From Rhodocyclales bacterium (GTDB lineage: Bacteria; Pseudomonadota; Gammaproteobacteria; Burkholderiales; Rhodocyclaceae), in contig JAPLQY010000020.1 of assembly GCA_026399475.1 (NCBI GenBank), positions 1 through 64,000 of the forward strand: a DNA stretch of 64,000 nucleotides, written 5' to 3'. Both the position numbers and the translations under genes were made by a program. Below are positions 1 through 64,000 of this stretch, one piece after another; position 1 is the stretch's first letter; the number at the start of each line of letters is the position of its first letter. The notes under the pieces were generated by a model. The model had not been told where the DNA came from. It did not search any database and was given only the letters and a program-made list of their open reading frames with translations.

Positions 1-141
1 GCCTTCACTCGTTTCACCGACAGTTCCCTGAACTCCGGTGTGTACTCCTGCTTCGGTATCTTCTTCAACTTCGCTTCTCCTTCCAATTTGCCGGGGCGTT
101 ATACCCCATCTCTTGGAAGACGAAATTTCGGGGGAAGCTCA
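1..141 (-). mobile_element. IS3-family insertion sequence, left end and 5' end of orfA (truncated by window start)
   Basis: Minus strand 68..2 reads LKKIPKQEYTPEFRELSVKRVK, typical of IS3-family OrfA N-termini, with TTG start and AAGGAG upstream. Putative IR TGAGCTTCCCCCGAAATTTCG at 141..121. Confidence 0.7.
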
Positions 142-3100
142 TTTTCCCATCCATCTGCAAAAGGATCCCAACTCCAACCAGCCAGTGCTTCCAATCGTGC
201 CTTTCGCTCCGCTAACATATCGTCCTTTGTCGTCCGTTGGGTACCGACCCAGCTACCGAGTCGATATCCATCGGCAGTTTTGTATAACGCAGGTACTAGA
301 CAATGCCTCTCTCTAACTTCGAATTCCTTGAGATGACGGAATCCTTCTTCCCACTGCTCGGAAATTGCATCCCAAACCCAACCATGCAATTGTTCAAGTC
401 GTGCTTTTTGTTCAGGTGACAATTTGTTTTTTGTTCTTCGTTGAACACCAACCCACTGACCGAGTCGATATCCCTCTGCCGTTTTGTAGCTATAAGGAGT
501 CTTCGCGCTCCCCTCTCGATCAGTGAATTTCTTCAGATGATGAAATCCTTCTTCCCACATATCCGATAAGGTATTCCAGCTCCAACCGGGTAAGGCTTCC
601 AGCCGTGCTTTGCGCTCCAAAGACGTGTTGCCTCTTCTTGCTCGTTGGTTGCTTACCCATAAACCAAGCCGATGTCCATCTGGAGTCGTATATTGCGGAG
701 GGACCTTGGCATGCCCCTCTCGATCTGCAAATTCTTTGAGATAGAAGAATCTTTCTTCCCAATTATCTGCCCGAGCCTCCCAACTCCATCCGGGCAACGC
801 TTCAAGCCGTGCTTTGCGCTCTGATGACATGGTGCCTTTGTTTCCTCGCTGCTTAGATATCCAACGGCCGAGCTCATACCCGCTTGTCGTTTTCCTACCT
901 TGGGAAACCTTGGAATGCCCTTCTCGATCTGCGAATTCCTTGATATGACGGAATCCTTCTTCCCACTGCTCGGAAACTGCATCCCAAACCCAGTCCGCTA
1001 ATGCGTCCAGTCGAGCTTTGCGCTCTGGCAGCAGTTGGTCCTTATTTGTTCGCTGGGTATTTACCCAACTGCCAAGACGATATCCCTCTGCTGTCTTGTA
1101 CAACGCGGGCACAAGACAGTGTCCCTCCCGCTCGGAGAACGCTTGCAACAACCCAAACCAGAAGTTCCAAGGCGCAGTGGCTTGCTCGACCAGATAAGTG
1201 CGCAGTGCGCTGCCAAAACTCGCATCCACCGTGGCCGGCAGATCAATAGTGATCTTGCGCAGTCCGTCGGCACTGATGCCTGTACCCGGCTTCCTGCCTA
1301 GCTCGGTTCTGATCTGATCGAGTTCGGCAGCCAGTACATCGTCATGCGCTTTGAGAGCATTCAGCACATCCCAGATGGGCTTGAAATGGCTCGCTTCAAT
1401 GGTCTCTTCGGCATTTTCCCCGGCGGAGATGAACACCGGCAGAACGATGGTGCCGGCCTTCTTGTCCGGACTCAGGCGAATCGCACGACCCACGGCCTGG
1501 ATGATGTCCACCTGGCTGCTGCGCGGATCGATGAAGGCCACGCCATCCAGCGAGGGCACATCCACACCTTCGGACAGGCAGCGCGCATTGCTCAGCACGC
1601 CGCGTTCGTCTGCGCTCAGGGCCTTGAGTTGGTCGAGTTTGATCTTGCGTTTGCTGGCGAGCATGTTGCCGGAGACGAAATCAGTGCGCAGGCTTCCGCT
1701 GGGGTGATGTTCGTCGCCTATCCACGCCATGATTTGCCGGAGGTCGGTGGTAAAGGCTTCGGCGCGACTGACGCGGCTGTGGAAGCTGATGACGCGCTTG
1801 AGGTCGTAGTCCCTGATGGCCTTGAGCAGGCCGATCTGGGCGGCGAGCGATTCGCTGTCTGTTTCGATGCCGGTGTCGGTGCTGACCAGTTCGCGATTTG
1901 CGATCCACTGCGCAATGGTCGGGTCGTCCACGCCGATGATGACGACGCGGTAATCGGTGAGCAGTTTTCTTTCGATGGCCTTGCCAAACGGCAGGGCATA
2001 CAGCACTTCGCCAAACAGGGCGGCGTTGTCCATGCCGACCACTTCGACGCCGCGCTCTTCGGCAGCCTTCCTGACGTTGCTGGTGTAAGTGCGCGGGGTG
2101 GCAGTGGCAAACAGTCTTTTGGCGCTGCGTATCTGTGCGTTGTCGAGTACCGCCGTGAAGTCGCTGCCAACCTTGCCTGCGCAACGGTGGGCTTCGTCCG
2201 CCACAACCAGATCAAACGCCGGAATCGCTTGGTCGGATTGGGCTGCGGCGATGACCGAGGACGACTGGTAGGTGGAGAAAACCACGCGGTTGCCTGCGCC
2301 GCCGAGAAAGCGCCTTACTTCGTTGGCAGCCGATGTTACGGGAAAGGCGAGGTCAGCAACGCTGTGGATGGCTTCGTCGCTGCCCTTGGCGCCGACGGTT
2401 TGATCGGAACAGACGCACAGCACTTCAAACGGGGTAGCGGCGGCGAAGGTCCATTCGTGCAGCAGTTGGGAGAGCAGCCCCAATGACGGCACCAGTACCA
2501 GGGTCGTTTGCGCGGCAAGCAGCTCCTTGATCCAGAGCGTGACGTAGGTTTTGCCTGTGCCGCAGGCCATGATGAGCTGGCCGCGATCGGCGGTTTGCAG
2601 CCCTTGCACCACGGCGGCGATGGCTTCATTCTGGTGGTCGCGGGGCTCGGGACGCGCTTTGCGTTTGGCTTGCGGAAGTGCGGCAAAGTTGGCGGGATAG
2701 TCCAGCGCGGCACGTTCAAAGTCGGAGAGCAGAAAACGTATGACGGGCTTTTCCTGCGCGTCGCAGACCTGCCGGGCGTTGCCGCCGATGCGATCGGTAG
2801 TGGCAATCAACAGGCGGTGCTTGATGCCTGGCCGGTTCGACTCGCTGAGGAATTTGTCGACATCATGCTTGGTGATGTCGTGGTCAGGTGAATAGCACTT
2901 GGCTTGCACGGCCCAGTGTTCGCCGTTCTTGTGCCGAAACACGAGATCAATGCCGCAGTCGGCACCCCAGCGATCCGGGTATTCGTGCCAGAGCCACACC
3001 TGATCAACTTGCGTCGACCATTCCGGGTCAGCCTTCAGAAACCATTTGACGAAGTGCTCGAACTGCGTGCCCCGCTTGACGGGGTCGGCATCGAGGCTCT

Positions 3101-3143
3101 GATAGAAGTCGGAGAACTGGCCGGGCATTTGATTGGCGAGCAC
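99..3143 (-). CDS. Mrr-like PD-(D/E)xK nuclease / SF2 helicase with tandem helicase-associated (HA) repeats; C-terminus probably IS-truncated
   Basis: N-terminal GIDLV...VQAKCY nuclease-like motif, MACGTGKT Walker A, DEAH box, QAVGRAIR motif VI; five 68-aa HA repeats at C-terminus. GTG start. Confidence 0.85.
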
Positions 3144-3163
3144 CAGTTCAGGAATTAACCAGG

Positions 3164-3499
3164 TCAGGCTGGTTCGAATACGGCCTGCAAGGTGCGCAGG
3201 GCTTTCTCCAAGGTCGCGGGATGAACCGCTCCCACCCGCTTCACCAATCGCGACTTGTCCAGCGTCCGGATTTGATCCAGCAGGATCAAGCCGGATTTCC
3301 CCTGGAAGGTGATCGGAATGCGAAACCCGGCGGCACGGGAGCCGGTGGTCATCGGGGCGACGATCACCGTGCGCAGGTAATCATGCATCTCGCCCGGCGA
3401 TATGATCACGCAGGGCCGGGTCTTCTGTATCTCACTGCCGACGGTGGGATCGAGGCAGGCGAGCCATACCTCTCCGGTTCTTACCTTCGACGGATTCAC
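3164..3499 (-). CDS. MazF/PemK-family mRNA interferase toxin
   Basis: [30 protein letters not shown] and IRTLDKSRL motifs; GTG start overlaps the antitoxin stop (GTGA). Confidence 0.88.
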
Positions 3500-3744
3500 C
3501 AAACCAACTCCGCATCGCCTTCGTTGCCGAATTCCGGCCACACCAGCGCATCATCGCCGGCCGCGGCAATGCGCTGGCTATCCTTGGCCCAGTCTTCGCG
3601 GAGATTGCGCTTGACCGGCCGAATCTCGATCACGCCATTATTCACTCGCAGGTCGGCAACCTCTTCCAGACCGACCTGCGCCAGAATCGGCTTGGGAATC
3701 AGCACCCCCTGGGAATTTCCCATTTTCCTTATCGATACGTGCAT
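3496..3744 (-). CDS. MazE-family AbrB-fold antitoxin
   Basis: MHVSIRKMGNSQGVLIPKPILAQVGL SpoVT/AbrB-like N-terminus, directly upstream of mazF. Confidence 0.85.
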   Translation of the reverse strand: MHVSIRKMGNSQGVLIPKPILAQVGLEEVADLRVNNGVIEIRPVKRNLREDWAKDSQRIAAAGDDALVWPEFGNEGDAELVW

Positions 3745-3884
3745 GTCAATTTACCTCCGAGACTCTTGTAAGCACAATGTTACCACGCTCTCTACTCGCC
3801 GCAAACCCGCGACACTACGTTGAACGACTGGTAACGATGTCCTCAGAACGATTTTGCGCAAACTTGCATCATCCTTGCCCGGCA

Positions 3885-6545
3885 TCAAAACACGACACGC
3901 CATAACGCGCGCACCGCTTCCACCCTCTGCTGCACCAGGTCCGGCGCCACCCGCGGCCTTGCGCCGTTCAGGCGCAAGGCGTGCTGCATGCGGCGGTAAT
4001 CACGGTAGGCGTTGCGCACGGTTTCCGCCAGATCGGCTGGGATCAGGCAAAGGCCGGCGGCGATTTTCAGCAGGGCGATGTTGCCCAGGTTGCCGGTGAG
4101 TTCGGCGTGCTGATGCGAATAGCCGAGTACCAGATACTGGACGATGAACTCGACATCGACCAGTCCGCCGGGGTCATGCTTGAGATCGAATATGCGTTCA
4201 CGCTCGTCGCCCTTTGTGCCGTGGGCGTCGACCATCTTTTGCCGCATCTCGACGATGTCGGCGCGCAGCTTGGTCAGATCGCGCTGCTGACGCAGCACTT
4301 CGCAGCGGATGCGCTCGAAGGCCTCGCCCACGGCGCGATCCCCGGCCGAGAAACGGGCACGGGTCAGGGCCTGGTGCTCCCAGACCCAGGCCGATTCGAG
4401 CTGGTACTTGCGGAAGGACTCCATGGAACTCACGGCCAGGCCCGAGTCGCCGTTGGGCCTCAGCCGCAGGTCGGTCTCGAACAATTGCCCGGCCGAAGTC
4501 TGCGCCGACAGCCAGGTGTTGAGCCGGGTGCCAAGCCGCCCGTAGTTTTCACCGGCCTCGGGCGCCGGATCGTCGAACAGGAACACCAGGTCGAGGTCGG
4601 AAGCGTAACCGAGCTCCTTCCCGCCCAGCTTGCCGTAGCTGATGACGGCGAATCGCGGCGCCTCGATGTGGCGCCGGGCTATCTTCCTCCAGGCACCGCT
4701 GATCGCGGCATCGAGCAGGATGTCGGCCAGTTCCGAAAGATGGTCGGCCAGCTTTTCAACGGTCAGCAGGCCGGCGACGTCCTGCGTCAGCAGGCGGAAG
4801 ACCTGGGCGTGATGAACTTCGCGCAGGGTGTCCATCTGCTGCTCGGTGTCGGGTTCCAGTTCCGCCAGTCGCCTCGCCAGCTGGGTGCGGAAGGCCGTCC
4901 AGTCGGGCACGGCGTCGAGCAGGCGCGGGTCCAGCAGTTCGTCGAGCAGGATCGGGTGGCGCTGCAGGTAGCTTGCCGCCCAGCTCGAACTGCTGACCAG
5001 TTGCGCCACTTTCTGCAGCGCCTGCGGATACTGCTGCAGCAGAGCCAGATAGGCCGCGCGCCGTGAAATCGACTCGAGCAGGTCGACGCCGCGCGACAGC
5101 GTTTCATCCGGATTCGGCAGCGCCGCGGCCGCCTCGATCAGGCGCGGCACGAGTACATCGAAACGGCTGCGGATATCCTGCGACATCTGCTGGTAGAGCG
5201 GTCCGGCACGCAGCGCCGCCATGCGCTGGGCGGCGGCGGGCGGATTGCGGTAGCCCAGGGCCTCGAAACTGTCGTCGTGGTCACCGCTGCCGGCGTCTTG
5301 CCAAAGCGCCGCCAGGGCATGCTGGCCGTGATTCGGATCTGCAAACACCTGCTCGAAGTGACGGGACACTGCGGCACGATGGTCGTCCAGTTCTTCGAGC
5401 AGCGCCTCGAAGCTGGCAAAACCCATCGCCCTGGCCACACGCTGGCGATCATCGAAGCCCGTCGGCAGGCTGTGCGTCTGGGCGTCGTCGAGATATTGCA
5501 GCCGATGTTCGAGACGGCGCAGAAAGTTATAGGCCGAGGTGAGCTCGACGACGGCATCGAGTCCCAGAATGCCGCGCTCGGCCAGTAGCTTCAGCACCGT
5601 CAGCGTCGGCTTGACCTGCAGGGGCATATCGCGCCCGCCCCGAATCAACTGGAACACCTGGGCGATGAATTCGATTTCACGAATGCCGCCGGGGCCGAGC
5701 TTGACGTTGTCGGCCATGTCCTTCTTCGCTACCTCGCGGCGAATCTGCGCATGCAGTCCGCGCATTGCGTTGATGGCGCCGAAATCGAAATATTTCCGAA
5801 AGACGAAGGGATGACGGACTTTCTCAAGGTCGTCGTGGCGGTCTCCCGTCAGGGGCCGCGCCTTGATCCAGGCATAGCGCTCCCATTCGCGGCCCTGGGT
5901 GATGAAGTAGTTCTCCAGCATCTCGAAGGAGCAAACCAGCGGCCCGGAATCGCCATTGGGCCGCAAGCGCATATCGACGCGAAACACCTGGCCGTCTTCC
6001 GTCGCCTCGGCAATGGCGTTGATCAGGCTGCGTCCAAGCCGGGTGAAGAACTCGAAGTTGGAAATTGAGCGCGCCCCATCGGTGTCTCCATCCTCCGGGT
6101 AAACAAAAATCAGGTCAATGTCGGAAGACACGTTCAGCTCTCGCCCGCCGAGCTTGCCCATGCCGATCACAATGATTTCCTGCCTCGCACCATCGGTGCC
6201 GCGCGGCGTACCGTAGCGTTCAATGAGACCGGCGCCGAGCACCTCCACCGCCTTCCTCACCGCCAGTTCGGCGATCAGGGTCATGCATTCCGTCACTTCC
6301 GACAGTGGCGCCAGACCTGCCAGATCGCGCGCGGCTATCCGTGCGTATGCCCGCTGCTTGAGTTGCCGCAGAACCGGCTTGAGATTGTCTTCGCTAACCG
6401 GTTGCGCGGCGAGCCACGCCGACAACTCGGCCGCAGTAACCGGCTGACCCAGGGAAGATTCGACTTCAGCCGCCAGCACCGGCTTTGCAGCGAGCAGGCG
6501 CGCGAGGTAACGGGATGTTTCAACGATATCGGGGAGGGAGGGCAT
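3885..6545 (-). CDS. glnE: Bifunctional glutamine synthetase adenylyltransferase/deadenylyltransferase
   Basis: Two nucleotidyltransferase modules: GMGKLGGRELNVSSDIDLIFVYPEDG and YGKLGGKELGYASDLDLVFLFDD. Confidence 0.95.
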   Translation of the reverse strand: MPSLPDIVETSRYLARLLAAKPVLAAEVESSLGQPVTAAELSAWLAAQPVSEDNLKPVLRQLKQRAYARIAARDLAGLAPLSEVTECMTLIAELAVRKAVEVLGAGLIERYGTPRGTDGARQEIIVIGMGKLGGRELNVSSDIDLIFVYPEDGDTDGARSISNFEFFTRLGRSLINAIAEATEDGQVFRVDMRLRPNGDSGPLVCSFEMLENYFITQGREWERYAWIKARPLTGDRHDDLEKVRHPFVFRKYFDFGAINAMRGLHAQIRREVAKKDMADNVKLGPGGIREIEFIAQVFQLIRGGRDMPLQVKPTLTVLKLLAERGILGLDAVVELTSAYNFLRRLEHRLQYLDDAQTHSLPTGFDDRQRVARAMGFASFEALLEELDDHRAAVSRHFEQVFADPNHGQHALAALWQDAGSGDHDDSFEALGYRNPPAAAQRMAALRAGPLYQQMSQDIRSRFDVLVPRLIEAAAALPNPDETLSRGVDLLESISRRAAYLALLQQYPQALQKVAQLVSSSSWAASYLQRHPILLDELLDPRLLDAVPDWTAFRTQLARRLAELEPDTEQQMDTLREVHHAQVFRLLTQDVAGLLTVEKLADHLSELADILLDAAISGAWRKIARRHIEAPRFAVISYGKLGGKELGYASDLDLVFLFDDPAPEAGENYGRLGTRLNTWLSAQTSAGQLFETDLRLRPNGDSGLAVSSMESFRKYQLESAWVWEHQALTRARFSAGDRAVGEAFERIRCEVLRQQRDLTKLRADIVEMRQKMVDAHGTKGDERERIFDLKHDPGGLVDVEFIVQYLVLGYSHQHAELTGNLGNIALLKIAAGLCLIPADLAETVRNAYRDYRRMQHALRLNGARPRVAPDLVQQRVEAVRALWRVVF

Positions 6546-6587
6546 CGGTTAGAATTTGTATGTTCTGCGCTATATGCCCATTTTAGC

Positions 6588-9500
6588 TTGGGCAAAGGCG
6601 CGCCTCCCACGAGCCCCTCCATCATTTCCCAGCTGCTTTCCCGCCTGCGTCGCCTGCCTCAAGCCCGCCCCTGGCTGGGGGTTCTGCTGCGCGTGCTGCT
6701 GTGGACGATGACGCTGGGCTACTTCGCCTTCGCCCTGTTGCTGCTGGCCTTGCGCTACGCGATCCTGCCGCAGATCGAAAGCTACCGCGGCGATGTCGAA
6801 CAAATGATCAGCGCGGCAGTCAACCGCCCGGTCGGCATTCGCAGGATAGAGGCGCATTGGGCCGGACTGCGTCCCGCGCTGAACCTCGAAGGCTTCGAGA
6901 TTCGCGACACGCAGGGACGTCGTGCGCTGGGTTTCGATCAGGTCGAAGCCGAACTGGCCTGGAGCTCGCTGTGGCATTTCCAGCTGCGTCTGGCGCGGCT
7001 GGAGTTGAACGCGCCGACGCTGCTGTTGCGCCGCGACGACAAGGGCCGTTTCTTTGCCGCCGGGCTGGAAATCACGCCCCAGGCAGGCGACGAAGACGAC
7101 TTTACCGACTGGTTGCTGGCGCAGGATCGCGTCATCATTCGCGATGCCAGCATCGCCTGGCAGGACGAGTTGCGCGCCGCACCGCCGCTTGAACTGAAAC
7201 ACCTGAACCTGCAACTCGACAACAGCGGCAGCCGCCACCGCTTTGGCTTGACCGCCGAACCCCCGCGCCAGCTGGCGGCACGGATCGACATCCGCGGCGA
7301 TTTCACGGGGCGGGATCTTGACCAGCTCGATGTCTGGAAGGGCGAGGTCTACGCCGAGCTCGACTACGCCGACCTCGCTGGCTGGCGCACCTGGGTCGAC
7401 TATCCGGTTGCCTTGCCGCAAGGCAGCGGCGCCCTGAGGCTGTGGCTGGGATTTGCCCACAAGCAGCTGGTCTCGACCACTGCCGATGTTCGCCTGGCCA
7501 ACGTGCGCCTGCAGCTGCGCCCCGATCTGCCCGAGCTCGACCTGCTCCGGCTTGAGGGACGCCTGGCAGGACGCCGCCTCGACGATGGCTTTGAAGCCGA
7601 ACTAAAACATTTCACGCTGGCAACCCTGGACGGCCTGTCGCTGCAACCCACGGACCTGAAAATTGCCTGGAAGGAGGCGGCGGCCAACCGTCCGCCGCAG
7701 GGAACGGCCAGTGCCAACGGTCTCGACCTCGACGCCCTGGCGCGTCTCGCCGCCCACTTGCCGCTGGACGACGCAACCCGTGCCCGCCTGGCGCGCCACG
7801 CACCCCGCGGCAGAGTTTTCGACCTGAAGCTGGACTGGAAAGGAGCGCCCGAAAACCCCGGGGGGCTTCAAACATGGAGCATCAAGAGTCGCTTTGAAGG
7901 CCTCGGGCTCACTACCCTGGGGCCCGTTCCGGGCATTTCCGGAATCAATGGCCGCATCGATGGCAACGACAAGAAAGGCACCCTGCTGCTCGACGGCCAA
8001 CGGGCCGCTTTCCAGCTGCCCACCGTATTTGCCGATCCGAAGCTGGAACTCGAGGCGTTCGCCGCCGACCTGGACTGGCGCACCGGCACCAGCGACGCCG
8101 ATGGTTTGCGCGTGAATCTGCACAAGGCTTCCTTCCACAACAAGGATGCCGCCGGCGAAGCCAGCGGCAGCTGGCGTGCCCTGGACGGCGGGCCGGGCGC
8201 TCTTGACCTCGACGCCCGCCTCACGCGCGGCAGCGGTGACGCCGTCTGGCGCTACATGCCCCTGGCCGTGGGCAAAGACGTGCGCAACTGGTTGCGAGCC
8301 GCGATCATTGGCGGCAAGGCCACCGACACGACACTGAAGTTGCGCGGTGACTTGCGCGAGTTTCCTTTCCGTGGCGGCAAGGGCGGAGTATTTACGGTGC
8401 GCGGCAAGTTTCGCGATGCCAGCCTGCGCTACGCTGCCAGTTGGCCGGAGATCAACGATATCGAAGGCGAATTGCTGTTCGAGGGTGCGCGCATGCTGAT
8501 CACCGGCAACAGCGGCAAGATATTCGGCGTCGGCCTGCGCGAGGTGCGCGCCGAGATTGCAGATATCGAGCAGGTGGAGGAAGCGCTCTCCGTTACCGGC
8601 AAGGCTGCAGGACCGACAGCGGAGTTCCTGCGCTTCATCGAGGCCAGCCCGGTCGGCGAGCGCATCGAGCATTTCACCGAGGACATGAGGGCCGAAGGCA
8701 ACGGCGAACTCGATCTCAAGCTCAGCCTGCCATTGCGCCGGATGACGAATTCGAAGGTCGACGGCAGCTATCGCTTCGACGACAACCGCCTGACGGTAGA
8801 CAATGATCTGCCTCCCCTGGCCGACGTACGGGGGGCTTTGCGCTTTTCTGCAGATCATCTCGAGGCGCGAGGCATTCGCGGCACCCTGCTGGGCTCTCCG
8901 CTGAACGTCGATGTGAAGACGGCGGGAGACGGCAATGTCCAGGTCAACGCCAGCGGCGACGTGAGCATCGCAACGCTGCGGCGCCAGTTCCCGCAACCCG
9001 TGTTCGATCATCTGGCGGGCAGCGTGAAATGGACCGGCAGCGTGCGCGTCAGGAAGAAGTCGGCAGAAGTGAAACTGACGTCAAATCTGATCGGACTTTC
9101 ATCGAGCCTGCCTGAACCCTTCAACAAGTCGGCCACCGATGCACTGGCCTTCAGCTTCGAACGCAAGCCGCCGCCTGATACCACGGCACGCACCGGAACA
9201 AGGGCGGGCGCCGCCAACGAAACAAATGCCGGCGCCCGTGGCGCGGTGGCCAAAGCGCCAACCACGGCGGCGGCAGCGCGGCCGGTGACTCCTGGCGCGG
9301 CGCAGGACATGTTCGACATCAGCCTTGGTCGCGCCTTGCGTTTTCAGATAGTGCGCCGCCACGACGTCAATCCACCCGTCATCACGCGCGGCTTGCTGGC
9401 AGTGGGTGATGTCAGCACCGGCCTGCCGGAGCGCAGCCTGGTGGTCGCCGTGAACCTGCCGCGCATCAATGCCGATTTCTGGCGCAGCCTGCTGGTCAGC

Positions 9501-10628
9501 CAGGGCAACGGCAGTGCGCAAAGCGAATCGGCGCACCCTCCCCTGCCCGCCGTGCAGTTCGATTTGCGCACCGCCGAGCTGGGGATGCTGGACAAGAACT
9601 TCCATGAAGTACGCATCAACGGCAGCCGGGCCGAGGGTGCCACCAGCACACGCTTCGAACTGAAGAGCCGCGAACTGGCCGGCAACTTTGAATGGAACAG
9701 TGCCGGCAGCGGCAAGCTGTCCGGGCGCATTGCCCAGTTCTCGATTCCTGAATCCGTCGCCGCACCGGCAGTCCTGCAGGCGAAGGCCAGCGAAGTCATC
9801 GACCGGATTCCCGCGCTCGACATCACGGTCGACCAGCTTTCGTTCAAGGACCGTGCGCTCGGCACCGTGCGCATCGCGGCGGAAAATCGTGAAGGCTACT
9901 GGAACACCAGGGTCGATGCGAAAAACGACGACGGCGCCCTCGAAGCCACCGGGCGCTGGCGTCCCAGCCCCACCCAGCCTGATACCCGCATCGAATTCAA
10001 ACTCAATGCAAAAAGCATCGAAAAACTTCTGGCGCGCATTGGCTACCCGGACACGGTAAGGCGCGGCAACGCCAACCTTGCCGGCAACCTGTCATGGAAC
10101 GGCTCACCCTTCACGATTGACTATCCGACCCTGAATGGCAGCCTCAAGCTCGATGCGTCCGGCGGACAGTTCATCAAGCTCGAGCCGGGTGTCGGCCGCC
10201 TGCTCGGAATCCTAAGCCTGCAATCCCTGCCGCGCCGCGTTACGCTCGATTTTCGGGATATCTTCAGCGAAGGATTTGCCTTCGACAACATCGGCGGCCA
10301 GTTTGCCGTCACGCGCGGCGTGATGGAGACGAAAGAACTGCAGATACAGGGGCCGTCGGCAAAGGTTTTGATGAGCGGCGCGGTCAATCTCGGCGCGGAA
10401 ACGCAGAACCTCAAGGTGCGCGTGCAACCCGCAGTGGGCGAATCGATTGCGGTCGGCGCCATGATCGCCAACCCGATCGCCGGAGTGGTAGTCTGGGCTG
10501 CACAAAAAATACTCAAAGACCCGCTCGATCAGGCCTTTGCCTTCGAGTACGCGGTGAGCGGAAGCTGGGCCGACCCGAAAGTGGAAAAACTGGGCCAGGC
10601 GCAACCGAAAACCGAGGAAAAGAAATGA
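6588..10628 (+). CDS. yhdP: YhdP/AsmA-like large periplasmic protein (predicted phospholipid transport)
   Basis: N-terminal TM, AsmA-like body, C-terminal SLQSLPRRVTLDFRDIFSEGFAFDNIGG. The ORF track opens at 6363 but overlaps glnE; TTG 6588 or a later ATG is likelier. Confidence 0.85.
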   Translation: MGKGAPPTSPSIISQLLSRLRRLPQARPWLGVLLRVLLWTMTLGYFAFALLLLALRYAILPQIESYRGDVEQMISAAVNRPVGIRRIEAHWAGLRPALNLEGFEIRDTQGRRALGFDQVEAELAWSSLWHFQLRLARLELNAPTLLLRRDDKGRFFAAGLEITPQAGDEDDFTDWLLAQDRVIIRDASIAWQDELRAAPPLELKHLNLQLDNSGSRHRFGLTAEPPRQLAARIDIRGDFTGRDLDQLDVWKGEVYAELDYADLAGWRTWVDYPVALPQGSGALRLWLGFAHKQLVSTTADVRLANVRLQLRPDLPELDLLRLEGRLAGRRLDDGFEAELKHFTLATLDGLSLQPTDLKIAWKEAAANRPPQGTASANGLDLDALARLAAHLPLDDATRARLARHAPRGRVFDLKLDWKGAPENPGGLQTWSIKSRFEGLGLTTLGPVPGISGINGRIDGNDKKGTLLLDGQRAAFQLPTVFADPKLELEAFAADLDWRTGTSDADGLRVNLHKASFHNKDAAGEASGSWRALDGGPGALDLDARLTRGSGDAVWRYMPLAVGKDVRNWLRAAIIGGKATDTTLKLRGDLREFPFRGGKGGVFTVRGKFRDASLRYAASWPEINDIEGELLFEGARMLITGNSGKIFGVGLREVRAEIADIEQVEEALSVTGKAAGPTAEFLRFIEASPVGERIEHFTEDMRAEGNGELDLKLSLPLRRMTNSKVDGSYRFDDNRLTVDNDLPPLADVRGALRFSADHLEARGIRGTLLGSPLNVDVKTAGDGNVQVNASGDVSIATLRRQFPQPVFDHLAGSVKWTGSVRVRKKSAEVKLTSNLIGLSSSLPEPFNKSATDALAFSFERKPPPDTTARTGTRAGAANETNAGARGAVAKAPTTAAAARPVTPGAAQDMFDISLGRALRFQIVRRHDVNPPVITRGLLAVGDVSTGLPERSLVVAVNLPRINADFWRSLLVSQGNGSAQSESAHPPLPAVQFDLRTAELGMLDKNFHEVRINGSRAEGATSTRFELKSRELAGNFEWNSAGSGKLSGRIAQFSIPESVAAPAVLQAKASEVIDRIPALDITVDQLSFKDRALGTVRIAAENREGYWNTRVDAKNDDGALEATGRWRPSPTQPDTRIEFKLNAKSIEKLLARIGYPDTVRRGNANLAGNLSWNGSPFTIDYPTLNGSLKLDASGGQFIKLEPGVGRLLGILSLQSLPRRVTLDFRDIFSEGFAFDNIGGQFAVTRGVMETKELQIQGPSAKVLMSGAVNLGAETQNLKVRVQPAVGESIAVGAMIANPIAGVVVWAAQKILKDPLDQAFAFEYAVSGSWADPKVEKLGQAQPKTEEKK

Positions 10629-11494
10629 ATACGAAGTATCAGTGGAGGCTAACGCCAGATTCATCGGCGTTAAGCGTAGCGGCCGTAACTAAGATCGCCG
10701 CAGTACAGATGATTTCGGGACCGGACGTGGCGCCCAATCTGACTACCGCCGGCCGCCTGATCGCCGAGGCGGCGGCGGCCGGCGCGCAGCTTGTCGCCCT
10801 GCCGGAATATTTTCCGCTGATCGGCGCCACGGATGCGGACCGACTCGCGGCACGCGAGGTGGATGGCGACGGCCCGATCCAGGATTTTCTGGCTCAGGCT
10901 GCGCGCCGGCACGGCCTGTGGCTGGTCGGCGGCTCCATTCCGCTAATGGCCGACAACCCCGCCAAGCTGCGCAACAGCTGTCTGGTGTTTGATCCGCAAG
11001 GTCGTCGGGAGGCGCGTTACGACAAGATCCATCTGTTTGGCTTCAGGAAGGGAGACGAAGCTTACGACGAAGCCGCCACCATAGAACGCGGCGATCAGGT
11101 CGTGGCATTCGACTCGCCACTCGGACGCATCGGCATCGCCATCTGCTATGACCTGCGCTTTCCGGAACTCTTCCGCGCCATGGCTCAGTTACCAAACCCG
11201 ATCGATTTGCTGGTGCTGCCCGCCGCATTCACCGAAACCACCGGCCGCGCCCACTGGGAAATGCTGCTGCGCGCCCGCGCCGTGGAGAACCAGTGTTATG
11301 TCCTGGCTGCGGCACAAGGCGGCCAGCACCCCAACGGACGCATGACCCACGGCAACAGCATGGTCATCGACCCCTGGGGCGAAGTGCTGGCTCGCATGGA
11401 AAAGGGGGAGGGCGTGGTCGTCGGCGAACTCGACCACCAGCGCATTGTCGACATCAGGGCCAGTCTGCCGGCGCTGAAACACCGCATACTGTAA
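10625..11494 (+). CDS. Carbon-nitrogen hydrolase (nitrilase superfamily, Nit1/YbeM-like)
   Basis: [44 protein letters not shown] motifs; N-terminal ~22 aa fall in a repeat element. Confidence 0.9.
10628..10693 (+). repeat. Small palindromic repeat, family A copy 1
   Basis: ACGAAGTATCAGTGGAGGCTAACGCC...GGCGTTAAGCGTAGCGGCCGTAACTAAG; similar to 61127-61275. Confidence 0.7.
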
Positions 11495-11514
11495 AAAATT
11501 CCACGAGGACAGCC

Positions 11515-12984
11515 ATGAACGCTCCCGCCAGCCCCATTCCCCACTTCGAGATCGCTGAACAAATCCTGCTCAAGCCCCACGGCCTGGCGCCGCACCTGCT
11601 TGAGCGCGTGTTCGGTCAACTGTTCGGCAATCACGTCGATTACGCCGACCTGTATTTTCAGTACGCCCGCTCCGAGGCCTGGAGCCTGGAAGAAGGCATC
11701 GTCAAATCCGGCAGTTTCAATATCGAACAGGGCGTCGGCGTGCGCGCGCTGTCCGGCGAAAAAACCGCCTTTGCCTACTCCGACGACATCAGCCTGGCCG
11801 CGCTCAGTGCAGCAGCAGGCACCACCCGCGCAATTGCCGCCGCGGGCGCCCAGCGCCTTGCGCCGCTGCTGAGTCGCAGCAAGCAGCCGACCGCACTCTA
11901 CGCGGCGAACGATCCCATCGCGTCGCTCGACGATGCCGCCAAGGTGAAACTGCTGGAACGCCTCGAAGCCATGGCGCGCGCCGCAGACCCCCGGGTCAAG
12001 GAAGTCATGGCCAGCATCGCCGGCACCTGGGAAGTAGTGCTGGTGGCCCGCTCCGATGGCCGCATGGCGGCCGACGTGAGACCGCTGGTGCGCATTTCCA
12101 TTTCCGTCATCATGGAGGACGGGGCTGGCACTGCCCGGCGCCGCGAGCAGGGTTCCGCGGGTGGTGGCGGGCGCTTCGACTACGCCTATTTCACCGATGC
12201 CGTGCTGCATGACTACGCCACGCGCGCCGTGCATCAGGCCAGCGTCAATCTTGCCGCCAAGCCTGCTCCGGCCGGCGAGATGACGGTAGTACTGGGCCCC
12301 GGCTGGCCCGGCATCCTGCTCCACGAAGCAGTCGGCCACGGCCTCGAAGGCGACTTCAACCGCAAGGGAAGTTCCACCTTTGCCGGGCGCATCGGCCAGC
12401 GTGTAGCGGCGAAAGGCGTCACCGTGGTGGACGATGGCACGATTGCCGACCGCCGCGGCTCCCTGACCATCGATGACGAAGGCAACCCGACGCAGCGTAC
12501 CGTATTGATCGAAGACGGTATTCTCGTCGGCTACCTGCAGGATACGCTGAACGCGCGCCTGATGAATGTCGGTCCAACCGGCAACGGCCGCCGCGAGTCC
12601 TTTGCCCACCTGCCGCTGCCGCGCATGACCAACACCACGATGCTCAATGGCAGCCACGATCCCGAAGAGATCATCAAGTCGGTGAAGAAGGGCCTCTATG
12701 CCGCGAACTTCGGCGGCGGCCAGGTGGATATCACCAGCGGCAAATTCGTCTTTTCAACCGCCGAGGCCTACCTGATCGAGAACGGCAGGATCACCACGCC
12801 GGTCAAGGGCGCCACGCTGATCGGCAGTGGTCCCGAGGCGATGATGCGCGTTTCGATGATAGGCAACGACATGGCCCTCGATTCTGGCGTCGGCACCTGC
12901 GGCAAGGAAGGCCAGAGCGTGCCGGTCGGCGTGGGCCAGCCGACGGTACGTATCGATGGGCTGACGGTGGGCGGGACGGGCTAG
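11515..12984 (+). CDS. tldD: Metalloprotease TldD
   Basis: [22 protein letters not shown] motif and C-terminal [22 protein letters not shown]. Confidence 0.95.
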
Positions 12985-13011
12985 GAAACGCTCGGCAGCC
13001 CCTGCTGCCCT

Positions 13012-13956
13012 TCAACCGGCGACTTCAACCCGGTCGCGGCCGTCTTCCTTGGCGCGCCGCAAGGCGGCATCAACGCGGGAAACCAGTTCGTCGAGCGATT
13101 CGCCGCGGAACATCTGGGCCACACCGCAACTGAGCGTCACACCCTCACCCGTCGGCAGCCCGCTACCGATCGCCACCATTTCGCGCAAACGCTCGGCGAT
13201 CGGCAGAGCCTCATCCAGGCTCGTATGCGGCAGCAGGATCAAGAATTCCTCACCGCCGTAGCGGACAATCAGGTCCTGGGGGCGCAAACCGTCGACCAGG
13301 CGGCGCGCCATGCGACGCAACACGGCATCGCCGGCGAGGTGGCCGAAGCGCTCATTGAAACGCCTGAAAAAATCGATGTCGGCGATGACCAGGCAGAGTG
13401 GGTCGCCGTCGCGCTCGCAGCGGGCGATGGCCCGCGGAAAGGCCTCAAGCGCCCAGCGTCGGTTGTGGATCCCGGTCAGCGCATCCACGCTCACTGCGTG
13501 TTCGAATTCGAGACTCTGGCTCTGAGCGGAAACCAGCGCCTGATTGTTGTCGCGCATGCGCCCGGAAAGGATGGCCAGGAGGTTGCGCGCCACGCCGTGG
13601 GAGCAATCCACCAGCGACCAGAGCACCTCCTGTGGCACCACCAGGAGTCGCGTGTCCTTTGCCGCCAGCACCAGGGCCGAGGCGGCCTGACCATCCAGCA
13701 GCGACATCTCGCCGACGCAATCGCCGGCACCGAACACCGCATGCGCAGGCAAGCTGCGATCGTTCAGATAAACGCGCAACTCGCCGTCAAGAACCAGATA
13801 CAGGTGGCTGTTGGCCGCACCAGCTTCGAGCAGGTGCTCGCCTCGTTCCAGGTTCAGGCGATGGCAGTGGTCGAGCAGGTGCTCGATGCTTTCCAGGCTG
13901 ACGTTGGCGAACAAATTGGCGTGTTCGAGATGCTGACGGTCTTCGTTATCGATCAT
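13012..13956 (-). CDS. Diguanylate cyclase (GGDEF) with N-terminal cyclic-nucleotide-binding-like domain
   Basis: RYGGEEFLILLP active site; N-terminal cNMP-like fold (LYLVLDGELRVY...GDCVGEMSLLDG). Confidence 0.9.
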   Translation of the reverse strand: MIDNEDRQHLEHANLFANVSLESIEHLLDHCHRLNLERGEHLLEAGAANSHLYLVLDGELRVYLNDRSLPAHAVFGAGDCVGEMSLLDGQAASALVLAAKDTRLLVVPQEVLWSLVDCSHGVARNLLAILSGRMRDNNQALVSAQSQSLEFEHAVSVDALTGIHNRRWALEAFPRAIARCERDGDPLCLVIADIDFFRRFNERFGHLAGDAVLRRMARRLVDGLRPQDLIVRYGGEEFLILLPHTSLDEALPIAERLREMVAIGSGLPTGEGVTLSCGVAQMFRGESLDELVSRVDAALRRAKEDGRDRVEVAG

Positions 13957-14223
13957 GGCGTCACCTGATTTCCCCTGTCTCCGTATGGACAGCATAAATC
14001 AAAATGGCGCAGGCTTTCGCGGCAACGTGTGCTTTGCCTGACAAGCGGTAGCCATGCCCAGCCCAAAGGCACGGATGGGTTATCATGTCGCCCGACTGCC
14101 GCACGAAAAAAAACAGAATGAGGACCGCGCGGCTCCACGCCGGAAACTGCCTGCAAAAATGCTCTCGATTCCCATAACCGGTACGGCGGAACTCCGTCGC
14201 ATCAGATAGATATCTACACACAA

Positions 14224-14892
14224 ATGTTATTTGTTATCGATTTTGATGGCACTCTGGCGCGAAAGGATACGGTCGACACGCTCCTCGAGCAGTTCGCGCC
14301 TGCCGCATGGAAGGATGTCGAGCAGAAATGGTTGCTGGGACACATTACTGCGGTGGAGTGCATGGGACAGCAGATTCGCATGGTCCGGGCCAGCAGGGAA
14401 ACGCTGGAAGAATTCTTTCAGTCCATCGAACTCGATGCGTCCTTCCTGCCCTTCTACCATCATGTGTGCCGGCATGCCGCCGTGGCCATCGTCAGCGACG
14501 GCCTGGATCACCCGATTCAAATCGCCACGCACAAGGCCGGACTGCCCAACATCCCGGTATTTGCCAACCGGCTGCATTACGTCGCAAACGGAATCGACAT
14601 CTCCTTTCCTCATCTCGACACCCATTGCGCGGCCGGCAACGGCGTCTGCAAATGCGCCGTGGCGCGCGACCTGGCGCAGCCTCTGGGCGGGCCGATGGTG
14701 CTGATCGGCGACGGCAAGTCCGATACTTGCCTGGCGCACCGCGCCGATATCGTGTTCGCCAAGAAATCCCTGCGCCGATATTGCGAGGAGCAGGGCATCG
14801 AGCACATTCCCTTCGACAGCTTCGCCGACGTACTGGCGGTCGTAAGAAAATGGGATGTGCATCCTCCCGAAAGACTTTCCCTTGTCGCCTGA
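14224..14892 (+). CDS. HAD-superfamily phosphatase (MtnX/HAD-IB-like)
   Basis: DFDGTL motif I, VSDGLD motif II, IGDGKSD motif IV. Confidence 0.8.
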   Translation: MLFVIDFDGTLARKDTVDTLLEQFAPAAWKDVEQKWLLGHITAVECMGQQIRMVRASRETLEEFFQSIELDASFLPFYHHVCRHAAVAIVSDGLDHPIQIATHKAGLPNIPVFANRLHYVANGIDISFPHLDTHCAAGNGVCKCAVARDLAQPLGGPMVLIGDGKSDTCLAHRADIVFAKKSLRRYCEEQGIEHIPFDSFADVLAVVRKWDVHPPERLSLVA

Positions 14893-14925
14893 ACGGAAGC
14901 CCTGACCGCCTTACCCGGATCACCC

Positions 14926-16299
14926 ATGGACCGAAAAAACCTGACCCTGCTGGAAAAGGACGCGCGCTACTGTTCCTACGGCGACACCGTGCATTACGCC
15001 GATCCGCCCAAGGTGTTCGCTTCCTGCAATGGAAGTTATCTGTACGACGAGGACAACACGCCGTATCTCGACCTGCAGATGTGGTATTCGGCCGTCAACT
15101 TCGGCTACAAGAATCAGCGCCTGAGCGACGCGCTCAAGCGCCAGATCGACACCCTGCCGCAACTGGCCTGCCAGTACCTGCACAAGGAGAAGGTCGAACT
15201 GGCCGAGACCCTGTGCAGCTACATCGAGGAGAAGTACGGCGTCAAGGGTCGCGTGCATTTCAACGTCGGCGGCGCGCAGGCGGTGGATGATTCGCTCAAG
15301 ATCGTGCGCAACCACACCGGCAAGACGATGCAGTTCGCCTTCATGGGCGGCTACCACGGTCGCAGCCTGGGCGCTTCGGCAATCACCTCGAGCTACCGCT
15401 ACCGTCGCCGCTACGGGCACTTTGCCGACCGCGCCCACTTCGTACCCTTCCCCTACTGCTTCCGCTGCCCCTACGGCATGAAAGTGGAAAGCTGCAACAC
15501 CTACTGCCATCATGAGTTCGAGCGCCTGTTCGAAACCGAATACAACTCGTTCTGGGATGACAAGGTCGGCGAATGCGAATTCGGAGCCTTTTACATCGAG
15601 ACCATCCAGGGCACCGGCGGCTACGTCGTGCCGCCCGAGGGCTACATGCAGAAACTCGCCAAAACACTCAAGGAACGCAACATCCTGCTGGTCGTCGATG
15701 AAATCCAGATGGGTGTCTATCGCACGGGCAAGCTGTGGTCGTGGGAAAACTTCGGCATCGTTCCGGACGTGTTCATTTTCGGCAAGGCCATCACCAATGG
15801 CCTCAATCCGATTTCCGGCATCTGGGCCCGTGAGGAACTGATCAACCCGGAAAAATTCCCGCCCGGTTCGACCCATTCCACCTTTGCCTCCAACCCACTG
15901 GGAACGGCCTGTGCGCTGGAAGTGCTGCGCATGACCCAGGAAAAGGATTTCGAGCCGGAAATTCGCGCCCGGGGGGCCTATTTCCTGAAGAAGATAGAGG
16001 AACTCAAGAGACGCTGGAAAGTCGTGGGCGACGTCAGCGGCATCGGCATGGCCCTGCGCATCGAACTGTGCGAAGCCGACGGCTTCACTCCCAGCCGGAA
16101 ACTTGCGGATCGCGTTTTCAACGAAGGCCTCAAGGGCGACCTGCTGGTGGGCGACAAGAAGTATGGCCTGGTGCTCGACATCGGCGGCTACTACAAGAAC
16201 GTCATTACCCTGGCACCCTCCTTGCTGATTACCGAGGAGGAAATCGATCTCGGGATAACCCTGCTCGAAATAGTGCTGCGTCGCTGCGGCGCGGTGTAA
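14926..16299 (+). CDS. Class III PLP-dependent aminotransferase
   Basis: GGYHGRSLGA, VVDEIQMGVYRTG, FGKAITNGLNPISG (PLP lysine region). Confidence 0.88.
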   Translation: MDRKNLTLLEKDARYCSYGDTVHYADPPKVFASCNGSYLYDEDNTPYLDLQMWYSAVNFGYKNQRLSDALKRQIDTLPQLACQYLHKEKVELAETLCSYIEEKYGVKGRVHFNVGGAQAVDDSLKIVRNHTGKTMQFAFMGGYHGRSLGASAITSSYRYRRRYGHFADRAHFVPFPYCFRCPYGMKVESCNTYCHHEFERLFETEYNSFWDDKVGECEFGAFYIETIQGTGGYVVPPEGYMQKLAKTLKERNILLVVDEIQMGVYRTGKLWSWENFGIVPDVFIFGKAITNGLNPISGIWAREELINPEKFPPGSTHSTFASNPLGTACALEVLRMTQEKDFEPEIRARGAYFLKKIEELKRRWKVVGDVSGIGMALRIELCEADGFTPSRKLADRVFNEGLKGDLLVGDKKYGLVLDIGGYYKNVITLAPSLLITEEEIDLGITLLEIVLRRCGAV

Positions 16300-16309
16300 G
16301 CTGCGCCTT

Positions 16310-17167
16310 ATGTCTTTAGCCATACAGCAGCAATTGGGGGCCACGGGCTTCTATGAAAAGCATGGCGACGATGCCGTGCTGCTGGTGCATGGGCTCACCG
16401 GAACGCCGACGGAAATGCGCGCCGTGTCCAAGCGGCTGGGCCGGCAGGGCTTCAGCGTGATGTGCCCGCAACTGGCCGGCCATTGCGGCAGCATCGGCGC
16501 GCTCAAGCGCTCGAAATGGCAGGACTGGTACAAGACTGTCGAGCAGGCCTTCGAGGCGCTCAAGCTGACACACGAACGCGTCTATGTGACAGGCCTGTCG
16601 ATGGGCGCGCTGATGGCGCTCAAACTGGCGGAAGAGAAGGGTTCGCGCGTTGCCGGTCTTGGACTGCTGTCCACCACCTTTTTCTACGATGGCTGGAACA
16701 TGCCGCACCAGCGACGCAAATGGCTGCTGCCCGTGGTGCTCTACAGTCCATTGCGCTATCTTGTCTCCTGGAAGGAAACCGCCCCCTACGGCATCAAGTG
16801 CGAGCGCACGCGAGCCATGGTACATACGGTGCTGACCAATCGCGACGCACAGGCTGCCGAGAAAGTCGGTATTTTCCGCACTCCGGCGGTGACCATCCAC
16901 GAAAGCATCCGGCTGATTCGCGCAACGCGAAAAGCTCTCCCGGGGGTACATGCGCCAACCCTGATCGTACATGCCAACGAGGATGACATGGCCAGCGTCA
17001 AGAATGCACACTACGTGCTCAAACACATCTCTTCGCGCAAGGTGGAAACCTTTTTTGTCGACGACAGCTATCACGTGTTGACGCTGGACAAACGCAAGTA
17101 CGACATTGCCCACCGGCTCGGCGATTTTTTCCATGGCTGCACCGCCCGGCAGCCAGTAGCTGCCTAA
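16310..17167 (+). CDS. Alpha/beta hydrolase (carboxylesterase-like)
   Basis: VLLVHGLTGTPTEM, nucleophile elbow GLSMGA, late DDSYHVL His. Confidence 0.85.
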   Translation: MSLAIQQQLGATGFYEKHGDDAVLLVHGLTGTPTEMRAVSKRLGRQGFSVMCPQLAGHCGSIGALKRSKWQDWYKTVEQAFEALKLTHERVYVTGLSMGALMALKLAEEKGSRVAGLGLLSTTFFYDGWNMPHQRRKWLLPVVLYSPLRYLVSWKETAPYGIKCERTRAMVHTVLTNRDAQAAEKVGIFRTPAVTIHESIRLIRATRKALPGVHAPTLIVHANEDDMASVKNAHYVLKHISSRKVETFFVDDSYHVLTLDKRKYDIAHRLGDFFHGCTARQPVAA

Positions 17168-17182
17168 GAAATCCGCTTTCCG

Positions 17183-18256
17183 GTGGACATCGACCGGGAA
17201 TCCTTAATGCATAATCTGATCGAGCCGCCGTCGCTGCTCGCCTGGTTTCTCGGCCATCCACCGGAAGGATTTTCCAGTCACCCGCTCAGTGGTGCGACGC
17301 CGGCATTTTCCACGAAATTCGATCTGACCACGACCATGGAAACGGAGCAGCGCCGCTGGCTGACAAGGCTTCCGTTCTGGAAACATTGGCAAGGCCTGTT
17401 GCAAGCCCGCACCCTGTTCGTCGGCAGCACGGTGACCGAATACGCGCCGCTGCCTGCCGAACCCGCAGCCGCCGTGCTGGTCGCGGAACTGCTGCGCGCC
17501 GCACGGAACTTCCCGTTTCTGATCATCAAGGACATTCCCTGCGAACCGGTACTGGTGGGCAAGGCCGCCATGGACTACAACCGGGACTTGCTCGCAAGCT
17601 GCGAACAAGCCGGCTTCCTGCGGGTTGCAGGCCAGGCGCTGGCCTTTGTCCCGATTGATTTCGATTCCATCGGAAGCTTCCTCGCCCGCATGTCGCATTC
17701 GCGGCGCAAGGGCATACGGCGCAAGCTCAAAAGCCGCGACGACCTGACGATTCAGGCGCTTCCGGCGGGCGGCCCCGGGTTCGCGGACGAAGCCTTTCTG
17801 GCAGAGCTTTACCGGCTGTATCGCAATGTCTACGACCAGAGCGAGATTCACTTCGACTTGCTCTCCGCTGACTTTTTTCGCAGCGTTCTGCAAGACGCCG
17901 CCAGCGGCGGCGTGGTATTCCTCTATCGCGCCGAAGGGAGGGTGATAGGCTACAACCTCTGCTTTGAATCGAACGGCATGTTGATCGACAAGTACGTCGG
18001 CTTCGCCTATCCGCAGGCCAGGCACTTCAACCTCTACTGCGTCAGTTGGTTCCACAATCTGGAATACGCTGTGGCGCGAGGCTTGAAATGTTACGTCGCC
18101 GGCTGGACCGATCCGGAAATCAAGCGCCAGCTGGGGGCGCAATTCACCTTCACCCAGCACGCCGTGTATGTCCGCAATCCGATGCTGCGGCGCTTGCTGC
18201 GACCTCTCAAGCGCCTTTTCGAAGCGGATTCCCGGTGGCACCTGCAGGCCCGCTGA
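17183..18256 (+). CDS. GNAT-fold N-acyltransferase (BioF2/FemAB-like)
   Basis: RRKGIRRKLKSR, GVVFLYRAEGRVIGYNLCFESNGMLIDKYVG, AGWTDPEIKRQLGA. Confidence 0.65.
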   Translation: MDIDRESLMHNLIEPPSLLAWFLGHPPEGFSSHPLSGATPAFSTKFDLTTTMETEQRRWLTRLPFWKHWQGLLQARTLFVGSTVTEYAPLPAEPAAAVLVAELLRAARNFPFLIIKDIPCEPVLVGKAAMDYNRDLLASCEQAGFLRVAGQALAFVPIDFDSIGSFLARMSHSRRKGIRRKLKSRDDLTIQALPAGGPGFADEAFLAELYRLYRNVYDQSEIHFDLLSADFFRSVLQDAASGGVVFLYRAEGRVIGYNLCFESNGMLIDKYVGFAYPQARHFNLYCVSWFHNLEYAVARGLKCYVAGWTDPEIKRQLGAQFTFTQHAVYVRNPMLRRLLRPLKRLFEADSRWHLQAR

Positions 18257-19098
18257 TCCTGGATTTTGACCAGTCGGTCCTGCCCTTGCCGGGCTGCGAG
18301 CGGCTGGCTCTGGCGAATTGGCAGGAGCGCGTGCGCTTCGGCTGCCCGCTGCAGGTGCTGCAGCGCCTTGCCGGCGAGATCAGACCGGCCACTACAGGTC
18401 GGGCCACGATATTCCTGGGTAGCGGCGACTTCCATCACCTCAGTCATCCGCTGATCGAGGCCCATGCCGATCGCGCCGGGAAGCTGCAGGTCGTCGTCTT
18501 CGACAACCATCCGGACAATATGCTCTATCCGTTCGGCATTCACTGCGGCTCCTGGGTCTGGCATGTGAGCCGCCTGCCCAGCGTGGCCTGCGTGCATGTG
18601 CTGGGCATCACTTCGGCGGATGCGGGGCTGGCTCATGCCTGGGAAAATCGCTTGCGCCCGCTGCGCGATAGCCGGGTCCGCTACTGGTGCGTCGGACCCA
18701 AGCTGAACTGGATGAAATATTTCGGCATCACCGGCAGCCGCAGCTTCGGCTCCGTCGCGGAAATGCTCGATGCCTTTGCCGGGCACATCCAGGCGACCTC
18801 CGGCCTGATCTATTTGTCCATCGACAAGGACGTCCTGGCGCGCAGCGAGGTCCGCACCAACTGGGATCAGGGCGTGATGCGGATGGACGAACTCGGCGCG
18901 GCGATCCGCCTGCTGCAGGGCAGAATCGTCGCCAGCGACATCACCGGGGAAGTTTCTGTTTACCGCTATCGCAGCCGTCTCAAACGTCTAATGAGCGGTC
19001 TCGATGCACAAGCTGCAATTGCGCCAGAGGAGTTGCCCCAATGGCAGGAAAAACATCAGTCGATCAACCGCCAACTGCTGGACTGGCTGAACCCGTAG
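18235..19098 (+). CDS. Arginase/ureohydrolase-like protein
   Basis: DNHPDN and SIDKDVL metal-ligand-like motifs; GTG start overlaps the previous gene by 22 bp. Confidence 0.6.
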   Translation: MAPAGPLILDFDQSVLPLPGCERLALANWQERVRFGCPLQVLQRLAGEIRPATTGRATIFLGSGDFHHLSHPLIEAHADRAGKLQVVVFDNHPDNMLYPFGIHCGSWVWHVSRLPSVACVHVLGITSADAGLAHAWENRLRPLRDSRVRYWCVGPKLNWMKYFGITGSRSFGSVAEMLDAFAGHIQATSGLIYLSIDKDVLARSEVRTNWDQGVMRMDELGAAIRLLQGRIVASDITGEVSVYRYRSRLKRLMSGLDAQAAIAPEELPQWQEKHQSINRQLLDWLNP

Positions 19099-19101
19099 CG
19101 C

Positions 19102-19488
19102 CTATGTATCCGGATGCCCGGCCTTGCTCAGGCTCAGGCACACGATTCCGAGCACGATGCTGACGCCGCCCAGGCACTGCATCAGGCTTAGCTTCTCGTC
19201 GAAAAACAATACCGAAACAATCAACACCATCACGACTTCCAGGTGCGAGGCGGCAAATGCCGGACCCACCGGCGCGTGCTTGAGCAGCGTCATCCAGGTG
19301 GCGAAGGCGCACAGGTAACCCAGCACTGCGGCCCAGGTCCACGGACTGGAGAGAATGTCGCGCAGCCAGTGCAGATGCGGAGCAAATTCGCCGGCCTGCA
19401 TGCCGGCCAGCTTGAAGGATATCTGGGTGCAGGTATCGAAAAGCATCAGCGCACCAAAGCCGATGACATAGAAGCGCGGCGTACTCAT
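19102..19488 (-). CDS. SMR/EamA-like small transporter subunit
   Basis: About 128 aa, four predicted TM helices, VVMVLIVSVLFFDEKLSLMQCLGGVSIVLGI. Confidence 0.75.
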   Translation of the reverse strand: MSTPRFYVIGFGALMLFDTCTQISFKLAGMQAGEFAPHLHWLRDILSSPWTWAAVLGYLCAFATWMTLLKHAPVGPAFAASHLEVVMVLIVSVLFFDEKLSLMQCLGGVSIVLGIVCLSLSKAGHPDT

Positions 19489-19853
19489 GTGCCCACCCCG
19501 GCGAAGCCGCCCGCCATGGCCACACCCATCGAAATCAACCACATTCCCGCCACCCGCATGCGGTCCAGGCGTTCATGGAACAGCAGTTTGCCGGCCAGCA
19601 TGACGACGACGATATTGATCGACCCGATCAGCACCGCCAGCGACAGCGGTATCAGCGACAGGAGCGCCAGCCAGGCGAAAAATTCGAACACGAAACAGCC
19701 CAGGCCCAGCCACATGACGGGCAACGACAGCATGGTCTTCCAGCGCCGCCACTCGGTGTCATGCTCTGTCACGGCCACCGCCTTCAAGGCCAGATGCCCG
19801 GCCGTGTCCAGCACGGCATTCAATATCCAGAAAAACAGGGCGGTAGCAGACAT
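19485..19853 (-). CDS. SMR/EamA-like small transporter subunit (partner)
   Basis: 122 aa, four TM helices, ends ATGA-overlapping with the partner gene. Confidence 0.75.
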   Translation of the reverse strand: MSATALFFWILNAVLDTAGHLALKAVAVTEHDTEWRRWKTMLSLPVMWLGLGCFVFEFFAWLALLSLIPLSLAVLIGSINIVVVMLAGKLLFHERLDRMRVAGMWLISMGVAMAGGFAGVGT

Positions 19854-19877
19854 GGTTCGAGTCGGACTGATTGAGTT

Positions 19878-20639
19878 TCAGGGCTTGGGGTCGAACTGAT
19901 AAGCCAGTTCCGCCACCCCGCGCCGGATCAACTCCATCGCCGCGGGTACTTCTTCCGGCGCACCGCGCACCCCGAGTTCGATGTGGCGCTGAACCTCATT
20001 CGAGCCAAGAAAGGGCAGACTGAATACCTTGACACCGGGATGGTCCGCCTCAACGCGAAGCATCAGCGGCGTCAGTGCGCTCTCGATGCCTTGCCAGACC
20101 AGGATCGCGGCTTCCGCCGAAGGTCGCTGGTTGAAGCAATGGGCATATTGGGTATCGAGCACCCACTCGATCATCGGCCAGGCCATTTGCGGAAAGCCCG
20201 GCATGAAGTGATGATCGCCCCAGGAGAATCCGGGAATGCGGTTGAACGGATTGGGGATGATCCGGCTGCCGAGAGGATACCGTCCCATGTCGAGCGCATA
20301 GTCAGTGACTTCGCGACCGATCTCGGCATAGCGACCGCGAATCTCGCGTTCGGCCTCCGGATGCAGCACGAGCTCGACCCCGACGGCGGCCGCGGCCGCC
20401 TGCCGCGTGTGGTCGTCGGGCGTGTTGCCGATGCCGCCGCAACTGAACACGATGTCGCCGGCAGCGAATGAACGGCGCAAGGTCTCGGTCAGGCGCTCCC
20501 GGTTGTCGCCGTGGTACAGCGCCCAGTCCAGCGTCAGGCCGCGCGCGGCGAGCAGTTCGACAATCCGGGCGAAATGCTTGTCCTGGCGTCGACCGAGGGT
20601 GATCTCGTCGCCAATGATCAGGGCACCGATGCCTTTCAT
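19878..20639 (-). CDS. CinA/MoaB-like molybdopterin-binding domain protein
   Basis: MKGIGALIIGDEITLGRRQDKH, SCGGIGNTPDDHTRQA. Start placed at ATG 20639. Confidence 0.85.
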   Translation of the reverse strand: MKGIGALIIGDEITLGRRQDKHFARIVELLAARGLTLDWALYHGDNRERLTETLRRSFAAGDIVFSCGGIGNTPDDHTRQAAAAAVGVELVLHPEAEREIRGRYAEIGREVTDYALDMGRYPLGSRIIPNPFNRIPGFSWGDHHFMPGFPQMAWPMIEWVLDTQYAHCFNQRPSAEAAILVWQGIESALTPLMLRVEADHPGVKVFSLPFLGSNEVQRHIELGVRGAPEEVPAAMELIRRGVAELAYQFDPKP

Positions 20640-21358
20640 AGTTCTATGCCTCCTTCCTGGCGCTGACGCCGCAGTGCCGCAAGTCCGAGGTGCACGAAGA
20701 CCAGTGCCGTGAAAGCGGGCGCCAGCAGATTGGCCAGAGGCACATGCGCCGCGGCGGCGGTACCGAGACCGGCGAAGTAGAAGCGGCTGCGATTCTCCTC
20801 GACCAGACGCTGCATCTCGGCGCGCGTCGCATGTTCGGCCAGGGCATCGAAGCGGAAGGTTCGTTGGTTCAGCCAGGTGCCCCACAGCAGCGGCAATACC
20901 AGCAGCGCGCCGGGAATCAGCAGCAGGGGCAGCATCGCCAGGCAGCCGACGACAAAGATCACGCCGGCCCCCAGTGTATTGCCCAGGCTGCCCCAGAACA
21001 CGTTCTCGCCATGACGGCCTAGTTCCGGATAGTCGTGCGCTGCCACCAGGTTGATCAATCGCGGCAAGGCAAACACCGCCACCAGAAGTATGGCGGTGAT
21101 GTAGACCAGCGAGGCAAAGGCCGCCAGCAGCAGGAACACGGCTGCCCAGTGAGCGACCCACTCCCAACCTGACCAGGGCAATTGCGGGACCATGCTCACA
21201 ATACGCGCCGTCAGCGCCACGCCGTGCGCCCAGACTGCAAAGGCGACGGAGACCCACAAGACCAGCGCCACCAGCGGCGGCCAGATTGCCTGCCACAACA
21301 CTTCGCCCCGCGTCAGGTCGCGCAGCGATTTGGTGAAGGCAACAAAGACTTCCATCAT
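20636..21358 (-). CDS. EI24-domain (CysZ-like) membrane protein
   Basis: Multiple TM helices; GTWLNQRTFRFDALAEHAT and FNLLAPAF-type C-terminal region. Confidence 0.75.
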   Translation of the reverse strand: MMEVFVAFTKSLRDLTRGEVLWQAIWPPLVALVLWVSVAFAVWAHGVALTARIVSMVPQLPWSGWEWVAHWAAVFLLLAAFASLVYITAILLVAVFALPRLINLVAAHDYPELGRHGENVFWGSLGNTLGAGVIFVVGCLAMLPLLLIPGALLVLPLLWGTWLNQRTFRFDALAEHATRAEMQRLVEENRSRFYFAGLGTAAAAHVPLANLLAPAFTALVFVHLGLAALRRQRQEGGIEL

Positions 21359-24300
21359 TTATGCACCCGGCTATCCCACATCTTCTGCAATCGTTTCACC
21401 GAGACCGGGGATGATGTTTTCAGTTCCTGCGCAAACAGCGCCACGCGCAGTTCTTCGAGCAGCCAGCGGAATTCATCGAGGAAGGCGTCCCCCGTCTGTC
21501 CCGATTTGAGCATGGCATTGCGTTCGCGCTCCCAAGGGCGGCCCAAGCCTTGCCAGTCTGCCATCAATCGCGCATCGCGGGCCGGGTCACTGCGCGCCTT
21601 GTCCAGGCGCAGGCTGATCGCCTTGAGGTAGCGCGGGTAATGCTGCAACCGCTCGAAGGGCGTGACGGCAATAAACCTTCTCGGCATAAGTTCGGCAAGC
21701 TGTGCGCTGATATCGGTACAAGCCTGCGGATAGGCCTTCTGCATCGAGGCGAGTTTCTTTGCCAGCACGCCATGCTCGGCCAGGATGATGCCGATCAACC
21801 GCAGGATTTCCTGTGCCACCAGCAGGACGCGGCCACGCGCCGCCTCGCGCCGTGTCGCGAACGCCGACTCATCGGAGGGCAACGGGTCCATCAGGCAGGT
21901 GCGCTCCAGCGTCACCGCAATCAGTTGTTCCCTGAGTTCCCTCTCGGTACCCAGGGCGACAAACTGCAATGCCAGCTCGCGCAAGCCGGTCAGCTTCTCG
22001 ATGGATTTCACCTGGGCCACCAGTTGCAGCGCAAACAGCCGCGCCATGCCGCGGCGATGTTCGGCACGCGCCTTTTCTTCGGTGTCAAACGCCGTCAGGC
22101 GCACGCTCTCGCCCATGTCCACCAGGGCCGGGAAACCCAGCGTGGTACCGGTGCCGACCTTCACCTCCATGAGTTCGGGAAGCAGGCCGAAGGTCCACGC
22201 GGTGGCACCGGACAATTCTCCGCCGGCTGGCTCGTGCCGTATTTCGGCCGCGGCATAGGCCTGCTCGACACGGCTGCGATACTCGGCGCGCAACTCGGCC
22301 AGGTTGCGCGAAATCGCCAATGTGCCGCCATGCTCGTCGGTGAGGCGGAAGTTCATGAACAGGTGGGGCCGCAACTCACCCGTACGGAAAGCATCGAGCG
22401 GCAGTTTCATGGCCAGATGCTCCTCGGCCGTCCGGGTCAGGGCTCGCACCAGGGGCTCGTCAAGATCCGCATTGTTACCATGGGCCTCGCAGAAATCGCT
22501 GGCGAATTCGTCGAGCGGCTGCAGGCGGTGGCGGTACTTCTGCTGCAAGGTTTTCAGCAGCGCCAGAATCTTTTCCTTGAGCAGCCCCGGCACCAGCCAT
22601 TCGCAACGGTTGGCCGGCAGCTGGTTGAGCGCCGTGAGCGGCAGCACGAGCGTGACGCCGTCATCGGCCGCGCCCGGATCGTGGTGATAGCTCAGCTTGA
22701 AACTCTGTCCGCGATGCGTGAGCGCCGGCGGGAAGGCATCGGTGGTGATGCCCGCCGCCTCGTGGCGCATCAGCTGTTCCTTCTCCAGGCAGAGCAGCTT
22801 CGGGTTCGCACTTTCAGCCTCGCGCCGCCAGTGGTCGAAGGCCGCCAGCGTGATGATGCCCGCGGGAATCTTGTCGTCATAGAAGGCGTAGATCAGTTCG
22901 TCATCGACCAGCACATCGGGGCGGCGCGACTTGTGTTCCAGAGCCTGGATTTCCTTCATGAGCCTGGCGTTGTGCTGGAAAAAGCGCCACTTCTTCATCC
23001 AGTCCTCGCCGACCTGGCCTTCTACCAGCGCCTCGCGGATCAGGATTTCGCGGGCCAGCTTCGGATCGCTGGGGCCGTAGTGCACGCGCCGCTTGGCATG
23101 CAGCATCAGGCCATGCAGGGTAACGCGCTCCCAGGCCACGACCTGGCCTGGGCCCTTCTCCCAGTGCGGCTCATAGACATGCTTGCGGATCAGGTGGGCA
23201 CCCACCTGCTCCAGCCATTCCGGTTCGACCTTGGCGATGCAGCGTGCGAACAGGCGCGAGGTTTCCACCAGTTCGGCGGCGACGATCCAGCGTCCGGCCT
23301 TCTTCACAAGACTGGAGCCGGGATGGATGTAGAAGCGGATGCCGCGTGCGCCGAGATAGTTCTTGTCTTCCTCGCTGATCAGGCCGATGTGGCCGAGCAG
23401 GCCAGTGAGCAGCGCCTTGTGGATCGCCTCGAAATTCGCCGGGAACTGGTTCTCTTTCCAGCCGTGTTCGGTACACACCACGTGCAACTGCGCATGCACG
23501 TCGCGCCATTCGCGCAGACGCAGCCAGTTGATGAAGTTCTGCCGGCACCACTGGCGCTGCTTGTTCGATGTCTCGTGCTTCCAGACTTGATCCGCACCGG
23601 TCCAGAGTTTCAGGTAGGAGAGGAACTCGGATTTTTCGTCCTTCCATTTGGCATGCGCCTGGTCGGCCGCCGCCGCCTGCTCCTGCGGTCGGTCGCGGGG
23701 GTCCTGGGTACCCAGTGCAGCGGCGATGATGAGCACCTCGCGCAGGCAGTTGTGCTCACGCGCTGCCAGGATCATGCGGCCGATCTTCGGATCGAGGGGG
23801 AGCTTTGCCAGTTCAACGCCGACCGTGGTCAGCGCCTTGGTGGTCTCGTCCATGGCGCCGAGTTCGGCCAGCAACTGATAGCCGTCGGCGATCATGCGCG
23901 GCGCCGGCGCTTCGAGGAAGGGGAAATCTTCGACATCGCCCAGATGCAGGGACTTCATGCGCAAAATGACGCCGGCCAGACTGGAACGCAGGATCTCCGG
24001 CTCGGTGTAGGCCGGGCGTTGGTTGAAATCCTCTTCGTCATAAAGCTTGAAGCAGATGCCTGCCGAAACTCGCCCGCAGCGCCCGGCACGCTGGCTGGCC
24101 GCCGCGCGCGAAATCGGCTCGACCTGCAATTGCTCGACCTTGTTGCGATGACTATAGCGTTTGACGCGCGCCAGGCCCGAGTCGACCACGTAGCGTATGC
24201 CGGGCACGGTCAGCGAGGTCTCGGCGACATTGGTCGCCAGCACCACGCGCCGGCCCTGATGTCCGGCGAATACCCGCGCCTGCTCGACCACCGACTGACG

Positions 24301-25098
24301 GGCGAAAAGCGGCAGCACTTCCAGTCCCGGTGGGTGGTGTTTGCGCAGCGCTTCTGCCGCCTCGCGTATCTCTCGCTCGCCGGGCAGGAACACCAGCACG
24401 TCACCCGGTCCGGCGCGGTGCGCCTCGTCCACCGCATCGACGATGGCGTCATTGAGGTCGCCTTCCTTCTTTTCCTGCCAGGGACGATAGCGCGTTTCGA
24501 TCGGGTAAAGCCGGCCCGAGACTTCGATCACCGGCGCACCGTTGAAATGTCGGCTGAAACGCTCGGCATCGAGGGTGGCCGAGGTGACGATGACTTTCAG
24601 GTCCGGCCGCTTCGGCATCAGCTGCTTGAGGTAGCCGAGCAGGAAATCGATGTTGAGGCTGCGCTCGTGCGCCTCGTCGATCAGTATCGTGTCGTACTGC
24701 CTCAACAGCGGGTCCGTCTGCGTTTCGGCGAGCAGGATGCCGTCGGTCATCAGCTTGATGTAGGACGAGGGCGTGACCTTGTCGGTGAAGCGGATCTTGA
24801 AGCCGACATGGCGGCCTAGCTCCGATTTCAGCTCCTGCGAAATGCGCGTCGCCGTGGCTCGTGCGGCAATGCGCCGGGGCTGGGTGTGGCCGATCAGGCC
24901 GTTCAGGCCGCGGCCGATTTCGAGGCAGATCTTCGGCAGTTGCGTGGTCTTGCCCGAGCCGGTCTCGCCGCAGATCACCACGACCTGATGCTTCAGTATC
25001 GCCGCGCCGATTTCGGCGCGACGCACATTCACCGGCAGCGCTTCGTCATAGCTCAGCGCGGGCAGACCAGCCCGTCGCGCCTCGGGGTCGAACCTCAT
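21355..25098 (-). CDS. hrpA: ATP-dependent RNA helicase HrpA
   Basis: GETGSGKTTQLPK, DEAHERS, QRAGRCGR; long C-terminal DUF3418-like region. ORF-track upstream extension is the crcB region. Confidence 0.95.
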   Translation of the reverse strand: MRFDPEARRAGLPALSYDEALPVNVRRAEIGAAILKHQVVVICGETGSGKTTQLPKICLEIGRGLNGLIGHTQPRRIAARATATRISQELKSELGRHVGFKIRFTDKVTPSSYIKLMTDGILLAETQTDPLLRQYDTILIDEAHERSLNIDFLLGYLKQLMPKRPDLKVIVTSATLDAERFSRHFNGAPVIEVSGRLYPIETRYRPWQEKKEGDLNDAIVDAVDEAHRAGPGDVLVFLPGEREIREAAEALRKHHPPGLEVLPLFARQSVVEQARVFAGHQGRRVVLATNVAETSLTVPGIRYVVDSGLARVKRYSHRNKVEQLQVEPISRAAASQRAGRCGRVSAGICFKLYDEEDFNQRPAYTEPEILRSSLAGVILRMKSLHLGDVEDFPFLEAPAPRMIADGYQLLAELGAMDETTKALTTVGVELAKLPLDPKIGRMILAAREHNCLREVLIIAAALGTQDPRDRPQEQAAAADQAHAKWKDEKSEFLSYLKLWTGADQVWKHETSNKQRQWCRQNFINWLRLREWRDVHAQLHVVCTEHGWKENQFPANFEAIHKALLTGLLGHIGLISEEDKNYLGARGIRFYIHPGSSLVKKAGRWIVAAELVETSRLFARCIAKVEPEWLEQVGAHLIRKHVYEPHWEKGPGQVVAWERVTLHGLMLHAKRRVHYGPSDPKLAREILIREALVEGQVGEDWMKKWRFFQHNARLMKEIQALEHKSRRPDVLVDDELIYAFYDDKIPAGIITLAAFDHWRREAESANPKLLCLEKEQLMRHEAAGITTDAFPPALTHRGQSFKLSYHHDPGAADDGVTLVLPLTALNQLPANRCEWLVPGLLKEKILALLKTLQQKYRHRLQPLDEFASDFCEAHGNNADLDEPLVRALTRTAEEHLAMKLPLDAFRTGELRPHLFMNFRLTDEHGGTLAISRNLAELRAEYRSRVEQAYAAAEIRHEPAGGELSGATAWTFGLLPELMEVKVGTGTTLGFPALVDMGESVRLTAFDTEEKARAEHRRGMARLFALQLVAQVKSIEKLTGLRELALQFVALGTERELREQLIAVTLERTCLMDPLPSDESAFATRREAARGRVLLVAQEILRLIGIILAEHGVLAKKLASMQKAYPQACTDISAQLAELMPRRFIAVTPFERLQHYPRYLKAISLRLDKARSDPARDARLMADWQGLGRPWERERNAMLKSGQTGDAFLDEFRWLLEELRVALFAQELKTSSPVSVKRLQKMWDSRVHK

Positions 25099-25478
25099 TG
25101 CGCCAGCTTGTGGATGGTGAAAATGCCCAGCCCGGTCATCAGCAGCGAACCGAACAGGTGCAAGGCCGCGGCACCCACCGCCCAGCCGTAGCGCGCGTTC
25201 TGGATCAGGTGCACCACTTCGGCCGAAAAAGTCGAGAAGGTGGTCAGCGCGCCGAGAAAGCCGGTGATGAAGAACAGCTTGAGTTCGGGCGGCATTTCGG
25301 CATTGAGGTGGAATACCATCACCGCAGCGCCGACCAGATAGCCGCCGATCAGGTTGGCTGCCAGCGTGCCCATCGGCACGGCGACGAACACCGGGTTGAG
25401 CCAGAGACCCAAGCCGTAGCGCAACCAGGCGCCCAGTACGGCACCGCCACCGATGGCGAGAAGGCTTGTCCAATTCAT
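25095..25478 (-). CDS. crcB: Fluoride channel/transporter CrcB
   Basis: GGAVLGAWLRYGLG, GTLAANLIGGYLVG, GFLGALTTFSTFSAE; ATGA overlap with hrpA. Confidence 0.92.
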   Translation of the reverse strand: MNWTSLLAIGGGAVLGAWLRYGLGLWLNPVFVAVPMGTLAANLIGGYLVGAAVMVFHLNAEMPPELKLFFITGFLGALTTFSTFSAEVVHLIQNARYGWAVGAAALHLFGSLLMTGLGIFTIHKLAQ

Positions 25479-25537
25479 TGTCGCCATTTTACGCCTGCCG
25501 GTAGAATTGCGGCTTCGCACCAAAGCACACTGCCATC

Positions 25538-27289
25538 ATGGCCGACATCGACAAGCCCTCCAATTTCATCCGCCACATCATCGACGCCGATCTCAAGGCC
25601 GGCAAGTACGCGCATCGCCGCTGGAGCGGAGCACCCGGCCCGGCCGCACAGCAGAAGGCCGGCGCTGGCGACCCGGCGAAGATCCGCACCCGCTTCCCGC
25701 CGGAACCCAACGGCTACCTGCATTTCGGCCATGCCAAGTCGATCTGCCTGAATTTCGGCCTGGCACTGGACTATGAGGGCGCCTGCCACCTGCGTTTCGA
25801 CGATACCAACCCGGAAAAGGAAGAACAGGAGTACGTGGATTCGATCATCGACGCCGTGCACTGGCTCGGCTTCGACTGGAAGGGAAATCAGTACTTCGCC
25901 TCCGACTACTTCCAGTGGATGTACGACTTCGCCGAGAAACTGATCGAGGCGGGCCACGCTTATGTCGACTCGCAGACGGCCGACGAGATGCGCGCCAGCC
26001 GCGGCACATTGACCACAGCCGGCAACAACTCGCCGTTCCGCTCGCGCACCCCGGCAGAGAACCTTTCCCTGTTCCGTGCCATGCGCGCCGGCGAGTTTCC
26101 CGACGGCACCCACATCCTGCGCGCCAAGGTGGACATGAGTTCGGGCAACATCAACCTGCGCGACCCGGCCATCTACCGCATCCGCCACGCCACGCACCAC
26201 GCCACCGGGGACACCTGGTGCATCTACCCGATGTACACCTACGCCCATCCGATCGAGGACGCACTGGAGAACATCACGCACTCGATCTGCACCCTGGAGT
26301 TCGAAGACCAGCGCCCCTTTTACGACTGGCTGCTGGCGCGGCTGGCCGAGCTCGGCTGCGTGAACACGCCGCTGCCGCAGCAGATCGAATTCGCCCGACT
26401 CAACCTCTCTTACGTCGTGCTCTCCAAGCGCAAGCTGATCCAGCTGGTCGAGGAAAAGCATGTCGATGGCTGGGATGACCCGCGCCTGCCGACCCTGGTC
26501 GGCGCGCGCCGCCGCGGCTTCACGCCGGAAGGCTTTCGCCGTTTCAGCGAGATGATCGGCGTCACCAAGTCCGACTCATGGATCGACATCAGCGTGCTGG
26601 AGGATTGCCAGCGCGAGCACCTCAACGAAACCGCACCGCGCCGCATCGCCGTGCTCGATCCGGTCAAGCTGGTCATCGACAACTATCCCGAGGAGCAGGA
26701 AGAAGAATGCCTGGCTCCCAATCACCCGCAGAAACCCGAGTGGGGCAAGCGCCCGGTACCCTTTTCGAAGGAACTCTGGATCGAGCGCGAGGACTTCATG
26801 GAAGTCCCGTCCAAGGGCTACTTCCGCCTCTTTCCAGGCAACACCGTGCGCCTGCGCTATGGCTTCGTCGTCAAATGCGCCGGCTGCGAAAAAGATGCGG
26901 ACGGCAAAGTTACGGCTGTTCATTGCGAATATATGGCCGACTCGAAATCGGGCACGCCGGGTTCCGACAGCTACAAGGTCAAGGGCAACATCCACTGGGT
27001 CTCGGCGAAACATGCCTATGCAGCAGAGGTGCGTTTGTACGACCGGCTGTTTGCGGTCGAGGCGCCGGGCGAAGGTGGGCGCGATTTCATCACCGACCTC
27101 AATCCGAACTCCAAAGTCGTCATCACTGCGCAACTCGAAGCGGCGCTGAAAGGCGCGGCTGCCGAAGACCGCTTCCAGTTCGAACGCCACGGCTACTTCG
27201 TCGCAGACCGGATCGACTCGAGACCCGGGACGCCAGTGTTCAATCGCGCGGTGACGCTGAAGGACTCGTGGGCGAAGGGGAGAGCCTGA
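25538..27289 (+). CDS. glnS: Glutaminyl-tRNA synthetase
   Basis: FPPEPNGYLHFGHAKSI (HIGH) and VLSKRKL (KMSKS-like). Confidence 0.96.
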   Translation: MADIDKPSNFIRHIIDADLKAGKYAHRRWSGAPGPAAQQKAGAGDPAKIRTRFPPEPNGYLHFGHAKSICLNFGLALDYEGACHLRFDDTNPEKEEQEYVDSIIDAVHWLGFDWKGNQYFASDYFQWMYDFAEKLIEAGHAYVDSQTADEMRASRGTLTTAGNNSPFRSRTPAENLSLFRAMRAGEFPDGTHILRAKVDMSSGNINLRDPAIYRIRHATHHATGDTWCIYPMYTYAHPIEDALENITHSICTLEFEDQRPFYDWLLARLAELGCVNTPLPQQIEFARLNLSYVVLSKRKLIQLVEEKHVDGWDDPRLPTLVGARRRGFTPEGFRRFSEMIGVTKSDSWIDISVLEDCQREHLNETAPRRIAVLDPVKLVIDNYPEEQEEECLAPNHPQKPEWGKRPVPFSKELWIEREDFMEVPSKGYFRLFPGNTVRLRYGFVVKCAGCEKDADGKVTAVHCEYMADSKSGTPGSDSYKVKGNIHWVSAKHAYAAEVRLYDRLFAVEAPGEGGRDFITDLNPNSKVVITAQLEAALKGAAAEDRFQFERHGYFVADRIDSRPGTPVFNRAVTLKDSWAKGRA

Positions 27290-27310
27290 CCGGCGGCAAG
27301 GCCGCCGGTC
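27288..27310. terminator. Terminator-like hairpin between convergent glnS and dctP-like gene
   Basis: GACCGGCGGC-AAG-GCCGCCGGTC, perfect 10-bp stem; no strong U-tract. Confidence 0.45.
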
Positions 27311-27331
27311 GGAAGACAATCGGCAGCGGAG

Positions 27332-28342
27332 CTACAGCTTGTTCGGATCGAAGCCGGTTTCCCTGTAGATGGACTCCAGCATTTCCTTGCCGACGCGGCC
27401 TTCCATATCGCGGTGAACCTTGGTGAAGGCCTTTTTCCACTCCACCAGCTCCTGCGGCGTCGGTGTGTAGATTTCCATCTTGCCGGTTTTCCTGACGGCC
27501 TCGAGGGCCGCATCGTCTTCCTGCTTCGCCATGCTGTAGAAATAGGCGGTCGTATCCTTCAGGGCGGCCGTCAGGGCAGTGCGGATATCGGGCGGCAAAC
27601 CATCCCAGAACTTCTTGTTGGCAATGACGACATAGCCGTGGTAGGTATGGTCAGTCATCGTCATGTACTTCTGTACTTCGTAGAATTTCTGCGTGTAGAC
27701 ATGCGTTACCGGGTTCTCCTGACCGTCGACCACGCCGGTCTGCAGCGCCTGGTACAGCTCGCCGAATGCCATCACCTGGGGCAGGGCGCCAACGTCGCGC
27801 ATCTGCGCTTCCGTCACCTTCGACGACTGGATGCGTATCTTCTGGCCCTTGAGATCACCCGGTCGCCTGACGGGCTTGTTGGAAGTGAACACGCGAAAGC
27901 CGTTGTCCCAGAAGGCAAGGCCGGCAATGCCCCGGCTGTCCAACTTCTTCAGCAGTTGCTGGCCGACGGCTCCCTGCGTCACGCGCTGCGCGACGGCAAT
28001 GTTGTCGAACAGATAGGGCAGGTCGAGTACCTCGAACTCCTTGACCCCCATCGGGCCGAATTTGCCCGGCGCCGGCGCCAGCATTTGCACGGCGCCGAGC
28101 TGAAGAGCCTCCAGCTCCTCCTTGTCCCGGTAGAGCATGCTGTTAGGATACAGTTCGACCTTGACGCGCCCTCTGGTGCCTTCCTCGGCAAGTTTCTTGA
28201 AGTGTTCCGCAGCCTTGCCCTTGGGTGCGTCGGCGGCGGCTACGTGGCTGAACTTGATGACAATCGGTTGCTGGGCAAATGCCGCAGCACTGAGCGCCAG
28301 CAGGACGCCTGCAATGCTCAGTTGGATGGCCTTCAGCTTCAT
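27332..28342 (-). CDS. TRAP transporter DctP-family substrate-binding protein
   Basis: Signal peptide, VIKFSHVAAADAPKGKAAEHFKK, LDLPYLFDN, KPVRRPGDLKGQKIRI. Confidence 0.9.
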   Translation of the reverse strand: MKLKAIQLSIAGVLLALSAAAFAQQPIVIKFSHVAAADAPKGKAAEHFKKLAEEGTRGRVKVELYPNSMLYRDKEELEALQLGAVQMLAPAPGKFGPMGVKEFEVLDLPYLFDNIAVAQRVTQGAVGQQLLKKLDSRGIAGLAFWDNGFRVFTSNKPVRRPGDLKGQKIRIQSSKVTEAQMRDVGALPQVMAFGELYQALQTGVVDGQENPVTHVYTQKFYEVQKYMTMTDHTYHGYVVIANKKFWDGLPPDIRTALTAALKDTTAYFYSMAKQEDDAALEAVRKTGKMEIYTPTPQELVEWKKAFTKVHRDMEGRVGKEMLESIYRETGFDPNKL

Positions 28343-28496
28343 GGGCAATGTCTCCTGTCTTCGTGAATATTCGGTTGCCGCGACGGGCTACCATCATGGC
28401 ACATTCAGCCGCACAAGCTCCATCAGCGAGTCCCGATGATCCCCGACCCGAAACAGTAAGCCGAGCGCGTTAGGTGCTACCACACCGAATGACGGA

Positions 28497-29159
28497 TCAG
28501 TCCTGCTGTCCGTAGGTAGCGAACTTCGCCATCACGCGCGTCATTTCAGCAGCGGATAAGAGCTTGGGCGCACCCAGTTGCAGAACGCGCCAGTACTGCT
28601 CGCACAAGGTTTCCAGTTCGACCGCGAGGGCCAGCGCATGATCCAGGTCGCGGCCGAACACCACCATGCCGTGATGCGCCATCAGGCAGCCGCAGCGACC
28701 CTCGAGCGCGCTGACGATGGCGTCGGACAGTTGCTGGCTGCCGAAGGTGGCGTAAGCCGCGCAGCGCACATCGGCACCGCCGAAGCGCGCCACCATGTAA
28801 TGAAAAGCCGGGATGCCCTGCCCCTGGCAGGCCAGCGCGGTGGCGAATGGCGAATGCGTGTGCACCACGGCACCCGCCCCGGGTTGCACGGCGTAGATGT
28901 CGCGATGGAAACGCCATTCGGATGAGGGCTTGCGCCGGGCGTCGCCGCTCACCTCACCATTGAGCCCGACTTCGACCATGTCGTCGGCCCGACTGATATC
29001 GTAGGCCATGCCGGTCGGCGTAATGACAAAGCCGCCTTCGCAGCGTGCGCTGACATTGCCGGCACTGCCGCGATTGATGCCTGAAGCGTTCATTGCCCGC
29101 GCGGTGGCGAGCACCCTGGTTGCCAATTCGGCGACAAGATCATCGGTCATGGTACTCAT
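28497..29159 (-). CDS. Class II aldolase/adducin-family aldolase
   Basis: GSAGNVSAR, VVHTHSPFATALA (metal His), AHHGMVVFG. Confidence 0.88.
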   Translation of the reverse strand: MSTMTDDLVAELATRVLATARAMNASGINRGSAGNVSARCEGGFVITPTGMAYDISRADDMVEVGLNGEVSGDARRKPSSEWRFHRDIYAVQPGAGAVVHTHSPFATALACQGQGIPAFHYMVARFGGADVRCAAYATFGSQQLSDAIVSALEGRCGCLMAHHGMVVFGRDLDHALALAVELETLCEQYWRVLQLGAPKLLSAAEMTRVMAKFATYGQQD

Positions 29160-30268
29160 GAATTCCACTGGTGCAGTTCGCCTGCCCGCGCGATACCGCG
29201 TTCGGAAACGATGCCGCTGATCAGGGCCGCCGGCGTTACGTCGAAGGCCGGGTTGGCGACCGGCACATCGCCGGCGCCTAGTTCCTCCGCAGCGCGCTCT
29301 TCAATGGGAATCTCGACGCCCGAAGCGCAGGCGAAATCGATGGTCGACAGCGGTGCTGCGACATAAAACGGCACGCCGTGAGCCCGCGCGGCAAGCGCCT
29401 TGAGGTAGGTGCCGACCTTGTTCGCCGTGTCGCCGTTGGCGGCAATGCGGTCGGCGCCGACGATCACCAGGTCAACCTTGCCCTGCATCAACAGCAGGCC
29501 GGCGGCATTGTCGGCAATAAGTGTATGCGGCACGCCGGCCTCACTCAACTCCCACGCCGTGAGCAGCCCCTGGTTGCGCGGTCGCGTTTCGGAAACCCAT
29601 ACGTGCACCGGCAAGCCGGCAGCATAAGCCGCATAGACCGGTGCCAGCGCCGTGCCGTGCTCCACGGTCGCCAGGCGCCCGGCATTGCAGTGTGTCATGA
29701 CGTTGACTGCGTCACCGTCACAATAAGTGAGCCCCCCCTCCCGACCTCCCCCGCCAAGCGGGGGAGGCGATAAAGTCAGCCCTTCCTGCGGAAGGGAATG
29801 GTTGGAGCGGACCTTCGCGTCGCAGATGCGCTCGATCAGGGGCAGTCCATACTTTCCAATGGTGGCGTTTGCCTTTTTGTCTTCCTCGGCAATGGCACGC
29901 GCTTCTTGCCATGCCTTATCGTGCCGTGCCGCCAGCGCGGTGCGTCCCTGCGGGAACTCCTGCAGCACGCGTCGCATGCGCGCCAGCGCCCAGTGCAGAT
30001 TGACCGCCGTAGGTCGCGTCGCGGCCAGCGTTTCGATCACATGCTGCAGACGTGCATCGCTGGCATCGACCGCCAGCCCGAGCGCCACGCCGTAGGCAGC
30101 GGTAGCGCCGATCAGCGGCGCACCGCGCACCTGCATGACGCGAATGGCATAAGCGGCATCGTCCAGTGAAGTCAGGCGCAGCATGACCGCTTCACGCGGC
30201 AGGCGCGTCTGGTCGAGGATCAAAACGCCGTTGCCATCCTCGATCAATGTTGGCCAGCGAGGCGACAC
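29156..30268 (-). CDS. mtnA: S-methyl-5-thioribose-1-phosphate isomerase with atypical internal insertion
   Basis: VNVMTHCNAGRLATVEHGTALAPVYAA, VGADRIAANGDTANKVGT, EIPIEERAAEE. Confidence 0.92.
   Translation of the reverse strand: MSPRWPTLIEDGNGVLILDQTRLPREAVMLRLTSLDDAAYAIRVMQVRGAPLIGATAAYGVALGLAVDASDARLQHVIETLAATRPTAVNLHWALARMRRVLQEFPQGRTALAARHDKAWQEARAIAEEDKKANATIGKYGLPLIERICDAKVRSNHSLPQEGLTLSPPPLGGGGREGGLTYCDGDAVNVMTHCNAGRLATVEHGTALAPVYAAYAAGLPVHVWVSETRPRNQGLLTAWELSEAGVPHTLIADNAAGLLLMQGKVDLVIVGADRIAANGDTANKVGTYLKALAARAHGVPFYVAAPLSTIDFACASGVEIPIEERAAEELGAGDVPVANPAFDVTPAALISGIVSERGIARAGELHQWNS
29719..29810. repeat. Palindromic repeat inside mtnA
   Basis: CCTCCCCCGC-CAA-GCGGGGGAGG (29745-29767) plus CCCTTCC-TGC-GGAAGGG (29780-29796). 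Confidence 0.7.
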
Positions 30269-30273
30269 CGGGG

Positions 30274-32997
30274 TCAGCTCAGCTTGCCGTGACAGTGCTT
30301 GTATTTCTTGCCGCTACCGCAGGGACAGGGATCGTTGCGACCAACCTTGGGAGTATGCCGCTCGACAGGCTGCGCGGGTTTTGGCGTTGCAGCACCGAGC
30401 GCTTCGTCATAGTCGGCGTGGTGGTACTGCACGTTCTCGAGTTGTGGCGGGGCTTCCACCTCCTCGATCTGCTCTTCGCTATGCACTTCTACCGTCAGTA
30501 GCAGCTTGGATACTTCGCTGCGCACGGTTTGCAGCAGGCCCTCGAAGAGCTCGAACGCCTCGCGCTTGTATTCCTGCTTCGGATTCTTCTGCGCATAGCC
30601 GCGCAGATGGATACCCTGACGCAGGTGGTCGAGCGCCGAGAGGTGCTCACGCCAGTGGGTGTCGAGGCTTTGCAGCATCACGTTGCGCTCGAAGCCCGAC
30701 CAGGCGGCGGCATCGACATTGCCGGTTTTTTCGGCGTAGGCGGCATCGCCGGCATCCAGCAGGCGCCGCAGAATGTCGTCGTCACCCAGTTGCGGATCGG
30801 CCTTGATCCATTCGCCCACCGGCAGCTTCAGATGGAGTTCGGCCGCCAGCGCGGTTTCCAGACCGCCGACATCCCACTGTTCCTCGACGCTTTCGGCCGG
30901 AATATAGAGGCGGAACGTGTCGTGGATCTGTCCCTGGCGCATGGCTGTGATGGTTTCGGCGATGTCGGCACTGTCGAGCAGTTCGTTGCGCTGCTGATAA
31001 ATCACCTTGCGCTGGTCGTTGGACACATCGTCGTATTCGAGCAGTTGCTTGCGGATGTCGAAGTTGCGCTGCTCGACCTTGCGCTGTGCCGATTCGAGCG
31101 AACGACTGACCAGCGGATGCTCGATGGCCTCGCCCTCGGGCATCTTGAGGCGCACCATGATGGTGTTGAGACGCTCGCCGGCAAAGATCTTGAGCAGCGA
31201 ATCATCGAGCGCCAGATAAAAACGCGATGAGCCCGGGTCGCCCTGGCGCCCGGAGCGGCCGCGCAGCTGGTTGTCGATGCGGCGCGACTCGTGGCGTTCG
31301 GAACCGATGATGTGCAGGCCGCCCGCGGCCAGCACCTGGTTGTGCACGTCCTGCCATTCAGCCTTGAGTGCCGCAGTGCGGCTTTCCTTCTCATCCGCCG
31401 TCAGGGACTCGTCGTCACGGATGGCATTGGTCGGCTTTTCGATGTTGCCGCCGAGCACGATGTCGGTACCGCGGCCGGCCATGTTGGTGGCGATGGTGAT
31501 CATGCCGGGGCGGCCGGCCTCGGCCACGATCTCGGCTTCGCGCGCGTGCTGCTTGGCGTTCAGTACCTGATGCGGGAGCTTCTCCTTCTTCAGCAGATCA
31601 GAGAGCAGTTCGGAATTTTCGATCGACGTGGTGCCCGCCAGCACCGGCTGGCCGCGCTGGTGACAGGCGCGAATGTCAGCGATGATCGCAGCATGTTTCT
31701 CCGGCGCGGTGCGGTAGATCTGGTCGTTTTCGTCCTTGCGGATCATTGGCCGGTTGGTGGGGATCACCACGGTTTCCAGGCCGTAGATCTGGTGGAACTC
31801 GTAGGCTTCCGTATCCGCAGTGCCAGTCATCCCTGCGAGCTTGCCGTACATGCGGAAATAGTTCTGGAAGGTAATCGAGGCAAGGGTCTGGTTCTCGGCC
31901 TGGATCGATACGCCTTCCTTGGCCTCGACCGCCTGATGCAGGCCATCCGACCAGCGCCGGCCGGACATCAATCGTCCGGTGAATTCGTCGACAATGATCA
32001 CTTCGCCATCCTGCACCACGTACTGCTGGTCGCGGTGGTACAAAGTGTTTGCGCGCAGCGCGGCGTAAAGATGGTGGATGAGCAGGATGTTGGCCGGTTC
32101 GTACAGGCTGCTGCCCTCTGCCAGCATGCCAAGACGGGCAAGAATCTCTTCAGCCTTTTCGTGACCGGCTTCGGTCAGCAGCACCTGGTGCGCCTTGAGA
32201 TCGACCGTGTAATCCCCTGTGTCCACGTCACCCTCGCTCTTCGCCGCCTCGCCGGGAGTCAGCAGAGGCGGCACGGCATTCATGCGCAGATACAGTTCGG
32301 TATGGTCTTCGGCCTGGCCGGAGATGATCAGCGGCGTCCGCGCTTCATCGATCAGGATCGAGTCGACTTCATCGACGATGGCGTAGTTCAGGCCACGCTG
32401 TACCCGCTCTTCGGCTGCATACACCATGTTGTCGCGCAGGTAGTCGAAGCCGAATTCGTTGTTGGTGCCGTAGGTGATGTCGGCGGCGTAGGCCGCCTGT
32501 TTTTCATCGTGCGGCATTTGCGAAAGATTCACCCCCACGCTCAAGCCAAGGAAACGGTAGATGCGCCCCATCCACTCGGCATCGCGACTGGCGAGGTAAT
32601 CGTTGACCGTTATCAGATGCACGCCCTTGCCTGGAATCGCATTCAGATATACGGCGAGCGTCGCCGTCAGCGTCTTGCCTTCGCCAGTGCGCATTTCAGC
32701 GATCTTGCCGTAATGCAGCACCATGCCACCGACCAGCTGCATGTCGAAATGGCGCATGCCGAGCACGCGACGACCGGCCTCGCGCACCACGGCGAAGGCT
32801 TCGGGCAACAACGCATCCAGTGTCTCGCCTTGAGTGTGGCGGTTGCGGAACTCGTCCGTCTTCGCGCGCAGCGCCTCGTCGGAAAGCAGCGAAATGGCAG
32901 CTTCTAGCGCATTGATGCGAGCAACAGTCTGCGAGTACTGCTTGATCAGCCGGTCGTTGCGGCTGCCAAAAATCTTCTTGAGAAAGCCGGTAATCAT
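30274..32997 (-). CDS. secA: Protein translocase subunit SecA
   Basis: [29 protein letters not shown]-terminal [14 protein letters not shown] zinc motif. Confidence 0.97.
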
Positions 32998-33013
32998 CTT
33001 TTCATCACTCAGA

Positions 33014-33165
33014 AACCGGCTTCAGAGAAAGCTAATGCCCGCGAATGCGGGCGTTATGCTGAAACTAAAGCCGGTTATCATTTTTATATCAATCAGAAAC
33101 CGGCTTCAGAGAAAGCTAATGCCCGCGCAAGCGGGCCTTATGCTGGAACCAAAACCGGAGATCAT
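33014..33165. repeat. Tandem pair of ~84-bp-period palindromic units (family B)
   Basis: AGAAACCGGCTTCAGAGAAAGCTAATGCCCGCG.A.GCGGGC.TTATGCTG repeated at 33014 and 33098; each is internally self-complementary. Confidence 0.8.
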
Positions 33166-33253
33166 GGGGTACGCAGCCGCAAATCGGCCGCGAAAAACAA
33201 AGAAGCAATTTTAGCATGCAGGGAGGACTCGCCTCCCGGAACACTCAGTGGCT

Positions 33254-34201
33254 TCAGTGCCGGTGTGCGGCGGGCCGTTGCGTCGCCTGTGCCAAGCGCA
33301 GGAAGCGATCCGGGTTCTGCGCCAGGCCGCGAATGCGTACTTCAAAATGCAGGTGCGGGCCGGTGGAGCGGCCGGTGGAACCTACTTCGGCTATCTTCTG
33401 GCCGCGTTTGACCAACTGCCCCGGCTTGACGAGAATTCTGGATGCATGGGCGTAACGCGTGGTCAAATCCTTGCCGTGATCGATTTCCACCAGATTGCCG
33501 TATTGGGGATGACGCTCTGCGCTGACAACCACCCCGGCAGCCGCAGCGCGAATGCTGGTACCGGGGGTGGCCACAAAATCCACTCCCTCATGCATTGCCC
33601 GTTCGCCGGTAAAGGGATCGACGCGCCAGCCGTAAGTTGAAGCGTTCCATTGCACTTCGACCGGCAGGCTGGTGGGCAACAGGCTTTTCCTGATCCGGTC
33701 CTCCAGCATCTGCGACTCGATCATGGAAATCGTGTCGGATTTCGCTTCGACCCGATACGCCAGCGCATCGACCGCACGCTGCAGTTCCGTCGAAGACATC
33801 GCCGCGGGCAGCACCAGCGGTCCACCGCGGCCATCCGGCTTTGCTTCAAACGCCTTCAGCTCCTGGGGCTTGACACCTGCCATGCCGGCGAGACGTTCGC
33901 CTATGGTGTCGAGACGCAGCAGCTGAGCCTGCATTTCGCCCAGCTTGACCGCCATGGCGTTGAGGTTTTCGCGGACAAAATCCTTCGAGCGCTGCGCTTC
34001 TTCGGCATTCATGGCGCGTAACAGTTCCTGCAGGAACGGAAGACGAATTTCCGCGGCATGGCGCACGGTGACATAGGAAAACAGCGACGACACTACAAGG
34101 ACCGAGGTAAACAGAGCCCCGGCAAAAAGCAAGGCATGACCCCAAGTCAGCGTAATGCTTCTTGCGGTTGCCATTCGGTCAGAGACGAGAATAATATGCA
34201 T
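33254..34201 (-). CDS. M23-family metallopeptidase
   Basis: FTGERAMHEGVDFVATPGTSIRAAAAGVV, TGRSTGPHLHFEVR. Confidence 0.92.
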   Translation of the reverse strand: MHIILVSDRMATARSITLTWGHALLFAGALFTSVLVVSSLFSYVTVRHAAEIRLPFLQELLRAMNAEEAQRSKDFVRENLNAMAVKLGEMQAQLLRLDTIGERLAGMAGVKPQELKAFEAKPDGRGGPLVLPAAMSSTELQRAVDALAYRVEAKSDTISMIESQMLEDRIRKSLLPTSLPVEVQWNASTYGWRVDPFTGERAMHEGVDFVATPGTSIRAAAAGVVVSAERHPQYGNLVEIDHGKDLTTRYAHASRILVKPGQLVKRGQKIAEVGSTGRSTGPHLHFEVRIRGLAQNPDRFLRLAQATQRPAAHRH

Positions 34202-34219
34202 CCCTTCCCTCCCTTCAGG

Positions 34220-34273
34220 TTCGTTTTAGTAACGGCATAAGCAACGGCTAGCCTTCACTGAAACTTCGTTTTC
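34220..34273 (-). repeat. Family A palindromic repeat, inverted and shortened copy
   Basis: Reverse complement AAAACGAAGTTTCAGTGAAGGCTAG...CCGTTACTAAAACGAA matches the ends of the 61.1 kb units. Confidence 0.6.
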
Positions 34274-34274
34274 G

Positions 34275-34712
34275 ATGACATCGCGCAGTCTCCAGGAACA
34301 CCTTGCCTCCGGTGACAGCATGGCGCGGCTTGCTGCCCACGCCCAACGTCTGCTCCAATTCCAGCGTCTTCTGGAAGTTGCCCTACCGGTGGCGCTGAGG
34401 CCTCATGCCCGGGTAGCCAACTTTCGCCTGGGGAAATTATTTATCCACGCCGCCAACGGCGCGGTCGCGGCGAAGATCCGTCAATTCGGACCACGTCTCG
34501 CCGACGATTTATCGAATAAGGGGACAAAGGTTACTCAAATTGAGGTCCGAGTGCAAGCCCGAAACCCTTCTTCGCCACAACCCAAGCACGAAAGGCCTGC
34601 TCCACCAGGTTCAAAACAAAAGCAAGGACTCACTGCGTTGGCCAGCAGCCTACCCGACGAGTCGCCGCTCAAGGGCGCGCTGGAGCGCCTGCTCCGTAGC
34701 GTCAAAGAATGA
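34275..34712 (+). CDS. DUF721/DciA-like protein
   Basis: LQEHLASGDSMARLAAHAQRLLQFQRLLEVALP and KLFIHAANGAVAAKIRQFGPRL. Confidence 0.7.
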   Translation: MTSRSLQEHLASGDSMARLAAHAQRLLQFQRLLEVALPVALRPHARVANFRLGKLFIHAANGAVAAKIRQFGPRLADDLSNKGTKVTQIEVRVQARNPSSPQPKHERPAPPGSKQKQGLTALASSLPDESPLKGALERLLRSVKE

Positions 34713-34884
34713 TCAGACGCTCGGCCATCATCAGCATCAGGACCAGAAAGGCAAAAATCAGCGCCACCTTGGCGACACGACCTGACAGGACAAGATAGCG
34801 CCGGTCGCGGGTGAATAGCCAGGCAAGCAGGCCGCTGCCGATGGTGATCGCCGTGAGTATGCCGACGATCCTGAGCAGCAGCAT
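34702..34884 (-). CDS. Small two-TM membrane protein (60 aa)
   Basis: MLLLRIVGILTAITIGSGLLAWLFTRDRRYLVLSGRVAKVALIFAFLVLMLMMAERLIIL immediately downstream of lpxC. Confidence 0.6.
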   Translation of the reverse strand: MLLLRIVGILTAITIGSGLLAWLFTRDRRYLVLSGRVAKVALIFAFLVLMLMMAERLIIL

Positions 34885-34886
34885 GT

Positions 34887-35801
34887 CTAGACCAGTTTCG
34901 GATACAGCCGGGCGATGGTCCCCGGCGCTTCCTCGGCGCGCTGGAAGCTGACCAGTTCCCAAGCGGATGCGTCGGCCAGCAACGCACGCAGCAGCTGGTT
35001 GTTCAATGCATGCCCCGACTTGTGTGCCGAAAATGCTCCCAGCAGGGGATGGCCGGCGAGATAGAGATCGCCGATGGCGTCGAGGATCTTGTGCTTGACG
35101 AACTCGTCCGCGTAACGCAATCCGTCGCTGTTGAGAATCCGGTATTCGTCCATCACGATCGCGTTCTCCAGGCTGCCACCCAGCGCCAGGCCCTGATCGC
35201 GCAGGGCTTCCACATCCTGCATGAAGCCGAAAGTGCGGGCGCGTGCCACTTCGCGCAAATAGGATTGATCGGCAAAATCGATTCGGGCGCGCGAGGCGGA
35301 GCGGTCTACCGCCGGGTGATTGAAAACGATCGAGAATTCCAGACTGAAACCGTCGTAGGGCGACAGCCTGGCCCACTTGTCGCCATCCTTCACTTCCACG
35401 GTCTTTTTCACGCGGAGGAATTTCTTGGCGGCATTCTGTTCTTCGATTCCAGCCGACTGCAGCAGAAAAACGAAGGGCGCCGCCGATCCGTCCATGATCG
35501 GCAACTCAGCCGCGTCGACATCAACATAGATGTTGTCGATACCGAGTCCGGCCAGGGCCGACATCAGGTGCTCGACCGTGGCCACCTTGACCCCGCCCTT
35601 CTCCAGGCAGGACGCCAGCCGGGTATCGCCTACACCGAAGGGGTCTGCCTTGAGGTCGACCGGCGGCACGAGATCGACACGCCGAAAGACGACACCGGTA
35701 TTCGGCTGCGCCGGACGAAGGACGAGCGACACCTTGACGCCGGAGTGGAGACCCACGCCGGTAGCCTTGACGACTGATTTGAGGGTGCGCTGACGAAGCA
35801 T
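34887..35801 (-). CDS. lpxC: UDP-3-O-acyl-N-acetylglucosamine deacetylase
   Basis: [51 protein letters not shown]. Confidence 0.96.
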
Positions 35802-35855
35802 CGGGCTGTGATGGAAACCAAAATGGTGCGGGGCGTCAATTTTATCACGCAAGCC

Positions 35856-35887
35856 CGGCCCGGCGGGAGGAGGCGCCCGCCGGGCCG
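35856..35887 (-). terminator. Terminator-like hairpin downstream of ftsZ
   Basis: CGGCCCGGCGGG-AGGAGGCG-CCCGCCGGGCCG, 12-bp stem. Confidence 0.5.
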
Positions 35888-35903
35888 GTTGCGAACGGGC
35901 CGG

Positions 35904-37094
35904 TCAGTCGGACTGGCGGCGCAGGAAGGCAGGAATATCGTACTTGTCGACTCCGGAAGCAGCCATGGCATCTGCCTGGGCGTTGCGTGGCATGCTCCCG
36001 CGTGCGCTGCTGGTAACGCTGGAAAGATCAATCTGCATGCCGACCCCGACATCGTACACCGGCAGGTTGTCGGTTCCGGTACGGAGGCCGACGGCTTCGA
36101 CCATTCTGATGCTCGGCTTGGCTGCCTCGCGTGCCGCGACAATCCCGAGACCGGTGGCAACCACGGTAACCCGCAACTGGTCTTCCATGGTCTCGTCAAA
36201 CACCGCACCGCAGATTACGGTAGCCTCGGGGGCCGTGTATTGACGAATGGTTTTCATCACCTCCTTGTACTCCTTGAGGCCAAGCGTGGTGCTGGCGGTA
36301 ATGTTCACCAATACGCCGCGGGCGCCTGAAAGTTCGATCCCCTCCAGCAGTGGACTGGCCACCGCCTCTTCCGCAGCGACACGGGCGCGATCAACGCCGG
36401 CAGCGACGGCAGAACCCATCATGGCCTTGCCCATTTCTCCCATGACGGTGCGTACGTCTTCGAAGTCGACGTTAACCAGGCCCGGCACGTTGATGATTTC
36501 GGCGATTCCGCCCACCGCGTTGCGCAACACATTGTCGGCCGCCTGGAAAGCTTCCAGCATGCTGACCTCGTCGCCGAGCACTTCTTCGAGTTTCTCGTTG
36601 AGGATGATGATCAGCGAATCGACGTGAAGCGCGAGTTCAGCGACGCCTTCTTCGGCCAGGCGTTTGCGCTTGCCTTCGTATTCGAAGGGTTTGGTAACCA
36701 CCGCCACAGTCAGGATGCCCAGTTCGCGCGCGACCTCGGCCACCACCGGACCGGCACCGGTGCCGGTGCCGCCGCCCATGCCGGCGGTAATGAAGACCAT
36801 GTGCGCACCTCGCAGCGCGTCAGCGATGCGTTCGCGGTCAAGCACAGCCAGTTCTCTGGCCTTTTCCGGTTTGCCGCCGGCGCCCAGCCCGGGGCCGAGT
36901 TGCAACTTGACGTGGGCAGTGCTTTTCTTCAGCGCCTGCGCATCAGTGTTGCAGCAAATGAATTCGACGCCGCCGACGCCTTCCCGGATCATGTGCTCGA
37001 CCGCATTGCCGCCTGCGCCGCCGACGCCGACAACCTTGATCACGGTGGAGCCCGTCTCCGCTTCCAATGCCACTACTTCCTCAAGTTCAAACAT
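35904..37094 (-). CDS. ftsZ: Cell division protein FtsZ
   Basis: GVGGAGGNAVEHM, GGGTGTGAGPV, C-terminal KYDIPAFLRRQ. Confidence 0.97.
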   Translation of the reverse strand: MFELEEVVALEAETGSTVIKVVGVGGAGGNAVEHMIREGVGGVEFICCNTDAQALKKSTAHVKLQLGPGLGAGGKPEKARELAVLDRERIADALRGAHMVFITAGMGGGTGTGAGPVVAEVARELGILTVAVVTKPFEYEGKRKRLAEEGVAELALHVDSLIIILNEKLEEVLGDEVSMLEAFQAADNVLRNAVGGIAEIINVPGLVNVDFEDVRTVMGEMGKAMMGSAVAAGVDRARVAAEEAVASPLLEGIELSGARGVLVNITASTTLGLKEYKEVMKTIRQYTAPEATVICGAVFDETMEDQLRVTVVATGLGIVAAREAAKPSIRMVEAVGLRTGTDNLPVYDVGVGMQIDLSSVTSSARGSMPRNAQADAMAASGVDKYDIPAFLRRQSD

Positions 37095-37121
37095 TCTCGC
37101 CTCCTGAAATGACCCACTGAA

Positions 37122-38211
37122 TCAAAAATTCCTGGTGAACCACGCCCTCATCCGCGCCAGAACCTGCCCAAAATTTCTTGGGCTCTGCGCCTTCATGCCG
37201 CGGTGACGCTGCGCCACCCCCTCCAACAACAAGCCCATCGCCGTGGAGTAGCGCGGATTACGCACGTAATCGCGGAGATTGCCGTCGTAATGCGGCATCG
37301 ACAACTTCACGGTATTGTGAAAAACCTCCTCCCCCAGATCGGCCATGCCCGGCATTTGCGCGGCGCCCCCGGTCAGCACGATGCCCGCTCTCAGCAGGCG
37401 CTCCTTGCCGCTGCGATGCAGCTCTTCCTGTACCTTCTGGAAGATTTCCTCGACACGCGGCTGGATGAAGCCCGCCAGGGTCTGGCGCGACAGCTGGGTC
37501 GCCGGACGATCGCCGACGCCGGGCACTGTGGCGGATCGCGCCGTGCACGAAGACAGCTACGTCGGTGGTGCCGCCGCCGATATCGACCAGGCAGACGCCG
37601 ACATCCTTCTCGTCCTCGGTCAGCACCGCGTAACCTGAGGCGAGCGGTTGCAGCACCAGGTCGACCACTTCGAGGCCGCAGCGATGCACGCATTTGACGA
37701 TGTTCTGCACCGCCGTCACCGCGCCGGTGACAAGATGCACCTTGACGTCAAGCCGCTTGGCATCCATGCCGATCGGCTCCTTGACGCCGTCCTGGCCATC
37801 GACGATGAACTCCTGCACCAGCGTGTGCAAAATCTGGTCGTCGGCCGAAATCGACGTAGCATTGGCCGCCTCGATCGCGCGCTCGACATCGAACTGGGTG
37901 ACCTCCTTGTCGCGCACGACGGCCATGCCCGAAGAATCCTTGCTCTTGATATGGCTGCCGGCGATCCCCGTATACACCTCGCGCACCTTGCAACCCGCCA
38001 TCATCTCCACTTCGGCGATCGCCCTGGAGATCGAATTCACGGTGGCTTCGATGTTGATCACCATGCCGCGCTTCAAGCCGCTGGACTCCTGGGTGCCCAG
38101 CCCGAGTATGCCCAGCCGACCCTCGGCATCCAGCTCGCCGACGATGGCGACGATCTTGGAGGTGCCGATGTCGAGGCCGACGATCAGGTCACGTTTCGCT
38201 TCTTTACTCAT
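37122..38211 (-). pseudogene. ftsA: ftsA with internal deletion and frameshift (or assembly error)
   Basis: N-terminal part (37258..38211 frame) matches FtsA to GGGTTDVAVFVHGAIRHS; the remainder continues in a second frame from VPGVGDRPATQLSRQTLAGFI to 37122; roughly 48 codons are missing. Confidence 0.85.
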
Positions 38212-39017
38212 CAGCTCTTGCTCGCCCTCAGGGCGAATCCATTGGGATAACGCATATCGACTACGCCAATGGCTTGCAGGCGGCTCTTGGCCATGCTGCT
38301 CACTGCTGCATAGTGAGTCGTGAATCGGTTCAGCCGCTCTATCAGCGGATGCTTGGGCTGGTCGCGGCCCAGTTCGAGCAATGCGCCATCGTCAAGCCTG
38401 ATTTGCCAAGCTTCCCGCGCCGAAAGATGAATGGCGACCGGCTTGCGCCCGATGCTAGCCAGGTCATCGCTGAACTCGTGGTAGCGAGCCAGCAGACGGG
38501 GCGCCGAACCCTCCGGACCGACAAAGGCCGGCAGGGATTCTCGCGTGGAAGCCATGAACACCTCGCCGCGCATGCTGACCAGACGCGACTCGCCATCCTG
38601 CGGGGTCCAGCGGGCGGCGGCGCGATGCTCTTCAAGGGTCAATTCGATGCCATCCGGCCATAGGCGGCGCAGGGAGACTGAACGAACCCAGGGCATGCGC
38701 TCGAAAGCAGCCTGAGCAGTTTCCAGATTCACTGTGAAAAAATTCCCGGCCAAGGCATTGCGCGCCGTGTTTTCAATCTGCGCCTGCGAGACCTGGTCAA
38801 GCGGTGTTGCGACCACCAACTGATTCAACGGAAACACCGGCAGACGTTGCAGAGCCATGGCCCCTGCCCATGCCAGCAAGCCGCCACCGACCAGAAACAA
38901 CAGGTCGGCCAGGAGGTTGATCAACATCGGTCGATCCCAGAAGCTGTCGCCGCTGCCCGGCTCGGTCCGCGTGTTGCCCCGGGTTTTCCCTATTGAGCTT
39001 GCCCGCGCCTTAGCCAT
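38211..39017 (-). CDS. ftsQ: Cell division protein FtsQ
   Basis: Single TM then POTRA-like domain ([39 protein letters not shown]); position in cluster. Confidence 0.93.
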
Positions 39018-39921
39018 AGCTGGCCTCTTCGAGCAGTCTGAGGACCAGTTGGGTAAATGGGATTCCTGCCGCCCGCGCCGCCATCGGCACCAGCGAGTGG
39101 TCGGTCATGCCGGGCGATGTATTCGCCTCCAGGCAATAGCTGCGCCCTTCCGCATCCAGCATCAGATCCATGCGCCCCCAGCCGCGCCCGCCGAGCACGG
39201 CAAAGGCTCGCAGTGCCAGATCGCGCATCTCGCTTTCGCGCTCCTCGCCGAGCCCACTGGGAATCCGGTACTCCGTGTCATCGCGCAGATACTTGGCATC
39301 GTAGTCGTAGAAATCGGTCGTCGGCACGATGCGAATCACCGGCAGAGCCTGGCCGGCGAGGATGCCGACGGTAAACTCGCCGCCGGCCAGATATCTCTCG
39401 GCGATTACGCAGGAGTCGAAGCGGGCCGCGAGTTCATAGGCAGCGCGCAGACCGCCCGCCTGCTTGACCTTGCTTATGCCGATGCTGGAGCCCTCATTGG
39501 CCGGTTTGACGAACAGTGGCAGGCCCAGCCGAGCCTCGACGGCAGCAAAATCGCTGGCGGCATCCAGCACAACGTAATCCGGCACCGGCAAACCGATAGC
39601 CTGCCAGACCAGCTTGGAGCGCCACTTGTCCATCGCCAGGGCGGAGGCCAGCACGCCGCTGCCGGTGTAGGGAATCGCCAGCAGGTCGAGCGCACCCTGC
39701 AAGGTGCCATCCTCGCCGCCACGGCCATGCAGTGCGATGAAGACACGCTTGAAACCCTCGGCATGCAGCGCCTCGAGCGCCTTGTCCTGCGGATCAAAAC
39801 AGTGTGCATCGACGCCAGACGAACGCAGCGCGGCCAGCACTGCTGTCCCGCTTTTCAGCGAGACCTCGCGCTCGGCCGACTTGCCGCCCATCATTACTGC
39901 CACCTTGCCGAAATCCATCAA
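39010..39921 (-). CDS. ddl: D-alanine--D-alanine ligase
   Basis: [44 protein letters not shown]. Confidence 0.96.
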
Positions 39922-40841
39922 ACTCCTTCTCCATCCTGCCCGGAATGAGCATCCATCTCGCCCAGAATCCGCACCTCGCGCACCAGGGAAATGCCGAACA
40001 TTTCCTCGACTTTTGCCTGAACCCGGCCGATTAGCATTTCTATCGCACTCGCGCTTCCCGCGCCCTTGGGATTAACGATGAAATTCGCATGCTTTTCGGA
40101 AACCTGCGCGCCATCGATCTGTGTGCCCTTGAGCCCGGCGGCCTCGATGAGGCGCGCGGCATGGTCGCCGGATGGGTTCCTGAACACCGATCCGGCGTTG
40201 GGCAATTGCAGCGGCTGGGTGGCGATGCGTCGCTCCAGCAGTTCGCGCAGACGCGCACGGGCCACTGCTGCATCCCCCTCTGGAAAGCGGAACCATGCAC
40301 CGGCAAAAATTTCATCGCTGGCGCTTTTTAGCCCGACGTGGCGATAACCGATGGCGAAATCCTCCGGACCACGGATGATTGGCTCACCGTCGCGGTTGAG
40401 CATCAGCACCCGTTCCACATAACGCCAGGTCTCGCCGCCATGACAGCCGGCATTCATTGCCAGCGCGCCGCCCACGGTCCCGGGAATGCCGGCCAGGAAC
40501 TCGGCCTCGGCACAGGCCTGGTTGCCTACAAAACGGGCGAGCTTGGGCGAGGCGACGCCGGCCTCGGCATAAAAACTGCCATCCGCTTCGCGGCGCAGGA
40601 CATCGAGCGCGCCATGAGTGAAAATCGCCGTGCCGTCGAAGCCGCCGTCGCGCACCAGCAGGTTGCTGCCGAGGCCGACCAGCAGCAGCGGCTCGTCGAG
40701 GCGCAACCTGGTCAGAAATACCGCGAGGTCGTCCAGGTCGACCGGGAAAAAGGCGCGTGCCACCGGCCCGCCGGCCCGCCACGAAACGTGGCCGGCCATA
40801 GGCTCGTTCTGCCTGAGGACGCCACGCAACTCAGCCATCAA
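39918..40841 (-). CDS. murB: UDP-N-acetylmuramate dehydrogenase
   Basis: [45 protein letters not shown]. Confidence 0.95.
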
Positions 40842-42219
40842 CCAACTTCCCCGGCACGCCGCCGATGGAACCGGCGCCCATGGTGATCACCACGTCGCCG
40901 TCGCGAACCGCTGCCAGAATCGCTGCCGGCATGGCCGCAATGTCTTCGACAAATATCGGTTCGACCTTGCCTGCAACGCGTAATGCGCGCACCAGGGTGC
41001 GGCTGTCAGCGGCGATGATCGGCGCCTCGCCGGCGGCGTACACTTCGCCCAGCACCAGAGTATCGACCCCGCTCAACACCTTGACGAAATCCTCGAAGCA
41101 GTCCCGGGTGCGTGTATAGCGATGTGGCTGAAAGGCCAGTACCAGCCGACGGCCAGGGAATGCACCGCGCGCCGCATCGAGGGTGGCTGCCATTTCCACC
41201 GGATGATGGCCGTAGTCGTCGACCAAAGTAAATGTTCCGCCCGCCGGACAGGCGATCTCGCCGCACCGCTGAAAGCGCCGGCCGACACCCCGGAACTCGG
41301 CCAGCGCGGTGATGATCGCGGTGTCAGTAACGCCGACTTCTGTCGCCACCGCAATAGCTGCCAGCGCATTCAGCACATTGTGGCGTCCTGGCAGGTTGAG
41401 CACTATGGGCAAACGACTCACGCTGCCATTGGTCCGCACACAGGTAAAACGCATCGTGCCAGCCTCGGCCACCACGTTTTCGGCGCGGAAATTGGCGTCG
41501 GTGTCGATGCCGTAGGTGACGATCTGTTTCGCCACGCGAGGGATGATCTCGCGCACGTTCGGATCGTCACCGCAGACTACGGCAACGCCATAGAACGGCA
41601 GCCGGTGCAGGAAATCGACAAACGCCTGCTTCAGGCGGCCGAAATCATGGCCGTAGGTTTCCATGTGATCGGCGTCGATGTTGGTGACCACCGAAACCAC
41701 GGGAGACAGAAACAGAAAGGAGGCATCCGACTCATCGGCCTCGGCCACCAGAAATTCACCGGTCCCCAGCTTGGCATTGGCGCCGGCGGAATTCAGCCGG
41801 CCGCCAATAACGAAGGTTGGATCGAGACCACCCTCGGCCAGGCAACTGGCGACCAGGCTGGTCGTCGTTGTCTTGCCGTGGGTGCCGGCAATCGCGATAC
41901 CCTGCTTGATGCGCATCAGTTCGGCCAGCATCTGCGCCCGGGGCACCACCGGTATGCGACGTTCCCGCGCCATGACCACTTCCGCGTTGTCTTCGCGCAC
42001 CGCGGTCGACACCACCACCGCGTCGGCCAGCGCAACATTCTGCGCCCCATGCCCGATCGCAATGCGTATGCCCTGCGCCGCCAGGCGCCGCGTGGTTGCG
42101 CTTTCATTCAGATCCGAGCCACTGACCTCGAAACCCTGATTCGCCAGCACCTCGGCTATGCCCGACATGCCCGAGCCGCCGATTCCGACGAAGTGGATGC
42201 GTTTGACTTTGTGTTTCAT
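40831..42219 (-). CDS. murC: UDP-N-acetylmuramate--L-alanine ligase
   Basis: [38 protein letters not shown]. Confidence 0.96.
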
Positions 42220-43271
42220 TTCGCCACCTCCTGGCAAATTTTGGCCACGGCGGCCGTGGCCTCCGGCCGCGCCAGGGCGTGCGCCTTTTCGGCCATCTGT
42301 GTGAGTTGCTGACGCGACAGATTCCTGATCTCGGCCAGGCGCACCGGGGTCAGTTGATCCTGAGGCAGCAGAATCGCGGCACCGGCAGTGCTGAGAAAAC
42401 GCGCGTTCGAAGTCTGATGATCATCCACCGCGTGCGGGAAAGGCACCAGCAAACTGGCGACGCCGGCCGCTGCCAGTTCCGCCACGGTCAGTGCGCCGGC
42501 ACGACAGATCACCAGGTCGGCCCAGGCATACGCCCCGGCCATGTCACTGATGAAGGCCACGCAATCGGCCTGGACCCCCGCCGACAGGTAAAGGCTGTTC
42601 AGCAGAGGCAGATGCTTTTCGCCCGCCTGATGAACTACCGCCGGTCGCTCGCTTTCCGGAATCAGGGCCAGCGCTTGCGGCAGGGCCTCGTTCAAGGCCT
42701 GTGCGCCCAGACTGCCGCCCACCACCAGCACGCGCAACGGACCGCTGTGCTGCGCATAACGAACTGCCGGCGCTGCCAGGGCAGTGATTTCCGGTCGCAC
42801 CGGATTACCCACCCAGACGCCCTGCTTCAGCACGCCAGGAAAGCCGGTAAGAATCCGGTCGGCGACCGCAGCCAGCACCCTGTTGGCAAGACCAGCCACT
42901 GAATTCTGTTCATGCAGCACCAGCGGGATGCCCCTGAGAGAGGCCATCATGCCGCCCGGAAAGCTGACATAGCCGCCCATGCCAAGCACCGCATCAGGCC
43001 GGATGCGCTTTAGCTGCGACCACGCCTGGGTGAAGCCCCGCAGCAGATTGAAGGGCAACAGCAGTTTGCGCAGCAGGCCCTTGCCGCGCAGTGCGGAGAA
43101 ATGCACCCAGGCCATCTCGTAGCCGCGCCCGGCGGTCAGTTTCGCTTCCATGCCGTCGGGATTCCCCATCCACGCAATCCGCCAGCCCCGCTCGCGTAAA
43201 TGCTCGGCCACTGCCAGCCCCGGCATGATGTGCCCACCCGTGCCGCCGGCCATAATCAGCAGGGTTTTCAT
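42216..43271 (-). CDS. murG: UDP-GlcNAc transferase MurG
   Basis: [46 protein letters not shown]. Confidence 0.96.
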
Positions 43272-43285
43272 GGGGAAAGACTTTC

Positions 43286-43393
43286 ACCGCGGAGGCGCGG
43301 AGGCGCAGAGGAAGCGCAGAGGAAAGCAACATCTCTTCCTCGCTCTTGATTTTCTCTGCGCCGTCTTTCTCTGCGCCTCTGCGCCTCTGCGGT
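43286..43393. repeat. Long-armed inverted repeat of the CTCTGCGCCTCTGCGG type
   Basis: Arms 43286-43314 and 43365-43393 are complementary at 26 of 29 positions. Confidence 0.8.
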
Positions 43394-43404
43394 AGGTTTT
43401 TGCT

Positions 43405-44568
43405 TCATACCTGCTGCCCCCGCATGAGCTGCCGGTTCTCCCAATCCACTCTCAGCAAAATGCCGAGCGCAAGACAATTCGCCACAATGCCGGAACCGCC
43501 GAAACTCATCAGCGGCAGCGTCAGGCCCTTGGTCGGCAGCAAGCCCATGTTCACGCCCATGTTGATGAAGCCCTGGACGCCGAGCCAGATACCAATGCCT
43601 TGCGCGACCAGACCGGCATGAACACGGTTGAGCACCAGCGCCTGGCGGCCGATGGCAAAAGAGCGCTGCACCAGCAGGGCGAACAGCCCGACCACGAAGC
43701 AGACGCCGACAAACCCAAGCTCCTCGGCGATCACCGCCAGCAGAAAATCGGTGTGCGCCTCGGGCAAATAGAAGAGCTTCTCGACACTGGCCCCAAGGCC
43801 TACGCCGAACCATTCGCCGCGGCCGAAGGCGATCAGCGCATGAGAGAGCTGGTAGCCCTTGCCGAAGGCGTCCTGCCAGGGGTCCATGAAGCCGAAGATG
43901 CGCTCGCGACGATAGGGCGAAACCCAGATCATGATGACGAAGCTGACCGCCAGAACCACGACCAGGACTCCGAACACCCGCGCGTTGATGCCGCCGAGAA
44001 ACAGGATGCCGGTGGCAATGCAAAGAATCACTACCAGCGCACCGAAGTCCGGCTCCTTCAGCAACAGGAATCCCACCAGCACCATGACCAGCGCCATCGG
44101 CCCAAAGCCGCGCACGAAACTGCCCATGTCATCGAGCTTGCGCGTGGTGTAGTCGGCGGCATAGATCACGACAAACAACTTCATCAATTCGGAAGGCTGC
44201 AGATTGATCGGACCGAGGCCGATCCAGCGCTGGGCGCCGTTCACGGAGCGGCCGACATGGGGAATCAGCACCAGCAGCAGCAGAACGACTCCAGTCAGAA
44301 ACAGCCAGGGTGCCGCCTGCTGCCACAGACGCAGCGGAATCTGGAATGCCATCACGCCCGCCACCAGCCCCACAGTCAAAAAAATGGCGTGACGAAAAAG
44401 AAAATACGCCGACTGGTTGCCCGTGAAGCGGCTGCCCTCGGCCATCGCGATCGAGGACGAATACACCATTACCAACCCCAGCAGGAGCAAGCCGACGGCG
44501 GGCCACAGCAGGAGGCCGTCGAGTTCGGCCGGTGCCTGATGCGCTGGGGCCGCGTAGGCGCGACTCAT
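43405..44568 (-). CDS. ftsW: SEDS-family peptidoglycan polymerase FtsW
   Basis: Ten-TM SEDS protein; [38 protein letters not shown]. Confidence 0.96.
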
Positions 44569-46091
44569 GATTGGCCTTCCCCCCCTTCCCCTTCCCGCGG
44601 AAGGAGGCGATCCTGGTTCATTCCGCCGCGGGCGGCGGAATTCCGTGTGTTTGGCTGCGCCTGCCTTGGGGCGGCCCGGCGGAAGGCGCCCTCCAGAGCG
44701 CGCACCGCAGTGATGAAGACCTGCGCCCGATGCTCGTAATTGCGGAACATGTCGAAGCTGGCACAGGCCGGTGACAGCAGCACGGCATCACCTGGTTGCG
44801 CCAGCGCATGCGCGCGGCGCACGGCCTCCTCCATGTCGCCGGCACTTTCGACTGCGACACCGGCAGCACCGATCTCCTTCTCGATCAGCGGCCCGTCGCG
44901 GCCGATCAGTACCGCAGCGCGAACATGGCGTGCCACGGCTATTCCGAGCGGCGAAAAATCCTGCCCTTTGCCGTCGCCACCTGCGATGAGGACGATCTTG
45001 CGATTGTTCTGGCCGCCGAGGCCCTCCAGCGCCGCCACCGTGGCGCCGACATTGGTGCCCTTGGAATCGTCGTACCAGATCACGCCATCCAGATCCGCAA
45101 TTTTCTCGACCCGATGCGGCAAGCCGCGGAAACTGCGCAGGGCCGGCAGCAAGGAATTTGCATCGAATCCCAGACTGGCGCAAAGCGCCAGAGCGGCCAT
45201 CGCGTTGGCGGCGTTATGCAAGCCCGCCAGCGGCAGCTCGGAGACCGGCAGCAGAAAGCGTTCGCCCTGCACTATCCACGCCTCGCCCCGATTCACGCGC
45301 AGGCCGAAGTCCTCGCCGGCTGCGGGGGCGTCGAGTCCAAAACTGATGATGTGGCGGTCAGCCAGCGCCATCCGCCGTACGCGCGGATCAGCACGATTCA
45401 GTACCTGGATCCCGGGCGCGCCTCCGGCGCTTTTAAAAATTCGGGCCTTGGCCGATGCGTACTCGTCGAGATTGATGTAGCGATCGAGATGATCGTCAGA
45501 AATATTGAGCACCGTCGCCGCGGCAGGATTGAGCGTTTCGGTGGTCTCCAGCTGAAAACTGGAAAGCTCCAGCACCCAGATCTGCGGCAGCGCATCGGCA
45601 TCCTGCGCATCCATCAGGGCCGTCAGGGCCGCCGGGGAAATATTTCCCGCAACGCCGACGGTCTTGCCTGTGGCACGCAGCAAATGTCCGGTTAGCGCGG
45701 TGGTAGTGGTCTTGCCGTTGGTGCCGGTGATGGCCAGCACCGGGACTATCGAGTTCAGGCTGCGCAGCGCCTGGGCGAACAATTCGATTTCGCCAAACAC
45801 GGGAATTCCGGCGGCGCGCGCGTGAATTACCACCATCAATCCGCCCGAGAGTCCCGGTGAAAGGACGAGCAGATCGATGCCCTCGAGCAGCGCCTTGTCG
45901 AACTCGCCGGCAACAAAGTCGGCGCCGGCCGAATTGTCCAACAAGTGGCGACGCAACTCGCCCAGGTACGGCGGTGCCGCACGCGTATCTGCCACACGCA
46001 CCCGCGCACCCTGTCGCGCGCACCAGCGCGCGGAAGCGAGGCCGGATTCGCCGAGGCCGAGCACGAGAACGTGTTTGTGCTGCAGCTTCAT
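44565..46091 (-). CDS. murD: UDP-N-acetylmuramoylalanine--D-glutamate ligase with repeat-derived C-terminal extension
   Basis: [44 protein letters not shown] at 46091 gives overlap with mraY. Confidence 0.95.
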
Positions 46092-47257
46092 CTTATCTTC
46101 AAGGTCGACAGTCCAAACAGCACCAGCAGGATGGTGATGATCCAGAAGCGCACCACCACCTGCGTCTCCTTCCATCCGGTTTGTTCGAAGTGATGATGCA
46201 GCGGCGCCATGAGCAGGATCCGTCGCCCTTCGCCGTAGCGCCTCCTGGTGTACTTGAAGTAGCCGACTTGCAACATTACAGACAGGGTCTCTGCGACGAA
46301 GACGCCGCCCATGATGAACAGCACGATCTCCTGGCGCGCGACCACCGCCACCGCACCCAGCGCCGCGCCCAGGGCCAGCGCACCGACGTCGCCCATGAAC
46401 ACCTCGGCCGGGTAGGCGTTGAACCACAGGAAGCCCAGACCGGCGCCAGCCAGCGCACCACAGAACACCGTCAGTTCGCCGGCGCCGGGAATGTAGGGCA
46501 TCAGCAGGTACTTCGAGAACACGGAGTTGCCGGCGACATAGGTGAAGATGCCCAGCGCCGCGCCGACCAGCACCGTCGGCATGATGGCGAGCCCATCGAG
46601 GCCATCGGTCAGATTCACCGCATTGCTGGTGCCGACAATCACCAGGTAGGTCAGCAGGATGAAGCCGAACATGCCCAGCGGATAGGTCACGCTCTTGAAG
46701 AATGGCACGATCAGGGCTGTCTGCTGCGGCAGCTCCAGCGTGAAGCCGCTCGATACCCACTGAAAGAACAGCTGGACGACCTTTTCATTATTGGGCGCCG
46801 AAATAGAAAATGCAATATAGATTGCGGCGATCAGGCCTATCACCGACTGCCAGAAGAACTTTGCCCGCGCCGACAAGCCATCCGGGTTGCGATAGACCAC
46901 CTTGCGCCAGTCATCCACCCAGCCCACCGCGCCGAAGCCGAAGGTGACAATCAGGACAATCCAGATGAAGCGATTGGAAAGATCAGCCCACAGCAGCGTG
47001 GACACGCCGAGCGAAATGAGGATCAGCGCGCCGCCCATGGTCGGCGTGCCGGCCTTGATCAGATGCGTCTGCGGCCCGTCGCTACGCACCGACTGGCCGA
47101 TTTTCTTTGCCGCCAGCCAGCGTATCACCGCCGGACCGAAGACGAAGGAAATGGTCAGCGCCGTCATGGTCGCCAGTACCGCGCGCAAAGTGATATAGCC
47201 GAAGACATTGAAGCCCCGCAGATCCTTTGCCAGCCATTGGGCAAGTTCAAGCAGCAT
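46088..47257 (-). CDS. mraY: Phospho-N-acetylmuramoyl-pentapeptide transferase
   Basis: [35 protein letters not shown]. Confidence 0.97.
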
Positions 47258-48626
47258 TCGAAATTCCTTCCTCAACGATCGCCTCGACAACGCGCTCCAT
47301 GCGCATGAAACGAGATCCCTTGACCAGTACCGTGGCCTGCGGCTCGAGCTCGGTCAGCAGCGTCCTGACCAGATCGTCAAGCCGCAGAAAGTGCTGACCA
47401 CCTTCGCCGAAGTTGGCCGCGGCAGCCGCAGACAACTCGCCTAGGCACAACAGTCGGTCAATGCCGTGGCTCTTGGCATAGCCGCCGATCTCGTCGTGAA
47501 ACTGGCCGGCAGCGACGCCGGCCTCACCCATGTCGCCCATGACGAAAATTCGCTTGCCGGGCACCGACGCCAGTACATCAATGGCAGCGCGCATGGAATC
47601 CGGGTTGGCGTTGTAGCTGTCGTCCACGACCAATGTGCCCGCAACTCCGGCACGCCGCTGCAAACGCCCCTTGACCCCTGCAAAGTTCTCCAACCCCTGC
47701 CTGACTGCTTCGGGTGACGCTCCTGCCGCCAGGGTCGCCGCGACAGCGGCGCAGGCGTTGCGGGCGTTGTGGCTGCCAGGCACCATGAGCGTCACGTCGA
47801 TCTCGCCCCAAGGCGTTGCGAGGTGCAGCTCACCGCCCAGACCATGACTGGTGAATTGGCCGCGTATGTCAGCCGGCTGATCGAGCCCAAAACTCACCTG
47901 CCGGCGATCTCTCGAAAGTTCACGCCAGACGCCGACCTGCGTATCGTCGGCGTTGAACACGGCGACACCGCTTGCGGACAGCCCTGCGAATATTTCGCCC
48001 TTGGCCAGCGCGACGTCCTGCACCGAGCCGAGGCCCTCCAGATGCGCACGCTGGGCGTTGTTCACCAGTGCCACGGAAGGCTGGGCAAGGCGAGTCAGAT
48101 AGTCGATTTCTCCTGCATGATTCATCCCCATTTCGATCACGGCCGCGCGGTGTGACTCGCGCAACCTGAGCAGGGTCAACGGCAGGCCGATGTCGTTGTT
48201 GAGATTGCCGACCGTCGCCAATACCGAATCGGCCGCATTTCCATACTGCGCTCGCAAAATCGCTGCGCACATTTCCTTGACCGTGGTCTTGCCGTTGCTG
48301 CCGGTGATGCCCAAGAGTGGAATCGCAAAGCGGCCACGCCAATGCGCGGCCAGCGCACCGAGCGCCAGGCGCGTGTCGGCGACACCGATCAGCGGCAGAC
48401 CGGGATGGGCGGCAGCGAATTCCTGGTTCACCACCGCGCCGGCCGCACCCCGCCCCAGGACTTCGCCGACATAGGCGTGACCATCGAAGTTGTCGCCTTT
48501 CAAGGCGACGAACAAGTCGCCGGCGGCAATGCTGCGTGAATCGGTGGAGACCGCACTGAAGTCCGCATCGACGCCTTGCGCCCGGGCGGCGATGGCGTGG
48601 GCGGCCTCATGCAGGGTGATCATCAT
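47247..48626 (-). CDS. murF: UDP-MurNAc-tripeptide--D-alanyl-D-alanine ligase
   Basis: [28 protein letters not shown]. Confidence 0.96.
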
Positions 48627-50104
48627 CGCCGCCGTCCCGTCAGCGCCGACTTTGCGGCATCGATGTCGGAGAACGGATGGCGCACGCCGGCAATTTCCTG
48701 ATAGGGCTCGTGACCCTTGCCGGCGAGCAGGATCACGTCGCGCTTGTCCGCGTCAGCCACCGCGACGGCGATGGCGCGGCCGCGATCGAGATCGACGGCC
48801 GGCGCGCGCTGCAGGCCGGCGAGTATGTCGTCGATGATGGCTTGCGGGTCTTCCTTGCGCGGATTGTCGCTGGTGACGACCACGCTGTCGGCCAGGCGCT
48901 CGGCGATAGCACCCATCTGCGGCCGCTTGCCGGGGTCGCGCTCGCCGCCGCAGCCGAACACGCAGGTCAGCTGGCCGCCGCGCGCCGCCGCCGTTTCGCG
49001 CAGAACGCCGAGTGCCTTTTCCAAGGCGTCCGGCGTATGGGCGTAGTCCACCACGATCAGCGGTTCATTCACACCGCCGACCGCCTGCATGCGTCCCGGC
49101 GGCGGCTGGATCCTGCGCAAGGCGGCCGCAATGTGCTCAACGCGCTCATTACGCGTCAGCAGTGCGCCGATTACGGCAAGCAGATTGGAAACGTTGAAGC
49201 GGCCCACGACAGGCGCGGCAAATTTCACACCGCGCAGATCGAACTCGATGCCGGCTGCACCCATGTTCAGTTTTTCGGCTCGGAGAATTTCATCCGCAGC
49301 GCTACCGCCGACGTCGGTCAGCGTATAGCCGATAGTGCGTACGTGGCCCTTGAGTTTTTCGGCCAGCTCCACCCCGACCGGGTCGTCGAGGTTGAGCACG
49401 GCCGCGGCAAGACCGGGTATCAGGAACAGCTTCTCCTTGGCCGCGGCATAGGCCTCCATCGTGCCGTGGTATTCGAGGTGGTCGCGGGTCAAGTTGGTGA
49501 ATACGGCCACATCGAAGGCCGCACTATTGACGCGCCCCTGATCGAGCCCTATGGACGACACCTCCATCGCGCAAGCATCGGCGCCTCGAGCGACGAAGCC
49601 GGCGAGCGCCGCATGCAGGGTGATGGCATCCGGCGTGGTGTTCGGGCTTTCGTCCAGTGAATCGAGGAAGCCGTTGCCGAGCGTGCCGATTACCGCGCAC
49701 TGGTGCCGCAGCGCATTCATCGCCTGCGCTATCCACTGCGTCACCGATGTCTTGCCGTTGGTACCGGTCACGCCGGCCAGCCAGAGATGCTCCGAGGGAC
49801 GGCCGTACACCAGGTGCGCGATTTCGCCGGAAAGCGCCGCGAGTCCCTGCACTTCAATAATCGCCGCCTCACCAGCGCCGTCCCCGGGGGTACCGCTATG
49901 CACAACATTTCTTCCCTTTTCCGCAATCACCGCCGCCGCGCCCTTTGCCATCGCCTGCGCGATGAAGTCGCGGCCATCGGCCTGCGCGCCGGGGAAGGCG
50001 ACGAACACGTCACCCGGCTGCACACGGCGCGAGTCGGCGATCAGCCGTTGCGGCTTGATACCCTGGCGCTCAAGTTGATCGAGTATCGACATGGCGGTAT
50101 TCAC
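48623..50104 (-). CDS. murE: UDP-MurNAc-tripeptide synthetase MurE
   Basis: VTGTNGKTSVTQWIA, DYAHTPDALEKAL, GCGGERDPGKRPQM. Confidence 0.96.
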   Translation of the reverse strand: MNTAMSILDQLERQGIKPQRLIADSRRVQPGDVFVAFPGAQADGRDFIAQAMAKGAAAVIAEKGRNVVHSGTPGDGAGEAAIIEVQGLAALSGEIAHLVYGRPSEHLWLAGVTGTNGKTSVTQWIAQAMNALRHQCAVIGTLGNGFLDSLDESPNTTPDAITLHAALAGFVARGADACAMEVSSIGLDQGRVNSAAFDVAVFTNLTRDHLEYHGTMEAYAAAKEKLFLIPGLAAAVLNLDDPVGVELAEKLKGHVRTIGYTLTDVGGSAADEILRAEKLNMGAAGIEFDLRGVKFAAPVVGRFNVSNLLAVIGALLTRNERVEHIAAALRRIQPPPGRMQAVGGVNEPLIVVDYAHTPDALEKALGVLRETAAARGGQLTCVFGCGGERDPGKRPQMGAIAERLADSVVVTSDNPRKEDPQAIIDDILAGLQRAPAVDLDRGRAIAVAVADADKRDVILLAGKGHEPYQEIAGVRHPFSDIDAAKSALTGRRR

Positions 50105-51834
50105 ATCTCTTCCCGAATCGGCTCGACGCTGGTCACCAACAGCGGCTTCAAGGGCGCATCGGGCGCGACACCGAGGGTGCGCAGACTGCCGGCCATGACC
50201 TGGGCAAACACCGGAGCCGCCACGTCGCCACCGTAATACTTGCCGTTCGATGGTTCGTCGATCATCACGGCGACGATCAGCCGCGGGTCGGAAGCCGGAG
50301 CAAAGCCGACGAAGGACGCGACATACTTGTTGGCATAGGCGCCGCCTTCGATCTTGTGCGCGGTACCGGTCTTGCCCGCCACGCGATAACCGGCAATCTG
50401 CGCCTTGGGTGCAGTACCGCCGGGAAGCACCGCCATCTCCAGCATGGCGCGGACCTCGCGCGCCGTCTGCGCAGAGAACACCTGCTTGCCGGTAATCGGC
50501 GGCGTATCCAGGCGCGCCAGCGAAATCGGTACCAGGTCACCATCGCGGGCAAAGGCCTGGTAGGCGCGCGCCAACTGAATCAGCGTCACGGAAATGCCGT
50601 GGCCATAGGCCATGGTGGCCTGCTCGATCGGCTTCCATGACTTGGCCGGACGCAAGCGACCGCCGACCTCGCCCGGGAAGCCGAGCTTCAGAGGTGCGCC
50701 GAAGCCCAGGCTGTCGAACATGGCCCACATGTCTTGCGGCGTCATCGACAAGGCCAGTTTGGCGGCGCCGACATTGGAGGACTTCTGGATCACCTGCGCC
50801 ACGCTCAAGACACCGTGCATGTGGGCGTCGTGAATCGTCGCCGTACCGATGGTCATTTTGCCCGGCGCGGTCTGGATCGGCGTGTCGAAGCGCACCTTGC
50901 CCTTTTCCAGCGCCAGCGCGGCGGTAAAGGGTTTCATCGTCGAACCCGGCTCGAAGCTGTCGGTCAGCGCCCGGTTGCGCAATTGAGCCCCGACCAGCTT
51001 GACGCGATTGTTCGGGTTATAGGTGGGCAGATTTGCCAGGGCCAGTATTTCGCCGCTTCGAGCATCGAGCACGACCACACCGCCTGCCTTGGCACGGTTT
51101 TCCTCCAGCGCCTGCTTGAGATGGCTGTAGGCGAGATACTGCACTTTCGAATCCAGGGCGAGGACGATGTCTTTTCCCTCCAGCGGCGCGTGGATGCTTT
51201 CGACGTCCTCCACCACATTGCCGCGGCGATCCTTGATTACCCGGCGGCTGCCTGCCTTGCCGGATAGCTGGCCATTGAAAGCCAGTTCGATGCCTTCCTG
51301 ACCGGCATCTTCGACTCCGGTAAACCCCAGCATGTGGGCCATCACCTCGCCCGCCGGATAGTAGCGCCGGTATTCGTCCTTCTGGTGAATGCCGGGCAGT
51401 TTCAGCGCCGTTACCCGGTCCGCCAACTCGGGTGGCAACTGTCGTTTGACATAAACGAACTCGCGGTCGGAAGCCAGCTTGCGATTGACCTCACCCACGT
51501 CCATTTCAAGCAAGGCGGCCAGACTGCGCGCCTGCGCGGGCGCCAGTTGGGCATCTTCGGGAATCGCCCAGATCGAGCGTACCGGGGTAGACACCGCCAG
51601 CACATCACCATGGCGGTCGGTAATGCGGCCGCGCGTGGCAGAAATGTCGATCACCCTCTCGAAGCGGGCGCGCCCCTTGTCGCCCAGAAATTCGTTGTTG
51701 AAACCTTGCAGATACAGCGAACGCCCTATCAGCGTGACGAAGGCACCGAGCAATACCACCAGCACCAGACGTTGCCGCCACAGCGGCAGGCGCTCGGACA
51801 GCAGCGGACTTTTGGAGAACTTGATCGACTTCAT
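50101..51834 (-). CDS. ftsI: Penicillin-binding protein 3 / FtsI transpeptidase
   Basis: FEPGSTMKPFT (SxxK), SSN, GKTGTAHK (KTG). Confidence 0.96.
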   Translation of the reverse strand: MKSIKFSKSPLLSERLPLWRQRLVLVVLLGAFVTLIGRSLYLQGFNNEFLGDKGRARFERVIDISATRGRITDRHGDVLAVSTPVRSIWAIPEDAQLAPAQARSLAALLEMDVGEVNRKLASDREFVYVKRQLPPELADRVTALKLPGIHQKDEYRRYYPAGEVMAHMLGFTGVEDAGQEGIELAFNGQLSGKAGSRRVIKDRRGNVVEDVESIHAPLEGKDIVLALDSKVQYLAYSHLKQALEENRAKAGGVVVLDARSGEILALANLPTYNPNNRVKLVGAQLRNRALTDSFEPGSTMKPFTAALALEKGKVRFDTPIQTAPGKMTIGTATIHDAHMHGVLSVAQVIQKSSNVGAAKLALSMTPQDMWAMFDSLGFGAPLKLGFPGEVGGRLRPAKSWKPIEQATMAYGHGISVTLIQLARAYQAFARDGDLVPISLARLDTPPITGKQVFSAQTAREVRAMLEMAVLPGGTAPKAQIAGYRVAGKTGTAHKIEGGAYANKYVASFVGFAPASDPRLIVAVMIDEPSNGKYYGGDVAAPVFAQVMAGSLRTLGVAPDAPLKPLLVTSVEPIREEM

Positions 51835-51841
51835 CGCAGCA

Positions 51842-52123
51842 TCATCTCGCCGGTACCGCATCGACAGAAATGATCTGCCCAGGCGCAGGTGTTTTCATGC
51901 CCAGCTTTTCGCGAGCCGCTTTCTCGACCCGGACATGCGCGGCCAAAGTGCTTTGTTCAAGCTGCAACTGCCCCCATTCGACATCCAGATCGCGCATGCG
52001 CTTCTGCGCGGCCTCCAACTCGGTGAACAGTTTGCGGGCGCGATGATTGGCGCTGACGGTCGACAGCGCGCAGGCCAGGGTGATAAGGATCAGGATGAGA
52101 TTGAGGCGCGCCAATTTAGTCAC
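51842..52123 (-). CDS. ftsL: Cell division protein FtsL (GTG start)
   Basis: Single TM plus coiled-coil [35 protein letters not shown]; between rsmH and ftsI. Confidence 0.93.
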
Positions 52124-53078
52124 CCCCTTTCCCGGAAAGGGGGCCGGGGGGATTGCTTAACTTCTCTGCCACACGCAGCACCGCGCTGCGGCAGCGCGGG
52201 TTGTCAGCGATTTCGGCAGCCGATGGAAACATTGCCTTGCCCACCAGATTCATCACCGGCTGGGGCAGATCGACCGCACGTACCGGCACGCCCTTGGGCG
52301 GTTGCGGCGGATGTGCCGCATCACGCAGGAAGCGTTTGACGATGCGATCCTCCAGTGAATGGAAACAGATCACGGCGAGGCGCCCACCCGGTGCCAGTCT
52401 TTCAACGGCCCGGGGCAGGGTTAACGACAGCTCCTCAAGCTCCCGATTGACGTGAATCCGTAGAGCCTGAAAGGTACGCGTCGCCGGGTGCTGGCCCGGT
52501 TCACGCGTGCGGACGACTTGCGCCACGAGCGTGGCAAGCTGTCCTGTCCTTGAAATACCGTGCTCGCCCCGAGCAGCAACAAGCGCCTTTGCAATCGCAT
52601 GAGCAAACCGTTCTTCGCCATAGTCTCTGATCACCTTTTCTAGTTCTGATTGCGATGCCCGCGCCAGAAACTCGGCGGCGGTCTCCCCCTGCGTCGTATC
52701 CATGCGCATGTCCAGCGGCGCATCGAAACGAAAACTCATGCCCCGTTCGGGCGTATTCAGTTGCGGCGACGACACGCCGATGTCCAGCAGCATTCCGTCC
52801 ACCTGCGCCACGCCGAGCCTGTCCAGCACCGCGTCGAACTCGCTGAACGCGGCATGCACAAGAGTGAAACGCGGATCGGCAATGGCGGCGCCGGCGGCTA
52901 TCGCGGCCGGATCGCGATCCAGCGCGATCAGGCGGCCCGCTGGCCCCAGCGCTGCGAGAATCGCCCGGCTGTGGCCGCCGCGCCCGAAGGTCGCATCGAC
53001 ATAGATTCCCGCCGGCTGAATCGCCAGCCCCGCGACCGCTTCGGCCAACAGGACGCTGACGTGGGTGTCGACACTCAC
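52116..53078 (-). CDS. rsmH: 16S rRNA m4C1402 methyltransferase RsmH with C-terminal repeat-derived tail
   Basis: [40 protein letters not shown]; ends [19 protein letters not shown]. Confidence 0.96.
52123..52143. repeat. Hairpin repeat at the rsmH/ftsL junction
   Basis: CCCCCTTTCC-C-GGAAAGGGGG. Confidence 0.6.
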
Positions 53079-53405
53079 AACGCAAGATTTTCCAGGCCCG
53101 GCGGCAGGAGCTTGTCGCCCACTGCAAAGATCGCCTCCTGCTGCGCCTTCCAGCCCTCGGCCGACCAGATTTCAAAATGGCGCCCCTGGCCGATCAGCCA
53201 GATTTCCTTTTCCACTGGGCGCCGCCAGTATTTGGGCGCGAATCGGCTCCCACGCGGGCTGGGGGTAGAGCAGCAGGCAGCGATGCGGATGAGCCGTGAC
53301 GACCAGACGCCCCTCGCCCACCGCCACCAAGGCGTCGCGGTGCCGCGCCGGAACCGCCATCCGGCCCTTGGCATCGAGATTGAGCGCCGTCGCACCTTGA
53401 AACAT
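53075..53405 (-). pseudogene. mraZ: mraZ with internal deletion and frameshift (or assembly error)
   Basis: [29 protein letters not shown]...[14 protein letters not shown] in one frame; [25 protein letters not shown]... to the ATGA overlap with rsmH in another; central ~42 aa missing. Confidence 0.85.
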
Positions 53406-53451
53406 CGGATCTCCCCTGGACGGGAAATCAGCCGCTACGCGACCAATATTT

Positions 53452-53476
53452 CCCACTAACCCCCACAAGATCCCAC
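53452..53476 (-). promoter_or_regulatory. MraZ operator: three GTGGG boxes at 10-bp spacing
   Basis: Minus strand GTGGGATCTTGTGGGGGTTAGTGGG; CCCAC at 53452, 53462, 53472 on the plus strand. Confidence 0.85.
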
Positions 53477-53503
53477 TTTATGACACTTTTTGACCAGGGT
53501 CAA
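53475..53503 (-). promoter_or_regulatory. Putative sigma70 promoter of the dcw cluster
   Basis: TTGACC, 17-bp spacer, TAAAGT, overlapping the GTGGG boxes. Confidence 0.6.
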
Positions 53504-53724
53504 GAAAGAGTCACATTTTTTTCAAGCGCAACAAGGGCTTAGACGCGAAAGCCAACGAATTCCGCGAATAAAATATCAAGCAAAATCAATGTGGATACAA
53601 AGCAAACCGAATGTGCTTTGTGAGGAGTTACGAAGGGGATAGTCGCGGTTCGAGCGGCCAGACCAAAAGTCGGAGCTGACGGGACGGCGACTCACACGAA
53701 GGAGGGCAATCCTCGAAACCGGCC

Positions 53725-54135
53725 TCAGGCCTTCCAGACTTTCGCTGCCCGGGATCGACGGATATTTCCGTCCCGCGTTGCCAGTGGCAGGCCATGGGCG
53801 CGCGCGGTGGCGACGATGATGCGGTCGGCGGGGTCGCCATGAAATCCGGCGGGCAGGCTGTCGAGCGCGAGAATTACGGCAACATCCATCGGCAACAGGG
53901 TTACCGATTCCGCGGCAACAGCAGTCGGTAGCCAATGGCTCAGCGGAGCATCGATCTTCAGGCGCCCCTTGGCCACCAGCATCTGCGCCTCCCACAGGCT
54001 GATGGCGCAGAGCCCGGGCGGCGTATCCGCGGCGGCAAGCGCATCGAGAGCATCCCGCTCTTTTGCCGCCAGTTCCGGCTGGCCAAGCAACCACCAGAGC
54101 CAGATGTGGGTATCGAGCAGCAGTGTCGGCTTCAT
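53725..54135 (-). CDS. PIN-domain (VapC-like) toxin
   Basis: LLLDTHIWLWWLLG, WEAQML, DPADRIIVATARAHGLPLATRD. Confidence 0.9.
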   Translation of the reverse strand: MKPTLLLDTHIWLWWLLGQPELAAKERDALDALAAADTPPGLCAISLWEAQMLVAKGRLKIDAPLSHWLPTAVAAESVTLLPMDVAVILALDSLPAGFHGDPADRIIVATARAHGLPLATRDGNIRRSRAAKVWKA

Positions 54136-54389
54136 CGTTTGCGGGTCGCCATGGCCTCGAAGTCATCCTCGTCGAGAACGGATTCTTCGGCGGGCGCCGT
54201 CAACACGCCACTGCCGCGCAGACGCAGCCATGCGGGCGTCCCCTGCAACGCGGATGTGGTCGGCACCAAGCGCGCAACGACTTTGCCTCGACGAACAAGA
54301 TCGACCGCCGTACCCGCTTTTTCCACCTGCCTGATCACATCCAGACAATGCGCCTTGAATTCCGAGACGCTCACCGCATAAGTGGTCAT
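54132..54389 (-). CDS. Phd/YefM-family antitoxin
   Basis: MTTYAVSVSEFKAHCLDVIRQVEKAGTAVDLVRRGKVVARLVP; ATGA overlap with the toxin. Confidence 0.88.
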   Translation of the reverse strand: MTTYAVSVSEFKAHCLDVIRQVEKAGTAVDLVRRGKVVARLVPTTSALQGTPAWLRLRGSGVLTAPAEESVLDEDDFEAMATRKR

Positions 54390-54488
54390 CTGACACCTCC
54401 GAATGGTCATGTACCAGAATAGCACGACAAGCGAAATATCCACTTGCAGTCTGGAGCGAGACTGCAAGCTTGCCAGGCCTTGTCCGGC

Positions 54489-55337
54489 CTATCCCGGCCG
54501 CTCACCCATCTTCTCGCCCAGGCGAATCGGCCGCTGCGGCGCCCACTCGGCGTTGAACTTCAGCCTTCCTTGCGGGAACAGCATGACCACCGTCGAGCCA
54601 AGCAGGAAGCGGCCCATTTCGTCGCCCTGTTTGAACGCCAGTTGCTGGTCTTCGTAACGCCATTCGCGCAGATGGCCGGGGCGCGGCGGATTCACGACGC
54701 CATGCCAAACGGTGGCCATGCTGCCGACAATGGTGGCGCCGACCAGCACCAGCACGAACGGCCCATGCGACGACTCGAACACACAAACCACGCGCTCGTT
54801 GCGCGCAAACAGGCCGGGCACGCCGCGGGCGGTGACGGGATTCACCGAGAACAAATCCCCCGGCACATGGATCATGCGCAGCAGGCGGCCGGCGCAGGGC
54901 ATGTGGATGCGGTGGTAGTCCTTCGGGCTGAGATAGAGCGTGGCGAAGCGTCCATCCTGAAACTGCGCCGCCAGTTCGCCATCGCCGCCGACCAGGGCCG
55001 TCGTTGAGTACTCGTGTCCCTTGGCCTGAAAGATCTGGTCGTGCTCGATGGCACCGAACTGGCTGATCGCGCCATCCACCGGACAGATGAAATCGGCGGG
55101 CACCAACGGGCGGGCGCCGGCCTTCAGCGGCCGCGTGAAGAACTCGTTGAAGCTGGCGTAGCTGGCGATGTCGGGATTGGCTGCCTCGCTCATGTTGACG
55201 CCGTAGCGGCCGACGAACCAGCCGATCACGCGGGTGGTGAGGCCGCCGGCGCGCGCATTGGCGAACTTGCCGGCAAGTACCGTCAGCGCCTGCTTGGGCA
55301 ACACGTACTGAAGCAATACGGCAAGACTGTCGGTCAC
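54489..55337 (-). CDS. psd: Phosphatidylserine decarboxylase
   Basis: FFTRPLKAGARPL, DYHRIHMP, FLLGSTVVM (LGST processing site). GTG start. Confidence 0.96.
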   Translation of the reverse strand: MTDSLAVLLQYVLPKQALTVLAGKFANARAGGLTTRVIGWFVGRYGVNMSEAANPDIASYASFNEFFTRPLKAGARPLVPADFICPVDGAISQFGAIEHDQIFQAKGHEYSTTALVGGDGELAAQFQDGRFATLYLSPKDYHRIHMPCAGRLLRMIHVPGDLFSVNPVTARGVPGLFARNERVVCVFESSHGPFVLVLVGATIVGSMATVWHGVVNPPRPGHLREWRYEDQQLAFKQGDEMGRFLLGSTVVMLFPQGRLKFNAEWAPQRPIRLGEKMGERPG

Positions 55338-55372
55338 GATTTCTACCGCGGAAAGGGAAGCCGCAAATTATA

Positions 55373-55400
55373 ACGGGGCGGCCCGAGCGGGCCGCCCCGT
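55373..55400 (-). terminator. Terminator-like hairpin downstream of htpX
   Basis: ACGGGGCGGCCCG-AG-CGGGCCGCCCCGT, 13-bp perfect stem. Confidence 0.6.
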
Positions 55401-55415
55401 GCTTCCTACAAAAGC

Positions 55416-56297
55416 TTAGCGGCCTTGTGCGGACAGCGCGGCGATGCGCTCTTCCATGCTCGGATGGCTGGCGAACAGCGACATGAAGCCGGGGCCGCCG
55501 GCGATGCCGGAACTGGCGAGGCTCTTCGGCAGCGGCTCGACCGTCATGCCGCCCAGGCGCTGCAGGGCCGCGATCATCGGCCGCGGCGTACCCATCAGGC
55601 CGGCGGCGCCGGCGTCGGCGCGGAACTCGCGCTGACGCGAGAACCAGGCGACGATGATGCTGGCGAGCACGCCGAACAGGATGTCGCAGACGATCACGGT
55701 GATGGTGTAGCCGATGCCGGGGCCGGACGACTGGTTGTCGCCGCGGCGCAGGAAGCTGTCGACGAAATAGCCGACCACGCGCGAGAGGAAGATGACAAAG
55801 GTATTGACCACGCCCTGGATCAGCGTCAGCGTCACCATGTCGCCGTTGGCGACGTGGCTCATTTCATGGGCCAGCACGGCCTCGACTTCGTCCTTGCTCA
55901 TGCTCTGCAGCAGGCCGGTAGAGACCGCAACCAGCGAGCTGTTCTTCGAGGGGCCTGTGGCGAAGGCATTCGGCTCGCCTTCGTAGATGGCAACCTCGGG
56001 CATGGCCACACCGGCCTTCGCCGCCTGCTTGCGCACGGTTTCGACCAGCCAGAATTCGGTCGAAGTCTCGGGGCTTTCAATGATGCGCGCGCCGGTCGAC
56101 CACTTGGCCATGAATTTCGACATCATCAGCGAAATGAAGGCGCCGCCGAAGCCCATGATGCCAGCGAACGCCAGCAGCATGCCCATGTTGAGGCCGTTGG
56201 CGGCGAGGAAGCGATTCACTCCCAGCACGCTGGCGGCGATGGACAGCACCAGCATCACGGCCAGGTTTGTGACGATAAACAGCATGATGCGTTTCAT
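55416..56297 (-). CDS. htpX: M48-family protease HtpX
   Basis: [28 protein letters not shown]-terminal TM helices. Confidence 0.96.
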
Positions 56298-56403
56298 TGG
56301 GTTCTCCCGGGAAAGGCTTGATTACTGCGACGCGATTGGGCGTGCGCCAGCATAGATGCGGCGATTCTGCAAAAGTTCAAGTCCCGCCACCGGATTCGGG
56401 ATG

Positions 56404-57732
56404 CTATTGCACCACACCCAGCTTGCGCGACCACCATGGCGTGACGGCCGGCAGCAGGGTCAGGGTCCAGATCACCACCCAGGCGGTCAGCGGCATGAGC
56501 AGTTTCAGTTCCGGAAACTGGGCAACGGTGATGACCGCCAGCACGACCGGAATTACGCCGGTCTCGCGCACGATGCTCATGAACAGCTTGTCCTTCATGC
56601 TGAGGTCGGTCGGCAGCATGGACAGCATCACGGCCACGGGCCGGGCGACGAGGATGAAGACGATCGACACCAGCAGCCCCAGGACTGCGGTATCCCCGAG
56701 ATCGCCCAGCGCGACGAAGGGGCCGACCATCATGAAGATCGTCGGCTTGGCAATGCTCTCGATCTTGATTTCCATGGTGTGCAGCGTGGTGCGGAAATAT
56801 TCCTTGCCGTGGTTGTAGTTGGCCAGCAGGCCGGCGACAAAGGCCGCGAGGAAACCGTTGCCGTGAATGACTTGCGCCAGCAGGAAGGTCACCAGCGGAA
56901 TGGCCAGCACCATCCCGAAGTCATAGGTGGTTTCGCCGACGTCGCGTTCGTTGTCGCGCGACTTGTAGGTTTCATAGCCGTACATGGCGCCCCAGCCGAT
57001 GACGCCGGCGATGGTGCCGAACAGGAACTGCTGCCCCAGTTGCAGCATGTTTTCCGCACTGAACAATCCGGACACCAGGCCACCCAGGGTATCCACCGAC
57101 GTGCCGGCCAGAATCATGGACGCAACGGCAGCGGTAAAGATCGCACCTACCGCATCGTTGAGCGCGCTTTCCGCGACGGAAATGCTGGACAGGCGCTTGT
57201 ACTCGTCCTTGAAAACGATCCGCTTCAGGGTCGGGATCAGCGCCGCCGGATCGGTGGAACCGAGGATGGCCGCGAGCAGGGCGGCGGTCTTGCCGTTGAG
57301 CCCCATCAACATCAACAGCGGGAACATGACGAAGAAGGTGATCAGATAGCCGATGACGGCAATCATCAGCGTGGGAAAGGCGATCTTGACGACGTCCTTT
57401 CTATCCAGCTCGTCGCCGCCGCCCTTCAGGATGATCGCGGCGAGCGCGGTACACACCACCACCGCCAGCATGATCTGCGCCGCTATGGGCGCCAGGGCAT
57501 CGTGCAGGACGATGCCGACCAGAAGCTGCAGGGTGAAGTTGGGAAACACCGTGCCTTCGGACGCCTTGCTGCAGGCCCAGCCGAACACCAGAAACAACCC
57601 CATGCACCAGAGCGAATTGGCGATCGCCGTCTCGGTGCCCCCGAGCTGGACGAAGCGCTCGAGTATCGCCGGAGCGGCGCGATTCAACAGGAAAGCGACA
57701 ACAAACAGGCCGGCGATTCTTGCGTATTTCAT
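56404..57732 (-). CDS. Cation:proton antiporter (CPA family)
   Basis: About 12 TM segments, GSTDPAALIPTLKRI, AESALNDAVGAIF. Confidence 0.85.
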   Translation of the reverse strand: MKYARIAGLFVVAFLLNRAAPAILERFVQLGGTETAIANSLWCMGLFLVFGWACSKASEGTVFPNFTLQLLVGIVLHDALAPIAAQIMLAVVVCTALAAIILKGGGDELDRKDVVKIAFPTLMIAVIGYLITFFVMFPLLMLMGLNGKTAALLAAILGSTDPAALIPTLKRIVFKDEYKRLSSISVAESALNDAVGAIFTAAVASMILAGTSVDTLGGLVSGLFSAENMLQLGQQFLFGTIAGVIGWGAMYGYETYKSRDNERDVGETTYDFGMVLAIPLVTFLLAQVIHGNGFLAAFVAGLLANYNHGKEYFRTTLHTMEIKIESIAKPTIFMMVGPFVALGDLGDTAVLGLLVSIVFILVARPVAVMLSMLPTDLSMKDKLFMSIVRETGVIPVVLAVITVAQFPELKLLMPLTAWVVIWTLTLLPAVTPWWSRKLGVVQ

Positions 57733-57950
57733 GGCGTGGATTCCGGTGGTCGATCGGGTTGGCGTCATTCTACCGGCAGCACCGTGGCAAACGCCGCCTC
57801 GCGTTACTATCCCGCCATGCACTCCACGCTTTTCTCGATCCTGCATGTGCGCGCGGTGCGTGCCGAACGCTATGCCTCGCTGCGCGAGTTCTACGCGCCG
57901 CCGAAGAAGTAGAATTTGCGGCTGCATCCAAACATGATCCGGAGTAGGCC

Positions 57951-58433
57951 ATGAGAATTGTCTTTCATCGCTGCGTCCTGCTGCTCGGCCTGCTGGCCGC
58001 CAACGCCTTTGCCGGCGACGAGCCGGCCCTGCTCTCGGGCCAGACACTGTACCTGCCGGTCTACTCGCATGTCTATCACGGCGATCCGGGCAAGGACGGC
58101 AAACCAGCGCAAACCCTGGTGTCGACCCATGTCAGCATTCGCAATACCGACCCGCAAGTCTCGATCCGCATTGTCTCGGCGCGCTATTACGACACCATCG
58201 GCAAGATGGCGCGCTCTTACGTCAGCGTGCCGGTGACGATCCCGCCGCTGGGCACCCATGAGATTTTCGTGCCGCGCACAGACACCGCCGGCGGCTCCGG
58301 CGCCAATTTCCTGATTGTGTGGAGCGCCGATGCGCCGGCCAATCCGCCCATCGTCGAGGCGCTCCACGCCGACATCCGCGAAGCGCGCACGCTGATGTTC
58401 ATCACTACCGGGCAGCCGATCCGCGCTCGCTGA
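57951..58433 (+). CDS. DUF3124-like exported protein
   Basis: Signal peptide; GQTLYLPVYSHVYHGD...TLVSTHVSIRNTDPQVSIRI. Confidence 0.75.
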   Translation: MRIVFHRCVLLLGLLAANAFAGDEPALLSGQTLYLPVYSHVYHGDPGKDGKPAQTLVSTHVSIRNTDPQVSIRIVSARYYDTIGKMARSYVSVPVTIPPLGTHEIFVPRTDTAGGSGANFLIVWSADAPANPPIVEALHADIREARTLMFITTGQPIRAR

Positions 58434-58441
58434 AACGGCCC

Positions 58442-59377
58442 TCAGTCCAAGCGGCGATCAAGCCCCTGATCCACCATGGAAACGGGGTCTTCGATCGGTT
58501 CCAGGTGGGTCGTGACATGGGCATGCGGCAAAGCGTCGCGGATATCCGCCTCGATGCGTTCCGAGCAGTCGTGACCTTGTTGTACGGTCCAGGTGCCGGG
58601 CACCAGGACGTGCAGCGTGACAAAGACGCGGCTGCCCGCCTGACGGGTGCGCAGGGCATGGAAATCCAGCCCCTGCACTCGGTAGCCTGCCAACACCGCC
58701 TCGACCTGCTCGATCTGTTCCGCGGGCAACGAGACATCCATGAGGCCGGCGGCCGACCGCTGCATCAGTTGCCACCCGGTCCAGACAATGTTCGCCGCAA
58801 CCAGCAGGGCAATCGCCGGATCGAGCCAGAGCCAGCCGGTGAGCCGGACCAGGCCGACTCCGACGATGACACCGACCGAGGTCCACACGTCGGTCATCAG
58901 ATGATGCGCATCGGCTTCCAGCGTGATCGACCGGTGCGTGCGTCCCACGCGCATCAAGGTGCGGGCCGTGGCGAAGTTGATCACCGAGGCCACCACTGAA
59001 ACCAGCAGGCCGGCCGCGACAGCTTCAAGCAGCTGGGGATGCATCAGGCGATCGACCGCGGTATAGCCGATGCTAACCGCCGCCAGCAGGATCAGAAAGC
59101 CTTCAAAAGCACTCGAGAAATACTCCGCCTTGCCGTGTCCATGCGCGTGGTCGTCGTCTGCCGGCAGCGCGGCCAGGGTCAACATCCACAGCGCCATCAC
59201 CGCTCCGGCCAGATTGACGAAGGACTCGATGGCGTCGGACAACAATCCGACCGAGCCGGTCAGCCGCCACGCGACGCCCTTGAGCAGGATGGTGGCGATG
59301 GCCGCGGCAATCGAAAGCCATGCATAGCGTGTCAAAGAAGGTGACGACATAGGTGCAGTATCCACAATTTTGGCCAT
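58442..59377 (-). CDS. Cation diffusion facilitator (CDF) metal transporter
   Basis: Six-TM CDF core, [36 protein letters not shown]. Confidence 0.93.
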
Positions 59378-59405
59378 GACGTCGCCCTATCGATTACGCA
59401 TACCA

Positions 59406-59573
59406 TCAAGTGGGATGAAATTTCGCGACGGAAACTCCACTGCTTCGTGGTTCTCCGGGGTGACCGCCGATGGAATATGGAACCACGAGAAACGTCAGGG
59501 TCAAAACGGCCAGTAGCGTCGAGAGCACCACGGCAGACAGGGTCAAGAGAAACGGAGCAGGTGAGCGAAGCAT
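59406..59573 (-). CDS. Small single-TM protein (55 aa), below the ORF-track cutoff
   Basis: MLRSPAPFLLTLSAVVLSTLLAVLTLTFLVVPYSIGGHPGEPRSSGVSVAKFHPT*, preceded by GAAGGAG. Confidence 0.6.
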   Translation of the reverse strand: MLRSPAPFLLTLSAVVLSTLLAVLTLTFLVVPYSIGGHPGEPRSSGVSVAKFHPT

Positions 59574-59621
59574 CGAAGACTCCTTCGTGTTGGCGGGGAA
59601 ATTGCATTCTGCGCCAGGCCG

Positions 59622-59637
59622 CTTAAGACGGGCTTAA
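59622..59637. promoter_or_regulatory. QseB/PmrA-type box CTTAA-N6-CTTAA
   Basis: CTTAAGACGGGCTTAA. Confidence 0.7.
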
Positions 59638-59674
59638 TCGTCCTCAGGGGCAATTGAAAATGAATGGGGCGGCC

Positions 59675-59690
59675 CTTAAGCGCCATTTAA
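59675..59690. promoter_or_regulatory. QseB/PmrA-type box CTTAA-N6-TTTAA
   Basis: CTTAAGCGCCATTTAA. Confidence 0.65.
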
Positions 59691-59725
59691 GCAGCGCTCT
59701 CCATGATTCGCTTCACACAACACTC

Positions 59726-60118
59726 ATGGAGATTCCCATGCGACACATCCTCATCATTGCCACAGCACTTTTCGCCGCAACCGCCCAGGCCGAGGTTCCG
59801 CGCGACTTCCAGCTGCGCTTCGAAAAGGAGGCAGGCGCAGCGGCTTCGATCGAGCGGGGCGCGCGTTTTTTCACCAGCAAGCAGGGCGGCGAATGGAGTT
59901 GCGCCTCCTGCCACACAGAGCGGCCGACACAGGCAGGTCGCCATGCCAAGACCGACAAGGCGATCACGCCGCTGGCGCCGTCAGCCAATGCCGAGCGCTT
60001 CACCGATGCCGCCAAGGTGGACAAGTGGTTCCGCCGCAACTGCAACGACACCCTCAATCGCCTCTGCAGCGCCCAGGAAAAGGCCGACGTAATGGCCTGG
60101 CTGCTGGCCCTCAGATGA
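59726..60118 (+). CDS. Monoheme cytochrome c, SHP-like (DUF1924 type)
   Basis: Signal peptide, CASCH heme site, RNCNDTLNRLCSAQEKADVMAWL. Confidence 0.85.
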   Translation: MEIPMRHILIIATALFAATAQAEVPRDFQLRFEKEAGAAASIERGARFFTSKQGGEWSCASCHTERPTQAGRHAKTDKAITPLAPSANAERFTDAAKVDKWFRRNCNDTLNRLCSAQEKADVMAWLLALR

Positions 60119-60125
60119 TCAGGAG

Positions 60126-60602
60126 ATGAAAATGAAGAACCGGATCGCCCCACCCCTGTTTGCCCTGCTGGCCGCCTTGGCGCTGCCGGCCCAGGCCGAC
60201 CGCCTCGCCGTACCGGCCAACGCCTTGTATCAGGAAGAGTGCGCATCCTGCCACATGGCCTATCCGCCGCAGATGCTCGACACCAATTCCTGGCGCGCCC
60301 TGATGAACGGCCTGCCGAAGCATTTCGGCTCCGACGCCAGCATCGACGAAAAACGCCGTATCGCCATCTCCGACTTTCTCGACCGCAATGCCGGCAGCCG
60401 CAAAACCGGCGTGACGGCGGACGCCAATGGCCAGCCGTTGCTGGCCATAAGCCAGACTGCCTACTTCCAGCGCAAGCACCGCAAAGTGGAGCCAGCGGTC
60501 TGGCAGCGCGCCTCGATCAAGAGCCCGGCCAACTGCACCGCCTGTCATGCGCAGGCAACGGCAGGTGACTACAACGAACGCTCCATTCGCATTCCAAAGT
60601 GA
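60126..60602 (+). CDS. Diheme cytochrome c (DHC-like)
   Basis: Signal peptide, two CXXCH sites (CASCH, CTACH). Confidence 0.88.
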   Translation: MKMKNRIAPPLFALLAALALPAQADRLAVPANALYQEECASCHMAYPPQMLDTNSWRALMNGLPKHFGSDASIDEKRRIAISDFLDRNAGSRKTGVTADANGQPLLAISQTAYFQRKHRKVEPAVWQRASIKSPANCTACHAQATAGDYNERSIRIPK

Positions 60603-60610
60603 GGACCGCC

Positions 60611-61144
60611 ATGAACATCGAAACCAAGCCCATCCGCGTCTGGGACCTGCCGACGCGAATCTTCCACTGGTCACTGGTGGCTAGCTTTGCCATCGCCTGC
60701 GTCACCGCTGAATCCGAAAAGTGGCGTGACATCCACGTCGTCGCTGGCTACATGCTCGCCGGACTGATCGCGTTTCGCCTGCTGTGGGGATTCGTCGGCG
60801 GCGGCTATTCGCGCTTTGCGGAATTCCTGCCGAAACCGCAGAAACTGGTCGATTACATCAAATCCCTGATGAACGGAAAGCCGCAGCACCATGTCGGTCA
60901 CAATCCCGCCGGGGCTGTGGCAATCTTTCTGCTGCTCGGCTTTGGCGTGGTTACCGCAGCCAGCGGCTGGGCCACGTATCAGGACATGGGTGGACACTTC
61001 ATGGAAGAACTGCACGAAGGAGCCGCCAATGGCATGATGGCGATCGTTGTCGTCCACATCGCAGGCGTCATCGTCAGCAGCTGGCTGCATAGGGAGAACC
61101 TGGTCCTGGCGATGGTTACGGGCTGGAAAACGAAGCGTAGCTGA
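60611..61144 (+). CDS. Cytochrome b561-type membrane protein
   Basis: VWDLPTRIFHWSLVASFAIA, WRDIHVVAGYMLAGLIAFRLLWGFVG; about four TM. Confidence 0.9.
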   Translation: MNIETKPIRVWDLPTRIFHWSLVASFAIACVTAESEKWRDIHVVAGYMLAGLIAFRLLWGFVGGGYSRFAEFLPKPQKLVDYIKSLMNGKPQHHVGHNPAGAVAIFLLLGFGVVTAASGWATYQDMGGHFMEELHEGAANGMMAIVVVHIAGVIVSSWLHRENLVLAMVTGWKTKRS

Positions 61145-61275
61145 GTTTCAGTGCAGGCTAACGTCGGCCTTATTGACGTTAAGCTAAGCGGCCGCAACTA
61201 AAACGAAGCGTAGCTGAGTTTCAGTGCAGGCTAACGTCGGCCTTAGCGGCGTTAAGCGAAGCGGCCGTAGCTAAG
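61127..61275 (+). repeat. Tandem pair of ~73-bp palindromic units (family A)
   Basis: AAAACGAAGCGTAGCTGAGTTTCAGTGCAGGCTAACGTCGGCCTTA... begins at 61127 and 61200, almost identical. Confidence 0.9.
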
Positions 61276-61288
61276 AAAATGCAAACCC

Positions 61289-61960
61289 ATGAGAATACTG
61301 CTGGTTGAAGACGATGCCCTGCTAGGCGACGCGCTGCAGGTCGGCCTGCGTCAGGGCGACTACGCGGTCGACTGGGTCCGGGACGGCATCAGCGCCGAGA
61401 CGGCATTACTGACCGAGGACTACGCCGCCGTAGTCCTTGATCTCGGCCTGCCGCGGCTGGATGGGCTGGAAGTACTGCGTCACCTGCGGGCGAAGAAGAA
61501 GACCCTGCCGGTGCTGATCCTCACCGCCCGCGACACCGTCGATGACCGCATCCGCGGTCTCGACGCCGGGGCGGACGATTACCTGGTCAAGCCATTCGAC
61601 CTGGGGGAACTGTCCGCCCGGCTGCGCGCCCTGCTGCGCCGTGCCGGAGGACTGTCGTCGCCGTTACTCTCGGCCGCAGATGTCACGCTCGATCCCGCCA
61701 CGCGCCGCGTGGAATGCGGCGGCAAGGAGGTCGAGTTGTCGGCCAAGGAGTACGCCCTGTTGCACGCCCTGATGCAGCAACCGGGGCGCGCGCTTTCCCG
61801 CGCCCAACTGGAACAGCACCTCTACGCCTGGGGTGATGAAATCGGCAGCAACACGGTCGAGGTCTACATCCATCACTTGCGGCGCAAGCTGGGCACTGAC
61901 GTGATCCGCACGCTGCGCGGCATCGGCTACGTGGTGGCCAGGGCCGGGATTCAGCCATGA
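61289..61960 (+). CDS. OmpR/PhoB-family response regulator (QseB/PmrA-like)
   Basis: MRILLVEDDALLGDAL, VLDLGLPRLDG, LILTAR, winged-helix C-terminus. Confidence 0.93.
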   Translation: MRILLVEDDALLGDALQVGLRQGDYAVDWVRDGISAETALLTEDYAAVVLDLGLPRLDGLEVLRHLRAKKKTLPVLILTARDTVDDRIRGLDAGADDYLVKPFDLGELSARLRALLRRAGGLSSPLLSAADVTLDPATRRVECGGKEVELSAKEYALLHALMQQPGRALSRAQLEQHLYAWGDEIGSNTVEVYIHHLRRKLGTDVIRTLRGIGYVVARAGIQP

Positions 61961-63060
61961 AGCGTCCGCTCTCCCTGCGCACGCGGCTGGTCGCACTGGC
62001 CCTGCTGGCGGTTGCCAGCGTCTGGCTGCTGACGGCCTTCATCACCTGGCGCGAAGCGCGTCACGAACTCGTCGAGTTGCTGGCCCACCCGCCGAGCACC
62101 ACCGCCGCCCACTTCGCCAGGGAGCGCGAAGAAGTGGCGGGTGAAATCGCCCAACAACTGCTCAAGCCAATGCTGTTCGCGCTGCCTGCACTGGCACTGC
62201 TGCTAGCAGTGGCGATCGGCCTTGCCTTGAGACCTTTGCGTCAGCTTGCGCGCGATGTTGCCGAACGGGCACCGGACCGGCTCGACCCGCTGCCCGTCGA
62301 AACCCTGCCCGCGGAAGTCGAACCACTGGTGGCCAGGCTCAACAGCCTGTTTGCCGACATCATGCGGGCCCTCGAAAACGAGCGCCGCTTCACTGCCGAC
62401 GCGGCACATGAGCTGCGCACGCCGCTGGCCGCGCTCAAGGCACAGGCGCAGGTAGCGCTGGCTTCGGTCGACGCTGCGGAACGACAGCACGCACTGACTC
62501 AAATTCTGGTCGGCTGCGACCGCGCCACGCATTTGGTGGCACAGTTGCTGACCCTGGCGCGGCTGGACGCCAACACGCCTCACCCAATGCAAGACCTTGC
62601 GCTGCGCCCCATTGCTGAAGAAACCCTGGCGATGAGCGCGGGCGAAGCCATCGAGCATCACTGTGATCTTGTGCTGCATGAGGGTGACGCGCAGGTTCGC
62701 GGTGACGCCCTGCTGTTGCAAGTCTTGTTGCGCAACCTGATCGACAACGCCTTGCGCCACAGCGGCGGAAAGCAGATCGAGGTCTCCATCGCACAAAATA
62801 ACAGGCGCGCCGTACTGACCGTCAGCGACAACGGACGCGGCATTGCCGCAGACGAACGCGGCCACGTGCAGCAACGTTTCTATCGCAGCGCGATCGACAA
62901 CTCCCCAGGCAGTGGCCTGGGTCTTTCCATAGTCAGGCGCATCGCCGAGTTACACGGCGGCACGCTGGACATTGACTCTCCAGCCTCTGGCAAAGGCGTT
63001 TCATTGGTCGTGCATCTGCCGCTCGCCGTCGAAACGCTGGTCGACAGCGCGGCCGGGTAG
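61957..63060 (+). CDS. Sensor histidine kinase (QseC/PmrB-like)
   Basis: FTADAAHELRTPLAALKAQAQVAL H-box; NLIDNALRHS N-box; GSGLGLSIVRRI G-box. Confidence 0.92.
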   Translation: MKRPLSLRTRLVALALLAVASVWLLTAFITWREARHELVELLAHPPSTTAAHFAREREEVAGEIAQQLLKPMLFALPALALLLAVAIGLALRPLRQLARDVAERAPDRLDPLPVETLPAEVEPLVARLNSLFADIMRALENERRFTADAAHELRTPLAALKAQAQVALASVDAAERQHALTQILVGCDRATHLVAQLLTLARLDANTPHPMQDLALRPIAEETLAMSAGEAIEHHCDLVLHEGDAQVRGDALLLQVLLRNLIDNALRHSGGKQIEVSIAQNNRRAVLTVSDNGRGIAADERGHVQQRFYRSAIDNSPGSGLGLSIVRRIAELHGGTLDIDSPASGKGVSLVVHLPLAVETLVDSAAG

Positions 63061-63111
63061 GCAAGCGGTGGTGGAACCCGCCTGCGGCAGACGTCAATGC
63101 ATAATCCGGCC

Positions 63112-64000
63112 ATGACCACACTCCATGCTCCGCTGACCGAATCCGACACGCCGCCGTGGCATACCCTGACGGCCGAGGCTGTAGCCAGCGTCCTGGAGGT
63201 GGCGCCTGCGGCAGGCCTGAGCGAAGATGAAGTCGCCCGCCGGGCTGCCCGCCACGGCGCCAACGCCCTGCCGGAAGGCAAGCAGCGTGGCCCGCTGCGA
63301 ATTTTCCTGTCCCAGTTCAGCGACGTGATGATCCTGGTACTGCTGGCTGCGGCCGCCATCTCAATGGCCCTTGGCGAATTCGAGGACGCGCTGGCGATCG
63401 CGGTCATCGTCACGCTCAATGCTGCCATAGGCTTCTTCCAGGAGACTCGCACCGAGCGCGCCATCGCCGCGTTGCGCAATATGGCCACCCCGTCCGCGCG
63501 TGTGCGGCGCGGCGGCGAACTGCAAAACCTGCCATCACACCAGCTCGTGCCGGGCGATGTCGTGCTGCTCGAGGCAGGCAACATCGTACCGGCGGACCTG
63601 CGCCTGACCGATAGCGCACACCTGCGCATTGCCGAGGCAGCGCTGACGGGCGAATCGCATCCGTCGGAGAAGACCGTGCAAACACTGGCGGCCGCCGACA
63701 GCGCCCTGGGCGACCGCAGCAACATGGCTTACAAGGGCACCATCGTCACCTATGGACGCGGCAGCGGCATCGTCGTTGCCACCGGCCTGGCCACGGAACT
63801 GGGCAAGATCGCCACCCTGCTGGCAGGCGCCAAGGAAAGCCGCACGCCGCTTCAGCAACGGTTGGCGCGTTTCGGCGGACGGCTCACCGTTGCCTTGCTG
63901 GCGATCTGCGCCATCGTGTTTGGCGCCGGCATGCTGCGCGGCGAACCGCTGCTGCTGATGTTCATGACCGCCGTCAGCCTGGCCGTCGCCGCGATTCCGG
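63112..64000 (+). CDS. Cation-transporting P-type ATPase (N-terminal part, runs off window)
   Basis: HGANALPEGKQRGPLRIFLSQFSDVMILVLL, VPGDVVLLEAGNIVPADLRL, TGES motif. In-frame alternative ATG at 63097. Confidence 0.9.
   Translation, partial: MTTLHAPLTESDTPPWHTLTAEAVASVLEVAPAAGLSEDEVARRAARHGANALPEGKQRGPLRIFLSQFSDVMILVLLAAAAISMALGEFEDALAIAVIVTLNAAIGFFQETRTERAIAALRNMATPSARVRRGGELQNLPSHQLVPGDVVLLEAGNIVPADLRLTDSAHLRIAEAALTGESHPSEKTVQTLAAADSALGDRSNMAYKGTIVTYGRGSGIVVATGLATELGKIATLLAGAKESRTPLQQRLARFGGRLTVALLAICAIVFGAGMLRGEPLLLMFMTAVSLAVAAIP

Follow-up and report, generated by a model that had tools for sequence, protein, structure and literature searches.

A horizontally mobile seven-gene cassette from Rhodocyclales with a FemAB-like transferase, an arginase-fold enzyme and an SMR pair, and its proposed role in envelope aminolipid synthesis

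Gene content and limits of the cassette

The question raised by this locus is what a run of five enzyme genes, forming together no pathway that could be recognised, would make, and whether these five genes are the whole unit. The genes were found at 14224-19098 of the window, which is the complete stretch of 64,000 nucleotides analysed here from a Rhodocyclales bacterium. All five open reading frames are on the plus strand, with gaps of 33, 10 and 15 bp followed by a 22-bp overlap, in which the stop of the GNAT gene (18256) lies beyond the GTG start of the arginase-like gene, ARG (18235). This arrangement was given by the initial annotation and was confirmed, with a refinement of the GNAT start. 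The annotated start, GTG 17183, gives a protein of 357 aa; because the relatives begin at M(H)NLIEP, ATG 17207 is the more likely start, which widens the gap between the hydrolase and GNAT genes from 15 to 39 bp. The labels of HAD phosphatase, aminotransferase, hydrolase, GNAT and arginase-like protein are all supported by Pfam, with every score above the gathering cut-off.

Co-transcription of the five enzyme genes, as previously proposed, fits the evidence; however, the five-gene operon left out a pair of genes for small membrane proteins, SMR2 and SMR1, located directly downstream of ARG in convergent orientation. The true unit has seven genes, the five enzymes and the SMR pair (Table 1).

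Table 1. Features of the cassette, with coordinates in the window
Feature	Coordinates	Strand	Basis or remarks
MtnX-like HAD-IB phosphatase, 222 aa	14224..14892	+	PF12710, TIGR01489, invariant motifs
Class-III fold-type I PLP enzyme (AT; aminotransferase or racemase), 457 aa	14926..16299	+	PF00202, K287
Alpha/beta hydrolase, carboxylesterase/lipase-like, 285 aa	16310..17167	+	PF12146
FemAB-like double-GNAT transferase	17207..18256	+	PF04339, PF13480, predicted MprF/FemX/Sba18-like fold
Arginase-fold metallohydrolase (ARG), 287 aa	18235..19098	+	PF00491, metal-ligand motifs, predicted fold
SMR1, small EamA/SMR membrane protein, ArnF-like	19102..19488	-	Start ATG 19488; longer ORF from 19542
SMR2, second SMR subunit, ArnE-like	19485..19853	-	4-bp ATGA overlap with SMR1
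Whole cassette	13996..19877		Between cNMP-GGDEF gene and molybdopterin-domain (CinA-like) gene; absent in six congeneric genomes

The limits of the unit are also seen within the genus. Six congeneric genomes lack the operon; in these, TldD, alone or together with the GGDEF gene, adjoins the CinA-like gene, with about 20-140 bp between the matched flank stretches and 0/7 cassette genes in that stretch, whereas an operon-bearing relative has 7/7 cassette genes between identical flanking genes. Since the flanks are adjacent in the six genomes, the cassette is gained or lost as one block of about 5.9 kb, and since the SMR pair is missing along with the enzymes at the empty site, it belongs to the cassette. 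A positional link to the dcw cluster was rejected, as the flanking housekeeping genes close up once the cassette is absent. The dcw cluster of the window (36-52 kb) is ordinary except for ftsA.

Distribution, partner genes and modularity

The ARG protein was searched in one genome per species, giving 30 loci, and the gene maps of related loci combined composition-scored calls with homology-anchored maps. The seven genes occur together, with order and strand rearranged, in Rhodocyclales, Novimethylophilus (Methylophilales), Xanthomonadales, Orbaceae (Orbus and Gilliamella) and metagenome-assembled genomes (MAGs) of Acidobacteriota, and by homology mapping the SMR pair travels with the set in these relatives. 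Between different orders and phyla the genes stay adjacent at 40-80% identity, thus the grouping exceeds chance; the initial annotation had staked its operon on such conservation of the neighbourhood, which held. In plasmid records, the set is syntenic in Rhizobium, Agrobacterium, Phyllobacterium and Xanthomonas and partial in Bartonella, and the Roseomonas version has another class-III enzyme. The class-III gene is present in 34 plasmid records, whose genera hold ARG in equal numbers of records. Among 398 sampled Pseudomonadota genomes, the class-III gene was found in 26 (13 of 213 genera, ~6%) and the ARG gene in 16, all 16 also carrying the class-III gene (Fisher P = 4e-22, a value that ignores relatedness among the 398 genomes). 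In the class-III enzyme tree, the Bartonella copy clusters with those from Gammaproteobacteria, which agrees with horizontal spread, and a scan of viral contigs returned a single weak relative (28%). From these comparisons, the set appears to be a horizontally mobile cassette, scattered in Pseudomonadota and in some Acidobacteriota MAGs.

The relatives add several genes to the core. These include a FabF-like ketosynthase and an acyl carrier protein (ACP), a DegT-family PLP enzyme, which is related to ArnB/PseC across its N-terminal half and is adjacent to the set in many relatives, an OlsE-like FA_hydroxylase, and a DevA/DevC-type ABC exporter with a TolC-like protein (DevBCA-TolC) in Xanthomonadales and Agrobacterium. 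The Rhizobiales versions also have a fatty-acid desaturase (FA_desaturase) and a cyclopropane synthase. Two-component systems neighbour the set in relatives, MipA/OmpV is near it in 9/58 loci, and the copy in Agrobacterium pAt2788a is followed by genes for the phosphoethanolamine-lipid A transferase EptA and diacylglycerol kinase. An MBOAT gene beside the Bartonella copy was dropped as evidence of lipid chemistry, being paired with an AlgX-like protein.

The composition of the set is modular. In Rudaea, GNAT-ARG, hydrolase-ACP-ketosynthase and DegT-SMR-SMR-hydroxylase are at separate sites, and no close AT ortholog was found; another genome (G073) has AT, HAD, hydrolase, the SMR pair and the exporter, with no match in searches for GNAT and ARG. 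Some lineages have hydrolase, AT and HAD only, with or without ketosynthase and ACP. The window lineage has neither a DegT ortholog nor a dedicated ketosynthase ortholog, the Gilliamella genome also lacks DegT, and the lipid-tailoring genes found in other lineages are absent from the window's cassette. The dispensable modules of Rudaea, G073 and the window lineage make one common chemistry for all carriers less certain.

The patchy distribution, plasmid location and horizontal spread, together with the ketosynthase, the ACP and the dedicated ABC-TolC exporter of Xanthomonadales and Agrobacterium, would also suit a secondary-metabolite pathway, in which a secreted amino-polyketide or lipopeptide-like compound would be assembled by ketosynthase, ACP, PLP enzymes and GNAT and exported through DevBCA-TolC and the SMR proteins. 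Nevertheless, this reading can be held only tentatively: no adenylation or ligase enzyme is among the recurring partners, the window's cassette is without exporter, ketosynthase and ACP, and the fatty-acyl tailoring genes as well as the MipA/OmpV and EptA neighbours suggest a membrane product.

Enzymes and SMR subunits

The HAD phosphatase (Pfam HAD, 42.7 bits) passes the model of the MtnX-like HAD-IB subfamily TIGR01489 (85.1 vs 81.55 bits) and fails the cut-off of the MtnX equivalog TIGR03333 (92.3 vs 303.2 bits); its DFDGT and GDGxSD motifs are invariant in 17 aligned sequences. The class-III enzyme (Aminotran_3, 238 bits vs a cut-off of 30.5) is the best conserved of the set, with 61-97% identity across phyla and an invariant PLP-binding lysine in the aligned relatives. 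No specific equivalog (GabT, ArgD, racemase or lyase) could be assigned to it, the NCBIfam matches shown being far below their cut-offs, and because alanine/serine racemase and GabT-like enzymes are among its closest relatives of solved structure, it may be a transaminase or a racemase. An aminotransferase followed by removal of phosphate would share, by analogy only, the logic of serinol formation by RtxA, where DHAP aminotransferase activity and dephosphorylation lead to an amino alcohol (PMC3222319). The alpha/beta hydrolase matches Hydrolase_4 (82 bits) and, weakly, TIGR03101 of NCBIfam, and the nucleophile motif GLSMG is present in one ortholog (locus L009).

The GNAT has FemAB_like (56.8 bits) and Acetyltransf_6 (46.7 bits) as sole Pfam matches. 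Similarly to the genes associated with exosortase A (PEP-CTERM), the set combines a FemAB-like protein and an alpha/beta hydrolase with ACP; however, no exosortase was seen near the cassette, and as no NCBIfam model matched the GNAT, it does not correspond to the exosortase-associated FemAB model. Peptidoglycan bridge synthesis, which the FemAB label would suggest, was rejected because a muropeptide ligase is not among the recurring partners. In the structure-based search that the initial annotation had recommended for GNAT and ARG, the predicted GNAT structure (pLDDT 88.9) had as its top 26 PDB fold matches MprF-type aminoacyl-phosphatidylglycerol synthases, FemX and the aminoacyl-tRNA-dependent Sba18/Sbb17, with TM values of 0.5-0.6; at about 0.5 and 10-20% identity, such matches do not fix the donor. 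The predicted structure thus resembles aminoacyl-tRNA-dependent transferases (MprF, FemX). The likeness to the MprF and FemX enzymes lies in the predicted double-GNAT fold and the best PDB matches, whereas the GNAT differs from them in its sequence family (PF04339/PF13480) and has no match to a fused transmembrane flippase domain. The ornithine-lipid pathway likewise has a GNAT-type transferase, and its OlsE has a similar hydroxylase in some cassette relatives, but no OlsB- or OlsA-type acyltransferase domain was recognised by Pfam or NCBIfam among the five enzymes. The ornithine-lipid pathway is not known to have a counterpart of the PLP enzyme, the HAD phosphatase or the arginase-fold enzyme.

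ARG is a member of the arginase/ureohydrolase superfamily by profile (Arginase, 31 bits vs a cut-off of 22), motifs and predicted fold. The motifs GSGDxHH, FDNHxDN and DKD, with the metal ligands H, DxHxD and DxD, are invariant in the aligned relatives, and the fold matches of its model (pLDDT 92.9) are the ureohydrolases agmatinase, formimidoylglutamase and arginase. The protein fails the agmatinase equivalog TIGR01230, scoring 17.9 against 174.3 bits.

For both SMR1 and SMR2, the best NCBIfam relatives include ArnE/ArnF, at 23-37 bits vs cut-offs of 92-99, and in copies from beta- and gammaproteobacteria the central residue of both subunits is Asp. In the SMR family, Asn is frequent at the central position in lipid-type members, the ArnE/F subtype is a lipid flippase, and other members export guanidinium and polyamines (PMC9574504).

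The existence of such exporters and the central Asp, which would suit a cation, could be read together with the arginase fold and its conserved metal-ligand motifs as a guanidine or polyamine pathway, where ARG would hydrolyse a small guanidino compound, GNAT would acylate the amine so formed, and the product would be exported by the SMR pair. This is unlikely, given that the agmatinase cut-off was missed, that neither a guanidine riboswitch nor another Rfam regulator was found at the locus, and that the desaturase, cyclopropane synthase, ketosynthase and ACP partners are left unexplained. Between 13000 and 21000 of the window, no Rfam match was obtained with E values up to 1, and in eight related loci the matches at the gathering threshold were two tRNAs only, with no guanidine riboswitch; riboswitch-controlled guanidine metabolism was rejected on this ground.

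The Arn operon offers another comparison, since it also encodes adjacent small SMR subunits (ArnE/ArnF) with biosynthetic enzymes, and in many cassette relatives a DegT aminotransferase and two-component genes lie close by. In contrast to that operon, no Arn glycosyltransferase or formyl-sugar enzymes were recognised in the conserved gene sets, and Asp replaces the central Asn. The ArnE/F-like pair, the two-component neighbours, EptA beside one copy and the neighbouring DegT-family enzyme in many relatives, with its partial relation to ArnB/PseC, would be expected if the cassette were an Arn-like system with unusual enzymes, whose direct target of modification would be lipid A or a lipid-linked sugar. 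Even so, this is quite improbable: no counterpart of ArnA, ArnC, ArnD or ArnT was recognised in the gene sets examined, and the DegT ortholog is absent from the window genome and the Gilliamella genome.

Proposed synthesis of an envelope aminolipid

Here it is proposed, with a probability of about one half, that the cassette serves regulated envelope remodelling, by synthesising an amine-containing acylated lipid that is then flipped across the inner membrane. An envelope lipid is favoured by the acyl-supply and tailoring genes, the flippase-like SMR pair, the exporter, the outer-membrane neighbours and the two-component control, and an amine-containing product by the PLP enzyme, the phosphatase, the MprF/FemX-like transferase and the arginase-fold hydrolase. 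The amine/guanidine or aminoacyl metabolite of the initial annotation is therefore kept in its amine and aminoacyl theme, but the partners indicate a membrane or envelope lipid and not a soluble guanidine metabolite. The direct basis is gene content, conservation, co-occurrence, block gain or loss, conserved residues and predicted folds; the product class and every reaction step are inferred. Against lipid flipping are the SMR scores below the ArnE/F cut-offs and the central Asp instead of the usual Asn.

In this aminolipid pathway, the class-III PLP enzyme and the HAD phosphatase would convert a phosphorylated keto precursor to an amino-alcohol or amino head group, on which the FemAB/GNAT enzyme would form an amide bond, the donor being either aminoacyl-tRNA or acyl-ACP. 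The arginase-fold enzyme would then hydrolyse a C-N bond (guanidino, amidino or similar) of the intermediate, the alpha/beta hydrolase may trim an ester or thioester, and the SMR1/SMR2 pair would flip the product across the inner membrane. The richer versions would have their own acyl supply (ketosynthase and ACP) and a second PLP enzyme, acyl tailoring via desaturase, cyclopropane synthase and OlsE-like hydroxylase, and a DevBCA-TolC exporter with a two-component switch.

A full-text search of the open-access literature for the gene combination returned no matching pathway, in agreement with the initial annotation, which had recognised none; as an anti-phage defence system, the set was rejected for want of a PADLOC match. 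The kind of system proposed, an envelope lipid modification with an SMR flippase, is already known, and the lipid class itself is possibly new. Stated in full, the stronger claim of an undescribed class of membrane aminolipids, mobile and two-component-regulated, in which a FemAB/MprF-like transferase would be followed by an arginase-fold hydrolase on the lipid intermediate and a dedicated SMR heterodimer would flip the product, is rather doubtful. For example, an arginyl or amidino lipid might be turned into a cationic lipid, of ornithyl or amino type. If a membrane amine lipid is indeed the product, a new lipid class would be added, together with a means of remodelling the envelope that is both regulated and transferable, and functions could be assigned to a family of FemAB proteins, a subfamily with the arginase fold and a subtype of SMR. 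Conjugative plasmids of rhizobia and agrobacteria carry the set, as does Gilliamella, yet the genes of the set are annotated piecemeal, under generic names such as 'arginase', 'GNAT' or 'EamA'.

Variant gene sets in Roseomonas and Rudaea

The copy in Roseomonas mucosa has a glutamate-1-semialdehyde-aminomutase-like enzyme in place of the conserved class-III enzyme, to which it has 22% identity, while the remainder of the set is similar to the other copies. In Rudaea, DegT, SMR1 and SMR2 are retained next to an OlsE-like hydroxylase, with GNAT and ARG (arginase-like) found at a different site; thus, a dispersed version of the pathway exists too.

Genes adjoining the cassette

MipA/OmpV outer-membrane proteins adjoin the cassette in 9 of the 58 loci, in separate lineages. 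Downstream of the copy on a Bartonella plasmid lie genes for an AlgX-like protein and for an O-acyltransferase of the MBOAT type. On Agrobacterium pAt2788a, a pair of genes typical of envelope modification comes after the set: one encodes a phosphoethanolamine-lipid A transferase, the other a diacylglycerol kinase.

Broken ftsA in the dcw cluster

The N-terminal part of the window's ftsA runs into the wrong frame, and the C-terminal part is a separate, overlapping ORF in a different frame. Because ftsA is essential, the break is probably an assembly error or a small deletion in this draft genome.

Coordinates of the features, local to each related locus (L) or in the window
Feature	Location	Strand
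Roseomonas aminomutase-like enzyme	L080:6472-7815	
Rudaea DegT-SMR1-SMR2, OlsE-like hydroxylase	L062:9558-12650	
Rudaea DegT-SMR1-SMR2, OlsE-like hydroxylase	L063:9830-13129	
MipA/OmpV	L037:2210-2944	
MipA/OmpV	L139:11791-12561	
MipA/OmpV	L092:15868-16575	
Bartonella AlgX-like, MBOAT	L079:9900-12427	
Agrobacterium transferase, kinase	L090:18288-20323	
ftsA (broken)	window 37122-38211	minus
ftsA, N-terminal part	window 37258-38211	minus
ftsA, C-terminal part	window 37122-37526
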